Source of the DNA: Sedimenticola sp.
GTDB taxonomy: Bacteria; Pseudomonadota; Gammaproteobacteria; Chromatiales; Chromatiaceae
Assembly: GCA_027030425.1 (NCBI GenBank)
Contig: JALVEW010000013.1
Coordinates: forward strand, 1-47,844
Reading direction: 5' to 3'
DNA length: 47,844 bases
Shown here: piece after piece, positions 1-47,844 of the stretch
How the letters are laid out: each line of letters opens with the position of its first letter
How positions within the stretch are numbered: the stretch's first letter is position 1
The notes under the pieces: generated by a model
What the model saw: the letters and a program-made list of their open reading frames with translations, nothing else
Database searches by the model: none
What the model was told of the DNA's origin: nothing
Position numbers and translations under genes: made by a program

Positions 1-1176
1 ACCGGCTTGCCCTTCCGTACCGTGCCTCCCCTGAAGGAACTCATGTCTGGTAACGTGAAGGTGGATCAGCTGCGGGAGGTGTCCATCGAGGACCTGCTGG
101 GGCGGGACCCCGTGGCCCTGGACTGGCAGGCCATACGCCAGGGGTTGGCGGGCAAGTCCGCCCTGGTGACGGGTGCCGGCGGCTCCATCGGCTCGGAACT
201 CTGCCGCCAGCTGGCGGGTCTGCAGGTAAGCAGCCTGGTGCTGGTAGAGAACAGCGAGTTCAACCTGTTCAACATGGAAAGGGAGCTGCGTGAGCAGTAT
301 CCGGAGCTGCGCATACATCCTCACCTGGCGGATGTGACCGACAGGCGGGTAATGGACCTGGTGTTTGAAAAATACCGGCCCCGGGTGGTGTTCCACGCGG
401 CGGCCTACAAGCATGTCCCCCTGCTGGAGCGGCAGCTGCGCGAGGCCATGCGCAACAACGTGCTGGGGACGCGCAATGTCGCCCTGGCGGCGGACCGCTG
501 GCAGGCGGAGGAGTTTGTGCTCATTTCCACGGACAAAGCGGTGAACCCGGCCAATGTCATGGGGGCGAGCAAGCGCGCGGCGGAGATTTATTGCCAGAAC
601 CTGAACGACCGTTCCGCCACCAGCTTCATCACCGTGCGTTTCGGCAATGTGCTGGGCTCCACGGGCAGCGTGGTGCCCCTGTTCAGGGAGCAGATCAAGA
701 AGGGCGGCCCAGTGCGCGTGACCCATCCGGATATCGAGCGTTATTTCATGACCACCCGGGAAGCCTGCCAGCTCATCATGCAGGCCAGCGTGCTGGGGCG
801 GGGCGGAGAGATCTTCGTCCTGGACATGGGGCAGCCCGTGCGCATTCAGTATCTGGCGGAGCAGCTCATCCGCCTGTCGGGAAAGAAACCCGGCGAGGAT
901 ATTGCGATAGAATACACGGGACTGCGGCCGGGAGAAAAACTTTACGAGGAGCTGTTCCACGAACAGGAATCCCTGCAGCCCACGGCCCATGAGAAGATTC
1001 TTCAGGCCCGTTACCGTCCCGTGGCATGGGAAGAACTGAACGCCATCATGGAAGAGACCGAGACGGCCTGCGCCGCCCATGATTGTGACAGCCTGAGTGA
1101 ATTGCTGACCCGGCTGGTGCCGGAACGAACCGACCGTGACGGCGGCGGGAATTGCGCCCTGCAGGATGGAGAATGA
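1..1176 (+). CDS. CapD/WbpM-type UDP-sugar 4,6-dehydratase (5' partial)
   Basis: This is the C-terminal catalytic half of a polysaccharide-biosynthesis nucleotide-sugar dehydratase. The frame is open to base 1, so the N-terminus, normally membrane segments in the long WbpM/CapD form (about 600 residues or more), lies upstream; 391 residues are visible. A Rossmann NAD(P)-binding motif TGAGGSIGS is encoded near base 169. The family block STDKAVNPANVMGASKR follows near bases 526-575, with Met where ordinary SDR enzymes have Tyr and with the catalytic-site Lys. The GLRPGEKLYEELF motif near the C-terminus is also typical. Known members make UDP-4-keto-6-deoxy sugars for O-antigen or capsule. The stop overlaps the gspE start by 4 bp, so it may be co-transcribed with the T2SS genes, but its role fits the polysaccharide genes from 16.5 kb onward. 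The family is secure; the exact sugar product is not known. Confidence 0.93.
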   Translation, partial: TGLPFRTVPPLKELMSGNVKVDQLREVSIEDLLGRDPVALDWQAIRQGLAGKSALVTGAGGSIGSELCRQLAGLQVSSLVLVENSEFNLFNMERELREQYPELRIHPHLADVTDRRVMDLVFEKYRPRVVFHAAAYKHVPLLERQLREAMRNNVLGTRNVALAADRWQAEEFVLISTDKAVNPANVMGASKRAAEIYCQNLNDRSATSFITVRFGNVLGSTGSVVPLFREQIKKGGPVRVTHPDIERYFMTTREACQLIMQASVLGRGGEIFVLDMGQPVRIQYLAEQLIRLSGKKPGEDIAIEYTGLRPGEKLYEELFHEQESLQPTAHEKILQARYRPVAWEELNAIMEETETACAAHDCDSLSELLTRLVPERTDRDGGGNCALQDGE

Positions 1177-2903
1177 ACACAGAGCAGACAGAAATCCTTG
1201 AAGACTCCCTGACGGCCATGGGCGTCGATGAACGCATGGCGGCGTCCCTGGAGGCCGCGGGCAAGCTGAGCGCCCAGGATTATTCCCGCGCCGCCCATCT
1301 GGCGGCGGAAGGCGGCGTGTCCGTGTGGAACATGGTGCACAAGCTTGGTCTGGTGTCCGAACGGGATCTGGCGGACGCCTTCTGCCGGGAGATGGGCCTG
1401 GAATTCATCGCCGCGGATGATTTTCCCGACGTGGCCCTGTTCGAGGATGCCGTGTCCCAGCGCTTCCTCAAGGAGTCCCGGGTGCTGCCCCTGTACCTGG
1501 AGGACGACCGCCTCTATCTGGCCATGGCGGACCCCGGTGACGACTTCGCCATCAGCGCCATGGAAGCGGCCAGCGGCCACGAGGTGCAGCCCGTGGTGGC
1601 TCTGCCCGCGGACATCGACAACGCCATCGAAAAACTCTATGGCACCGGGCGTTCGGTCATGGGCGAGATCGTCGAGGGCCTGGGCGAGGGCGATGAAGCC
1701 GAAGCCGACGTGGAAACCCTCAAGGACCTGGCTTCCGAAGCGCCGGTCATCCGCCTGGTGAATCTCATCGTGCAGCGGGCGGTGGAGTCCCGCGCCTCGG
1801 ATATTCACGTGGAGCCCTTCGAAGGCCAGCTCAAGGTGCGTTACCGCATCGACGGCGTGCTCACCGAGAGTGAGGCCCCGCCCGCCCATTCCACGGCGGC
1901 CATCATCTCGCGCATCAAGCTCATGGCCAAGCTCAACATCGCCGAACGCCGCCTGCCCCAGGACGGGCGCATCAGCCTGCGGGTGCAGGGCAAGGAGCTG
2001 GATCTGCGGGTGTCCACGGTACCCACCATGTTCGGCGAGAGTGTGGTCATCCGCCTGCTGGACAAGGAAAGCGTGAAATTCGATTTCGGCGCCCTGGGCT
2101 TCGATGGCGAGCCTCTGAGGCGCTTCAAGCATATTCTGGACATGCCCCATGGCATCGTGCTGGTCACGGGCCCCACGGGCAGCGGCAAGTCCACCACCCT
2201 GTACACGGCCCTGAGCCGCCTGAATACCGCCGAGAAGAAAATCATCACCGTGGAAGATCCGGTGGAATATCAGATTGCCGGCATCAACCAGATCCAGGTC
2301 AAGCCCCAGATCGACCTGACCTTCTCCGCTGCCCTGCGTTCCATCGTGCGTCAGGACCCCGACATCATCATGGTGGGTGAGATGCGGGACCTGGAAACCG
2401 CGCGTATCGCCGTGCAGTCCGCCCTCACCGGCCACCTGGTGCTGTCCACCCTGCATACCAATGATGCGGCTGGCGGCATTACCCGGCTCCTGGACATGGG
2501 GGTGGAAGACTATCTCATCACCTCCACGGTGAACGGTATTCTTGCCCAGCGCCTGGTGCGCCGCCTCTGTCAGCACTGCCGGGAGGCCTATGAGCCCCTG
2601 CCGGAGCTGGTCGAGGAGCTGGCCCTGGACCGCTATGCCGACGAGGAGGGCAAGGTGGTGCTCTATCGTCCCGTGGGCTGTGACCACTGCGGCGGCAGCG
2701 GCTACTATGGCCGTTTGTCCCTGACGGAGGTGCTGGTGATGAACGACGAGATTCGCCGCCTGGTGATGCGCCACGCCAACGCCGGGGAGATCCAGCAGGC
2801 GGCCATCGATGACGGCATGGATACCCTGCGCCAGGATGGCTTGCGCAAGTCCGTGGCCGGCCTGACCACTCTGGAAGAAGTGGCGAGGGTGGCGGAAGAC
2901 TGA
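1173..2903 (+). CDS. gspE: Type II secretion ATPase GspE
   Basis: GspE is the cytoplasmic hexameric ATPase that powers pseudopilus assembly. The ATG at 1173 overlaps the upstream stop (ATGA) and follows a GGATGGAGA ribosome site, giving 576 residues, slightly longer than many GspE proteins. The N-terminal N1/N2 region (about 1-170) is followed by the conserved VIRLVNLIVQRAVESRASDIH block. Walker A GPTGSGKST is near residue 333 and the Walker B-like DIIMVGEMRD near 396. Two CxxC pairs, CQHC near 466 and CDHC near 503, form the zinc-binding element typical of GspE. It is the first gene of a tightly overlapping gsp operon. A close alternative would be PilB, but the tetracysteine insert and the neighbours favour GspE. 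Confidence 0.97.
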   Translation: MNTEQTEILEDSLTAMGVDERMAASLEAAGKLSAQDYSRAAHLAAEGGVSVWNMVHKLGLVSERDLADAFCREMGLEFIAADDFPDVALFEDAVSQRFLKESRVLPLYLEDDRLYLAMADPGDDFAISAMEAASGHEVQPVVALPADIDNAIEKLYGTGRSVMGEIVEGLGEGDEAEADVETLKDLASEAPVIRLVNLIVQRAVESRASDIHVEPFEGQLKVRYRIDGVLTESEAPPAHSTAAIISRIKLMAKLNIAERRLPQDGRISLRVQGKELDLRVSTVPTMFGESVVIRLLDKESVKFDFGALGFDGEPLRRFKHILDMPHGIVLVTGPTGSGKSTTLYTALSRLNTAEKKIITVEDPVEYQIAGINQIQVKPQIDLTFSAALRSIVRQDPDIIMVGEMRDLETARIAVQSALTGHLVLSTLHTNDAAGGITRLLDMGVEDYLITSTVNGILAQRLVRRLCQHCREAYEPLPELVEELALDRYADEEGKVVLYRPVGCDHCGGSGYYGRLSLTEVLVMNDEIRRLVMRHANAGEIQQAAIDDGMDTLRQDGLRKSVAGLTTLEEVARVAED

Positions 2904-4111
2904 TGCCCCAGTTCAGTTACAAGGCGGTGCGCGCCAACGGCGAAGTGGTTGAAGGCGAAATGGAGGCCTCCGATGAGGCATCCCTGGTGAGCCAGCTGCA
3001 GGCCGATGGCCTCATGCCCATTCGCACCGGCCGGGCGGGCAGCGGTCTCAAGGGCCTGTTCCGCAGCCGTAAACCCAGGGTGGATCAGGAGCAGATTCTG
3101 CACTTCACCCGGGAAGTGGCCACCCTCCTGGAAGCGGGCATGACTCTGGACAGGGCCTTGCAGATACTGGCGGATCTGTCCGATGATGAAGCCCTGGTGC
3201 GCATGATCGAAAGCATACGCGAGAAAGTGCAGGGAGGGGCCACCCTGTCCTCCGCCCTGGAGGCCCAGGGCAAGATTTTCACTCCCCTGTACATCAGCAT
3301 GGTAAAGGCCGGCGAGGCCGGTGGGGTGTTGCACAATGTGCTGGAAAAACTGGCCGAGTACCTGGAACGCTCCCAGGAACTGCGCGAAAGCGTGCGCTCC
3401 GCCCTGACCTATCCCACCATACTGCTGGTGGTGGCGGGCCTTTCCGTCATTGGCCTGCTGGTGGGCGTGGTGCCCCAGTTCAGCCAGATGTTCGCCGACA
3501 TGGGCAAGAGTCTGCCCCTGCCCACCCAGATCGTGGTGGCCATAGGTGATACCCTGACCCATTACTGGTGGATGATTCTTTCCGGCCTGTTGCTGTTTGC
3601 CGCTTTTGCCAGCCAGCATTTCGCCAAGCCGGAAGTGAAGGCCAGGTGGGATGCCCGCCTGTTGCGCTGGCCCCTGCTGGGAGATTTGATTGCGAAGGTG
3701 GAAACTGCCCGCCTGACCCGTACCCTGGGCATCCTGTTGCACAATGGCCTGCCCCTGCTGGCGGCACTAAATCTGGTCAAGGATGTCATAAACAACACAG
3801 AGATCAAGGCCAGCATCAGCGACGCGGCGGATAGCCTCAAGCGGGGCAAGGGCCTGGCGGACCCCCTCATCGAGGACGGCGTGCTGCCGCCCCTGGCCCT
3901 GCAGATGATCAAGGTGGGCGAGGAGTCTGGTGATCTCGAGCCCATGCTCAACAAGGTGGCGGACGTGTTCGACAATGAAGTGCGCGCCAGCGTGAAACGG
4001 CTGCTCACCCTGCTGGAGCCGGCACTGATCGTGGGCCTGGGCCTGATCGTGGCGGGTATCATTGTCTCCATCATGCTGGCCATACTGGGCGCCAACGACC
4101 TGGCCTTGTAA
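2903..4111 (+). CDS. gspF: Type II secretion inner-membrane platform protein GspF
   Basis: GspF is the polytopic inner-membrane platform protein linking the GspE ATPase to the pseudopilus. The 402-residue length is typical. Two tandem T2SSF repeats are visible. The first, about residues 70-190, holds LLEAGMTLDRAL and KAGEAGGVLHNVLEKLAEY. The second, about 270-395, holds LLHNGLPLLAALN and IKVGEESGDLEPML. Hydrophobic segments lie near 170-195, 215-240 and at the C-terminus. The start ATG overlaps the gspE stop by one base (TGATG), implying translational coupling. Confidence 0.97.
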   Translation: MPQFSYKAVRANGEVVEGEMEASDEASLVSQLQADGLMPIRTGRAGSGLKGLFRSRKPRVDQEQILHFTREVATLLEAGMTLDRALQILADLSDDEALVRMIESIREKVQGGATLSSALEAQGKIFTPLYISMVKAGEAGGVLHNVLEKLAEYLERSQELRESVRSALTYPTILLVVAGLSVIGLLVGVVPQFSQMFADMGKSLPLPTQIVVAIGDTLTHYWWMILSGLLLFAAFASQHFAKPEVKARWDARLLRWPLLGDLIAKVETARLTRTLGILLHNGLPLLAALNLVKDVINNTEIKASISDAADSLKRGKGLADPLIEDGVLPPLALQMIKVGEESGDLEPMLNKVADVFDNEVRASVKRLLTLLEPALIVGLGLIVAGIIVSIMLAILGANDLAL

Positions 4112-4145
4112 AGATTCTGTTACATCGAGGAGAAGCACAGAGGAT

Positions 4146-4547
4146 ATGAAAATCGACATGAAACGAAGCAATGCGGGTTTCACCCTGCTGGAACTGCTGG
4201 TGGTGCTCGCTATCCTGGCCATGCTGGCCGGCCTGGTGGGACCCAAGGTGATGCAGCAGTTCGGCAAGGGCAAGCACGACGCGGCGGTGGCGCAAATCGG
4301 CAACCTGAAAAGCGCCCTGGAGCTGTACAAGCTGGACGCCATGAACTATCCCCAGAGCCTGGATGCCCTCACCAAGGGTGTCAACGGCAACAAGCCCGTG
4401 CTGGACAAGCTGCCCAAGGACCCCTGGGGCAATGATTACCAGTACCGCTTCCCCGGCGAGCATGGAGACTACGACATCGTTTCCTATGGTTCCGACGGTC
4501 AGCCGGGTGGAGAAGGTGAGGCGCGGGACATCACCAGCTGGGAGTAG
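4146..4547 (+). CDS. gspG: Major pseudopilin GspG
   Basis: GspG is the major subunit of the T2SS pseudopilus. A 35-bp gap after gspF contains GAGGAG-type ribosome-site sequence, and translation likely starts at ATG 4146 (133 residues); a second ATG at 4158 is possible. The type III leader is short and basic, with predicted prepilin peptidase cleavage at G11/F12 before FTLLELLVVLAIL, retaining Glu at position 5 of the mature protein. The C-terminus carries the calcium-binding GspG signature: DPWGNDYQY, then DIVSYGSDGQPGGEGEARDI and a terminal SW. No prepilin peptidase gene (gspO/pilD) is in the window, so processing must come from elsewhere. Confidence 0.97.
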   Translation: MKIDMKRSNAGFTLLELLVVLAILAMLAGLVGPKVMQQFGKGKHDAAVAQIGNLKSALELYKLDAMNYPQSLDALTKGVNGNKPVLDKLPKDPWGNDYQYRFPGEHGDYDIVSYGSDGQPGGEGEARDITSWE

Positions 4548-4998
4548 GCGGGCTGGCGGTTTCACCCTGCTGGAACTGCTGCTGGTCATGGCCCTGGCAG
4601 CCATCATGATGGTCCTGGTGCCCATGAAGATTTCCAGCGCCCTGCCGGGCACCCAGCTCAAGTCCGCCGCCCGTGAGCTGGCGGCAGGCCTGCGTTATGC
4701 CCGCACCCATGCGCTTACGTCGCGGGAGGAAGCTACCCTGGTACTGGATACGGAAAAGCGCAGTTTCAAGGTCACCGGGCGGGACAGGAGTTACGACATT
4801 CCCCCTTCGGTGGATATCAGCCTGCTTACCGCCGAATCCGAGACCCGGGGCGAGCATGTGGGCGCCATCCGCTTCTTTCCCGACGGAGGTTCCACCGGCG
4901 GGCGCATTACCCTCAGTCATGGTGAACGCGGCTTCGGCGTGGACGTGGACTGGCTCACGGGAAAGGTGCGCATCCTGGACGTGGAGCCGGAAGGCTGA
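4516..4998 (+). CDS. gspH: Minor pseudopilin GspH
   Basis: This minor pseudopilin is predicted to join the pseudopilus. The prepilin motif AGG/FTLLELLLVMALAAIMM places cleavage after the second Gly, and the globular domain resembles GspH/FimT (ARELAAGLRYARTHALTSRE). The start is uncertain. GTG 4516 has GGAG three bases upstream and gives a short basic leader of 15 residues; ATG 4486 is in frame but lacks a ribosome site. Either way it begins inside the end of gspG, so the two are translationally coupled. From GTG the protein is about 160 residues, a normal length. Its stop overlaps the gspI start by one base. Confidence 0.93.
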   Translation: MRRGTSPAGSRRAGGFTLLELLLVMALAAIMMVLVPMKISSALPGTQLKSAARELAAGLRYARTHALTSREEATLVLDTEKRSFKVTGRDRSYDIPPSVDISLLTAESETRGEHVGAIRFFPDGGSTGGRITLSHGERGFGVDVDWLTGKVRILDVEPEG

Positions 4999-5372
4999 TG
5001 CGCAATCAGCGTGGCTTTTCCCTTCTCGAGGTGCTGGTGGCCTTTGCCATCCTCGGCATGTCACTGGGCATTCTTTACCAAGCCTTTGGCGGCAGCCTGC
5101 GCAACCTGACCGTGGCGGGCGATTACACCCGCGCCATGATCATTGCCGAATCCAGGCTGGCCGAGGCCGCCAACCGCATGCCTCTGGAGCAGGGAAGCGA
5201 GGGAGGAGAGGAGGAGGGATATCATTGGCAGCTGCGGGTCATGCCTTGGGAAGAGGTCGAGGAGCTTCCCGAAACCTTCAAGACCTGGCTGGTGGAAGTG
5301 GAAGTCAGCTGGGGGGGCGCGGGTCAGTCCCGCCGTTACCGTATCAGCACCCTGCGTCTGAGTGACAAGTGA
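4998..5372 (+). CDS. gspI: Minor pseudopilin GspI
   Basis: GspI is a minor pseudopilin that nucleates the pseudopilus tip with GspJ and GspK. It has 124 residues, a normal length. The leader MRNQRG is followed by FSLLEVLVAFAILGMSLGILY with Glu at mature position 5. The later segment AGDYTRAMIIAESRLAEA matches the GspI pattern. The ATG overlaps the gspH stop (TGATG). Confidence 0.95.
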   Translation: MRNQRGFSLLEVLVAFAILGMSLGILYQAFGGSLRNLTVAGDYTRAMIIAESRLAEAANRMPLEQGSEGGEEEGYHWQLRVMPWEEVEELPETFKTWLVEVEVSWGGAGQSRRYRISTLRLSDK

Positions 5373-5383
5373 AGGGGTGGGCC

Positions 5384-6070
5384 ATGCATAGCTCTCGACA
5401 TTCCGGTTTTACCCTGCTGGAGCTGATCATCTCCCTGGCCCTCATCGGTCTCATGAGCCTGTTGCTGTTCGGCGCCCTGCGTTTTGCGGGCAAGGCCTGG
5501 GATGCCAGTGAGGTCCGCCAGGAGCGCGACACCAGCATCAGCATGGTCTGGCAATATCTTTCCGACCGTTTCGCCGAGGCGCGTTCCCTGAACAGCCATG
5601 TCGAATCTGAAGGACAGAACGTGTTCTTCTTCCGGGGCAAGGCCCATGCCGTGGAATTCGTCAGTCCCATGCCCGCCCACCTGGGCAGTGGTGGTCTCTA
5701 CATCATTCGCCTGCAGCGGGCGCTGGCGGGGGACAGGAAGCAGCTCATCCTGCGACGCTGGCTCTACCATCCGGAGGTGCTGGCCGGCGCGGCGGGCCTG
5801 CCGGAATGGCGTCCCCTGTCCAGTAATGAACTCTATCGCGGCGGCCGGGAAAAGCCCGAATTGCGCGCCTGGTACTCCGAATCCGTGCTGGTGGATGACA
5901 TCGAGGATGTGGATTTTTCCTACTACGGCGTCATGGCCCGGGGTGACGAAACCGCAGACTGGGACAGTGCCTGGGAAGACAGGCCCTACCTGCCCCAGCT
6001 GGTGCGCGTCAAACTCCGTGACAGCATGGGGGCCTGGCCGGAAATGACCTTCGAGCTGCCGGCGCTATGA
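5384..6070 (+). CDS. gspJ: Minor pseudopilin GspJ
   Basis: GspJ is a minor pseudopilin of the tip complex. The proposed start is ATG 5384, preceded by AAGGGGTGGG; GTG 5369 would add five residues and overlap the gspI stop. The leader MHSSRHSG is followed by FTLLELIISLALIGLMSLLLF with Glu at mature position 5. The protein has 228 residues, in the usual range, and its C-terminal half has the GspJ pattern (LVDDIEDVDFSYYG, PQLVRVKLRD). The last four bases overlap the gspK start. Confidence 0.95.
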   Translation: MHSSRHSGFTLLELIISLALIGLMSLLLFGALRFAGKAWDASEVRQERDTSISMVWQYLSDRFAEARSLNSHVESEGQNVFFFRGKAHAVEFVSPMPAHLGSGGLYIIRLQRALAGDRKQLILRRWLYHPEVLAGAAGLPEWRPLSSNELYRGGREKPELRAWYSESVLVDDIEDVDFSYYGVMARGDETADWDSAWEDRPYLPQLVRVKLRDSMGAWPEMTFELPAL

Positions 6071-7020
6071 GCAGCTGGAACACAGGCGGCAGACATGGGA
6101 GCCACCAGGAGGGGATTGCCCTGGTGCTGGTGCTCTGGGTAATCGTGCTGCTCAGCATCATCGCGGGTGCCATGTCCATGACTCAGCGCACCGGGGTGAT
6201 AATGACCGGCAACATCCGTCAGGAACGGGAGGCCAGGGCGCTGCTCAATGCCGGGCTGAACTTCATGGCCCTGATGCTGGACCGGCGCAGGCGCCCCGTG
6301 GAGGATAACCCCTGGCCGGTGGATGGCCGCCTGCATCCCTTCCCATTTCGCGGAAGGCTGATATGGATAGGTGCGGTGCCGGAGGAGGCGCGTATCGATC
6401 TCAACCAGGCCAGGGACCAAGTGCTGCTCGGTCTGCTCAAGTCGTCCGGGTTGGACGAAGAGGAGGCTCTGGCTCTGCGTGACGCCATCCTTGACTGGCG
6501 TGACAGGGACAATAACAGGCATGCCGAAGGCGCCGAGGACAGGGACTACCGTTCGGACGGGAGACCCATAGGCGCCCGGGACTCGCGTTTCCTGTCCGTG
6601 GAGGAGTTACAGCAGGTTCGCGGCATGACGCCCGAAATCTACAAAAAACTTGCCGGGGCATTGACCGTGGATGCGCGGCAACGTACAGTCAATCCCGCAT
6701 TTGCGTCTCGTGAGGTGTTGCTGGCCGTGCCGGGGGTTACCCCCGAGGAAGTGGATGAATACATCGCCCAGCGCCAGCAGGCCCGGGAACAGGGATTGCC
6801 GGTGCCCATGCCTGCTTTTGGCGGCGCCTTCTTCAAGAACAGCATGGGAACGCGGTTTCGCCTGTTTGCCGAACTGGATCTCGCCGGCGGTGGAAAGGCG
6901 CAGGCTGAAATGGTGGTGGATACAAGAAAGAAGACACGCAAGGGTTATATGTTGTTACAAAAGAAATATGGCAAGCTGAGTTCCCTGGGGCGCGCAGCGC
7001 TTCCACAGGAAGAGGGTTGA
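6067..7020 (+). CDS. gspK: Minor pseudopilin GspK
   Basis: GspK is the large tip pseudopilin. It has 317 residues, typical for the family. The leader ends QEG before IALVLVLWVIVLLSIIAG; as in known GspK proteins, the Glu at mature position 5 is absent. The following ITAGAMSMTQRT-like region and the two helix-hairpin-type segments (RIDLNQA near residue 110 and the later FASREVLLAVPGVTPEEVD) are typical. The start overlaps the gspJ stop by 4 bp (ATGA). Confidence 0.95.
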   Translation: MSSWNTGGRHGSHQEGIALVLVLWVIVLLSIIAGAMSMTQRTGVIMTGNIRQEREARALLNAGLNFMALMLDRRRRPVEDNPWPVDGRLHPFPFRGRLIWIGAVPEEARIDLNQARDQVLLGLLKSSGLDEEEALALRDAILDWRDRDNNRHAEGAEDRDYRSDGRPIGARDSRFLSVEELQQVRGMTPEIYKKLAGALTVDARQRTVNPAFASREVLLAVPGVTPEEVDEYIAQRQQAREQGLPVPMPAFGGAFFKNSMGTRFRLFAELDLAGGGKAQAEMVVDTRKKTRKGYMLLQKKYGKLSSLGRAALPQEEG

Positions 7021-7022
7021 GC

Positions 7023-8384
7023 GTGGCCCTGGAACTTTCTGTCACCCAGGCCCTGCGCCAATGGCGCAAACAGATAGTGGACTGCCTGCCAGAGGCTTGG
7101 CGGGAGAACATCTCCTCCCGTATCACCCCTTATATGCTGGAGCTGGGCACGGACAAGGCGCGCCTGCTCAGGGATGGCCGCCCTCTGGAGGAAATCCGCA
7201 TCGAGGATGGCGGTGTGGATGCGGGCACGGCGGCCCGTCTCAAATCCCATGAGTATCCTCTGGTGCTCATGCTGCCGGCGCCCTGGGTGTTGAGCAGAAC
7301 CGTGGTGCTTCCGGCGGCCGCGGCGGAGAACCTGCGACAGGTTCTTGGTTTCGAGCTGGATCGTCTCACTCCCTTCACCGCCGACCAGGTTTATTTCGAT
7401 TACCGGCAGCAGCCGCGGGAAAGCGGCAGTGACATGCTTGCGGTGGATGTGGCCCTGGTGCCGCGCAGGCACGTGGATCATTGGCTGGACAAGCTGCGCA
7501 CTGCAGGCATCCCCGTGGATGCCATGAGTGCACCGGACCTGTGGGAAGAGGCCAATCTGCTGCCGGCCAGGATGCGCGCCCGCCCGGATTTGAAACGGCT
7601 GGCGCTGAGGTCCCTGCCCGCTGTGCTGGTGCTTGTGTTACTGGCAGCGGCCCTGGCCCTTCCCCTGTGGCAGAAGCGCCAGCTGGCCTTGTCCCTGCAG
7701 CAGAAAGAAGATGGGCTGCGCGCCCAGGCATCCCAGGTGATGAAGATTCGTGAAACCCTGGACAAAGAGCTGCGCGCAGTGGAAGCGCTCAACGAACGCT
7801 GGCAGTCTTCTCCGCCGGTGTTGGATGTTCTCCAGGTGCTGACCAACCTGCTGCCGGATGACACCGCGCTGCAGCGCATGGAAATCAAGGGCAATGAACT
7901 GGTCATCAATGGTACTTCCGGGCAGGCTTCTTCTCTCATCGGACTGCTGCAGAAGGCCCCCGGTTTCGATGATCCCCATTTCCTTTCCCCCGTGACCCAG
8001 CAGCGTGGCAAGGAACTGTTCAATCTTTCGGCGACCATCAGCATGCCGTTTCCCCGTGATCCTGGTGTGGAGCCCAACCTGACCAATCCCGAAGACCGTC
8101 CTCCTCCGGCGCTGGAACCCCCGGCGACGCCAAAACTGCAAGAATCGCGGAAGGCTGATGCCGGTGGCGGGCGTTCGGTGCCGGCGGATGTTCCTGTGAA
8201 TGCGACAGCAGAGGCGCCTCCAGCAAAAGCCGGGAAAGCATCCGTCCCCCGGACGCAACAGGATACTTCGTCGGTCATTTCCTATCCGGAAGCCGTGGGT
8301 ACGTCGGCCACGGCGATCCATCTGCAGGGTGCCAGCGACAGCGGCTATGTCCCGGGCCGGGTGACTTCCGGGGAGGGGCAGTGA
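7023..8384 (+). CDS. gspL: T2SS assembly protein GspL with PilN-like domain and Pro-rich tail
   Basis: This is the inner-membrane protein that connects the GspE ATPase to the periplasmic platform. I prefer GTG 7023, which has AGGAAGAGGG six bases upstream, over TTG 7017. The 453-residue product has an N-terminal cytoplasmic part of about 190 residues that resembles one lobe of the actin-like GspL/PilM fold (VVLPAAAAENLRQVLGFELDRLTPF). One membrane helix lies near 196-216. A PilN/GspL-type coiled coil plus ferredoxin-like domain spans about 220-345. The last 100 residues are Pro/Ala-rich and look disordered. The short cytoplasmic part and long tail are unusual for GspL. The gene order K-L-M supports the name. 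Confidence 0.88.
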   Translation: MALELSVTQALRQWRKQIVDCLPEAWRENISSRITPYMLELGTDKARLLRDGRPLEEIRIEDGGVDAGTAARLKSHEYPLVLMLPAPWVLSRTVVLPAAAAENLRQVLGFELDRLTPFTADQVYFDYRQQPRESGSDMLAVDVALVPRRHVDHWLDKLRTAGIPVDAMSAPDLWEEANLLPARMRARPDLKRLALRSLPAVLVLVLLAAALALPLWQKRQLALSLQQKEDGLRAQASQVMKIRETLDKELRAVEALNERWQSSPPVLDVLQVLTNLLPDDTALQRMEIKGNELVINGTSGQASSLIGLLQKAPGFDDPHFLSPVTQQRGKELFNLSATISMPFPRDPGVEPNLTNPEDRPPPALEPPATPKLQESRKADAGGGRSVPADVPVNATAEAPPAKAGKASVPRTQQDTSSVISYPEAVGTSATAIHLQGASDSGYVPGRVTSGEGQ

Positions 8385-8386
8385 AC

Positions 8387-8974
8387 ATGAATATTCAGGG
8401 AGAAAAGCAGCGCTGCGCACTGATTCTTGGAGGGTTGGGGTTGCTCCTTATCCTGGCCCTGGCCTTGGTCATCTACCCCTGGTGGACGAGAATGCAGTTC
8501 TACGACAAGGCCGTGGATCAGGCCGCCGATCATATTCAGCGCTATCAGCGTCTGCTGGACAGCGCCCCCGAGCAGCGGAAGCGACTGAAGAATCTTCGCC
8601 AGCAGCTAACGAAACGCAAGTATTTCGTCAGCGCCGCAAATCCCGAACTGGCGGCGGCTGAACTCCAGAAGCGCGTGAAAGCCATTGTCACGGAAGCCAA
8701 GGGCAAGCTCGTGAGTACTCAAAAGGTGGATAGCCAGGGGGATGGCCCGACCCGGGAGATAAAAATCAAGGTGCGCATGAAAGGCGATGTGGATGCCTTG
8801 TCCAGGGTGCTGCACGCACTGGAAGGCCAGCTGCCGGTGGTGAATATCGACAATGTTTCCATACGCAGCAGGCGAACCGTGAAGGGCAGGCGCAGGAACC
8901 GTGTGGAAGGCTATGAGCTGGATGTCAGCTTTGAACTGGTGGGCTATATGCTTGCGGGGAGTGGTGGAAAGTGA
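8387..8974 (+). CDS. gspM: T2SS assembly protein GspM
   Basis: GspM is the inner-membrane partner of GspL. ATG 8387 is the likely start, with GAGGGG upstream; GTG 8381 overlaps the gspL stop and is an alternative. The product is about 195 residues: one N-terminal membrane helix (about 12-32), a coiled coil with many Gln/Arg (about 40-80), then a ferredoxin-like domain including the ELAAAELQKRVKAIVTEA pattern seen in GspM-type proteins. Position between gspL and the GspC/N-like gene supports the assignment. Confidence 0.88.
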   Translation: MNIQGEKQRCALILGGLGLLLILALALVIYPWWTRMQFYDKAVDQAADHIQRYQRLLDSAPEQRKRLKNLRQQLTKRKYFVSAANPELAAAELQKRVKAIVTEAKGKLVSTQKVDSQGDGPTREIKIKVRMKGDVDALSRVLHALEGQLPVVNIDNVSIRSRRTVKGRRRNRVEGYELDVSFELVGYMLAGSGGK

Positions 8975-9588
8975 ACAGGCTTCTGCTCATCATTGCGGCA
9001 TTGCTCGCGGCCTTCCTCAGCTGGCGCTGGTTCAATCCCGTTGCGGCGCCCGATCTGGAGCCGGTGTCTGCCAAAGGCACGGAAAACGGCAATATCGGGG
9101 AACTCCTGGACAACATGGATCGGACGGCGAGTTTTCCTTCCCTGGCGGCCTATCATGCCATCAGCGCCCGTCCGCTTTTTTTCAGCAAGCGGCGTCCACC
9201 GCCGCCCTACGTGCCGGAGAAGGGCGGGGGGCAGAAACCGGGACCATCGCGCAAGACGGGAAAGCCACGGGTTCAGCTTTCCGCTATCGTCCGTGTCGGC
9301 GACCAGGTCTATGCCCTGGTTCAGGGTGGCAAGAACAAGGGCAGCAAGCGGGTGCGCGTCAACGAGGATATTGATGGCTGGAAGGTGGTCAGCATCGACA
9401 AGGACAGGCTGGTGCTTAACAACGGTTCGGAAACCGAAACCCTGCTGCTGAGGAACTACAAGCCCGTCAAGCCTGTCAAACAGGCGCCGAAGAAGGCTGC
9501 CGGTGGGGCCGCCAGGCCTAAATCAAAGAACAGAAAGGACAGGGGGCGGGGGACGCAGCCGCCACCAGCGGGAACTCCCCGCCGTTAG
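8971..9588 (+). CDS. GspC/GspN-like T2SS protein with HR domain only
   Basis: This bitopic inner-membrane protein probably links the inner-membrane platform to the secretin. GTG 8971 overlaps the gspM stop (GTGA) and follows GGGGAGTGGTGG. The 205-residue product has one membrane helix (about 3-20), a stretch resembling the start of a GspC homology region (YHAISARPLFFSKRRP), then a small beta domain (about 95-160) with RVQLSAIVRVGDQVYALV. It ends in a Lys/Pro-rich tail. No PDZ or coiled-coil domain follows the HR region, unlike classical GspC. It sits directly before gspD, at the opposite end of the operon from the classical gspC position. Type II secretion protein N is an equally fair name. 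Confidence 0.75.
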   Translation: MNRLLLIIAALLAAFLSWRWFNPVAAPDLEPVSAKGTENGNIGELLDNMDRTASFPSLAAYHAISARPLFFSKRRPPPPYVPEKGGGQKPGPSRKTGKPRVQLSAIVRVGDQVYALVQGGKNKGSKRVRVNEDIDGWKVVSIDKDRLVLNNGSETETLLLRNYKPVKPVKQAPKKAAGGAARPKSKNRKDRGRGTQPPPAGTPRR

Positions 9589-9612
9589 CGAGAAAAGCCG
9601 TTGACTATTGTG

Positions 9613-9675
9613 TAGGTCGGGCTTCAGCCCAACGATGGACGCTACCAAAGGGCCAATGTCGGACTGAAGTCCGAC
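9613..9675. repeat. Pair of interspersed GTCGG palindromic repeats
   Basis: In the 181-bp gap before gspD are two short palindromes about 25 bp apart. Bases 9616-9633 read GTCGGGCTTCAGCCCAAC (one mismatch from perfect). Bases 9658-9675 read GTCGGACTGAAGTCCGAC (perfect 8-bp arms). The same unit recurs at 28800-28817 and 31815-31836, so this is a dispersed REP-like family. No poly-T tract follows, so a simple terminator is not indicated. Confidence 0.8.
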
Positions 9676-9769
9676 GTGCCAACTTTTGGTGGTTTCATTC
9701 CCGTGCGTTGTTTCTGTCGTTGACGGGTATGTGCTACTATTTCGCGCTTATAAATCAGGGAAACAAACA

Positions 9770-12070
9770 TTGAATACATCCGTGATCATCAAGAACTGGC
9801 GACGGCCGGCCGTTCGCAGCTTCTTTCTGGTGCTGTCGGTGTCGCTGTTGAGTGCGTGTCAGTCGTTTCCTCTGGCCAAGGCCCATCAAAAGGTTACCGC
9901 CCCAACGGTGCCGGTGAATGACGCCAAGGGCGTGCTGGACCTGAAGCAGGGAACCGCCCTTTCCGAGAGCATTGCCGAGGTTTCTCCGCAGGAAGGGCAG
10001 GACACGCCGCCGCCGTTGCAGGACTGGCAGGTTTCGGGCACCGGCAGGTTCATCAATCCTTCGGCCGTGGACGACAGGGGGAAAGCCGCAGCTCCGACTT
10101 TTGGCAACAAGCGGGACATTACGCTCAATTTTGAAAACACGGATATCCGGGAAGTGGTCAAGATCATTCTCGGTGATACTCTCAAGCTGAGCTACATTAT
10201 CGACCCCGGCGTGCGTGGCGGCGTGAGCATGCAGACCGGCGCGCCCGTGTCTCGCAACGATCTTCTGCCCCTGCTGGAAACCCTGTTGCGCATGAACAAC
10301 GCCACCTTGGTACAGAAGGGCAGAACTTTTCATGTGGTGCCGGTGGCCAAGGCCAACAAGGGACTGCTGACGCCACAGCTTGCTGACGCGCAGCTTCCAC
10401 TGCCTTCGGGCCACAGTCTCATCATCCGTCCTCTGAAGAACATCGGCGCCGATGAGATGAACGAGATTCTCAAGCCTCTGGTCCGGGAAAACAGCATTGT
10501 GCGCGTGGATGGAAAACGGAACCTGCTCATCCTGTCCGGCACCGCCCAGGACATGGCGCAGATGATGGATATCATCGATACCTTCGACGTGAACTGGATC
10601 AAAGGCCTGTCCGTTGGCTTCTTCAGCCTGGAGAATGGCAGCGTGGACGTGGTGCAGAAGGACCTGGATGCCGTACTCGGCGGTGATGCCGGCAAGGCCC
10701 TGGGCGGGCTGGTGCGCATCACACCCATCGAAAGCGCCAACGGCTTCCTGGTGGTGTCTGCCCAGCGGGAATACCTACAGGAAGTGGGCAAGTGGATCAA
10801 GCGATTCGATTCCATGGCACAGTCCGGTGACGAGCAGCGTCTTTTCGTGTACCGGGTGCGTAACGGCAAAGCGGAGGATCTTGCCGGCCTGTTGAACGAG
10901 CTGTTCACAGGCAAGAGCGCCAAGCCGAAAACCAAGCCGGGATCTGTTGCACCCGGCTTGAAAAGCACTACCCTGACAAACAAGTCCAGGAATTCCAAGT
11001 CTGCGGCGGAAAAGGCCAGGAAACCCAAAACGGTGGCTGTGAAGAAACCAAGCAGCGCCAGCAGCGGAAAGAGCAGCGCCCTGGAGGGTGAAATTCGCGT
11101 GGTGGCGGATGAGGATCACAATACGCTGTTGATTCTGGCAACGCCCCGGGACTACAAGCGCATACTGGATACCCTGGAGCAGCTGGACATCGTGCCCCTG
11201 CAGGTACATATAGAAGCCACCATTGTCGAGGTGCTGCTAAAGGACAAGCTGAAGTACGGCATTTCCTGGTTCTTTGAGGGAGGGGCTGGTGGAAATGGCC
11301 GTCAGAGTATCGGTGGTGTGGGGGGCTCAACCGCCGGCACGGACATTAGCGGCGGTTTAAGCAGTCTGCTGAACGGTTTCAACTGGTCACTCATCGACAG
11401 TACTGGTGCGGTCAAGGCGGTGCTCAATGCCTTCGCCAATGACTCCCTGGTGAATGTGCTTTCGGCGCCTTCCGTGATGGTGCTGGACAACCATGAAGCC
11501 AAGATCCGCGTGGGTGACGAAGTGCCCACCCTGACCCAAAGTCAGACCAATGACGCAGGCAACATCCTCCAGACGGTGCAGTACCGGGAGACCGGTATCA
11601 TTCTAACCGTCAAGCCCCGGGTCAATCCCGGCGGACTGGTGACCATGGAAGTGACCCAGGAAGTGAGTGCCGTGGCTGATACGGAGATCCAGACCAACCA
11701 GCCAACAATCCAGACCCGCGAGATCAACAGCACCGTGGCCGTGCAGAGTGGTCAGACCGTTGTGCTGGGTGGCCTGATTCGGGACAAGCGGACCAATGCC
11801 GAGGGTGGCGCGCCCTTCCTGTACAAGATTCCCGTGTTGGGGGCCCTGTTTGGCGAAACCGAGAACAGTAACGAGCGGGTAGAGCTGGTCATCGTGCTCA
11901 CACCCCGCGTCATCACCAGTGCGAATGATGCCCTCAAGATCACCCGGGACTTCCGTACCCGCATGCAGGGCCTCAAACAGGAGTTTCTCGAGGAAGCCGG
12001 CGTGATTCGCGCCGAAAGCGGGAACCGTCTCTATGGTACTTCTGTAGAACGATCCGGAGAGCAGCAATGA
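9770..12070 (+). CDS. gspD: Secretin GspD with N-terminal lipobox (liposecretin)
   Basis: GspD forms the outer-membrane secretin channel of the T2SS. The preferred start is TTG 9770, with AGGGAA about seven bases upstream; the frame is open farther up to 9686 without better signals. From TTG the protein has about 766 residues. The export signal ends in LLSAC with Cys at residue 30, a lipobox, so the secretin should be lipidated. N0 and N1-N3 domains occupy about 110-475 (ITLNFENTDIREVVKIIL; two NTLLIL-type repeats). They are interrupted near 380-437 by a Lys/Ser/Ala-rich linker. The secretin domain follows (about 475-720), with VPTLTQSQT and VQSGQTVVLGGLIRD. The lipobox suggests it may reach the outer membrane without a separate pilotin, as described for HxcQ-type secretins. 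Confidence 0.95.
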   Translation: MNTSVIIKNWRRPAVRSFFLVLSVSLLSACQSFPLAKAHQKVTAPTVPVNDAKGVLDLKQGTALSESIAEVSPQEGQDTPPPLQDWQVSGTGRFINPSAVDDRGKAAAPTFGNKRDITLNFENTDIREVVKIILGDTLKLSYIIDPGVRGGVSMQTGAPVSRNDLLPLLETLLRMNNATLVQKGRTFHVVPVAKANKGLLTPQLADAQLPLPSGHSLIIRPLKNIGADEMNEILKPLVRENSIVRVDGKRNLLILSGTAQDMAQMMDIIDTFDVNWIKGLSVGFFSLENGSVDVVQKDLDAVLGGDAGKALGGLVRITPIESANGFLVVSAQREYLQEVGKWIKRFDSMAQSGDEQRLFVYRVRNGKAEDLAGLLNELFTGKSAKPKTKPGSVAPGLKSTTLTNKSRNSKSAAEKARKPKTVAVKKPSSASSGKSSALEGEIRVVADEDHNTLLILATPRDYKRILDTLEQLDIVPLQVHIEATIVEVLLKDKLKYGISWFFEGGAGGNGRQSIGGVGGSTAGTDISGGLSSLLNGFNWSLIDSTGAVKAVLNAFANDSLVNVLSAPSVMVLDNHEAKIRVGDEVPTLTQSQTNDAGNILQTVQYRETGIILTVKPRVNPGGLVTMEVTQEVSAVADTEIQTNQPTIQTREINSTVAVQSGQTVVLGGLIRDKRTNAEGGAPFLYKIPVLGALFGETENSNERVELVIVLTPRVITSANDALKITRDFRTRMQGLKQEFLEEAGVIRAESGNRLYGTSVERSGEQQ

Positions 12071-12555
12071 CAATCAAAAAATCTAGCACGAATAGCCGCT
12101 GTCTGGTATTAGGGTTTTTGCTAGGGGCAGCGGTTCTGCTGTCTGCTGGATGCAGCGAAAATGGTGGAAAACAGCCGTCTGAAGCAGCGGATGTTGCAAA
12201 TGTGACACAGCCCACAAAGGAGACAACGGAAGAGCGGGTGGCCCGGCGCGCTCAGGCGCACATGGATGCCCTCATCGCTCGTGACTGGGCAAAGGCGTAT
12301 AGTTACTTGCCTCCGGCTACGCGTCAGCTCAAGCCTCTGGAGATCTATGCGGACAAGATGAAGAGCGGGGCTATCATTCGTACTGCGGCCAAGGTAAAAA
12401 GCGTGGAATGTGAAAGCGATGTCTGCCAGGTAACTGTCGATCTTTCATATGTTTATAGCGGCGTCGTCACCGCCTTCAGGGGAGAGGAAAGCAAGAGTCT
12501 GGTAAAGGAAAAATGGATTTTTTCCCAAGGCGACTGGTGGCTTGCGCCCCAGTAG
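12067..12555 (+). CDS. Small lipoprotein of unknown function
   Basis: This predicted lipoprotein of 162 residues overlaps the gspD stop by 4 bp (ATGA), so it is likely the last gene of the T2SS operon. The signal peptide ends in the lipobox LSAGC (Cys29). A charged region is followed by an alpha+beta domain of about 100 residues (ALIARDWAKAYSYLPPATRQL then VYSGVVTAFRG) reminiscent of NTF2-like folds. Two Cys in CESDVC could form a disulfide. Position suggests an accessory role for the secretin, such as a pilotin-like factor, but it does not resemble GspS or other known pilotins by eye. Confidence 0.82.
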   Translation: MTIKKSSTNSRCLVLGFLLGAAVLLSAGCSENGGKQPSEAADVANVTQPTKETTEERVARRAQAHMDALIARDWAKAYSYLPPATRQLKPLEIYADKMKSGAIIRTAAKVKSVECESDVCQVTVDLSYVYSGVVTAFRGEESKSLVKEKWIFSQGDWWLAPQ

Positions 12556-12632
12556 TATGGGTTGCCTGGAACAGGTGGTTGTTGTAAAATTATCACACGT
12601 CGCACGAATAACAAAAACGAGACAAAAAAGTT

Positions 12633-12641
12633 TGCTATACT
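12633..12641 (+). promoter_or_regulatory. Putative extended -10 promoter for the 12774 gene
   Basis: An extended -10 box, TGCTATACT, sits in an AT-rich stretch about 130 bp upstream of a gene whose codon use indicates high expression. No clear -35 is seen, as is common for extended -10 promoters. The intervening leader of over 100 bases is AT-rich and ends in AAGGAG ahead of the start. The rest of the 218-bp gap holds no convincing gene. Confidence 0.45.
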
Positions 12642-12773
12642 GTTTTTCGTGTGGTATGGTTCATTTTAGCTGCATCAAGTCCTGGTGGCGGCTGGGTGCA
12701 AAAAACGCTAAATCGCTTAGTCACCTATAGATCTATAGTTGAATAGCTTTCAATTAATAAGGAGTTTCATTAA

Positions 12774-14186
12774 ATGAAGATGAAAAAGAAAATTCTGTCC
12801 GCGGCAGTATTGGCAGCGCTTGGTGCTGGCTCTGCTCAGGCAGTTAACCTGAGTACTGACGGTACCGGTGAAGTGCTGGTTTTCCCGTACTTCACTGTTC
12901 AGGGCAACGAAGAGACCCTGCTGTCCATCGTTAACACCACCGACGAAGGCAAGGTCGTCAAGGTTCGTTTCCGCGAAGCCTACAACACTCAGGAAGTTCT
13001 CGACTTCCATGTGTACCTGTCTCCCTACGACGTGTGGGTTGCCAAGATCCAGGACAGCGCTGACGGCGGTGCCGAGGTTTACACCCCTGACAACAGCTGT
13101 ACCACCATGGATGTCAACCCCCAGCCCTTCACTGACCTGCTGTTCGGTGATACCGGTCCCACTACTTCTGATCGTGAGCGTGAGGGTTACTTCACTGCTA
13201 TCGAGATTGCTCGCATTGTTGACATGGACCTGGATGGCAACGGCCTGCAGGATTATGTTCACATCAACGGTACTCCCGATAACTGTAACGCCATTCGTCA
13301 GGCTTGGCTGAACGGCACCATGCTGGCTAGCTCCACCGTTGACCAGCCCACCGGCGGCCTGATGGGCACTCTGTCCATCATCAACGTACAGTCCGGTACC
13401 GAGGTTTCCGTGCCTGCCACCGTTCTGGAAAACTTCCTGGACAACCCGCAGCACGTAGCTCCCGGCAGCCTGCGTCCTGATTGGCAGGATGCATTCCCCC
13501 GCAGAAGTGACGTGATGGTCAGCGATTCTGCCACCGGTACTGTTTCCCTGTACTCTGATGCTTGGACCACCGGTGAAGACGCTGTTTCCGCCGTGCTCAT
13601 GGCTTCTGCCGTTATGAACGAGTACAGCGTGAACCCCGCCACCGAAGCAAGCACGGCCTGGATCGTGACCTTCCCGACCAAGAGCCTGTATGTGAACGGC
13701 GTTGGCGCTCTGCCTCCCTTCACCCACACCTTCGCTGGTGATACCGACGGTGACGGCGTATCCTGTGACGAGATCGGCATGACCATCTTCGATCGTGAAG
13801 AAGGCCAGCTTTCTCCGGACGGCTCCCTGGTGTCTCCGCCTCCTCCCGAGCAGACCCTGAGCCTGTGCTACGAAGCTAACGTCGTTCAGTTCGGCGACAG
13901 CTCTGACGTGTTCAGCGCCGCCAACACCGAGATTCGTTTCGGCAACAGCGCGCTGCCTGGTAACGCTGGTTGGGCCAAGATGAGCTTCACCGCTGCACCG
14001 CATACCATGACTTCCGTCAACGGTACCGTGTACACCGGTCTGCCCGTCATCGGCTTCAAGGCTACCGTACTGGGCAACAGCAACGTGGGTGTAGGTGCTT
14101 CCTACGCCGCCGCTGTGAACCACGCTTACGAGCGTAGCATTGTTGGTACTCCTGCTTTCACCGTAGGTGGTAGCGCTGCCAACTAA
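12774..14186 (+). CDS. Abundant exported protein of unknown function
   Basis: The product has 470 residues and a classical Sec signal peptide (basic start, hydrophobic core, SAQA cleavage after about residue 23). I do not recognise the family. Four Cys are spread through the mature part, which could form disulfides outside the cell. Two acidic loops, DMDLDGNGLQDY and DTDGDGVSCDE, resemble calcium-binding motifs. A Pro-rich SPPPPEQ stretch lies near residue 350. Codon use differs sharply from neighbours: GGT, GCT, CGT, AAC and TTC-type codons dominate, the pattern of very highly expressed genes. It has a strong AAGGAG ribosome site, a candidate promoter upstream and a strong terminator downstream, so it is a single-gene unit. 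Lying right after the T2SS operon, it may be a secreted cargo or surface protein; this is inference. Confidence 0.9.
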   Translation: MKMKKKILSAAVLAALGAGSAQAVNLSTDGTGEVLVFPYFTVQGNEETLLSIVNTTDEGKVVKVRFREAYNTQEVLDFHVYLSPYDVWVAKIQDSADGGAEVYTPDNSCTTMDVNPQPFTDLLFGDTGPTTSDREREGYFTAIEIARIVDMDLDGNGLQDYVHINGTPDNCNAIRQAWLNGTMLASSTVDQPTGGLMGTLSIINVQSGTEVSVPATVLENFLDNPQHVAPGSLRPDWQDAFPRRSDVMVSDSATGTVSLYSDAWTTGEDAVSAVLMASAVMNEYSVNPATEASTAWIVTFPTKSLYVNGVGALPPFTHTFAGDTDGDGVSCDEIGMTIFDREEGQLSPDGSLVSPPPPEQTLSLCYEANVVQFGDSSDVFSAANTEIRFGNSALPGNAGWAKMSFTAAPHTMTSVNGTVYTGLPVIGFKATVLGNSNVGVGASYAAAVNHAYERSIVGTPAFTVGGSAAN

Positions 14187-14212
14187 GAAGATCGTTTCAC
14201 GATCATAAGAAA

Positions 14213-14237
14213 GGGCTGCTTCGGCAGCCCTTTTTTT
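14213..14237 (+). terminator. Rho-independent terminator
   Basis: Stem GGGCTGC with loop TTCG and GCAGCCC, followed by seven T. It lies 27 bp after the stop of the abundant exported protein gene. Confidence 0.95.
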
Positions 14238-14351
14238 GTGTTAGCGTAACAATCCGGCTTTGTGGAACTCTTCCCAGTTTGGCCGGTCTCTTATGGTAAT
14301 ATTGTTTCCGTATCCATTTGCCATCCCTATCCGATTCAAGGTGTATTACAT

Positions 14352-15251
14352 ATGAATTACAAGTCAGCATTGCTCGGCGCCTTCCCGTTGATCTGGGGCA
14401 GTCTTTTCTCCCCTCAGCAGGCTGCAGCGGCGACGGCCGTAACCATCAATGGTCAGTCCTGTGGAAACCTCACCAGCCTGGAAACCACGCCGACCCAGGT
14501 AAGCATATCCTCCGATGGCAATTGCGGTGGGGGTGGCTCCTCCGATACGCCCGCCAACGTTGTTGATCGCACCATGGCCGCAGTCACGGAAGGAACTACC
14601 GGCTCACTGGATGTCAGCGCTGGCGTCGTCGTGCAGCTTCCCTATTCGGTGAGCATCGCCAGCCAGCCTGGCCTAACCGGCGCTTCAGCCACCGCATCCG
14701 GGAATACCGTTACCTATCATGCCCCTCCTGTTGGCACCGTAACTGCTGACGGAACACCGGACAGCTTTACTTATACCATTACAGATGGCAGTGCCGCTCC
14801 CAACTCAGTTACCGCCACAGTAAATGTGACCGTGAACATGGGGGACGTGAATACTTCTGGTGCCTGTGTCAATTCCAGCACCATTGAATGCAAAACCCCT
14901 GATCTGGATATCAGCCAGACTGGCGGTGAGATCCGGTATATTGCGCGGGATGCGGGCATTACCCATGTCTGGACCATTCCTGCTGGTCAATGGAACAAGA
15001 CTTATTACGGCGGAACCATTGGGCTGCGTTATGTGACGGCCTCCAGTCTGCCGGTAACGATTTCCATTAGCGACAACTATGCTGCTGACTCGACGGATAC
15101 CACTTGGTGCACGAAAGTCGTCGATCGGGAAGAAGGACTCCAGCTTGGATACTCCGAGCAGTACCAGTATTCCTGTCAGCTCGATCCTGCCAAGGACTAT
15201 TATTTCCGCGTCAGCGGCGCCAAGGCAGGTACTTACTGGCTGGTTTGGTAA
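14352..15251 (+). CDS. Exported Ig/cadherin-like domain protein
   Basis: ATG 14352 follows AAGGTG at a good distance and begins a signal peptide (hydrophobic core, cleavage near QQAAAAT). The frame is open to 14262 but those residues do not look like coding start. The 299-residue product has a Ser/Gly-rich part with GNCGGGGSSDT. A domain at about 75-160 ends in DSFTYTITDGSAAPNSVTA, the pattern of cadherin-like or bacterial Ig-like adhesive repeats. A C-terminal beta-rich domain carries conserved-looking Cys. It has its own downstream terminator. It may be secreted or surface-bound, possibly a T2SS cargo. The function is unknown. Confidence 0.85.
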   Translation: MNYKSALLGAFPLIWGSLFSPQQAAAATAVTINGQSCGNLTSLETTPTQVSISSDGNCGGGGSSDTPANVVDRTMAAVTEGTTGSLDVSAGVVVQLPYSVSIASQPGLTGASATASGNTVTYHAPPVGTVTADGTPDSFTYTITDGSAAPNSVTATVNVTVNMGDVNTSGACVNSSTIECKTPDLDISQTGGEIRYIARDAGITHVWTIPAGQWNKTYYGGTIGLRYVTASSLPVTISISDNYAADSTDTTWCTKVVDREEGLQLGYSEQYQYSCQLDPAKDYYFRVSGAKAGTYWLVW

Positions 15252-15279
15252 GACAACGCCTCGTACGCGCAAAACTTGT

Positions 15280-15311
15280 AGCGGCTGCCGAAAGGTGGCC
15301 GCTGTTTTTTT
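15280..15311 (+). terminator. Rho-independent terminator
   Basis: Ten-base-pair stem AGCGGCTGCC / GGTGGCCGCT (two wobble pairs) with GAAA loop, followed by G and seven T. It lies 28 bp downstream of the Ig-like protein gene. Confidence 0.88.
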
Positions 15312-15376
15312 GTTTGTGTAAACTGCACGCCCAACCCTATTCAGCCTGATATATCTTTCCGAGTGGTAACCAAGAA

Positions 15377-16285
15377 ATGAGAATGAGCAGCAAAATTGTA
15401 TTTGCCCTGATGATATTGCCTGGTCTGGCCCTGTCACTGGATAACGATGACAAGGTGCTGATCCACGGCCCGGAAGTGGACCTGACCCTGGGTGAATTGC
15501 GGCAGGCCTTGTTGACTGTTCCGGAAGATATGCGTAAGGCCATGCTGGTTCAGCCCAAAAAGATCAGGGACATCATGGACACCACTTACATGGTGAAAGT
15601 CGCGGCCGAGCGGGCAAAACAGAAGGGCCTGGACAAGGATCCGGTGGTGGCGGCCAAGATCTGGAATTACACTCAGAATCTCCTCGCAGGAGCAGAAATC
15701 AAGGATGTGCAGAAAAAACTTATTGGCGAAGATGCCGATTATGAGGCGGCTGCCAGGGAGCTTTATCTCATGGAAAAGGACAAGTACCGAAAGCCCGTGG
15801 AATACGAGGCATCACATATTCTTCTCACCGCGGAAAATGGCGAGGATGATGAAACCTTGAGGGCCAGGCTGAAGCAAATTCGCGCAGAGATAGAACAGGG
15901 CAAAATCACCTTTGCTGAAGCGGCGGAAAAGTATTCCAAGGACCCCACCACGGCTTCCAAGGGCGGCTATCTCAAGCGGTTTGAAGAAGGGCGCATGGTG
16001 AAGCCTTTCGAGGAAGCTCTGAAGGTCATGAAGCCGGGGGATATCAGCCAGCCGGTGAAAACTTCCTATGGAATGCATCTTATCTGGCTGCAAGACAAGG
16101 TTCCGGCAAGTGTCCGGCCATTTGAGGAAGTCAAGGCCGAGTTGATCAAGAAAGTGAAGGCAAAAGCGGAGAATGATATCAAGGTCGATTACTGGCTGAA
16201 GGTGAAAAATGATCCTGCCGCCAAGGTGGATGAAGCGCTGTTCGAGTCCTTTGTCGCCAAGCCGGTGTTGCTGGACAAGCCGTGA
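15377..16285 (+). CDS. Periplasmic parvulin-type peptidyl-prolyl isomerase
   Basis: The 302-residue product has a signal peptide (VFALMILPGLALS) and an N-terminal SurA-like chaperone region rich in Lys/Glu helices. A parvulin (PpiC/rotamase) domain spans about 142-238: YEASHILLTAENG, FAEAAEKYSKDPTTASKGG and YGMHLIWLQD are the diagnostic blocks. The start may be ATG 15377 or 15383; neither has a strong ribosome site. Known relatives help fold exported or outer-membrane proteins. It follows two exported-protein genes and could serve them, though it lies beyond a terminator and so has its own promoter. Confidence 0.92.
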   Translation: MRMSSKIVFALMILPGLALSLDNDDKVLIHGPEVDLTLGELRQALLTVPEDMRKAMLVQPKKIRDIMDTTYMVKVAAERAKQKGLDKDPVVAAKIWNYTQNLLAGAEIKDVQKKLIGEDADYEAAARELYLMEKDKYRKPVEYEASHILLTAENGEDDETLRARLKQIRAEIEQGKITFAEAAEKYSKDPTTASKGGYLKRFEEGRMVKPFEEALKVMKPGDISQPVKTSYGMHLIWLQDKVPASVRPFEEVKAELIKKVKAKAENDIKVDYWLKVKNDPAAKVDEALFESFVAKPVLLDKP

Positions 16286-16506
16286 GACAGGGCTGACCAC
16301 TATCAGCTGTTCCCTGAGGCCGGAACAGGAAGGGGACACCGCATGGCTCTTCTCCCCGCTTAGCGCGTATGCGAACATCTGCGGGTGATCTGTTAGTATT
16401 CCTGCATCATGCCCGTGCTCGTTACTTCTCAGCAGCCTCCGCGTTCCGTATCCCCGGCCATCAAGGCGTGGGGGCTCCCCTGGGTGCACAGAACCGGAGA
16501 GACCGG

Positions 16507-17265
16507 GTGACACCGCATTATCTGCAACTCATCCTGTACAAGACCCGGGCCGACCTGAAGGTGGAGGCGGCCCGGGGTTACATGGGCATGCTGTGGTGGG
16601 TTCTGGAGCCCGTTCTGTACATGGGCGCCTTCTACATCATTTTTGCCGTAGCCCTGAAGCGGGGCGGTGAGAACTTCGTGCCATGGCTGCTCATCGGCCT
16701 GGTGGCATGGAAATGGTTCGACACCTCGGTGCGTATGTGCCTGACGTCCATTACAGCGGGCAAGGGTCTTATGTCCCAGGTCTATCTTCCCAAGGTATTT
16801 TTCCCGGCGGTGGTCATTCTCAGGAATACCGTGAAATTCCTGGTGACCCTGGCGCTGCTGTTGCTGTTTCTACTTGTATATGGGTTACCCATGTCTTGGC
16901 AATGGCTGGCGATACCGCCATTGGCGGCTCTGCAACTGTTGCTCATCTCGGGCGTTTCCTTCAGTGTTGCTGCGCTGACGCCTATTTGGCCGGATCTAAA
17001 GTTGCTGATGAACAATCTGCTCATGCTCATGTTCTTTCTCTCCGGCGTGTTCTTCGATACCGGCCAGCTCCAGGGCTGGCTGGCTCTGTTGCTGTCTCTG
17101 AATCCCATGGTGCATGTCATCAATGCCTGGCGCAGCATCCTGCTGCTGGGGCAGTGGCCGGAATTGTCTGGCCTGCTATACGTGCTGTTTCTGTCCCTGG
17201 CCATGCTGGCCCTGGGCATGTACCTGCTCAAACGCTGGGATCGCCTGTATCCGAGGTTGGCATGA
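16507..17265 (+). CDS. Polysaccharide ABC exporter permease (Wzm/KpsM type)
   Basis: This is the inner-membrane permease of an ABC exporter for lipid-linked polysaccharide. I place the start at GTG 16507, which has GGAGA six bases upstream. This gives 252 residues, the normal size, beginning close to the conserved YKTRADLKVEAARGYMGML block before the first membrane helix. About six hydrophobic segments are visible. The C-terminal LSLNPMVHVINAWR block is typical of the ABC2_membrane family. The stop overlaps the ATP-binding partner by 4 bp (ATGA). The frame stays open upstream to 16369 but that stretch has no family character. Confidence 0.92.
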   Translation: MTPHYLQLILYKTRADLKVEAARGYMGMLWWVLEPVLYMGAFYIIFAVALKRGGENFVPWLLIGLVAWKWFDTSVRMCLTSITAGKGLMSQVYLPKVFFPAVVILRNTVKFLVTLALLLLFLLVYGLPMSWQWLAIPPLAALQLLLISGVSFSVAALTPIWPDLKLLMNNLLMLMFFLSGVFFDTGQLQGWLALLLSLNPMVHVINAWRSILLLGQWPELSGLLYVLFLSLAMLALGMYLLKRWDRLYPRLA

Positions 17266-17942
17266 AGCCGGTTCTGGAGCTGGAGCATGTCGGGGTGGCC
17301 TATAGACGCCGTGGCGGCGGGCGCTACTGGGCCCTGAGGGATGTCTCCCTGACCCTGCATCATGGCGAGACCTTGGGGATAGTGGGGCGCAACGGCGTTG
17401 GCAAGACTTCCTTGCTGAAGGTGATCGCTGGCATCATCGAACCCGACAGGGGGCGTATTCACAATGCCGGGGTCAGCGCTTCCCTGCTGTCCTTGCAAGT
17501 GGGATTCCTTCCCCTGCTCACCGGACGGGAAAATGCCATCCTGTCCGGTATGCTGCTCGGCGCGCCGCGCAACCGCCTGGAGAGCAACATGGAGGATATG
17601 ATTGCTTTCGCGGAGCTGGAAGATTTCATCGACGAGCCTGTCGCCAGCTACTCCGCGGGCATGCGCGCCCGCCTGGGCTTCTCCGTGGCCATGCAGGCAG
17701 ATCCGGATGTGCTGCTCATCGATGAAGTACTGGGGGTGGGAGACACGGCCTTTCGCCGCAAGTCGTCAGACGAAATACACCGGCGCATCCGTTCCAACCG
17801 TAGTGTCATCCTGGTGTCCCACAACATTGGCATGATGCGGGATCTCTGCGATCGCGTGGTATGGATAGAAAAAGGGGTATCCACCATGCAGGGAGAAGTA
17901 GATGAAGTGCTGGATGCCTATGAAGCCAGCACAGCGGCTTGA
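17262..17942 (+). CDS. Polysaccharide ABC exporter ATP-binding protein (Wzt/KpsT type)
   Basis: This is the nucleotide-binding subunit paired with the preceding permease. ATG 17262 overlaps the permease stop. The 226-residue product has Walker A GRNGVGKTS (about 41-49), signature SYSAGMRARL (near 128), Walker B DVLLIDEVLGVGD and the switch His in LVSHN. The order is typical of the KpsT/TagH/Wzt subfamily. It lacks the C-terminal carbohydrate-binding extension of the Wzt proteins that select methylated or phosphorylated O-antigen ends, so it matches the KpsT-like short form. Confidence 0.94.
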   Translation: MKPVLELEHVGVAYRRRGGGRYWALRDVSLTLHHGETLGIVGRNGVGKTSLLKVIAGIIEPDRGRIHNAGVSASLLSLQVGFLPLLTGRENAILSGMLLGAPRNRLESNMEDMIAFAELEDFIDEPVASYSAGMRARLGFSVAMQADPDVLLIDEVLGVGDTAFRRKSSDEIHRRIRSNRSVILVSHNIGMMRDLCDRVVWIEKGVSTMQGEVDEVLDAYEASTAA

Positions 17943-17960
17943 TCTTGGTGTGATATTTGC

Positions 17961-19811
17961 TCAGAGCCTGTTTGTTGCCCATTCCATGCCACTGCTCCAG
18001 GCGTCCAGGCCCCTTGCAAAATCTTTCCACAGGCGCCTGGCGGTATCTCTCTGAGTCTGGGCGTCGCCGGCCATGAGGGCGAAGCCTTCCGGCAGGGGGC
18101 CGAACAAGGCCTGCTGCAGGTTGGTGAGATAGGTGTGCACGTCGTGACGCCAGTATTCCGGCCCATCCTGGCTTTCGGCCAGAATGTCGTTGAGATGGCC
18201 TATCTGCAAGCTGTATCTTTGCAAATTGGCTTCGGCGGTTGCCTGAATGAGATCCTTGTCGGAGGTGTCTGCCAGGGTTCGGAACATGGTGGCCAGAGAC
18301 TGCATGCGTATGGCGGCCTGTTCCGCCAGGTTCTGCTCCCGGTTCCGGGCCAGCATCTCCGCGGAGAATGACAGCATTCCGTAAGGAGCCGGCCTTGTGA
18401 GTTGGTTCCTGTCCCAGCGTCGCCTTGTCAGAGGCAGATGGGGCACTGCCCAGGGCAGGTCGAGCTGCAGGGCATCCGGATGCAGGTAGCGCAGCATTTC
18501 ACCGAAGAGCAGGTCCTCGTTGCGCTGAATGGGGAAATAGGGGGGAAGCAGTTTGCTGGCGTCCAGGCCCGTGGCCTGGGAAATAAGGGTAAAGGCGTTC
18601 AGAAAGGCCGCCCCCTCCCGGCCTGACCAGAGGTTCCGCTGCCGAAGGTGCTGTTCGTACAGGTCTTCGGAAGCATATAGACGCTTGCGGGAGTCGGCAT
18701 CCAGTTGCAGCAGCCACTGGTTGCCGGAGCTTCCGGGGTCTCCCAGGCTGCCGCAGGAGGTAATCATCACCCGGGAGTTGCTGCGGAAGTGATGGTAGTC
18801 GCGGGGGGTGAGATGCCGCAGGGCCTTGGGCGGCAGTTCATCTTGCGTGAACAGCGCCAGGGCTTCGGGAAGCGGGCGGCCCAGGGCCTGGGTGAAGGCG
18901 CCGCTGCAGGGGTCTGGGTTGTCCGAGTCCAGGAGAGAGCGCCAGTCGTCGTCCGAGGAAAAGAAATCCGCGCTGCGGTTTGCGGATGTCAACATCACAT
19001 CCGTCGAGGCATGGGGAGGGCGGGCGCGCTGGTAGAGAATGTCGTCGTCAAGCAGCACCAGCCTGCCGCTAGTCCCCAGGAGCAGGGACCAGTTGCGGCA
19101 GCGGCCATAGGAAGGGATGCTTTCGTCGGACTGGCGGCCGAGGAGGAAATCCAGGCCCTGCCGGTGTTCAGGCAAATCCTGTTTCATCCGCTCCAGCGCT
19201 TCCACTTGCTCGTTCATGCCGAAGTATTCCATGGGAATGCCGTATTCGTTCCGGAATGCGTCGCAGAGTTTCCGGTTGGCTTGCTGGTTGCCTGCATCCC
19301 GCGAGTCGTCCACCAGCCAGTAGCGGTTCGCGCCGTTGAAATCATGTGACTGCTTCATGCCTGCCAGCAGGCGTTTCGCGGCTTCCGGCCGGTCGCAGGT
19401 GAGGATGCAGTAGCAGGCGCCGGGATCTTCTGGCCCTTCGTTCCGGACGACGGGGCGCAGCTCCCGGGTCTTGGCTGTTGCGGACAGCATCAGCCCCGCC
19501 TGGGAGACGCTGTTCAGCACGTTGCTGATGTCAGCATCCTGGCCGGCAAGCTCGGGGATGGCTTTCTGCAAATGCCGGCGGTGTTCTTCCAGGGTCTTGA
19601 ATTCCAGGCACAAGCGCAGGGAATAGAGGACGTCGTTGGTGACAATGGTCTGCCTGCCGGAGTGGCTGCTGCGCAGCAGGACCTGGTTTTCCGGCAGGGG
19701 ATACTCGCGGCAGATGTCGAAGGCCAGGAGATCGGCCGGGGGCGTGTCGCCAGCTGGTTTCGGATTCAAATCATAGCTGAAGGAGAAGCTGTAGCTGGTG
19801 CTGTCATTCAT
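17961..19811 (-). CDS. Large GT-A-like protein of unknown function, possible PqqD-like N-terminus
   Basis: This 616-residue protein runs opposite to its neighbours. I do not recognise a named family. Residues about 145-300 look like a GT-A glycosyltransferase fold: CYCILTCDRPEAAKRLL resembles the first beta-alpha unit, YWLVDDSRD the next, and GRLVLLDDDILYQ carries a DDD motif in the metal/nucleotide-sugar position. Residues about 40-110 (NQVLLRSSHSGRQTIVTNDV, FKTLEEHRRHLQ) resemble the small winged-helix PqqD-like fold that can bind peptides; this is tentative. The C-terminal third is helical. There are no membrane helices or signal peptide. It starts with ATG 19811 and converges on the Wzt gene with 18 bp between them. 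A sugar transferase role within the polysaccharide locus is plausible. Confidence 0.82.
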   Translation of the reverse strand: MNDSTSYSFSFSYDLNPKPAGDTPPADLLAFDICREYPLPENQVLLRSSHSGRQTIVTNDVLYSLRLCLEFKTLEEHRRHLQKAIPELAGQDADISNVLNSVSQAGLMLSATAKTRELRPVVRNEGPEDPGACYCILTCDRPEAAKRLLAGMKQSHDFNGANRYWLVDDSRDAGNQQANRKLCDAFRNEYGIPMEYFGMNEQVEALERMKQDLPEHRQGLDFLLGRQSDESIPSYGRCRNWSLLLGTSGRLVLLDDDILYQRARPPHASTDVMLTSANRSADFFSSDDDWRSLLDSDNPDPCSGAFTQALGRPLPEALALFTQDELPPKALRHLTPRDYHHFRSNSRVMITSCGSLGDPGSSGNQWLLQLDADSRKRLYASEDLYEQHLRQRNLWSGREGAAFLNAFTLISQATGLDASKLLPPYFPIQRNEDLLFGEMLRYLHPDALQLDLPWAVPHLPLTRRRWDRNQLTRPAPYGMLSFSAEMLARNREQNLAEQAAIRMQSLATMFRTLADTSDKDLIQATAEANLQRYSLQIGHLNDILAESQDGPEYWRHDVHTYLTNLQQALFGPLPEGFALMAGDAQTQRDTARRLWKDFARGLDAWSSGMEWATNRL

Positions 19812-19929
19812 GATTCATCTGCTTGGAAAAAACACGTATCATCACGGGTTATGAGCAAAGCTTACCTGATTTCATTTGCGGTTGCCCGGTTCGCCCGTGG
19901 GTCTGCCGTTGCTGCGGCAGGGCGGGGAA

Positions 19930-21135
19930 ATGGCTGACAAGACCCTGATCCTGGTAACGGGCATGCACCGCAGTGGCACCTCCGTACTGACACGGGTGCT
20001 CAATCTCCTGGGGGCGGAAGTAGGTGAAGACTTGTTGCAGGCCCAATCAGAAATCAATGCCAAGGGGTTCTGGGAGCACCGGGAGCTGGTCGCCATCAAT
20101 GAGGCCCTGCTGACCGCGCTGGGGCGCAAATGGTACGACTTCCACCCGCTGCCGGACAACTGGTGGACCAGCAAGCCTGTTCGCGAGCTTCAGGTGCGGG
20201 CTCGGGAATTTGTTTCCGGCACTTTCCCTGCCGCGAATCTTGCCGTGCTCAAGGATCCCCGTCTTTGCCTTACGCTGCCTTTCTGGCAGGAGGTGGCGCA
20301 GTCTCTTGACTGGCGGCCCCTGGTAGTGCTGGCTCTGAGGGCCCCCTGGGAGGTGAGCGCGTCGCTTTGCCGCCGTGATCCCCTTGATCCGGTCAGTGCA
20401 GACCTGCTCTGGTTGCGTTACAGCGCCGACAGCGAGAGGAACAGCAGAAAGCTTTCCCGGGCGGGGTTGGACTATGAAGCACTGCTGGATGACTGGCGCC
20501 AAGTGGTGACTCATCTGGGTGGGACATTGGATGTCGCCTGGCCGGTGGCGCCGGATGAGGCAGCAGCAAGGATTGATGCGGAAATCGACCCCGGTCTCCG
20601 GCATCAGCGCAGCAGCTTCAGGGAGGAGGCCATGTCCGTGGCCAACCTGGCGGCCCAGGCTTACCATTTGTTGAAGCAGGAGCCCATGGATACCGGCAGA
20701 CTGGATGACCTCTGGGGCGAGTACGAATCCTTGCTGTCCAGCTGTGGCGCCATGGGGTTTGGGCTGAACCATTGCAACCGGCGTTTGTTCAGGGTCAACA
20801 ATGAACTCCAGACTCTGGGTGAGGATCATGGAAAAGCCCTCGAGACCATTGCGGACAAGGATCGGGATCTGGCCCGCCTGTCCCGGGAGCTGGAATACAG
20901 CCGCCGCATCGTCGAAGAAAGAGATGAACAACTGCAAGGGATGGCGGCTGAACTGGAACATGCCGGTGCTGTGGTGGAAGAAAGGGATCGTCAGCTACAG
21001 GAAATGAATCAGCAAATGAATCAGCTGATTGAAGAAAGGGAAAGAATGAAGGAAGAACTCGACAGGCTGCGCAAGGTGCGTCTGCATCCATCGGTGAAGC
21101 TTGCGGTAAGGCTTTTCTCACTGGAAGAAAAATGA
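19930..21135 (+). CDS. Sulfotransferase-like P-loop protein with C-terminal coiled coil
   Basis: The start is ATG 19930, after AGGGCGGGG. The 401-residue product begins with LILVTGMHRSGTSVLTRVL, the 5'-phosphosulfate-binding loop of the PAPS sulfotransferase family. FWEHRELVAINEALL and LAVLKDPRLCLTLPFW follow, where Lys-Asp-Pro-Arg matches the second PAPS contact. Residues about 290-385 form a heptad-rich coiled coil with an internal duplication of the VEERDxQLQxM unit. The C-terminus, VRLHPSVKLAVRLFSLEEK, is basic and amphipathic and may bind membrane. It is translationally coupled to the next glycosyltransferase gene (ATGA), so it may sulfate the polysaccharide made here. Activity is inferred from family only. 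Confidence 0.87.
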   Translation: MADKTLILVTGMHRSGTSVLTRVLNLLGAEVGEDLLQAQSEINAKGFWEHRELVAINEALLTALGRKWYDFHPLPDNWWTSKPVRELQVRAREFVSGTFPAANLAVLKDPRLCLTLPFWQEVAQSLDWRPLVVLALRAPWEVSASLCRRDPLDPVSADLLWLRYSADSERNSRKLSRAGLDYEALLDDWRQVVTHLGGTLDVAWPVAPDEAAARIDAEIDPGLRHQRSSFREEAMSVANLAAQAYHLLKQEPMDTGRLDDLWGEYESLLSSCGAMGFGLNHCNRRLFRVNNELQTLGEDHGKALETIADKDRDLARLSRELEYSRRIVEERDEQLQGMAAELEHAGAVVEERDRQLQEMNQQMNQLIEERERMKEELDRLRKVRLHPSVKLAVRLFSLEEK

Positions 21136-23324
21136 AACCTTCTGTTGATGTCATCATTCCCGTTTACGGGGGAAGGGAGGCCCTGCAGCGTTGCCTGGCT
21201 TCCGTGCTCCGTTATCCGCAGCAGACGCCATGGCGCCTGGTTATTATCAACGATGCTTCCCCAGATCCCGCCATTCAGCGGGATCTGGAAAGGCTTGCCG
21301 CCGGGCATGAGGGGGTCGTCCTGCTGGAAAATCCGAGGAATCTGGGTTTCGTGGGAACGGTGAACCGGGGCATGGGCCTGAGCAGGGACAACGATGTGGT
21401 GCTGCTCAACAGTGATACCGAGGTCGCCAACGGCTGGCTGGACCGCCTGGCGGCTGCCGCCTATGCCGATGAGCGTATTGGCACGGTAACTCCTTTCTCC
21501 AACAATGCCACCATCTGCAGTTTTCCCCGTTTCTGCCAGTCCAGTGATCTTCCTCGGCACTGGTGCCTGGCCGAGCTGGACGCCCTGTTCGCCCGGGTCA
21601 ACAAGGGGAAGCTGGTAGACATTCCCACTGGCGTAGGCTTCTGTCAGTACATCCGCAGGGACTGCCTGGAACAGACAGGTCTGTTCGATGAGGAACGCTT
21701 TGGCAGAGGCTATGGTGAAGAGAATGATTTTTGCCGTCGGGCCGCCGCCCTGGGCTGGCGCAATGTGCTCTGCTGCGACACCTTCGTCTTTCATGAAGGA
21801 GGAGTGAGTTTTTCCCACGAGCAGGAGGAGCGCATTGCCCGGGCCCAGGAGATACTCGCGGAGCTGCATCCCGACTACCAGATGCTGGTGGAAAAGCATA
21901 TACATGAGGATCCCGCGCTTTTGTACCGTACCAGGGTGCTGCTGGAAATGCTGCGTAGCTCGCCCCGGCGCAAGGTGTTGCATCTGACCCACCATCTGGG
22001 CGGGGGCACCAAGAAGCACATCAGGGAATTGTCCGAGTGGCTGTCCGGCGACATGGACAGCCTGGTGATTCGCCCGGTGGAAGGCCGTGGCGTGCATCTG
22101 GTCTTTGGTTCAGAAGACGATGCGCCGAAGCTCTTTTTCGATCTTCCGGCGATGTATCCTTCCCTGGTCCGGCTGTTGGGCAGTCTGGGGCTTTCCCGTA
22201 TTCATTTTCACCACACCCTGGGGCTGGAGACCTGCCTGTGGGGGTTGCCCGGGGATCTGGGACTGCCTTTTGACGTCACCCTGCACGACTATTATTTCAT
22301 CAATGCCCACCCCAGCCAGACGGATGCAAGGGGACGCTACACGTCGGATCTTCAGACCCAGGTGAGCTCCTATCCCCTGACCGTGAGCCTGGAAGAATGG
22401 CAGGAAAACCAGAAACAGCTGTTGTACGGCGCGGAAAGAGTCATCGCGCCTTCCGCCTGGACGGTGGAGGAGTACCGCCGCTATTACCCGGATGCCCGCT
22501 ACCTGGTTGCCTGGCATCCCGACAGCGAGGCGCACATGCCCTGGCCGCCCACCCGCAATCCCGTGGAGGGGAAACGTCCCCTGCGGGTGCTGGTGCTGGG
22601 CGCCCTCAGCCCGGAAAAGGGGGCGGACCTGCTGGAGGCCGCCGGCATGGAGGCCCGCCGGCGCGGCCTGCCCCTGGAATTTCACCTGCTGGGTTATGCC
22701 TATCGCCCCCTGGATGCCGCCGTCATCGAGCACGGGGCCTATGTGGAGGCTGAGCTGCCCCGGCTTCTCGATGAAATTGGCGCGGACATCGTCTGGTTTA
22801 CGGCGCTCTGGCCGGAAACCTACAGCTATACCCTGAGCGAGGTGCTGCAGGCGGGCCTGCCGGTTGCAGCGCCTGACCTGGGGGCTTTCCCCGAGCGCCT
22901 GGCGGGCCGGCCCCTGACCTGGATACGCTCCTGGCAAAGCACTGCCCATGAGTGGCTGGAATGGTTCGTGGAAGTGGCCGAGCTGCTCCGGGCTGAGGAT
23001 GCCGGGCCTTTTGCCTGGAATGACCAACCCTGGCCTGAGGCCGGGCCGGGCTTCTACCGGCAAACCTACCTGGTGAGGGCGCCGGCGGACAGCCTGCCGG
23101 ATGCGCTGCCCGAGGCCTGGCTGGAGGAACTGCTGCAACAGTGCCGAAGCGCCGAGGCGGACCAAGGCAACCGCGGCTTCAGAGAGCAGCTGCTAATCCA
23201 CCTGTTGGCGTTACGCCAGGGCAGGGTGGGGCGCCTGGTTTCACGCCTGGTGCCGGTAAGCGTACAGCGAAAACTGAAGCGAAAGCTGTCCCGAAAGCCC
23301 ATTCACGAATTGCGCAGGGAATGA
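21132..23324 (+). CDS. Fused GT2-GT4 glycosyltransferase
   Basis: A 730-residue fusion of two glycosyltransferases. Residues 1-270 are a GT-A family 2 enzyme: DVIIPVYGGREALQRCLASV, the nucleotide-binding INDASPD, NPRNLGFVGTVNRG, and LLNSDTEV with the D-x-D-like motif. FGRGYGEENDFCRRA follows as the acceptor-side block. Residues about 280-670 are a GT-B family 4 unit: HLTHHLGGGTKKHI, then RVLVLGALSPEKGADLL and the donor-site region WPETYSYTLSEVLQAGLPV with the E-x7-E-type spacing. No membrane helix. It overlaps the sulfotransferase-like gene by 4 bp. Such fusions usually add consecutive sugars to a surface glycan; the specificity is not readable here. Confidence 0.92.
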   Translation: MKPSVDVIIPVYGGREALQRCLASVLRYPQQTPWRLVIINDASPDPAIQRDLERLAAGHEGVVLLENPRNLGFVGTVNRGMGLSRDNDVVLLNSDTEVANGWLDRLAAAAYADERIGTVTPFSNNATICSFPRFCQSSDLPRHWCLAELDALFARVNKGKLVDIPTGVGFCQYIRRDCLEQTGLFDEERFGRGYGEENDFCRRAAALGWRNVLCCDTFVFHEGGVSFSHEQEERIARAQEILAELHPDYQMLVEKHIHEDPALLYRTRVLLEMLRSSPRRKVLHLTHHLGGGTKKHIRELSEWLSGDMDSLVIRPVEGRGVHLVFGSEDDAPKLFFDLPAMYPSLVRLLGSLGLSRIHFHHTLGLETCLWGLPGDLGLPFDVTLHDYYFINAHPSQTDARGRYTSDLQTQVSSYPLTVSLEEWQENQKQLLYGAERVIAPSAWTVEEYRRYYPDARYLVAWHPDSEAHMPWPPTRNPVEGKRPLRVLVLGALSPEKGADLLEAAGMEARRRGLPLEFHLLGYAYRPLDAAVIEHGAYVEAELPRLLDEIGADIVWFTALWPETYSYTLSEVLQAGLPVAAPDLGAFPERLAGRPLTWIRSWQSTAHEWLEWFVEVAELLRAEDAGPFAWNDQPWPEAGPGFYRQTYLVRAPADSLPDALPEAWLEELLQQCRSAEADQGNRGFREQLLIHLLALRQGRVGRLVSRLVPVSVQRKLKRKLSRKPIHELRRE

Positions 23325-23383
23325 ACCGACCGGGCTTCGTGAATGTTGTCACAGGAACGCCAGGTACTCGTGATGATGCTTGA

Positions 23384-23412
23384 TTGTTCCTGTCAAAACA
23401 GTACTATATGCT
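23384..23412 (+). promoter_or_regulatory. Possible sigma-70-type promoter
   Basis: TTGTTC and TATGCT are separated by exactly 17 bp, about 50 bp upstream of the next exported-protein gene, in a locally AT-rich gap. The -35 match is weak (3 of 6) and the -10 match moderate (4 of 6). Confidence 0.35.
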
Positions 23413-23464
23413 CACCGGCAATGGTATTGCCTGACATCTAACTGGCCACAGAGGGGTTCCGTGC

Positions 23465-24484
23465 GTGCCGTCGATGAATAGTATTTCCACCCGCCTGTCC
23501 GATCCTGTTTTCCGGGTGATGGTTCCGGTATTGCTCGGTTTCCTGTTTCTTGGCGCCGCAGGCGGTGTCCAGGCTTCCATGCGCATCTACATCGAGGATG
23601 TGGCCGGGAGCGTCATTGCCTGTGATGTGGACGGACTCACCCAGAACGCATCGGGAGACCTTACCGTCACCAATCCCGCTCCCGGCTGCCTGGACGCCGT
23701 GGAGGACAACCCCGTCAACAACGATAAGCTGGTGCTGGGCAGCAAGGGCTGCGGCTTTTCCTCCATGCGGATGGATGGGGCCGGACGGGTCACTGTGACG
23801 GCCTCCAATGTCTGTGTTATCCCCCAGCCCGTTTACTTTACCTTGATGGATGATGACTTTTCCATGGATTGTGAAACGGATGTCCTGTCTCTGAACGGCA
23901 CGGGCGTGTTGAGCCTGGAAGGCAGTGTCTGCGCACAAGCCGTAAAGGAAGGCGATGTGGCCGGGAGCACCCTGGTATTCAGGGATGGCCCGATAGCGCG
24001 TGGCTGTGACTTCCGGAGAATGAGCATGGACGCCGCTGGTAACATCGTCGTCACTGCCCAGGGTAGCTGCTTTGGTGACAGCGATGGTGATCTGATTCCT
24101 GATCCCGTGGATCCCGACAATGCCGCCATGGCCACGGAAGACTGCATCGTCGCCGGAGATGCAAACTGGGAGACCGTAAGCATATCCGGCGCCCGGTATC
24201 TCCAGGATGTGACCTGCCAGCTGCCCAAGCCTGAGTATATCGTGGTGGCGGATGTGGTGTTCGGAGGCTTTCATCATGAGCCCTTGTCCTATCCCCCGGA
24301 CCAGCCCATAGTGGCGGACTATCATGCTACCAACAGCATCCGGCTGGTGGGTCCCGTGTCAGTGAAGGGCGGCAGCAGCTTTACTGTGGACAGTGGAGGG
24401 GGGCTTGGCATCTGGGGACCTTTCAAGGTGACTGCCGGCAGCGAATTCAGGGTGGTGCCGCTGCAGCTGGTCCATGAAGACTGA
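23465..24484 (+). CDS. Exported Cys-rich protein with thrombospondin-type-3-like calcium motif
   Basis: GTG 23465 has GAGGGG eight bases upstream; ATG 23474 is an alternative. The 339-residue product has a signal peptide (VLLGFLFLGAAGGVQA). It then has several roughly 60-residue repeats containing paired Cys: IACDVDGLTQNASGDLTV, MDCETDVLSLNGTGVLSL and similar. A DSDGDLIPDPVDPDNA element near residue 205 matches calcium-binding thrombospondin type 3 repeats. The C-terminal 70 residues are Gly-rich beta-like (GSSFTVDSGGGLGIWGPFKV), a pattern seen in parallel-beta surface proteins. The function is unknown; an exposed or secreted protein is likely. It sits between the glycosyltransferase fusion and the S74-domain gene. 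Confidence 0.85.
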   Translation: MPSMNSISTRLSDPVFRVMVPVLLGFLFLGAAGGVQASMRIYIEDVAGSVIACDVDGLTQNASGDLTVTNPAPGCLDAVEDNPVNNDKLVLGSKGCGFSSMRMDGAGRVTVTASNVCVIPQPVYFTLMDDDFSMDCETDVLSLNGTGVLSLEGSVCAQAVKEGDVAGSTLVFRDGPIARGCDFRRMSMDAAGNIVVTAQGSCFGDSDGDLIPDPVDPDNAAMATEDCIVAGDANWETVSISGARYLQDVTCQLPKPEYIVVADVVFGGFHHEPLSYPPDQPIVADYHATNSIRLVGPVSVKGGSSFTVDSGGGLGIWGPFKVTAGSEFRVVPLQLVHED

Positions 24485-24559
24485 AGCAGGCGGAAAACGT
24501 ATCTGGCAGTGCTGTGTGCCATACAGCGTTGCGAACCATTTGAAGTAGCGGAGAGAGAA

Positions 24560-25309
24560 ATGAAAAGACAAGGTTTGGTTCTGGCTGCCCTGTTGATGGG
24601 GGCCTCGGGCCTGGCGACAGCCGTGGAGAGTTTTTACGTGACCGCAGACGGTAATGTCGGGGTGGGTACTGACCAGCCAGCAGCGGCTCTGCACGTGGTT
24701 CGTGATGACGCCTCTGGTAACGCCACGGAACTGCTGTTGCAGAACGCCGGCGGTGTGAAGCTGGGGCTGCTGAACACGGATTCAGATGTGGAATGGGTCA
24801 TCAGTAACGACAGCCGTTTCCGCATCATGAATGGAAATGCCGGCATGAGCATCACTTCCGCTGGCAACATGGAGGTTACGGGGACGGTGACGGCCAACAA
24901 TGTGCTGCTCACCTCCGACCGCAATGCCAAGACGGCTTTTCAGACTATCGACGGTGACGAAGTGCTGAAGAAACTGCGTCGTGTTCCTGTGACCAGCTGG
25001 TCCTACAAGAACAGTCCCGACGAGCGTCACGTTGGCCCCATGGCCCAGGATTTCTACGCGGCCTTTGGTCTGGGGAATTCGGACAAGCGTATTTCCATGG
25101 TGGATGCTGCTGGTATCGCCCTGGCCGCCGTCAAGGCGTTGACCGAGCGTCTGGAAGAAAAAGAGGCGCGCATCGCGGAACTGGAAGCGCGCCTTGCCCG
25201 GCAGGAAGAACTGGCTGCCAGGATACAGGCCCTGGAGGCGGTAACTGTGAGGCTGATCCAGAAACAGCAGCAACCGGCCTTGCGCGCGGCGGCCATGAAG
25301 CAGCCCTGA
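24560..25309 (+). CDS. Exported protein with endosialidase-type chaperone (Peptidase S74) domain
   Basis: ATG 24560 follows GGAGAGAG and begins a signal peptide (MKRQGLVLAALLMGASGLATA), giving 249 residues. The segment GNVGVGTDQPAAALHVVRDD is the GVGT-x-P-x-x-LHV motif found next to S74 domains in tail-spike-like proteins. The S74 intramolecular chaperone domain starts near residue 118: LLTSDRNAKT contains the Ser-Asp self-cleavage motif (Ser119-Asp120). VPVTSWSYK, HVGPMAQDFYAAFG and VDAAGIALAAVKAL follow. A trimer-forming coiled coil of about 60 residues ends the protein. In phage tail spikes this domain drives trimerisation and then cuts itself off. Here the signal peptide and lack of phage genes suggest a bacterial surface protein. 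Confidence 0.9.
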   Translation: MKRQGLVLAALLMGASGLATAVESFYVTADGNVGVGTDQPAAALHVVRDDASGNATELLLQNAGGVKLGLLNTDSDVEWVISNDSRFRIMNGNAGMSITSAGNMEVTGTVTANNVLLTSDRNAKTAFQTIDGDEVLKKLRRVPVTSWSYKNSPDERHVGPMAQDFYAAFGLGNSDKRISMVDAAGIALAAVKALTERLEEKEARIAELEARLARQEELAARIQALEAVTVRLIQKQQQPALRAAAMKQP

Positions 25310-25344
25310 CGGACTGCTCCCGCACAAATTGAAGACCGATGCAT

Positions 25345-25370
25345 GTGCCGGAAGCCCTGTCTTCCGGCAC
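25345..25370 (+). terminator. Probable terminator hairpin
   Basis: Perfect 10-bp stem GTGCCGGAAG / CTTCCGGCAC with a six-base loop, 35 bp after the S74-domain gene. The following T tract is weak (TGTCGTTTCC), so efficiency is uncertain. Confidence 0.6.
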
Positions 25371-25401
25371 TGTCGTTTCCGCCCTATGAAACCTTTATGC
25401 A

Positions 25402-26607
25402 ATGGCGTCCGTTGATACCGCATTCGAGCTGGAGAAGAAGGGCACCAGCGCCCGCATCTATCTTGACGGATTGACCGGGCTGCGCGGCCTGGCCGCCCTG
25501 TGGGTGGCGCTCTGGCACCTTTGGGGCTTTGCCGGCAGGCCTTCCTATGGTTTCGACCTGGGCGGCCTGCATCTGGATCTAACTCCCTTGATACGCACCG
25601 GCTGGGCGGGCGTGGATGTCTTTTTCGTCCTGTCGGGCTTCGTCCTGGGGCTGGCCTTTTGCCAAGCCTGGTTGGGCAAGCGTCCACCTCTCAGGCTTGG
25701 AGACTACTTCCGGCGCCGCCTGCTGCGTGTACTGCCCGCCTACTATGTGCAAATTTTTCTGCTGGTGCTGGTTCTGGTACTGACCGGCGCACAGCTGCCT
25801 TCCCTGGGGGATTTGCTGCCGCAGCTGCTGATGGTTCACAACATCCTGGGCAGCCCGGACAGTCAGCTCAACCCGGTTTACTGGACCCTGCCCGTGGAAT
25901 TCGATTTCTACCTGCTGCTGCCGGTGCTTGCCCTGTCCATTGCGCCGCCCCGCTGGCTTGCGCTGCTATTGGGGGCCTTTGTTCTGGTGCTGGCCTATCG
26001 TTACAGCATGTTCACCTTTTTTGTCCAGGATATGTCCACGGGCATGAAAAGCTGGTGGCTGAACCAGCTTCCCGGCCGCCTGGACCAATTCGTTTCCGGC
26101 ATGGTGGCTGCCTGGTTGTTTTCCGCCGCCCGGGAAAAGGGGCTGGAAAAATCCCGGCTCTTCAGGTGGCGCGGCTGGTTGCTGTTCGTGGGGCTGGGCG
26201 GTATTGCCGGCCTGGCCTGGTATATTCACTGGCGGCAGCCCATTGGCGCCGTCAACGTGGAGGGGCTGACCTACTGGGGCGGGCACTGGTCCCTGTTTCT
26301 GTGGAACAGCCTGGCCGGATTCAGCATTGCCCTGGTGGTGCTGGCCACGGCCCTGGGAACCCGGCTCACGGATCTGCTGCTGGCCAACCGCGGCATCATG
26401 TACCTGGGCCTGATCAGTTACAGCCTCTACCTGTGGCACTTCCCCCTGGTGAAATGGCTGAACCAGGCCGGGCTGCCGGTGCTGGTCGGGCAAGCGCCCC
26501 TGCTGAACGGGCTGCTGTGGGCAGCGGTTCCGGTGCTGCTGGTGTCTTCTCTGTCCTACTGGCTGGTGGAAAGGCCTTTCCTTGCCATTCGCCACCGCTC
26601 TTCCTGA
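25402..26607 (+). CDS. Acyltransferase family 3 membrane protein (OafA-like)
   Basis: The 401-residue polytopic membrane protein belongs to the acyltransferase 3 family, which transfers acetyl or other acyl groups onto surface glycans. Diagnostic blocks are LDGLTGLRGLAALWVALWHL, with the active-site His in the first membrane helix. GVDVFFVLSGFVLG and the RRRLLRVLPAYYVQ loop follow. Near the C-terminus ISYSLYLWHFPLVKWL and the terminal VERPFL are typical. About ten hydrophobic helices are seen. ATG 25402 has only a weak ribosome site. Placement among glycosyltransferases suggests acylation of the locus polysaccharide. It has no SGNH domain. Confidence 0.93.
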   Translation: MASVDTAFELEKKGTSARIYLDGLTGLRGLAALWVALWHLWGFAGRPSYGFDLGGLHLDLTPLIRTGWAGVDVFFVLSGFVLGLAFCQAWLGKRPPLRLGDYFRRRLLRVLPAYYVQIFLLVLVLVLTGAQLPSLGDLLPQLLMVHNILGSPDSQLNPVYWTLPVEFDFYLLLPVLALSIAPPRWLALLLGAFVLVLAYRYSMFTFFVQDMSTGMKSWWLNQLPGRLDQFVSGMVAAWLFSAAREKGLEKSRLFRWRGWLLFVGLGGIAGLAWYIHWRQPIGAVNVEGLTYWGGHWSLFLWNSLAGFSIALVVLATALGTRLTDLLLANRGIMYLGLISYSLYLWHFPLVKWLNQAGLPVLVGQAPLLNGLLWAAVPVLLVSSLSYWLVERPFLAIRHRSS

Positions 26608-26660
26608 ACCGGCGTTTGTGGGATAATTCCGTTCTGAATTAAGTACAGAGGTAAAGAAGA

Positions 26661-26936
26661 ATGTCCGATACGCCCAACAGGGATGAACAGATTCTCGGCA
26701 TGGTGGAGCAATTCATCGATGTTGCCAACCGTCTCAAGGACGAAGGCCAGAATACTGACTTGATAAACACCGCCTTCATGCTGGCTTCCGGCCAGTACGC
26801 CACCTACCTGGCAGTGGGCAACCAGGGATATCTAAAGGAAAGCGGCGTGCGCAAGCTGGCCCAGGCCTACGAGCACAACCTGAAATTGCTGCAGAACCTG
26901 AAGAAGGCCATGTACAACCCGGAGGGGAAGGACTGA
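26661..26936 (+). CDS. Small DUF3144-like protein
   Basis: A 91-residue soluble, helical protein with ribosome site AGAGGTAAAGAAG. The pattern EQFIDVANRLKDEG, then NTAFMLASGQYATYLAV and LAQAYEHNLKLLQNL resembles the DUF3144 family of small conserved proteobacterial proteins of unknown function. No motif indicates catalysis. Its place between the acyltransferase and a glycosyltransferase gene may be incidental. Confidence 0.8.
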   Translation: MSDTPNRDEQILGMVEQFIDVANRLKDEGQNTDLINTAFMLASGQYATYLAVGNQGYLKESGVRKLAQAYEHNLKLLQNLKKAMYNPEGKD

Positions 26937-26948
26937 GGCGTTCTTGGC

Positions 26949-27809
26949 ATGGATGATGCCCCGGCTCGGGTGGATGTGGTCGTCGTCAATTACAACGGCG
27001 GCGACCTGTTGCTGCGGGCGGTGGCAGCCGTCCTGGCCAGCACCGTACCCCTGCGGCTCACCCTGGTGGACAATGCCTCCACGGACGGCAGCGCGGCCGA
27101 GGTTCAAGCCCGCTTTCCCGAAGTCGTTCTCCTGCAAAACTCCCGCAACCTGGGATTTGCCGCCGCGGCCAACCAGGGGTTGCGGGCGGGAGACGCGGCC
27201 TTTGCCCTGCTGCTGAATCCGGACTGTCTTCTCCAGCCTGACACCCTGGAACGGATGCTGGAGGTGCTGGAGAAGCATCCCGAAGCCGGCATGGCGGGCT
27301 GCCGCATTCTGAACCCCGATGGCAGCGAGCAGCGTGGCTGCCGGCGGCAGCTGCCCACCCTGGCCAGCGGGGCGGGAAAGGCCTTGGGGCGGCAGCGGGC
27401 CATGGACCTGCATCTTCAGCCCCTGCCCGACACCCCCCAGCCGGTGGAAGCCATCTCCGGCGCCTTCATGCTCCTGCGCCGCGAGGCCCTCGACGGCGTG
27501 GGGCTGCTGGACGAAGGCTATTTCATGCACTGCGAGGACCTGGACTGGTGCCGGCGCTTTCTCGATGCGGGCTGGAAGATTCTCTTTGTTCCCCATGTGG
27601 AAGTGGTGCATCACCAGGGGCATTGCAGCCGGGCTGTTCCCCTGCGGGTGTTGTGGCACAAGCACCGGGGCATGGCGCGCTATTACCGCAAGTTCCTGGC
27701 CGGCAGGGCGGGGTCGTTCAGATCCGCCCTGGTGTTGCCGTCCATCTATGGGCGCTTTCTTGTCCTTGTCGTGGCTGAAGCCTTGGGCAGGCTGGCGGGC
27801 AGAAGATGA
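26949..27809 (+). CDS. Family 2 glycosyltransferase (rhamnosyltransferase-like)
   Basis: A 286-residue GT-A enzyme. VDVVVVNYNGGDLLLRAVAAV and LVDNASTDGS form the nucleotide-sugar site, NSRNLGFAAAANQG and LLNPDC the D-x-D-like region, and GYFMHCEDLDWCRRFLDAGW the acceptor-side block typical of WbbL/RfbF-like rhamnosyltransferases. A C-terminal basic/hydrophobic region (about 245-286) may associate with membrane. It starts 12 bp after the DUF3144-like gene and overlaps the following epimerase by 4 bp. The donor sugar cannot be told from sequence. Confidence 0.92.
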   Translation: MDDAPARVDVVVVNYNGGDLLLRAVAAVLASTVPLRLTLVDNASTDGSAAEVQARFPEVVLLQNSRNLGFAAAANQGLRAGDAAFALLLNPDCLLQPDTLERMLEVLEKHPEAGMAGCRILNPDGSEQRGCRRQLPTLASGAGKALGRQRAMDLHLQPLPDTPQPVEAISGAFMLLRREALDGVGLLDEGYFMHCEDLDWCRRFLDAGWKILFVPHVEVVHHQGHCSRAVPLRVLWHKHRGMARYYRKFLAGRAGSFRSALVLPSIYGRFLVLVVAEALGRLAGRR

Positions 27810-28783
27810 ATCAACGCCTGCAATCCCTGGCTGAAGGTCTGCGAGGCAGGCAAGTGCTGGTCACGGGAGCGTCCGGGCGCATCGGCCGGCGCCTGCTGCA
27901 AATTCTTGTTGCCAATGGCGTGGAACCCCGCGCCCTGTACCGGAACCCCTCCCCGCAAAGAATGACGGGCCTGCGTGTGTACCAGGGTGATTTGCTGCAA
28001 CCAGGTTCCCTGGAAGCCGTGTTGGATGGGGTGGATGTCGTGTTTCACCTGGCCAGCTACGGGCCGGCGCCCAATGATCCCCGGCCGGAAGATCATCCCC
28101 TGCACCGGACGGTGACCGTGGAAGGCACCCGGAATCTCCTGGCTGCTGCACAGTCGTCTGGCGTGGAGCATTTGTTGTTCACCAGTTCCACCCGGGTCAT
28201 CGACGGCAGCGCCAGCCTCTATGCCCGAAGCAAGCGGGAAGCCGAATCCCTGGTTCTGGCGGCGGGGCCTTACCTGGAAACCCTGGTACTGCGTCTTGCC
28301 CCGGTGTACGGTTTTGCCAGACAGGGCAGCGTTGCGCAGATGATTGCCGCCATCGATGCCGGCCGCTTTCCCTCTTTGCCGGATTTTGGGGAAAGGCGCT
28401 CCCTGGTGCATGTGGACGACGTGATCCAGGCCCTGCTGCTGTTGGCGATGGCAGAGGGGACGGCGGGAAACACCTTCACGGTGACGGACCTGCAATCCTA
28501 TTCCAGCCGGCAGATGTACGAGATGATTTGCGCCGCTCTGGGCAGAAAGCCCGGTCGCCGGGCCATGCCGGCCTGGCTGCTGGGTGTCGCGGCGGGAGCT
28601 GGTGACCTGTTACAGAAGGTGTTGGGGCGCCCCATGCCAATGAACCGGGAGCGCCTGGAGAAGCTGAGTGCTTCGGCCTGGTTCGATGGCGAGCCTCTGG
28701 CCCGGGAAACTGGCTACCGGCCACAAATGGACCTGGAAAAGGCCTTGCCGCAGATCATCAGGGAATACAGAACGGACAGCTGA
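27806..28783 (+). CDS. NAD-dependent sugar epimerase/dehydratase (extended SDR)
   Basis: A 325-residue extended short-chain dehydrogenase. The NAD(P)-binding motif VTGASGRIGRRLL is near residue 18, VFHLASYG is the fourth-strand block, and the catalytic YARSK is near residue 138, with Ser upstream in FTSSTRV. FTVTDLQSYSSRQMYEMI belongs to the substrate-binding half. It is translationally coupled to the glycosyltransferase (ATGA) and ends the forward polysaccharide run. It probably interconverts a nucleotide sugar; the substrate is unknown. Confidence 0.92.
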   Translation: MNQRLQSLAEGLRGRQVLVTGASGRIGRRLLQILVANGVEPRALYRNPSPQRMTGLRVYQGDLLQPGSLEAVLDGVDVVFHLASYGPAPNDPRPEDHPLHRTVTVEGTRNLLAAAQSSGVEHLLFTSSTRVIDGSASLYARSKREAESLVLAAGPYLETLVLRLAPVYGFARQGSVAQMIAAIDAGRFPSLPDFGERRSLVHVDDVIQALLLLAMAEGTAGNTFTVTDLQSYSSRQMYEMICAALGRKPGRRAMPAWLLGVAAGAGDLLQKVLGRPMPMNRERLEKLSASAWFDGEPLARETGYRPQMDLEKALPQIIREYRTDS

Positions 28784-28799
28784 GCCTGTCAGGCCGCAG

Positions 28800-28817
28800 G
28801 TCGGGCTTCAGCCCGAC
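28800..28817. repeat. Interspersed palindrome GTCGGGCTTCAGCCCGAC
   Basis: Perfect 18-bp palindrome with 8-bp arms in the 46-bp gap between convergent genes. It is the same family as the units at 9616, 9658 and 31815. It lacks a T tract. Confidence 0.85.
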
Positions 28818-28829
28818 AACGACACCCCG

Positions 28830-29369
28830 TCAGGGCATAAAAGGATTGAGAGAACCCATGGGCCGGGCGATTTCCCGCACGTGTACGCGCATTATCGCAA
28901 CTCCCTGGGTCATGTGCTCGAACCGCTTGTCCACGTGAGACATGCCGGCGGCCATCCTGGCCATGTCCGCGTCCATCACAGCGATGTCTGCTTCCATCTG
29001 GTGCATGCTGGAGGAGATGGACGGCATCATGCCGGCCATTTCTCCGGTGTTGTGCACGATGTTGTCCATGCGTCGCATATAGTGTTCGAACTCCTTGACA
29101 TTGTCGGTAATGCGCATCATGCGCTTGGAAACCTTCTGCATGTTGCCATGCATGGAGTCCATGTTGTCAACGATACCGTTCAGGTCTTCGTAGAGTACCG
29201 CCACGTAGTACACGTTGATGCCCGCCAGGATCATCAGCAGCACCGAAATGATGATAACGATGATTTTGTTGATGTAGAAATGGTGCTGGCGCTCGTCCAG
29301 GTGCAGCTGGGTCTCCCAGCTCAGGCGTCCCACCATGTCGATGAACATGCGTTTTTCCTTCTGTGCCAT
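28830..29369 (-). CDS. Membrane-anchored Met-rich coiled-coil protein B
   Basis: A 179-residue protein with a cytoplasmic N-terminus (about 1-33), one membrane helix (INKIIVIIISVLLMILAGINVYY region, about 34-56), then a coiled coil of about 100 residues unusually rich in Met (MDSMHGNMQKVSKRMMRI and similar). It ends with REIARPMGSLNPFMP. It is the second gene of a reverse-strand pair, 10 bp after its paralogue. I do not know the family. The architecture recalls chemoreceptor stalks or stator-like bundles but no signalling tip or enzyme domain is present. The Met spacing suggests packing within helical bundles rather than metal binding. Confidence 0.85.
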   Translation of the reverse strand: MAQKEKRMFIDMVGRLSWETQLHLDERQHHFYINKIIVIIISVLLMILAGINVYYVAVLYEDLNGIVDNMDSMHGNMQKVSKRMMRITDNVKEFEHYMRRMDNIVHNTGEMAGMMPSISSSMHQMEADIAVMDADMARMAAGMSHVDKRFEHMTQGVAIMRVHVREIARPMGSLNPFMP

Positions 29370-29379
29370 GGCGGATTAC

Positions 29380-29949
29380 CTAGGGTAGCGGGAACATCTT
29401 GTTGATGCTTCTGGCGGGCTTGGCCATGTGCTGCATATCAGCCGCCATCAGCTGTACCTGGTCATCCATGCGGCTGATGGAGGCCGACATGCCATCGACG
29501 GAATGGCGCACGCTGGTAACCTGCTTGCCCATGTTGCTGATGGTCTGGCGCATCTGCTCCATGTCTCCGGTGATGGTGGTAATTTCCTGTTTCATGGTGG
29601 TGGTCTGCTCGTCCATGAGTTGCAGCAGGGCCACCCGCCGGGCCATGGAGTCAATGTACTCGCTCATCTGATCCATGCGCACGGTAACCGCCGAGAAATT
29701 GGTGTTCATGTCCACCACCACGTCCGAGATACGGTTGATCTGGGAGGACAGGGTGAGCAGCAGTACCAGGATGGAAATGGCGATGAGGGCCAGCACGGCC
29801 ATGCCAATGCGGATGGCATGCTTGAGGTCGTCCGCCAGTTTGGCGGAAATCTCGATCTGGCTGAGCATCATGGCCTCGAAAGATCGGGCGGCGCGCAGAA
29901 GCTGCTGATCGGAAATGTGTTCGGGCTTGTCTTGTTTCTTGGAATTCAT
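29380..29949 (-). CDS. Membrane-anchored Met-rich coiled-coil protein A
   Basis: From ATG 29949 the protein has 189 residues; the frame is open farther to 30075 but the added residues look non-coding. A cytoplasmic helical part (about 1-48), one membrane helix (about 49-70) and a Met-rich extracytoplasmic coiled coil (about 71-175) precede the end MAKPARSINKMFPLP. The C-terminal motif (R/K)P-x3-(L/I)N-x-(M/F)-x-P and the layout are shared with the downstream neighbour, so they are paralogues that probably form a hetero-oligomer. No known family is recognised. The gene is divergent from tpm. Confidence 0.83.
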   Translation of the reverse strand: MNSKKQDKPEHISDQQLLRAARSFEAMMLSQIEISAKLADDLKHAIRIGMAVLALIAISILVLLLTLSSQINRISDVVVDMNTNFSAVTVRMDQMSEYIDSMARRVALLQLMDEQTTTMKQEITTITGDMEQMRQTISNMGKQVTSVRHSVDGMSASISRMDDQVQLMAADMQHMAKPARSINKMFPLP

Positions 29950-30031
29950 GGCAACAGGTTTGATCAAACAGTAGATTACTATATCAATATATCGTCTCTG
30001 TGTTGCAGAATGTATCTTTGGAGTTTGAGGT

Positions 30032-30688
30032 ATGGAAAAACAGTTTTGGCTGGATCGCTGGGCCGAGCAGCGCATCGGCTTTCATCTGGCTGATATCAAC
30101 CCCCATCTTCGCCGTTACTGGTCCAGCCTTGGGGTGCCGCCTGGCGGCAGGGTGCTGGTTCCCCTGTGTGGCAAGTCCCTGGACATGCTGTGGCTGAGAG
30201 ACCTGGGTTATGAGGTGCTCGGCGTGGAATTCAGCGCTATCGCCATACGGGATTTCGCCAGGGAGAATGCCCTGGCGCTGGAGACGTTCGTGGATGGGGA
30301 TTTCGTTTGTGCGCGCACCGAGAGAGTCACTCTGTTGCAGGGTGATTTCTTTCATCTCGATTCACGGTGGACAGATGAAGTTGTTGCCGTGTATGACCGC
30401 GCCGCCCTGGTGGCCCTGCCCGGGGAAATGCGCCGACGCTATGTGGCCAAGCTTGCGCAGCTCCTTGTACCGGGAACTGAAATGCTGCTGGTGAGCATGA
30501 ATTACCCACAGGATGAGATGAGTGGGCCACCTTTCAGTGTTTCAGAGGATGAGATAGCCCTGTTGTACGAAGACGCGTTCGACCTGGAGTTGCTGGAAAC
30601 AGTGGATGTGCTGGCAGCCAACCCCCGGTTGGCGGAGAAGGGTATCAGTCGCATGACGGAGCAGATCTGGCGAATATGGCGTCGCTAG
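30032..30688 (+). CDS. tpm: Thiopurine S-methyltransferase
   Basis: The 218-residue protein matches the bacterial TPMT family, which uses S-adenosylmethionine to methylate thiopurines and inorganic chalcogen species such as selenite and tellurite. Conserved blocks are FWLDRWAEQRIGFH at the N-terminus, VLVPLCGKSLDMLWL, then GVEFSAIAIRDF. The YDRAALVALPGEMR block and the late MTEQIWRI end follow. Length is typical. A ribosome site TTTGGAG lies upstream. It is divergent from the coiled-coil pair and appears monocistronic. Confidence 0.95.
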   Translation: MEKQFWLDRWAEQRIGFHLADINPHLRRYWSSLGVPPGGRVLVPLCGKSLDMLWLRDLGYEVLGVEFSAIAIRDFARENALALETFVDGDFVCARTERVTLLQGDFFHLDSRWTDEVVAVYDRAALVALPGEMRRRYVAKLAQLLVPGTEMLLVSMNYPQDEMSGPPFSVSEDEIALLYEDAFDLELLETVDVLAANPRLAEKGISRMTEQIWRIWRR

Positions 30689-30786
30689 TCCGAACATTTC
30701 ACCCGGCTGCTGAAATAATATTCTGGCTCATGGTATTTCATGAAGAATTTTGAAAAATTAGCAAAGTACAAAATGTTACCGGGCAT

Positions 30787-30941
30787 CGCTGAACGCGCCC
30801 TCGCACCGGTTTCGCCGTCCATCTGCAGTTTTGGTGGTCGGGGTCAGAGTCAAATGGGGAAGATGTTGGGAAGATCCCATGGCATGGAACAGTTTGATCC
30901 CGTTTCATGTAACAGTTTGGGTGGAATTTGACTCCGACCCC
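30787..30941. repeat. 155-bp direct repeat, left copy, ending in inverted-repeat element
   Basis: This block is about 80% identical by eye to 31634-31787 and together they bracket the small cytochrome c gene. Its inner part, 30840-30941, is a 102-bp element with inverted ends GGGGTCAGAGTCAAA and TTTGACTCCGACCCC. A related 96-bp element lies at 44713-44808. A further short match, GAACATTTCACCCGG, occurs at 30692-30706 and 31618-31632. The 453-bp gap 30689-31141 holds no convincing gene apart from this. Confidence 0.88.
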
Positions 30942-31141
30942 TTTGCAAATCCGCAGCTGAACACCGGTCCCGGCACGATCATCACGTTCCCGGGTGAAAT
31001 ATTCGGGCTGGTGGGAGGGCGCGGGTTTTTCATCTGGCAGGGAACAGTGCTATCATTAGCAAGTTATGAAATACTGGTGGTGCGACAGGAATTCCGCCGC
31101 AACACTGATTCAACCTGCTTACTGACTCGAGGAATACTATC

Positions 31142-31609
31142 GTGGCAAAGAAATTTTCTGTTTCCCTTCTTTCCCTGTTGGCTGCCGCCGCCATTTCCAC
31201 CACGGCCGTTGCCGAAGATGATGTGCTGTCACGTATCAAGCCCGTGGGTCAGGTGAATGTCAGCGGCACTGCTGCCGCGCCCGCGGCTTCGGCTCCCGCC
31301 GCTCCGGCGGCCACGCCTGCAGCGGCTTCTGCTGCGCCGGCGGCCGCACCTGCCGCTGCCGCCGATCCCGGCGCTGCCGCCTACCAGGCCAAGGGTTGCG
31401 GTGGCTGTCACGGCGCCGATGGCAAGACCACGCCCATGGGTACCTATCCCAAGCTCGCTGGTCAGAGCGCAGTCTATCTCCTGGCGCAGATGAAGGACAT
31501 CAAGAGCGGCACCCGTGCCAATGGTCAGACGGCCATGATGAAGCCCATCATCGCTGGCGTCAGCGACGACGAGATGAAGGCCATTGCCGAGTGGCTGTCC
31601 AAGCAGTAA
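31142..31609 (+). CDS. Class I cytochrome c with Ala/Pro-rich linker
   Basis: GTG 31142 follows GAGGAA at a good distance. The 155-residue product has a signal peptide (SLLSLLAAAAISTTAVA), a low-complexity Ala/Pro linker of about 40 residues (about 43-78), and one haem site CGGCH near residue 86. The distal Met ligand is probably in TAMMKPIIAGVSD, followed by the closing helix DDEMKAIAEWLSKQ. This resembles cytochrome c553/c5-type electron carriers. The linker suggests a tethered or flexible domain. It is flanked on both sides by 155-bp direct repeats. Confidence 0.93.
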   Translation: MAKKFSVSLLSLLAAAAISTTAVAEDDVLSRIKPVGQVNVSGTAAAPAASAPAAPAATPAAASAAPAAAPAAAADPGAAAYQAKGCGGCHGADGKTTPMGTYPKLAGQSAVYLLAQMKDIKSGTRANGQTAMMKPIIAGVSDDEMKAIAEWLSKQ

Positions 31610-31633
31610 CTTAATATGAACATTTCACCCGGT

Positions 31634-31787
31634 CGCTGAACACGTCCTCACACCGGTTTCGCTTCCATTCGCGGTGTTGGTGGTTGGGGGTCGGAGTCAA
31701 ACGGGGAGAATGCCGGGAAGATCCGATGGCATGGAACAGTTTGATCCCGTTCCCTGTATCAGTTGGGTGGAATTTGACTCCGACCCC
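31634..31787. repeat. 155-bp direct repeat, right copy, ending in inverted-repeat element
   Basis: Right-hand partner of 30787-30941. The inner element 31687-31787 has perfect 15-bp inverted ends GGGGTCGGAGTCAAA and TTTGACTCCGACCCC and no coding capacity. It begins 24 bp after the cytochrome stop. Confidence 0.88.
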
Positions 31788-31814
31788 TTCAGTCCGACAC
31801 CCTCATGGTGGGTT

Positions 31815-31836
31815 GTCGGGCTGAAGTCTGCCCTAC
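31815..31836. repeat. Interspersed GTCGGGCTGAAG palindrome
   Basis: Degenerate copy of the 18-bp palindrome family, in the gap before the rep stop. A half unit, AGTCCGAC, lies at 31791-31798. Confidence 0.65.
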
Positions 31837-31845
31837 AGCCCGGCA

Positions 31846-33849
31846 TCATTCCAGCAGCGCCTTGAGACCGGCCAGGTGGGCTTTCCCCCTGGCCTTCCTG
31901 TTTTCTTCCGGTTCGTCCCTGTCACGGCCTTCCCAGGCCAGATCTTCACGGGGCAGCTCTTCCAGAAAACGGCTGGGCTGGCAGTCCACCACCTCGCCGC
32001 CCTTGCGGCGTCTGCGTGCGCAGCTGATGTGCAGCACGCGCCGGGCGCGGGTGATGCCCACGTAGGCCAGGCGGCGTTCTTCCTCGATGTTGTCTTCCTC
32101 TATGCTGCTGTGGTGGGGCAGCAGGCCTTCTTCCATGCCCACCAGAAAGACATAGGGAAATTCCAGGCCCTTGGCGGCGTGCAGGGTCATGAGGCTGACC
32201 CGGTCCTCGCTGGTTTCCTCGTCCTGGCGCTCCAGGATGTCCATGAGGCTCAGATGGCTGACCATGTCTGCCAGGCTTTGGCCTCGCATTTCGTCCTGCT
32301 GCAGCCGGGAAAGCCACTCCAGCAGCTCGTCCACGTTCTCCATGCGTCTTGCCGCCGCCTTGTCGCTGGGGGAAGTCTGGTACAGCCAGGCTTCGTAGTC
32401 CATGTCGCCGATGAGTTCGCGCACGGTCTTTACGGCGTCCTCCTCGTGGGCCAAACGGGACAGGTGACGTATCCAGCGCTGGAAATCCCGCAAGCGGGCC
32501 AGAGCGGCCGGCTTGAGCCGCCGGGCCAGTCCCAGCTCATCGATGGCCTCGAACAGGGGAAGCGTCCTTTCCGCCGCATGGGCGGAGAGCTGCTCCAGGG
32601 TGCCGGGGCCGATCTGTCGCCTGGGGGTGTTGACCACGCGCAGGAAGGCGGCGTCATCATGGGGGTTGGCCAGCAGCCGCAGGTAGGCCATGAGATCCTT
32701 GATTTCCGTGCGTGAGAAAAAAGAGCTGCCGCCACTGATGAAATAGGGGACGTTGTGCAGGCGCAGCAGTTTCTCGAAGATGCGCGACTGGTGGTTGCCC
32801 CGGTAGAGGATGGCATAGTCGCCATAGCGGCGGCCGTGCATGACCTTCTGGTGAATGATCTCGGAAACCACCCGCTCGGCTTCGTTTTCCTCGTCCCGGC
32901 ACTGGAACACGCGGATTTCCTCGCCGGGGCCCAGCTCGCTCCACAGGTGTTTTTCGAAAACGTGGGGATTGTTGGCGATGAGCTGGTTGGCAGCTTTCAG
33001 GATGCGGCCCGTGGAGCGGTAGTTCTGTTCCAGTTTCACCACCTTGAGGGTGGGGAAGTCTTCCCTGAGGCGGGCCAGGTTCTCCGGTCGGGCGCCGCGC
33101 CAGGCGTAGATGGACTGGTCGTCATCCCCCACCACCGTGAGGGCGCCGCGCACACCCACCAGCAGGCGCACCAGCTCGTACTGGGCGCTGTTGGTGTCCT
33201 GGTATTCGTCCACCAGCAGATAATGGATGCGATGCCGCCAGCGTTCCAGGATATCCGCCTGCTGCCGCAGCAGATTCACCGGAATCTGGATGAGGTCGTC
33301 GAAGTCCACGGCATTGTAGGCCCCCAGGGCGCGCTGGTAGGCGGCATAGATCTGGCCATGGCGCAGGGCCAGTTCGTCCTCTGCCCGGGACATGGCTTCC
33401 TCGGGGCTGAGCAGGTCGTTCTTCCACTGGGAGATCTGCCAGTGGGCCATGCTGACAGCCTGGTTGTCCGCTTCGTCCTTGAGAAGGATTTCCCTGAGCA
33501 GCTGTTCGCTGTCCTGGGTGTCGAGAATGCTGAAACCCGGACGCAGTCCGGCGGCCCGGCATTCTTTCTTGAGGATGTTCAGCCCCAGGGTGTGGAAGGT
33601 GGAGATGTTCAGGCCCCTGCTGTTGCCCCCGACCAGCAGTTCAGCCACCCGGGCCTTCATTTCCCGGGCGGCCTTGTTGGTGAAGGTGACAGCGGTGATG
33701 TGCCTGGGGGCCATGCCCAGGGTGTTGACCAGGTAGGCGATCTTGCGGGTGATGACCCGGGTCTTGCCTGAGCCGGCGCCGGCCAGCACCAGCAGGGGGC
33801 TGTCCAGCCAGGCCACGGCTTCGCGCTGTCTTGGATTGAGATCGTGCAT
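31846..33849 (-). CDS. rep: ATP-dependent DNA helicase Rep
   Basis: A superfamily 1A 3'-5' helicase of 667 residues, close to E. coli Rep (673). The N-terminus MHDLNPRQREAVAWLDSPLL and Walker A VLAGAGSGKTRVIT, followed by ITAVTFTNKAAREMKARV, are near diagnostic. LLVDEYQDTNSAQYELV is motif II, VVGDDDQSIYAWRGA motif III, LEQNYRST motif IV, LMTLHAAKGLEFPYVFLVG motif V and LAYVGITRARR motif VI. Rep aids replication-fork progress past protein blocks. UvrD is the main alternative, but the N-terminal sequence favours Rep. Confidence 0.95.
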   Translation of the reverse strand: MHDLNPRQREAVAWLDSPLLVLAGAGSGKTRVITRKIAYLVNTLGMAPRHITAVTFTNKAAREMKARVAELLVGGNSRGLNISTFHTLGLNILKKECRAAGLRPGFSILDTQDSEQLLREILLKDEADNQAVSMAHWQISQWKNDLLSPEEAMSRAEDELALRHGQIYAAYQRALGAYNAVDFDDLIQIPVNLLRQQADILERWRHRIHYLLVDEYQDTNSAQYELVRLLVGVRGALTVVGDDDQSIYAWRGARPENLARLREDFPTLKVVKLEQNYRSTGRILKAANQLIANNPHVFEKHLWSELGPGEEIRVFQCRDEENEAERVVSEIIHQKVMHGRRYGDYAILYRGNHQSRIFEKLLRLHNVPYFISGGSSFFSRTEIKDLMAYLRLLANPHDDAAFLRVVNTPRRQIGPGTLEQLSAHAAERTLPLFEAIDELGLARRLKPAALARLRDFQRWIRHLSRLAHEEDAVKTVRELIGDMDYEAWLYQTSPSDKAAARRMENVDELLEWLSRLQQDEMRGQSLADMVSHLSLMDILERQDEETSEDRVSLMTLHAAKGLEFPYVFLVGMEEGLLPHHSSIEEDNIEEERRLAYVGITRARRVLHISCARRRRKGGEVVDCQPSRFLEELPREDLAWEGRDRDEPEENRKARGKAHLAGLKALLE

Positions 33850-33882
33850 GGCCTATAGTGACTGTCCTGACTTCTGCCCAAA

Positions 33883-33998
33883 GGAGGGTGTCGCAAAAGG
33901 CGGCAGCCTCCGCGATGCAGGGATGCATCGTCATTATCGATGGCTGTAAGCCATTGATAATGGAGGAATCGGAAAATCGCACTTGTACGACATCCTCC
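33883..33998. repeat. 116-bp multi-hairpin non-coding element
   Basis: Inverted ends GGAGGGTGTCG (33883-33893) and CGACATCCTCC (33988-33998) enclose two further hairpins. Bases 33913-33930 have perfect 7-bp arms CGATGCA/TGCATCG. Bases 33932-33962 have 14-bp arms with one mismatch around GTA. It fills most of the gap between divergent rep and the LOG-family gene, so promoters for both must lie in or beside it. A core (CGATGGCTGTAAGYCATTG) recurs inverted near 46315-46333. Confidence 0.82.
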
Positions 33999-34032
33999 AA
34001 AGAGCAGAGATTTTAACCTGTAGAGAATACAC

Positions 34033-34752
34033 ATGAACGATTTTTCCTCCATTCGTCCCCGCACCCCGGCCGTGGACGCGGAACTCAACCGTGAATCCTG
34101 GCGGGTGTTCCAGATCATGGCTGAGTTCGTCGAGGGCTTCGAGAAACTCAGCCGCATCCGTCCGGCGGTGAGCATCTTTGGTTCCGCCCGCACCCCGGAG
34201 GAACATCCCTGGTACCAGAAGGCGGAAGAAGTGGCCCGGCTGTTGTCGGAAGCCGGGTTCTCGGTCATCAGCGGTGGCGGCCCCGGTATCATGGAGGCCG
34301 CCAACAAAGGCGCACACGCCGGACCTTCGCCCAGCGTTGGCCTGAACATCGTTCTACCTCATGAACAGCATGGCAACCCTTACCAGGATGTCTCTCTCAC
34401 CTACCGTCATTTCTTTGCCCGCAAGGTCATGTTCATCAAGTACGCCACGGCCTATGTGGTATTACCCGGAGGCTTCGGCACTTTGGACGAGCTGGCAGAA
34501 TGCCTGACCTTGGTGCAAACGGGCAAGGGGCGGCGCATTCCCATCATCCTGGTGGACAGCGCCTTCTGGGGAGGGCTGCTGGACTGGTTCCGCAATACCC
34601 TGTGCGAGGCGGGCACCATCAGCCCCGAGGACATGGACCTGATTCAGGTCTGCGATGAGCCGGAGGCCATCGTGCAGGGTATCTTCGATCATTATGGCGG
34701 ACGCGGATTCGAGCCTTCCGCGGCTGAAAGGGAAATCCTTCTGGAGTTATAA
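34033..34752 (+). CDS. LOG-family protein (TIGR00730-type nucleotide phosphoribohydrolase)
   Basis: A 239-residue Rossmann-type protein. SIFGSARTPEEHPWY and ISGGGPGIMEAANKGA form the nucleotide-binding part, and LPGGFGTLDELAE is the PGGxGTxxE signature of lysine-decarboxylase-like/LOG proteins. Known relatives cleave nucleoside 5'-monophosphates to free base and ribose 5-phosphate. An N-terminal extension of about 35 residues is typical of the longer bacterial subgroup. The next coding frame may begin at its stop. Confidence 0.92.
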   Translation: MNDFSSIRPRTPAVDAELNRESWRVFQIMAEFVEGFEKLSRIRPAVSIFGSARTPEEHPWYQKAEEVARLLSEAGFSVISGGGPGIMEAANKGAHAGPSPSVGLNIVLPHEQHGNPYQDVSLTYRHFFARKVMFIKYATAYVVLPGGFGTLDELAECLTLVQTGKGRRIPIILVDSAFWGGLLDWFRNTLCEAGTISPEDMDLIQVCDEPEAIVQGIFDHYGGRGFEPSAAEREILLEL

Positions 34753-34784
34753 TGGCCCTCCATTCATCCTCCAGGGAACTCTCC

Positions 34785-35093
34785 ATGAAAAATCTGATTT
34801 TGTCCTGCCTGCTGTTGTTCTCGGCCGTTTCCCTGGCGGAAGAACCCGCCCAGCAGCTTCCCCCTGGTGCCGACGGGGGAGAGAACCTGGAGCCCGAGGT
34901 GACCATACGCCAGGAAGAGGGCAAGACGGTTCACGAGTATCGCGTCAATGGCCGCCTGTACATGGTGAAAATCGTGCCCAGGATAGGTCCGCCATATTAC
35001 CTTATGGATACCAACGGTGATGGCGAGATGGATACGCGGGAAGATGACCCCAATGGCGTGGTGCTTCCCCAGTGGATACTCTTTCGCTGGTAA
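34785..35093 (+). CDS. Exported DUF2782-like protein with EF-hand loop
   Basis: ATG 34785 is preceded by AGGGAA and begins a signal peptide (MKNLILSCLLLFSAVSLA); an upstream in-frame ATG at 34752 is less likely. The 102-residue product has the pattern EVTIRQEEGKTVHEYRVNG and LYMVKIVPRIGPPYYLMD seen in small DUF2782 periplasmic proteins. It continues with DTNGDGEMDTRE, a canonical 12-residue EF-hand loop with Asp/Asn/Asp at positions 1, 3 and 5 and Glu at 12. It ends in a conserved-looking WILFRW. The function is unknown; calcium binding is predicted. Confidence 0.85.
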   Translation: MKNLILSCLLLFSAVSLAEEPAQQLPPGADGGENLEPEVTIRQEEGKTVHEYRVNGRLYMVKIVPRIGPPYYLMDTNGDGEMDTREDDPNGVVLPQWILFRW

Positions 35094-35100
35094 CTGAGTC

Positions 35101-35598
35101 TTGATCCGTAAGCTGGAAGCCATAGCCGATTTCACCGGGCGTCTGGTTGCCTGGTTTACTCTGCTCATGGTGCTGATCACCTTTGCGGTGGTGGTGTTGC
35201 GCTATGCCTTCAACACCGGCTGGATCGCCATGCAGGAATCCATCACCTACCTGCATGCCCTGGTGTTCATGCTGGGCGCCGCTTACACCCTGGAGCAGGG
35301 TGGCCATGTGCGCGTTGACATCTTCTATCAGAAATTCAGTGAGAAAGGGCGTGCCTGGGTGAATCTGCTGGGCACAGCGCTGCTGCTCTATCCCTTGATG
35401 ATTTTTATTGCCTGGATCAGCTGGGATTATGTGAGCGAATCCTGGAAGGTGATGGAAGGCTCCCGCGAGGCCGGGGGACTGCCGGGAGTGTTCCTGCTCA
35501 AGACCCTGCTGCTGCTCATGCCTGTGGCCGTAATGCTCCAGGGGCTGGCCCTGATGCTGCGCAGCCTGGCCGTGATACGAGGAAAGCAGGATGGCTGA
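35101..35598 (+). CDS. TRAP transporter small permease (DctQ type)
   Basis: This is the four-helix small membrane subunit of a tripartite ATP-independent periplasmic transporter. TTG 35101 is the likely start, 7 bp after the previous stop, with no strong ribosome site. The 165-residue product has RYAFNTGWIAMQESITYLH and GAAYTLEQGGHVRVDIFY, both typical of DctQ. It overlaps the large permease by 8 bp. No DctP-type binding protein gene is adjacent, so substrate is unknown. Confidence 0.93.
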   Translation: MIRKLEAIADFTGRLVAWFTLLMVLITFAVVVLRYAFNTGWIAMQESITYLHALVFMLGAAYTLEQGGHVRVDIFYQKFSEKGRAWVNLLGTALLLYPLMIFIAWISWDYVSESWKVMEGSREAGGLPGVFLLKTLLLLMPVAVMLQGLALMLRSLAVIRGKQDG

Positions 35599-36970
35599 GT
35601 GGATGCCCTTCATCCTGTTTGGCGTGGTGGCCCTGGTGCTCATGCTGGGCTATCCCGTGGCCTTCACCCTGGGCGGCGTGTCCCTGATCTTTGCCTGGCT
35701 GGGTGAATGGCTGGAGCTGTTCGACGATGCTTTCCTGCAGGCCTTGCCCAACCGTCTCTATGGCGTGATGACCAATGAGACCCTCATCGCCGTCCCTCTG
35801 TTCGTGTTCATGGGGGTGATGCTGGAACGCTCCAAGGTGGCGGAAAGCCTGCTGGATACCATGGCCGACCTGTTCGGCGGCCTGCGCGGCGGGCTGGGGA
35901 TTTCCGTGACCCTGGTGGGCATGCTGCTGGCGGCCAGCACCGGCATCGTGGGTGCCACGGTGGTGACCATGGGCCTGCTGTCCCTGCCCACCATGCTCAA
36001 GCGCCGCTACGACCCGGCGGTGGCGGCGGGCACCATTTGCGCCTCCGGCACCCTGGGGCAGATCATACCGCCCTCCATCGTGCTGGTGCTGCTCGGTGAC
36101 GTGCTGTCTTCCGCCTACCAGCAGGCACAGCTGGACATGGGGAAATGGAACCTGGAAACCGTGTCCGTGGGGGATTTGTTCGTGGGGGCGGTGATTCCCG
36201 GCCTGGGTCTGGTGTTCATGTATCTGCTGTATCTTTTCGGGGTGGCCCTGTTTCAGCCGGAGCGTGTGCCGGAGGCGCCGGCGCGGGAGGAAGGTCAGGC
36301 TTCTCTGTGGTGGCGGGTGCTTACGGTGCTCCTGCCGCCCATGCTGCTCATCGTGGCGGTACTGGGTTCCATTCTTGTGGGAGTGGCCACCCCCACGGAG
36401 GCGGCCTCCGTGGGCGCCGTGGGCGCCATGCTCCTGGCGGCTCAGCGGCGGCAGCTGAACCTGGAATCCCTGCGCGAGGTCATGCGGTCCACGGTACAGG
36501 TTACCAGCATGGTATTCATGATTTTCATCGGCGCGGCGGTATTCTCCCTGGTGTTTCGCGGCTTTGGCGGTGACGACAGGGTAAGTGAACTGCTCACCAA
36601 CCTCCCCGGCGGGGTGGTGGGGGCTGTAGCTGTGGTGATGCTGCTCATGTTCCTGCTGGGCTTCATCCTGGATTTCATCGAGATAACCTTCGTGGTGGTA
36701 CCCATTGTCGGCCCCATCCTGCTGGCCATGGGATTGGATCCCGTTTGGCTGGGCATCATGATTGCCATCAACCTGCAGACATCCTTTCTCACCCCGCCCT
36801 TCGGCTTCGCTCTGTTTTACCTGCGGGGCGTGGCGCCTCCCGAGGTCACCACGGGCGCCATCTACAGAGGTGTGATACCATTTATCGTAATACAGCTCAT
36901 CATGCTCGGCCTTTTGGCGTGGTGGCCCGAGTTGGCAACCTGGCTGCCGGGCGTGGTGTATGCAGAATAA
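35591..36970 (+). CDS. TRAP transporter large permease (DctM type)
   Basis: A 459-residue polytopic protein with about twelve membrane helices, preceded by GAGGAAAGCAGG. NETLIAVPLFVFMGVMLERSKVAE, ASTGIVGATVVTMGLLSLPTML and ASGTLGQIIPPSIVLVLLGD are the DctM family blocks, along with the LTPPFGFALFYLRGV element near the C-terminus. It uses an ion gradient to import a solute delivered by a periplasmic binding protein. The mid-length insert around residues 175-215 (AQLDMGKWNLETVSVGDLF) suggests the larger DctM subclass of marine bacteria, often linked to organic acids or, in some families, taurine-like compounds; substrate remains open. Confidence 0.94.
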   Translation: MAEWMPFILFGVVALVLMLGYPVAFTLGGVSLIFAWLGEWLELFDDAFLQALPNRLYGVMTNETLIAVPLFVFMGVMLERSKVAESLLDTMADLFGGLRGGLGISVTLVGMLLAASTGIVGATVVTMGLLSLPTMLKRRYDPAVAAGTICASGTLGQIIPPSIVLVLLGDVLSSAYQQAQLDMGKWNLETVSVGDLFVGAVIPGLGLVFMYLLYLFGVALFQPERVPEAPAREEGQASLWWRVLTVLLPPMLLIVAVLGSILVGVATPTEAASVGAVGAMLLAAQRRQLNLESLREVMRSTVQVTSMVFMIFIGAAVFSLVFRGFGGDDRVSELLTNLPGGVVGAVAVVMLLMFLLGFILDFIEITFVVVPIVGPILLAMGLDPVWLGIMIAINLQTSFLTPPFGFALFYLRGVAPPEVTTGAIYRGVIPFIVIQLIMLGLLAWWPELATWLPGVVYAE

Positions 36971-37156
36971 CAGCGGGACCGTGGAGGAGCGGCCCGCAAT
37001 AATACCGGAACGGCAGACCGGGTCCTGAAGCCCCGGCTCATGGCGTCCGGTAGGCATGATAGTTTCGCCAGGGGACGGTTCCCAATGGACTGCCTGGCCG
37101 CTCGTCTGCCTTATATCTCGAAATCAATAACTATATCTGAAAATGGGGGGATTGCC

Positions 37157-37711
37157 GTGGCACAACGTATCAGCCTGGGTCTGGCCATAGTCATATTCAT
37201 TGCGGGCGTCATCTTCACCGGCCTGTTCAACATGGGGTTGGCTTACACCAATCAAATGGAGTTCTGCACGTCTTGCCATTCCATGAAAGTCAACCTGGAA
37301 GAATACAAGGAGACGGTGCATTACAAGAGTGCGTCGGGGGTGCGCGCGGTTTGCGCGGACTGTCATGTTCCCAAGGCTTTCGGTCCCAAGATGGTGGCCA
37401 AGGTGCTGGCCTACAAGGATGTGCTGCATGAGATTCTGGGCACACTGGATACCAAGGAAAAATATGAAGCGCATCGCTGGGATATGGCGAATCGAGTCTG
37501 GGCCAAGATGAAGGCCACGGACTCGCGGGAGTGCCGTTCCTGTCACAAATGGGATGCCATGGACCTGGCCGAGCAGGACCGCAGCGCCCGCAAGCGCCAT
37601 GGCCGGGCCCGGGATGAAGGCAAGACCTGTATCGATTGCCATAAGGGCATAGCCCATGAAGAGCCGGATGAGCCGGAAGAAGACGATGAGGAAGCAGCCC
37701 AGGCGGGCTGA
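37157..37711 (+). CDS. NapC/NirT-family tetraheme cytochrome c
   Basis: GTG 37157 has a GGGGGG ribosome site six bases upstream and begins a single membrane anchor (about 5-27). Of 184 residues, four CxxCH haem sites are seen: CTSCH (37), CADCH (66), CRSCH (126) and CIDCH (158). MEFCTSCHSM and the spacing match the NapC/NirT/NrfH family, which takes electrons from quinol to periplasmic reductases. The C-terminus is very acidic (EEPDEPEEDDEE). No partner reductase gene is next to it. The nearby tetra-, di- and heptaheme genes suggest a shared redox network. Confidence 0.94.
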   Translation: MAQRISLGLAIVIFIAGVIFTGLFNMGLAYTNQMEFCTSCHSMKVNLEEYKETVHYKSASGVRAVCADCHVPKAFGPKMVAKVLAYKDVLHEILGTLDTKEKYEAHRWDMANRVWAKMKATDSRECRSCHKWDAMDLAEQDRSARKRHGRARDEGKTCIDCHKGIAHEEPDEPEEDDEEAAQAG

Positions 37712-37746
37712 CGGCAATGGTCATGAACTATGGAGCGAGGCTGCAA

Positions 37747-38691
37747 ATGAATATCCGAATACTGTTTGGAAGCTTGTTGCTGCTGATGTCTTGTTCTCTG
37801 TTTGCGGGTGATCCCGAGCTGGACAGGGAACTCCGCCTGGCGGCCATCGTGGATGATGTGGAGGCCATCGAAAAGCTGCTGGCCAAGGGGGCGGACGTAA
37901 ACAGCGCCAACAAGTACGGGAAGACGGCCCTGATGATGGCGGCGGAAAATGGCAACCTGGCGGCGACTTCGGCCCTGTTGTCTCATGGCGCCGATGTGAA
38001 CCGCAAGACGGTGGCGGACTGCACGGCATTGACCCTGGCGGCGGAGAACGATGAACCCGAGGTAACGGCGCTGCTCATCGAGCGTGGTGCGGACCTGAAC
38101 GCCCGCACCCGGTCCGGGGCCACGGCCCTGCTGCTGGCGGCTCGGTACGGCATCGATGATATGGTGGAACAGCTCCTGTTTCGCGGCGCCAATCCCAATG
38201 ACAGGGACAAGGAAGGCCGCACGCCCCTGATGTTGGCGGCCGCTCATGGGCATGACAAGACGGTAGAGCTTCTGCTCAAGCATGGTGCCAAGGTGAACCT
38301 GGCGGACAAGAAGGGGAAGACCGCCCTCATGTATGCCGTCGAGTCCGGCAACAACATGAACCTGGTCAGGGCCTTGGTGGAGGCTGGAGAGAACGTCAAT
38401 GCCCGTTCCAAAGACGGTGCTACGCCCTTGATCTGGGCGGCGGGCAGCGGGAATGCCCAGGCCGTGGGTTATCTGCTGCAGCAGGGCGCGGACATCAACG
38501 CCCAGGATAATGACGGCACCACGGCCCTGCTGGAAGCGGTGGATGTTCGAGAGCCGGAGGTGGTCAAGGAATTGATCAGCCGGGGGGCGGATGTTTCCAT
38601 CAGGAACAAGGAAGGCAAGACCGTGAAGGATATTGCCCGGGGATTCCGTGACCAGCGATGCATCCAGATACTGGAAGGGGCGAAGCCCTGA
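37747..38691 (+). CDS. Exported ankyrin-repeat protein
   Basis: ATG 37747 has GAGG upstream and starts a signal peptide (MNIRILFGSLLLLMSCSLFA), giving 314 residues; ATG 37723 is an alternative. About nine ankyrin repeats fill the mature protein, each near 33 residues with the G-x-TAL-x-x-AA and LL-x-x-GA-x-(V/I/L)N pattern. Ankyrin stacks bind partner proteins. A periplasmic one next to cytochromes could scaffold or protect redox proteins, as proposed for some ankyrin proteins linked to peroxide defence; this is inference. A strong terminator follows. Confidence 0.92.
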   Translation: MNIRILFGSLLLLMSCSLFAGDPELDRELRLAAIVDDVEAIEKLLAKGADVNSANKYGKTALMMAAENGNLAATSALLSHGADVNRKTVADCTALTLAAENDEPEVTALLIERGADLNARTRSGATALLLAARYGIDDMVEQLLFRGANPNDRDKEGRTPLMLAAAHGHDKTVELLLKHGAKVNLADKKGKTALMYAVESGNNMNLVRALVEAGENVNARSKDGATPLIWAAGSGNAQAVGYLLQQGADINAQDNDGTTALLEAVDVREPEVVKELISRGADVSIRNKEGKTVKDIARGFRDQRCIQILEGAKP

Positions 38692-38722
38692 ACTGCTGGA
38701 TTGCAACCGTGTTATCAAGACT

Positions 38723-38749
38723 AAAGCGCCCGGGAACGGGCGCTTTTTT
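38723..38749. terminator. Rho-independent terminator between convergent genes
   Basis: Stem GCGCCCG / CGGGCGC with GGAA loop, flanked by AAA and six T, so it could act in both directions. It separates the ankyrin gene from the diheme cytochrome gene. Confidence 0.93.
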
Positions 38750-38775
38750 GGTAGGTTTCCGGGTGAACAGGGAGA

Positions 38776-39543
38776 TCAGCGGATCTTCATGGGCCGCCAG
38801 CTGCGGTCGAATCCGTCGAAGTCGTGGTTACGCCAGCCCGGAGGGGCCACGTTTTTCGGCTTCAGGCTGGCCACATAGGAGAGTACAGCCACCTGTTCCG
38901 GCGGCGTGAAATTCTTGATTTGCTTGATCATCTTTTCATCGCCATTGCGCCGTCTGCCGTTGCGAATCCAGTTGAACTGGCGCATCAGATAGCTGTAGTG
39001 CTGCCCCTGGATGCGGGGCACGTGTTCTTCCGGGTCGCCTTCTCCCTCCTTGCCATGACAGTCGGCGCACATCTTGTCATAAATGCGCTTGCCTTCTTCC
39101 AGGTGCAGGGAAAAGCCCTGCTCATTATTCGGCGTCATGGGCATGCTTGCCACATAGGCGGCCACGTCTGCAATTTCCTGGGGACCGCCCAGGGCCCGGC
39201 GCGAGGAAAAGGCGCGCATGATGGGATTATCCCGGTTGCCCGCCCGGAAATCGGCAAGCTGTTTTATGATCACGTTTTTTAGTTGGCCGGCGATCTGGGG
39301 GTAGCCGCTGCCGGGAACCCCCCATCCTTCGGGGCCGTGACAGGTGATGCAGCTAGCCTTGTACAGTTTTTTGCCGTTCTCCACATTTGGGGTGAGCCTT
39401 ATTGCTTCCTCGAATTCATCGGGATCGGTATTCACGGCCAGGGAGGGAATGGAAACTCCTATGGCAATGGTTCCCGCTAACAGGCTGGAAATGATTTTTC
39501 CCTTGTGGGAGGAGACGAATAGGTCGAGTATGCCTTTGCTCAT
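38776..39543 (-). CDS. Diheme cytochrome c (c4-like)
   Basis: A 255-residue exported protein with an N-terminal signal or anchor (about 15-36) and two class I haem domains. Haem sites are CITCH (65-69) and CADCH (159-163). Each domain shows the closing pattern of c4-type cytochromes: IADVAAYVASMPM, and VAVLSYVASLKP at the end. Likely Met ligands are NPIMRAFSS and EKMIKQI. Cytochrome c4-like proteins shuttle electrons to terminal oxidases or reductases. It is longer than soluble c4 (about 190), with an extra C-terminal tail. Confidence 0.93.
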   Translation of the reverse strand: MSKGILDLFVSSHKGKIISSLLAGTIAIGVSIPSLAVNTDPDEFEEAIRLTPNVENGKKLYKASCITCHGPEGWGVPGSGYPQIAGQLKNVIIKQLADFRAGNRDNPIMRAFSSRRALGGPQEIADVAAYVASMPMTPNNEQGFSLHLEEGKRIYDKMCADCHGKEGEGDPEEHVPRIQGQHYSYLMRQFNWIRNGRRRNGDEKMIKQIKNFTPPEQVAVLSYVASLKPKNVAPPGWRNHDFDGFDRSWRPMKIR

Positions 39544-40279
39544 GGCTTGTATCCTGCTGGTTCCGCTTTGTTGTTTCTAAAGGAATCCTCTGGAGAGACC
39601 GGTCAAGAAATCACGTTCCGTGCCCGGAATGAATGCAGAGTTTCCAATATTATGGTTGTGGACAGGGAACTCCTGCCCCTTGGAACAGCCGTGTCAGGCG
39701 GACGGGGCCTGCTGCGCGGAATGGAGTTTCGTGTTCCGGGCAACAGGACAGCCATTTCCCACCCTTCTCTTGGCTGCCGTGTTTCTGCTGCAAGGATATA
39801 CGATACTGCCTTAATACCCCATTACAAAGACTACTTCATGTGTTTGAAGTTGTCATTGATGCAGGTCATGAGGGCCCAGCTCCTTCAAGGTGTCGCCTCC
39901 CGTGATGCGCAGGGGGTGGAAAATCATAATTTCATTATCCGTTAATATACTAACATATTGTTTTTGAAGAATATTTTTGTTGAACACCTGAATCAGGGGT
40001 GTTATTCTTCAACCGTTGCCTTCATCAAGAGCAAAGATGTACCAAAGGAGGCGAATTTGGAGGGGGGTGTTGCCAACGGACGGCAACATCAAAATTCGAT
40101 AAACGCGGGAAATCTTTGAACTGTCCATATAGACGATCCTGAAACTGTGTACCGTGGCTGGCTTGGGCCAGCGTTTGATTCATGTGTGTTTGGTGTTTTA
40201 CCAGGGAATTGCCGGTTTCAGTCAGGATTCTGTCGTTGATGGCAGCATCTCAGGGGTCTCCCGATAACAGGGGGTTATC
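39544..40279. other. 736-bp AT-rich intergenic region with long inverted repeat
   Basis: No convincing gene is present between the divergent diheme and heptaheme cytochrome genes; a 132-codon open frame at 39547-39945 lacks a start signal and coding character. The part from about 39940 is AT-rich. An inverted repeat at 39964-40012 pairs TTGAAGAATA with TATTCTTCAA and has an inner ACACC/GGTGT stem, with imperfect pairing between. Promoters for both genes should lie here, and the repeat is a candidate regulator-binding or RNA structure. Confidence 0.7.
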
Positions 40280-42739
40280 ATGAAAAAAGCCTTGTCTGCA
40301 GCCATCATTGCTGCAATGGCGGTTGGCGCATGTACCACTCAGGAAGAAGTTGCCGAGAAGGCGCCTGCAAAAGCTGCCGAATCACATGCAAAAGCCGTAT
40401 CCGTAGGTCCCAAGATGTATGGTGGTCCGGAAGTCGCGGCGGATACCAGCAAGCCCAAGAACGATTACAACATCACTATCAACTATGAGCTGGGCATGCA
40501 CTGCACCGGCTTCGACTTCACCTACTGCTGCGTGCTGCCGCCGTACAACTCCGTGCAATCCCAAGTCATCAAGACGGCGACCGGAAAGAAGAAATATCCC
40601 GAACTGCTGGAAGCTGATGAGGAAGATCCCACGGTGGTCGTGGACGGCAAGAAGCGATTCAAGCTGTCCTACGGTTTTGTCGATAACACTTATTCCGAAG
40701 GCAACAAGCTCAAGTACTGGGACGTGCCCTATGATGTGAACGGGAACGGCAAGTACGAAAAAGACGAAAGTGTCGCCAATGCCTACTTTACCCATCTTTA
40801 TGTATACAAGGACCTGAAGGGCACCAATCCCAAAGGCACCAGTGCCGACAAAGAGAAGCTCTTTGTTGGTTTGCAGATTCCCGTACCTCGGGACAACGGC
40901 CCCGCCGGCGCGGCGGCCCCCAGCCCCATGAGCGGCGGACACCTGCATTACACGGGTGAGAAGGGAACCATTGTCTATACCAAGTCTCCGGTGCTGGACA
41001 ACGTGCCCATCGTGCTCACCAATCCGGGGATCTGGGATGCTCTGGGTCTGCCCCTGACACCCTTCAACGATCGTACCGCGGCCAAGGACCTGCTCACCCT
41101 GGTGGAGAGTGATATCCAGCCCTTCCAGGAAAACTGGGTGAGTCTGGTGGATGCCGATACCGGCAAGCCGGTGCTGGACAGTCATAGTGGCAAGCCCATC
41201 ACTTTCGTGGGTACAAACCCCATCGATATTCCCAACTGCTCCAACTGCCACGCCAACGAAACGGCCAATGGCAAGAAGTACAACTTGTACAAACAGGAGC
41301 GGGCCTTCTGGAAAGGCCTGGGTGCGTCCGACTGGATTGCAGATCTGAAAGCCACCTCCGTTTCCATCCTGGAGATGCACGACGATCACAATGGCACGGA
41401 CTTCATGAAGAACTACGACCCGAACAGCCGGGCAACCATGAACCGCCTGGGTCGTGATCCCGTCCTCTGTCAGAAGTGCCACGCGGACAACGTCATCGGT
41501 GTTCTGGCGTCCGGCACTCATAAGGGTAAGGATGGGAAGGAAAAGCTGATTCCGGCACTTACGGAAGCCATTCACACGGTTCACCAGACCAAAGTTCCCC
41601 TGCCTGATTCCCAGGGCCGCTCCGGTTCCTGCCAGGGATGTCATCCGGCTCATCGTTATGACCGCAGCATGGACAACTATCCCATTACGCCGGATGGCAA
41701 GAACGCCTATGCGGATGCAGATAACCGCGATGCTTCCGGTGGCTGCTACGTGGGCCGTGACGTGCATTCCAATCCCAATAAGGACAAAGACGGCGTGGAG
41801 TCCGATGAGCACCTGAACGCCATCGGCGAATGGCTGCAGGCCAACGTGTCCCAGATCGGCAATGGCAAGGGCGGCAAGGGCCTGTGGTGCACCAACTGCC
41901 ACAACCAGCTGTCCCGGGAGCTGTACCAGCGTGACAACCTGAAGAATGCCTTCGCCCAGACCGGTGATACCATCCGCAACAAGTCTTTGGATGAAATTGC
42001 CAAGGCCATTGGGGTGAGCAAGCAGGAACTCATCGACAAGTACCTGGACCCCAAGGTGGTGCTGGATGCCAAGGGGCATGACACTCCGGGCAAATCCGGT
42101 ATCCTCCTGACATGGGCCAAGAAGCGCACCGTGCCCGACATCGCTGTGATTGCGCTGAAGGGCAATGGCCCCATGGTGAGCAAGGATGAGGATGGTGACA
42201 TCAATGTGGTGCCCCTGTCTGCCAATCCCGCCGTGGATATTGCCAGCCTGAAGCTGCCTGCAGGCGCAACCGGAGCGGCTGCCGTACCCTACGAGGCTGC
42301 AACCCATGGTCGTGACTACTGGTTGTCACCTGGTGCGCCTCACTGCGCAGACTGCCACGCGGCACCTTTTGTTGAAGGGCAGGGGGGTGTAGCCTTCCCC
42401 ATCAACCAGCCTGGCAAGTACAGCCTGATGCGCTATTCCAAGGGTCATGCAGGCTTGGCCTGCCAGGCCTGTCACCAGTCCATTCACGGCTTGTATCCCG
42501 TGGCGCCCATTGCCGATACCACGACCTACAAGCAGGCGCCCCAGTACAACCCGGATGGCTCTCACGGCCCCTTCCGTTGCGCCGCCTGTCATGAGGTAAA
42601 TGAAAACGGTGTGCCTTTCATCGCCGATGATGAAGAGCATGTGTGGAAAGGGCGTCCGATTCTCGAGGATTATGATTCTGCCGTATCCTGGATGCACGCC
42701 AGTGCACCGGATCTGGGAGGCAAGATCCCCGATGAGTAA
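40280..42739 (+). CDS. Heptaheme cytochrome c lipoprotein
   Basis: An 819-residue exported multiheme cytochrome. The signal sequence ends AVGAC, a lipobox, so the protein is probably lipid-anchored. Seven CxxCH sites are seen: CSNCH (320), CQKCH (397), CQGCH (451), CTNCH (537), CADCH (689), CQACH (728) and CAACH (767). The first 300 residues carry no haem and form a separate domain with NYELGMHCTGFDFTYCCVLP and a DVNGNGKYEKDE calcium-type loop. I do not recognise a named family. It starts after CAGGGGG and ends before a terminator, so it is a single-gene unit. Candidate roles are outer-membrane electron transfer or a periplasmic redox enzyme; neither is proved. Confidence 0.9.
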   Translation: MKKALSAAIIAAMAVGACTTQEEVAEKAPAKAAESHAKAVSVGPKMYGGPEVAADTSKPKNDYNITINYELGMHCTGFDFTYCCVLPPYNSVQSQVIKTATGKKKYPELLEADEEDPTVVVDGKKRFKLSYGFVDNTYSEGNKLKYWDVPYDVNGNGKYEKDESVANAYFTHLYVYKDLKGTNPKGTSADKEKLFVGLQIPVPRDNGPAGAAAPSPMSGGHLHYTGEKGTIVYTKSPVLDNVPIVLTNPGIWDALGLPLTPFNDRTAAKDLLTLVESDIQPFQENWVSLVDADTGKPVLDSHSGKPITFVGTNPIDIPNCSNCHANETANGKKYNLYKQERAFWKGLGASDWIADLKATSVSILEMHDDHNGTDFMKNYDPNSRATMNRLGRDPVLCQKCHADNVIGVLASGTHKGKDGKEKLIPALTEAIHTVHQTKVPLPDSQGRSGSCQGCHPAHRYDRSMDNYPITPDGKNAYADADNRDASGGCYVGRDVHSNPNKDKDGVESDEHLNAIGEWLQANVSQIGNGKGGKGLWCTNCHNQLSRELYQRDNLKNAFAQTGDTIRNKSLDEIAKAIGVSKQELIDKYLDPKVVLDAKGHDTPGKSGILLTWAKKRTVPDIAVIALKGNGPMVSKDEDGDINVVPLSANPAVDIASLKLPAGATGAAAVPYEAATHGRDYWLSPGAPHCADCHAAPFVEGQGGVAFPINQPGKYSLMRYSKGHAGLACQACHQSIHGLYPVAPIADTTTYKQAPQYNPDGSHGPFRCAACHEVNENGVPFIADDEEHVWKGRPILEDYDSAVSWMHASAPDLGGKIPDE

Positions 42740-42759
42740 GCCGCTCTGATGGCAATAGC

Positions 42760-42790
42760 AAAAACAGGGAGCCTGGCTCCCTGTTTTTGT
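42760..42790 (+). terminator. Rho-independent terminator
   Basis: Stem AAAAACAGGGAG / CTCCCTGTTTTT with CCTGG loop, ending in five T plus GT, 21 bp after the heptaheme gene. Confidence 0.93.
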
Positions 42791-42843
42791 TCAGGAATCC
42801 CGGTTTTCTGCCGGATGAGTGAATCAACGAGGTTGCTGTATCC

Positions 42844-44133
42844 ATGAAGTTTAAGAATCGTACTTTCTTTCTTTTGTTGCTGGCGGTGTTGGTTACGCCA
42901 GGTATTGCGGCTGGCAAGGCCTCGGAGGTGCTGGTCACCATAGGGCCGGCCAAGGTGACTGCCGCCGATCTTGAAACCGCCGTGCGTTCATCGCCTTTTG
43001 CCACCCAGTTCAACACTATGGATGAGCCTGAACAAGCGGCACTGCGCGGCAATCTGCTCAAGCGCTTGGTGGCATTACGATTGTTGCGCCTGGAAGCCGG
43101 AGCCAGGGGACTGGACCAGCGACCGGAGTTTATTCAGGAACTGCAGGACTACCGCACTTCCCGGCTGTATCGTTACTACATACAAAAGTTGCGGGAGCAA
43201 TTGGTTATCCCCGAGGACAAGGAGCAGGAATTGAAAGCGGCCTATGCCGGGCAGCCCGATGCCCTGGCGGCGGCACGAGCATCGGTGCTGGCGGAAGATT
43301 TCCGCCAGTTGCGCCTGTTGAGCCTGCGGATGTTGCGAGAAAAAAGGCATGTGGAGTTTCATCTCGATCGTGTCTCCGATGACATCAAACCAGATACGGT
43401 TCTCATGGAAGGTGATGGATTACGCCTTACCTATGGCGATATCGTGCACCAGGGAGACTTCCCAAAAACGCCGGATGCCGGGTGGATAGAAGAGCAGGTG
43501 TACCAGCAAACCGAACTGTTGCTATTCGCACGGGAGGCAGCTGACGAAGGCGTTAACGTGGATGCCGAGGTCGCTGCCTACGCCGATGAACTTCTGCCTG
43601 CGATGATGATGGAAGCTCTGGAGAAGGAATGGATTCCCGATGAAAAGGCCCTGAAGGCCCATTTCGATGCCAACCCGGAATTGGCGCGTGTGCCGGAACG
43701 CTGGCATGTGGGCCAGCTGGTGGTTTCTTCCTATGCCCAGGCGGCGGCCATGAAGCGGCGAATCGAACAGGGGGAGAGTCTGTTCGTGCTGGCAGGCCGG
43801 TACAGCATCGATCCCTGGGGCCGTTCCCACAATGGTGACATGGGGTGGTTCAAGGAAGGTGAGGGTGTGCCCGCTATCGAACAGCGTCTCAAGTCAATGG
43901 CTGACGGTGAGGTGAGTGACATAATCCGTACAGGAAAAGGTTATCACCTGGTCACGGTCATCGAAAGGCGGCCGGGCAAGACGCGCAACTTTGCATCCAT
44001 GAAAGACAAGGTGCGCCAGAGCATCGTGGATGAAAGACTTGCTGCCTACCTGGAAACACTCCAGGAAAAATATCCCGTGGAGTGGAAAGTGCTGGCAAAT
44101 GGTGACGGCGGAAAGGGCGCGGCTGGTGGTTAA
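42844..44133 (+). CDS. SurA-like parvulin peptidyl-prolyl isomerase
   Basis: A 429-residue exported protein: signal peptide (FFLLLLAVLVTPGIAAG), a long helical N-terminal region with SurA_N-like features (about 35-270), and a C-terminal parvulin domain (about 280-385). ERWHVGQLVVSSYAQA, FVLAGRYSIDPWGRSHNGDMG, VSDIIRTGKGYHLVTVIE mark the catalytic part. An isomerase next to a multiheme cytochrome and Ccm genes could help fold apocytochromes or outer-membrane partners. Its 3' end overlaps the likely start of the thioredoxin-like gene by 8 bp, so they are coupled. Confidence 0.92.
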   Translation: MKFKNRTFFLLLLAVLVTPGIAAGKASEVLVTIGPAKVTAADLETAVRSSPFATQFNTMDEPEQAALRGNLLKRLVALRLLRLEAGARGLDQRPEFIQELQDYRTSRLYRYYIQKLREQLVIPEDKEQELKAAYAGQPDALAAARASVLAEDFRQLRLLSLRMLREKRHVEFHLDRVSDDIKPDTVLMEGDGLRLTYGDIVHQGDFPKTPDAGWIEEQVYQQTELLLFAREAADEGVNVDAEVAAYADELLPAMMMEALEKEWIPDEKALKAHFDANPELARVPERWHVGQLVVSSYAQAAAMKRRIEQGESLFVLAGRYSIDPWGRSHNGDMGWFKEGEGVPAIEQRLKSMADGEVSDIIRTGKGYHLVTVIERRPGKTRNFASMKDKVRQSIVDERLAAYLETLQEKYPVEWKVLANGDGGKGAAGG

Positions 44134-44704
44134 GGGTCGCGTTTCCTGGTTGGGCCTTGTCCTGACCCTGATGCTTACGGGCTGTGATGCCGGCGTTGAG
44201 GCTTCGGGAAAGAAGAGCAGGGTGCAGGAGCCGGCACCGGCAAAGACGGCTACCACAGCCCTGCCGGAAAGGACCAACAACGCCTGGGAAATGGCTCCTT
44301 TCCACCTGGAGGATCTCAACGGCGTGAAACATAGCCTGGAAGACTGGAGGGGCAAGGTCATTATGATGAACTTCTGGGCCAGCTGGTGCAGCCCCTGCCA
44401 GTACGAGATACCGGAATTCGTCCACTACCAGAAGACTTATGCAGACAGGAACCTGCAACTGGTGGGCATTGGGGTGGATGAGAAACGCAAGCTGGCCAAC
44501 GTGGCCCGCAGCCTGGGAATCAACTACCCCGTGCTGGTCCTGAACCCCATGGATTCCCGTCAGCTGATGCGTAAGTGGGGCAATGAGACCGGCATTATTC
44601 CTTATACCGTGGTCATCGCCAGGGACGGGCGTATCAAGTACATCCACCGGGGCCAGATGGACCAAGAGGCGTTTGATACCTACGTGCTGCCGCTGCTGGA
44701 CTGA
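44126..44704 (+). CDS. TlpA/ResA-like thioredoxin lipoprotein
   Basis: The favoured start is GTG 44126, with GGAAAGGG upstream, inside the end of the isomerase gene; ATG 44099 is an alternative. The 192-residue product has a lipobox (LMLTGC) and a thioredoxin fold: FHLEDLNGVKHSLEDWRGKV, then the active site FWASWCSPCQYEIPEF with CSPC, and the cis-Pro in TGIIPYTVVIARDG. ResA/TlpA/CcmG-type proteins reduce apocytochrome Cys before haem attachment. Position immediately before the ccm genes supports this role, although it lacks the extended CcmG signature and is a lipoprotein. Confidence 0.92.
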   Translation: MVKGRVSWLGLVLTLMLTGCDAGVEASGKKSRVQEPAPAKTATTALPERTNNAWEMAPFHLEDLNGVKHSLEDWRGKVIMMNFWASWCSPCQYEIPEFVHYQKTYADRNLQLVGIGVDEKRKLANVARSLGINYPVLVLNPMDSRQLMRKWGNETGIIPYTVVIARDGRIKYIHRGQMDQEAFDTYVLPLLD

Positions 44705-44712
44705 TCTGTTCC

Positions 44713-44808
44713 GGGGCGGAGTCAAATGGGAAGGGGATGGCTTCGATGGTTGAGGAGTTCTCCGTGCGTGTTCCATGTAACGATTTTTGGCGGATTTGAC
44801 TCCGCCCC
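44713..44808. repeat. 96-bp inverted-repeat element (third family copy)
   Basis: Ends GGGGCGGAGTCAAAT and ATTTGACTCCGCCCC form perfect 15-bp inverted repeats. The interior shares TTCCATGTAACGATTT with the cognate part of the copies at 30840-30941 and 31687-31787 (TTTCATGTAACAGTTT). It is non-coding and lies between the TlpA-like gene and ccmA. Confidence 0.9.
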
Positions 44809-44893
44809 CAGGGGTTCAAGCGCGGGGGAACGAGCATTTCTCGCCGTTTCCCTGTAAGATTCTCTCCTTTGAGTGTTGCAACGGCTCAGGTTC

Positions 44894-45529
44894 ATGCTGG
44901 AAGTCGATAATCTGCAGTGTACCCGTGGTGACAGGCACCTGTTTTCAGGTGTCGGCTTCACCCTGTCCGAGGGAGAGCTGCTGCATCTGTACGGCCATAA
45001 CGGTAGCGGCAAGACTACGCTGATGCGTACGATCTGCGGCTTGGTGGCGCCTACGGAGGGAGAGGTGCGCTGGAAGGGGGAGCCCATCCGCAGGCAGCGG
45101 GATGAGTTTTCCGCCGAGCTGCTCTATCTGGGTCACAAGAATGGCCTGAAGGATGATCTCACCGGTATCGAGAACCTGCTGGTGGCCTGCCGCATGGCCG
45201 GTCTGGCGTTGCGGGAGGAACAGGCCTGGGAGGTGCTGGAGCGCATGGGGCTGCGCGGCCACGAGGATTTGCCTGCCCGGGTACTGTCCCAGGGACAGCA
45301 GAAGCGGGTGGCCCTGGCGCGGTTGCTGCTCAGCAAGGCGCCTCTGTGGATTCTAGATGAGCCTTTCGTGGGGCTGGACGTGGCGGCGGTGGCATTGCTG
45401 GAGAAGGTGATTGCAGATCACGTAGCTACTGGCGGCCTGGTGGTTCTGACCACCCACCAGGAGGTCGCCTTGACCTCCGGCAAGGTAAAGAAACTGCGCC
45501 TGGGCTGGAAGGAGGACGGCCGTGTTTAA
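44894..45529 (+). CDS. ccmA: Haem exporter ATP-binding protein CcmA
   Basis: CcmA is the ATPase that releases haem-loaded CcmE from CcmC-D during system I cytochrome c maturation. ATG 44894 is likely; TTG 44873 is in frame. The 211-residue product has Walker A YGHNGSGKTTLM, the CcmA-type Q-loop neighbour LLYLGHKNGLKDDLTGIENL, signature VLSQGQQKRVALARLLLS, Walker B LWILDEPFVGLD and the switch His TTHQE. Length and sequence are typical. It overlaps ccmB by 8 bp. Confidence 0.96.
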   Translation: MLEVDNLQCTRGDRHLFSGVGFTLSEGELLHLYGHNGSGKTTLMRTICGLVAPTEGEVRWKGEPIRRQRDEFSAELLYLGHKNGLKDDLTGIENLLVACRMAGLALREEQAWEVLERMGLRGHEDLPARVLSQGQQKRVALARLLLSKAPLWILDEPFVGLDVAAVALLEKVIADHVATGGLVVLTTHQEVALTSGKVKKLRLGWKEDGRV

Positions 45530-46190
45530 CGCCTTCCGCACCATCGTTCATCGGGACTTGCTGCTGGCCATGCGGCGACGCTCCGACGTGCTGACCACCC
45601 TGTTCTTCTTTGTCATCGTGGTCAGCCTCTTTCCCTTGGGCATAGGGCCGGAACTGGACACTCTGCGCCTCATCGCGCCTGGGGTATTTTGGGTAGCGGC
45701 CCTGCTGGCGTCCATGCTGGCCCTGGAAAAGCTGTTCTTCGTTGATTACCAGGACGGTGCTCTGGAACAGATGTTGCTGGCGCCCCAGCCCCTTTTCGTT
45801 CTGGTGTTGGGCAAGGTGTTTGCCCACTGGCTGGTGACGGGCCTGCCCCTGGTGTTGTTGTCACCACTGCTGGGCCTGCAGTATGACCTGCCAGGGGAAA
45901 CCATCGCCGTGATGATGTTTACCCTACTCATCGGTACGCCGGCTCTCGGCCTTATCGGCTCCATCGGGGCTGCCCTGACCTTGGGCATCCGTGGTGGCGG
46001 GGTGCTGGTTTCCCTGCTGGTGCTGCCATTGTATATTCCCGTACTGATTTTTGGCGCGGGTGCCGTGGAGGCGGAATCGTCCGGCCTGGGGGGCGCGGGC
46101 CATCTGTCCATGCTGGGTGCCATCCTGCTTCTATCGATACTGGCGGCTCCCTTGGCAACCGCGGCAGCCTTGAGGATATCGGCGGAGTGA
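45522..46190 (+). CDS. ccmB: Haem exporter permease CcmB
   Basis: The membrane partner of CcmA, with GTG 45522 and a GGAGGACGG ribosome site. The 222-residue, six-helix protein has MRRRSDVLTTLFFFVIVVSLFPLGIG-type start, and LIAPGVFWVAALLASMLALEKLF, DYQDGALEQMLLAPQPL and LPLYIPVLIFGAGAVE, all CcmB hallmarks. It normally heads straight into ccmC, but here a 293-bp gap follows. Confidence 0.96.
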   Translation: MFNAFRTIVHRDLLLAMRRRSDVLTTLFFFVIVVSLFPLGIGPELDTLRLIAPGVFWVAALLASMLALEKLFFVDYQDGALEQMLLAPQPLFVLVLGKVFAHWLVTGLPLVLLSPLLGLQYDLPGETIAVMMFTLLIGTPALGLIGSIGAALTLGIRGGGVLVSLLVLPLYIPVLIFGAGAVEAESSGLGGAGHLSMLGAILLLSILAAPLATAAALRISAE

Positions 46191-46243
46191 TTCCTGCTAA
46201 GGTTGTATATGAACAGGAACAATTTGATGAATCCTGACAGAAT

Positions 46244-46399
46244 GTTGAAAGAGTCCTTCCATGGACTTTTTCAACCACGGAAGCGGAAAACGCAGTTTTT
46301 CACTTCCTTTGTTTTCAATGACTTACAGCCATCGAAAATGGTGGCACATCCGTGTGCCACACACAGGCTGCCAAAAAACGGTTTTTTTCAACAGCCTGT
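46244..46399. repeat. 156-bp multi-hairpin element between ccmB and ccmC
   Basis: Three clear hairpins: 46244-46275 (GTTGAAAGAGTCC arms, one mismatch), 46341-46360 (perfect GTGGCACA/TGTGCCAC) and 46363-46399 (ACAGGCTG/CAGCCTGT). Between the first two lies CAATGACTTACAGCCATCG, the inverted core of the element at 33883-33998. There is no coding potential. The remaining part of the gap has a further short GCGGCA/TGCCGC hairpin near 46416 and no gene. Confidence 0.8.
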
Positions 46400-46483
46400 T
46401 AATGAGTATTTAAGCTGCGGCAGGAATTTTGCCGCTATTCTGTGGTCACATGTTGAAGTGCCTGGAATCGCGGGCGGTTTCGT

Positions 46484-47233
46484 ATGAGCGGACGAATGGT
46501 CAATATCTTCAAGTTCTCCTCGCCAGCCACTTTCTACCCCCTGGCGGGAAAGATTGCCCGGATATCCACCTGGATTGCGGTACTGCTGCTGGCCATCGGC
46601 CTGTACATGAGCTTCTTTGTGGCGCCCACGGACTACAAGCAGGGTGAGGGCTACCGCATCATTTTCATTCACGTGCCGGCCGCCTGGATGTCCATGTTCA
46701 TCTACGTGGTCATGGCTTTCTGGGCCGGAGTGGGCCTGGTGTTCAATACCCGCCTGTCCTCCATGATGGCCCAGGCCCTGGCGCCCACGGGGGCCATCAT
46801 GACCTTCATCGCCCTGTGGACCGGCGCCTTCTGGGGCAAACCCATGTGGGGCGCCTGGTGGGTCTGGGATGCCCGTCTGACCTCGGAACTGATTCTGTTC
46901 TTCCTCTACATAGGCTTCATCGCCCTTCAGGGAGCCATTGATGACAATCGTCGGGCCGACCGGGCCGGTGCTGTGCTGCTGCTGGTGGGGGTAGTGAACA
47001 TCCCCATCATCTATTTCTCGGTCAAGTGGTGGAATACCCTGCATCAGGGGGCTTCCGTGAGCATCAAGAATGGTTCCAGCATGAGCACCATCATGCTGCA
47101 GACCATGCTCATCATGACCTTCGCTTTCTGGGCCTACAGTATTGCCGTGGCCCTGTACCGGGTGCGGTCCATTATCCTGGAGCGCGAAAAAGATGCGCGC
47201 TGGGTATCTGAATTACCGGAGATACGCCGATGA
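46484..47233 (+). CDS. ccmC: Haem-handling protein CcmC
   Basis: CcmC presents haem to CcmE at the periplasmic face. The 249-residue six-helix protein has the tryptophan-rich WD motif WGAWWVWDARLTSELILFF and the two flanking haem-ligand His regions (IIFIHVPAAWMS and VKWWNTLHQGASVS). Length matches E. coli CcmC (245). The start ATG 46484 has a modest ribosome site. The stop overlaps ccmD by 4 bp. Confidence 0.97.
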   Translation: MSGRMVNIFKFSSPATFYPLAGKIARISTWIAVLLLAIGLYMSFFVAPTDYKQGEGYRIIFIHVPAAWMSMFIYVVMAFWAGVGLVFNTRLSSMMAQALAPTGAIMTFIALWTGAFWGKPMWGAWWVWDARLTSELILFFLYIGFIALQGAIDDNRRADRAGAVLLLVGVVNIPIIYFSVKWWNTLHQGASVSIKNGSSMSTIMLQTMLIMTFAFWAYSIAVALYRVRSIILEREKDARWVSELPEIRR

Positions 47234-47406
47234 AGTCTCTGTCGGAATTTTTCAATATGGGCGGATACGCCCTCTATGTGTGGGGTTCATTCGGGGTGAC
47301 GGCCTTGCTGATGATTATCGAACCCATTTTGGTGCGCCAGCGCCGGAAGACAGCATTACAGCGGATATCCCGTCTCATTCGCATCAAATCGGAGCAAAAC
47401 TCATGA
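47230..47406 (+). CDS. ccmD: Haem exporter small subunit CcmD
   Basis: A 58-residue, single-helix protein starting at an ATGA overlap with ccmC. MGGYALYVWGSFGVTALLM followed by a basic tail (VRQRRKTALQRISR) is the CcmD pattern: a conserved GGYxxYVW entry then a cytoplasmic Arg-rich end. CcmD helps release holo-CcmE from the CcmABC complex. It overlaps ccmE by 4 bp. Confidence 0.95.
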   Translation: MKSLSEFFNMGGYALYVWGSFGVTALLMIIEPILVRQRRKTALQRISRLIRIKSEQNS

Positions 47407-47844
47407 AAGCCAGACACAAGCGATTCGGCTTCCTGGTCGTGGGCCTGGTGGTGCTCGCGGCAGCGGCCTACCTGGTGTTCAATGCCTTGGGCAATAATCT
47501 TTCTTATTTCTTCTCGCCCACCGAGGTGGCGGAGAACAAGGCGCCGGCCAATCACGTGTTCCGTCTTGGAGGTCTGGTGCAGCCCGGTTCCCTGGAACGG
47601 GGCGAGAAACTCACAGTGCACTTTGAGGTCACCGACAATCACCATTCCGTGAAGGTGGCCTACACGGGTATCCTGCCGGACTTGTTCAAGGAAGGGCAGG
47701 GCGTTATCGCCCAGGGGCGCATGGGACCCGATGGCGTTTTCGTGGCCGATGAAGTCCTGGCCAAGCACGATGAAAACTACATGCCGCCGGAAGTGGCGGA
47801 GGCCCTTGAAAAGGGTCATCAGAAGGGAATCGAGGCCATGGCCA
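47403..47844 (+). CDS. ccmE: Haem chaperone CcmE (3' partial)
   Basis: CcmE carries haem covalently in the periplasm and delivers it to the haem lyase. The first 147 residues are present; the gene runs off the end of the window. It has a basic N-terminus and membrane anchor (about 8-28), then the OB-fold region (FRLGGLVQPGSLERGEKLTVHF, VAYTGILPDLFKEGQGVIAQG). The haem-binding His is in VLAKHDENYMPPEV near residue 121-134. Confidence 0.97.
   Translation, partial: MKARHKRFGFLVVGLVVLAAAAYLVFNALGNNLSYFFSPTEVAENKAPANHVFRLGGLVQPGSLERGEKLTVHFEVTDNHHSVKVAYTGILPDLFKEGQGVIAQGRMGPDGVFVADEVLAKHDENYMPPEVAEALEKGHQKGIEAMA

What the first reader, a model, noticed from the sequence alone, without database searches (positions are those of the whole stretch)
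28830..29949. Paired Met-rich, membrane-anchored coiled-coil paralogues of unknown family
Two adjacent reverse-strand genes encode proteins with the same layout: short cytoplasmic helix, one membrane helix, then about 100 residues of extracytoplasmic coiled coil with very frequent Met, and a shared terminal motif (R/K)P-x3-(L/I)N-x-(M/F)-x-P. No enzyme or signalling domain is seen. Two diverged copies kept side by side imply an obligate hetero-oligomer, possibly a new envelope scaffold.
Basis: partly seen in the sequence, partly recalled or inferred. Interest (0 to 1): 0.6.

Follow-up and report, generated by a model that had tools for sequence, protein, structure and literature searches.

The report
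Paired Met-rich coiled-coil membrane struts
Two neighbouring genes encode two different but matching rod-shaped proteins that are anchored in the inner membrane and probably pair into one fixed-length strut; they belong to a widespread family with no name or known function, some of whose other pairs are built into efflux-pump operons.

Summary
Gene A (29380-29949, -) and gene B (28830-29369, -) each encode a cytoplasmic helix, one membrane helix, a heptad coiled coil of about 110 residues (ectodomain Met 12% and 17%, against 2.2% in the window) and a shared C-terminal motif. No Pfam, NCBIfam, PHROG or PDB family is reached; hits are generic coiled coil below cut-off.

The pair is real and constrained. 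In 147 genomes of the family, A and B occur in the same 53, always adjacent, same strand, A first. dN/dS is 0.03-0.16. The coil shows no length change in 30 A's (109 residues) or 30 B's (111), and the two hydrophobic patterns match best (r=0.89) at the offset that also aligns the C-terminal motif. This points to a parallel, in-register heteromer; assembly itself is not shown.

The pair is one clade of an unnamed superfamily (85 of 370 genomes of its class, plus a second group of the phylum). Sister pairs end TolC-HlyD-RND pump operons or follow a Cache/cyclase-like gene; single-gene relatives cluster with RND, ParA and dynamin genes. The window's pair has no conserved neighbour and no association with the family's common RND pump, so its partner is unknown. 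Best reading: a stand-alone periplasmic strut accessory to envelope machinery.

The parts
29380..29949 (-). Gene A (189 aa): cytoplasmic helix, one membrane helix, Met-rich heptad coil, C-terminal motif KPARSINKMFPLP
28830..29369 (-). Gene B (179 aa): same layout, C-terminal motif RPMGSLNPFMP
29370..29379 (-). 10-nt gap between A stop and B start; in the 53 genomes the gap between profile matches is 2-281 nt (A stop codon included)
29809..29910 (-). A residues 14-47: conserved cytoplasmic helix (mean column identity 0.70)
29743..29808 (-). A residues 48-69: membrane helix
   Evidence: sequence
29422..29742 (-). A residues 70-176: periplasmic heptad coil, no length change in 30 of 30 relatives
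29383..29421 (-). A residues 177-189: conserved C-terminal motif (mean column identity 0.76, coil 0.53)
29265..29348 (-). B residues 8-35: conserved cytoplasmic segment (ETQLHLDER invariant in alignment A2)
29199..29264 (-). B residues 36-57: membrane helix
   Evidence: sequence
28869..29198 (-). B residues 58-167: periplasmic heptad coil, no length change in 30 of 30 relatives
28833..28868 (-). B residues 168-179: conserved C-terminal motif (mean column identity 0.71, coil 0.52)

Best explanation
A and B are the two subunits of one inner-membrane-anchored, parallel, in-register coiled-coil strut. Each crosses the inner membrane once with its N-terminus inside and continues as one helix of about 110 residues (about 165 A at 1.5 A per residue) into the periplasm, where it presents a short conserved C-terminal motif at a fixed distance from the membrane. 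The conserved cytoplasmic helix and the C-terminal motif are the binding ends and the coil is the spacer. By analogy with sister pairs encoded inside RND efflux operons or next to a sensory receptor, AB most likely works as an accessory or scaffold for an inner-membrane transport or signalling machine, acting in trans because its own operon holds only A and B. SHOWN: coding, layout, co-inheritance, order, fixed coil length, shared register, superfamily and its contexts. INFERRED: hetero-assembly, parallel orientation, topology, reach. WEAKLY INFERRED: the partner and the function.
For: Same 53 of 147 genomes carry A and B, adjacent, co-oriented, A first. AB-type pairs also lie outside the family (L146, L147, L150, L181, L182, L183). 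A and B are separate clades with SH-aLRT 99 each. Purifying selection, dN/dS 0.03-0.16. Coil length A 109 and B 111 residues in 30 of 30 pairs; hydrophobic profiles correlate 0.89 at the offset (8) that superposes the C-terminal Pro, against 0.84 and 0.81 one heptad away and low or negative otherwise. AF2 gives one continuous helix for A (14-183) and B (2-168). Cytoplasmic end and C-terminal motif are better conserved than the coil. Sister pairs: OEP-HlyD-ACR_tran-F1-F2 operons with RND and F1 overlapping or within 6 nt; Cache/cyclase-like gene upstream in the own family; D singles with RND, ParA, DUF302 and dynamin genes.
Against: No direct evidence that A binds B. AF2 was run on monomers with only 7 close sequences, gives pTM 0.26-0.29, and tends to draw lone coils as straight helices; a mid-coil Pro in B (Pro116; also present in most F and E members) could mark a kink or hairpin. 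Equal register also follows from common descent of A and B by duplication. AB shows no conserved neighbour outside the genus and no association with the family's common RND pump (37 of 53 AB+ against 74 of 94 AB- genomes, Fisher p 0.24), so the RND link is not shown for AB. PDB profile matches include antiparallel designs as well as parallel trimers.
Confidence: 0.55

Rival explanations
1. AB is specifically an accessory of an RND efflux pump encoded elsewhere in the genome, as the sister F and E pairs appear to be in cis: a fourth and fifth pump component that braces or gates the pump across the periplasm.
For: F-type pairs end OEP-HlyD-ACR_tran operons in 8 of 9 loci of another group of the phylum (L171-L178) and in L185 of the own class; an E pair lies beside RND and HlyD genes (L077); D singles cluster with an RND permease. 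The own genome has many RND loci.
Against: AB itself is not next to an RND gene in any of 32 AB loci examined, and presence of AB does not follow presence of the commonest RND permease of the family. F pairs of the own family follow a Cache/cyclase-like gene instead of RND.
Confidence: 0.2
2. AB is a signalling relay: the coil transmits a periplasmic state (cell-wall or outer-membrane strain, or Met oxidation) to the conserved cytoplasmic helices, which act on a cytoplasmic partner.
For: Cytoplasmic helices are strongly conserved; F pairs follow a Cache receptor with a cyclase-like domain; E pairs and one F operon lie near STAS, RsbW-like, histidine-kinase-like and ABC_sub_bind genes.
Against: No signalling domain in A or B; no signalling gene is a conserved neighbour of AB; only a few ectodomain Met positions are near-invariant (4 in A, 6 in B), the rest exchange with other residues.
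Confidence: 0.15
3. Each protein folds back as an antiparallel helical hairpin close to the inner membrane, and the C-terminal motif acts at the inner membrane.
For: A near-central Pro in B and in most F and E members; profile matches to antiparallel designed coils.
Against: A lacks the Pro; AF2 draws continuous helices in both; the heptad phase runs through the whole coil with a single period.
Confidence: 0.15
4. Met-rich coil as a copper(I) or methionine-sulfoxide buffer in the periplasm.
For: 12-17% Met in the ectodomain.
Against: Met follows the same heptad period as the other core hydrophobics, so most of it should be buried; no copper or methionine-sulfoxide-reductase gene was seen as a conserved neighbour.
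Confidence: 0.05

Closest known systems
FtsL-FtsB (FtsLB) of the divisome
   Same: Two different bitopic proteins, one membrane helix each and a periplasmic hetero coiled coil, that assemble as a complex (PMC8749076).
   Different: No FtsL or DivIC profile match for A or B; the genome has its own FtsL elsewhere (G000:C15); the A/B coil is Met-rich, longer (FtsL and FtsB are about 100-120 residues in all, own knowledge) and ends in a different motif.
Accessory subunits of RND pumps (AcrZ; YbjP with TolC)
   Same: Small envelope proteins that join a tripartite pump without being permease, adaptor or channel (PMC13095208); sister F pairs are encoded within such operons.
   Different: AcrZ is a 49-residue membrane helix and YbjP an outer-membrane lipoprotein; neither is a coiled-coil pair, and AB itself is not RND-linked.
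Pfam DUF1664, DUF948 and other coiled-coil families
   Same: Best Pfam hits, over the coil only.
   Different: All below gathering score (best 23.8 bits against 34.6); generic coil similarity.
IcmG/DotF of type IVB secretion (NF038218)
   Same: Weak match over the coil, 28 bits.
   Different: Cut-off is 200 bits; no secretion genes were seen around the pair.

Membership tests
FtsL/FtsB divisome pair | Match to the FtsL (PF04999) or DivIC/FtsB profile | tested here: not met
   Not among the Pfam hits listed for A or B (best 25 each shown); genuine FtsL found elsewhere in the genome
FtsL/FtsB divisome pair | Two bitopic proteins with a periplasmic coiled coil | tested here: met
   Sequence layout, heptads and AF2 helices; topology itself not measured
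RND pump accessory | Encoded with RND permease, adaptor and outer-membrane channel | tested here: not met
   AB: none in 32 AB loci. Met for sister F pairs
RND pump accessory | Physical presence in the pump complex | not testable with these tools
   Needs biochemistry
Any named Pfam, NCBIfam or PHROG family | Score above the curated cut-off (PHROGs: clear full-length match) | tested here: not met
AB clade of the superfamily described here | Adjacent A then B, coil lengths 109 and 111, C-terminal motifs around P-A-R-x2-N (A) and P-M-G-x2-N (B) | tested here: met
   (a few relatives vary at single motif positions)

The most novel reading that the evidence does not exclude
A widespread, undescribed superfamily of length-locked, two-subunit trans-periplasmic coiled-coil struts that are additional components of RND pumps and related inner-membrane machines; AB is the stand-alone member serving a machine encoded elsewhere.
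Probability: 0.3. Interest if true: 0.75.

Novelty: new variant of a known kind. Interest (0 to 1): 0.5.

Why it matters
If the pair is a fixed-length heteromeric strut, it is another natural system, besides FtsLB, in which two bitopic coiled-coil proteins set up an envelope complex. Its sister pairs at the end of tripartite efflux operons would mean that some RND pumps have subunits nobody has described. The family is common in several bacterial groups, has no name, and makes clear predictions: co-purification, fixed heptad number, and the C-terminal motif as a docking site.

Tried and rejected
Pfam, NCBIfam, PHROGs: only sub-threshold coil hits. PDB sequence profiles: designed antiparallel coils, chemoreceptor and trimeric-adhesin coils, i.e. 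generic. Plasmid collection: no match for B. Conserved neighbours of AB outside the genus: none convincing; the largest shared clusters are antisense frames or a common ABC ATPase. RND as partner of AB by co-occurrence: no association; the common RND locus of the family mostly has no superfamily gene beside it. Promoter and terminator scan: no more sites than in shuffles. Fold search was not run: a lone helix would match anything. One Pfam call failed on a bad reference. The copper/Met-oxidation reading was set aside because Met follows the coil-core period. Literature searches for a Met-rich coiled-coil family or an RND-ParA-dynamin cluster found nothing pertinent.

Full report
WHAT IS THERE. 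The finding's coordinates are exact. On the minus strand lie A (29949..29380, 189 aa, starting MNSKKQDKP; close relatives start at the same place) and, 10 nt further on, B (29369..28830, 179 aa). The flanks are a convergent NAD-dependent epimerase-type gene (27806-28783, +) and a divergent thiopurine S-methyltransferase-type gene (30032-30688, +; naming by my own reading of the sequence).

IS IT MORE THAN CHANCE. Ectodomain Met is 12.4% in A and 16.5% in B against 2.2% in other ORFs of the window; the hydrophobic pattern has a period of 3.48 and 3.46 residues (heptads), never reached in 2000 shuffles. dN/dS against six genus relatives is 0.08-0.16 (A) and 0.03-0.10 (B) (some synonymous distances are near saturation). 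So the frames are real genes, and the long antisense ORFs are shadows.

THE PAIR IS INHERITED AS A UNIT. In 147 genomes of the family, profile A and profile B give strong matches in exactly the same 53 genomes, always on the same contig and strand with A first, the gap between the matches being 2-281 nt. One further B fragment lies at a contig end (G123). AB pairs also occur in other families of the class (L146, L147, L150; L181, L182, L183). In a tree of 125 superfamily members A and B are each one clade (SH-aLRT 99), so the split between A and B is old and both halves have travelled together. The tree is a quick LG+G4 tree of short coiled-coil sequences; deeper branches are weak.

THE COIL IS LENGTH-LOCKED AND IN REGISTER. 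Between fixed points near the membrane and the C-terminal Pro, all 30 A's have 109 residues and all 30 B's 111, although identities to the window's proteins fall to 39-48% in the family alignments. The family-averaged hydrophobic profiles of A and B correlate at r=0.89 at an offset of 8 residues, which is also the offset that superposes the two C-terminal Pro residues; neighbouring heptads give 0.84 and 0.81, other offsets low or negative. Conservation is higher at the cytoplasmic end, membrane helix and C-terminal motif (0.62-0.76) than in the coil (0.52-0.53). AF2 models on seven close sequences draw one helix, 14-183 for A and 2-168 for B; pLDDT is about 75 and pTM below 0.3, so this supports helix but not tertiary shape. 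At 1.5 A per residue the coil is about 165 A long, of the order of a periplasm's depth (general knowledge; in E. coli the inner-to-outer membrane distance follows the length of the lipoprotein Lpp, PMC5736177).

NOT A KNOWN FAMILY. Pfam, NCBIfam and PHROG searches give only sub-cut-off or generic coiled-coil matches. PDB profile searches give designed coils, chemoreceptors and adhesin stalks, as might be expected of any heptad sequence of this kind.

THE LARGER SUPERFAMILY. Distinct clades share the layout and the end motif: AB pairs; F pairs; E pairs; single D genes (ending like RPMSFMNSFMPW); single C genes. F1, F2, E1 and E2 coils also align without gaps inside the coil; C coils differ in length by 7 and 21 residues. 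In the pairs the upstream-type gene comes first. The own genome carries A, B, one C gene (G000:C102) and one D gene (G000:C231).

CONTEXTS. F pairs of the second group sit directly after an RND permease in 8 of 9 loci (distance -66 to +6 nt, longest-start ORFs), and the operon read in L175 is OEP (TolC-like), HlyD, ACR_tran, F1, F2; L185 in the own class is the same with a 205-nt gap. F pairs of the own family instead follow a gene with a weak dCache match and a cyclase-like C-terminus (11 of 15 loci; the cyclase identification is by my reading, not by Pfam), whose LFTGIS and GESILAFWG stretches appear to lack the usual metal-binding Asp residues. E pairs lie beside STAS and RsbW-like genes, one of them also beside HlyD and RND genes. 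D singles cluster with RND, ParA (CbiA/MipZ-like), a DUF302 membrane protein, TPR and Dynamin_N genes. The 32 AB loci have none of these neighbours, and no convincing shared neighbour beyond the genus. The commonest RND permease of the family is not associated with AB: 37 of 53 AB+ and 74 of 94 AB- genomes have it, p 0.24 (sets taken from the printed tables).

HOW IT MOST LIKELY WORKS. Shown: two constrained, co-inherited, in-register coils on membrane anchors. Inferred: they zip together in parallel and hold the C-terminal motifs at a fixed height, with cytoplasmic helices as the second binding face. Weakly inferred from the sister pairs: the complex serves an inner-membrane transport or sensing machine. 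FtsLB is the closest described arrangement (PMC8749076), but A and B are not FtsL or FtsB. AcrZ and YbjP (PMC13095208) show that RND pumps can carry overlooked extra subunits, which is what the F pairs may be.

LIMITS. No heteromer prediction, no topology data, no partner. Genomes are mostly draft assemblies, so absences are soft. Gene calls in fetched loci used longest ORFs. The RND, ParA, dynamin and cyclase assignments across loci were made with HMMs built here and checked on examples with Pfam.

Noticed in passing
window 30840-30943 and 31687-31789 (direct copies flanking the cytochrome-c-type gene 31142-31609): A dispersed intergenic repeat (GGGGTC.GAGTCAAA...AATTTGACTCCGACCCC) with about 43 matches in the genome, also on both sides of the C gene on G000:C102 in opposite orientation.
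   Followed up: partly
L131-L136, L140-L142, L063, L064 (own family), gene directly upstream of the F pair: Cache receptor with a cyclase-like C-terminus in which the stretches where metal-binding Asp residues are expected read LFTGIS and GESILAFWG; probably a degenerate cyclase. Pfam finds only the Cache part, below cut-off.
   Followed up: partly
L151, L152, L163-L166, L169, L170 (D-type loci; G000:C231 in the own genome): Recurrent cluster: divergent RND permease of up to about 1,420 aa, ParA-like ATPase, DUF302 membrane protein, TPR protein, D coiled-coil protein and a dynamin-like GTPase; no description found in the papers searched.
   Followed up: partly
L171-L178 (another group of the phylum): RND operons (OEP and HlyD genes checked in L175) that end in the two coiled-coil genes, with overlapping or nearly overlapping genes.
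   Followed up: yes
window 28800-28817: Perfect inverted repeat GTCGGGCT-GA-AGCCCGAC between B and the convergent gene, without a T run; possibly a terminator or repeat element.
   Followed up: no
L061, L066, L070, L071 (C genes): C coils differ in length by multiples of seven residues (135, 142, 163 from RWE to the motif), as if whole heptads were gained or lost.
   Followed up: partly
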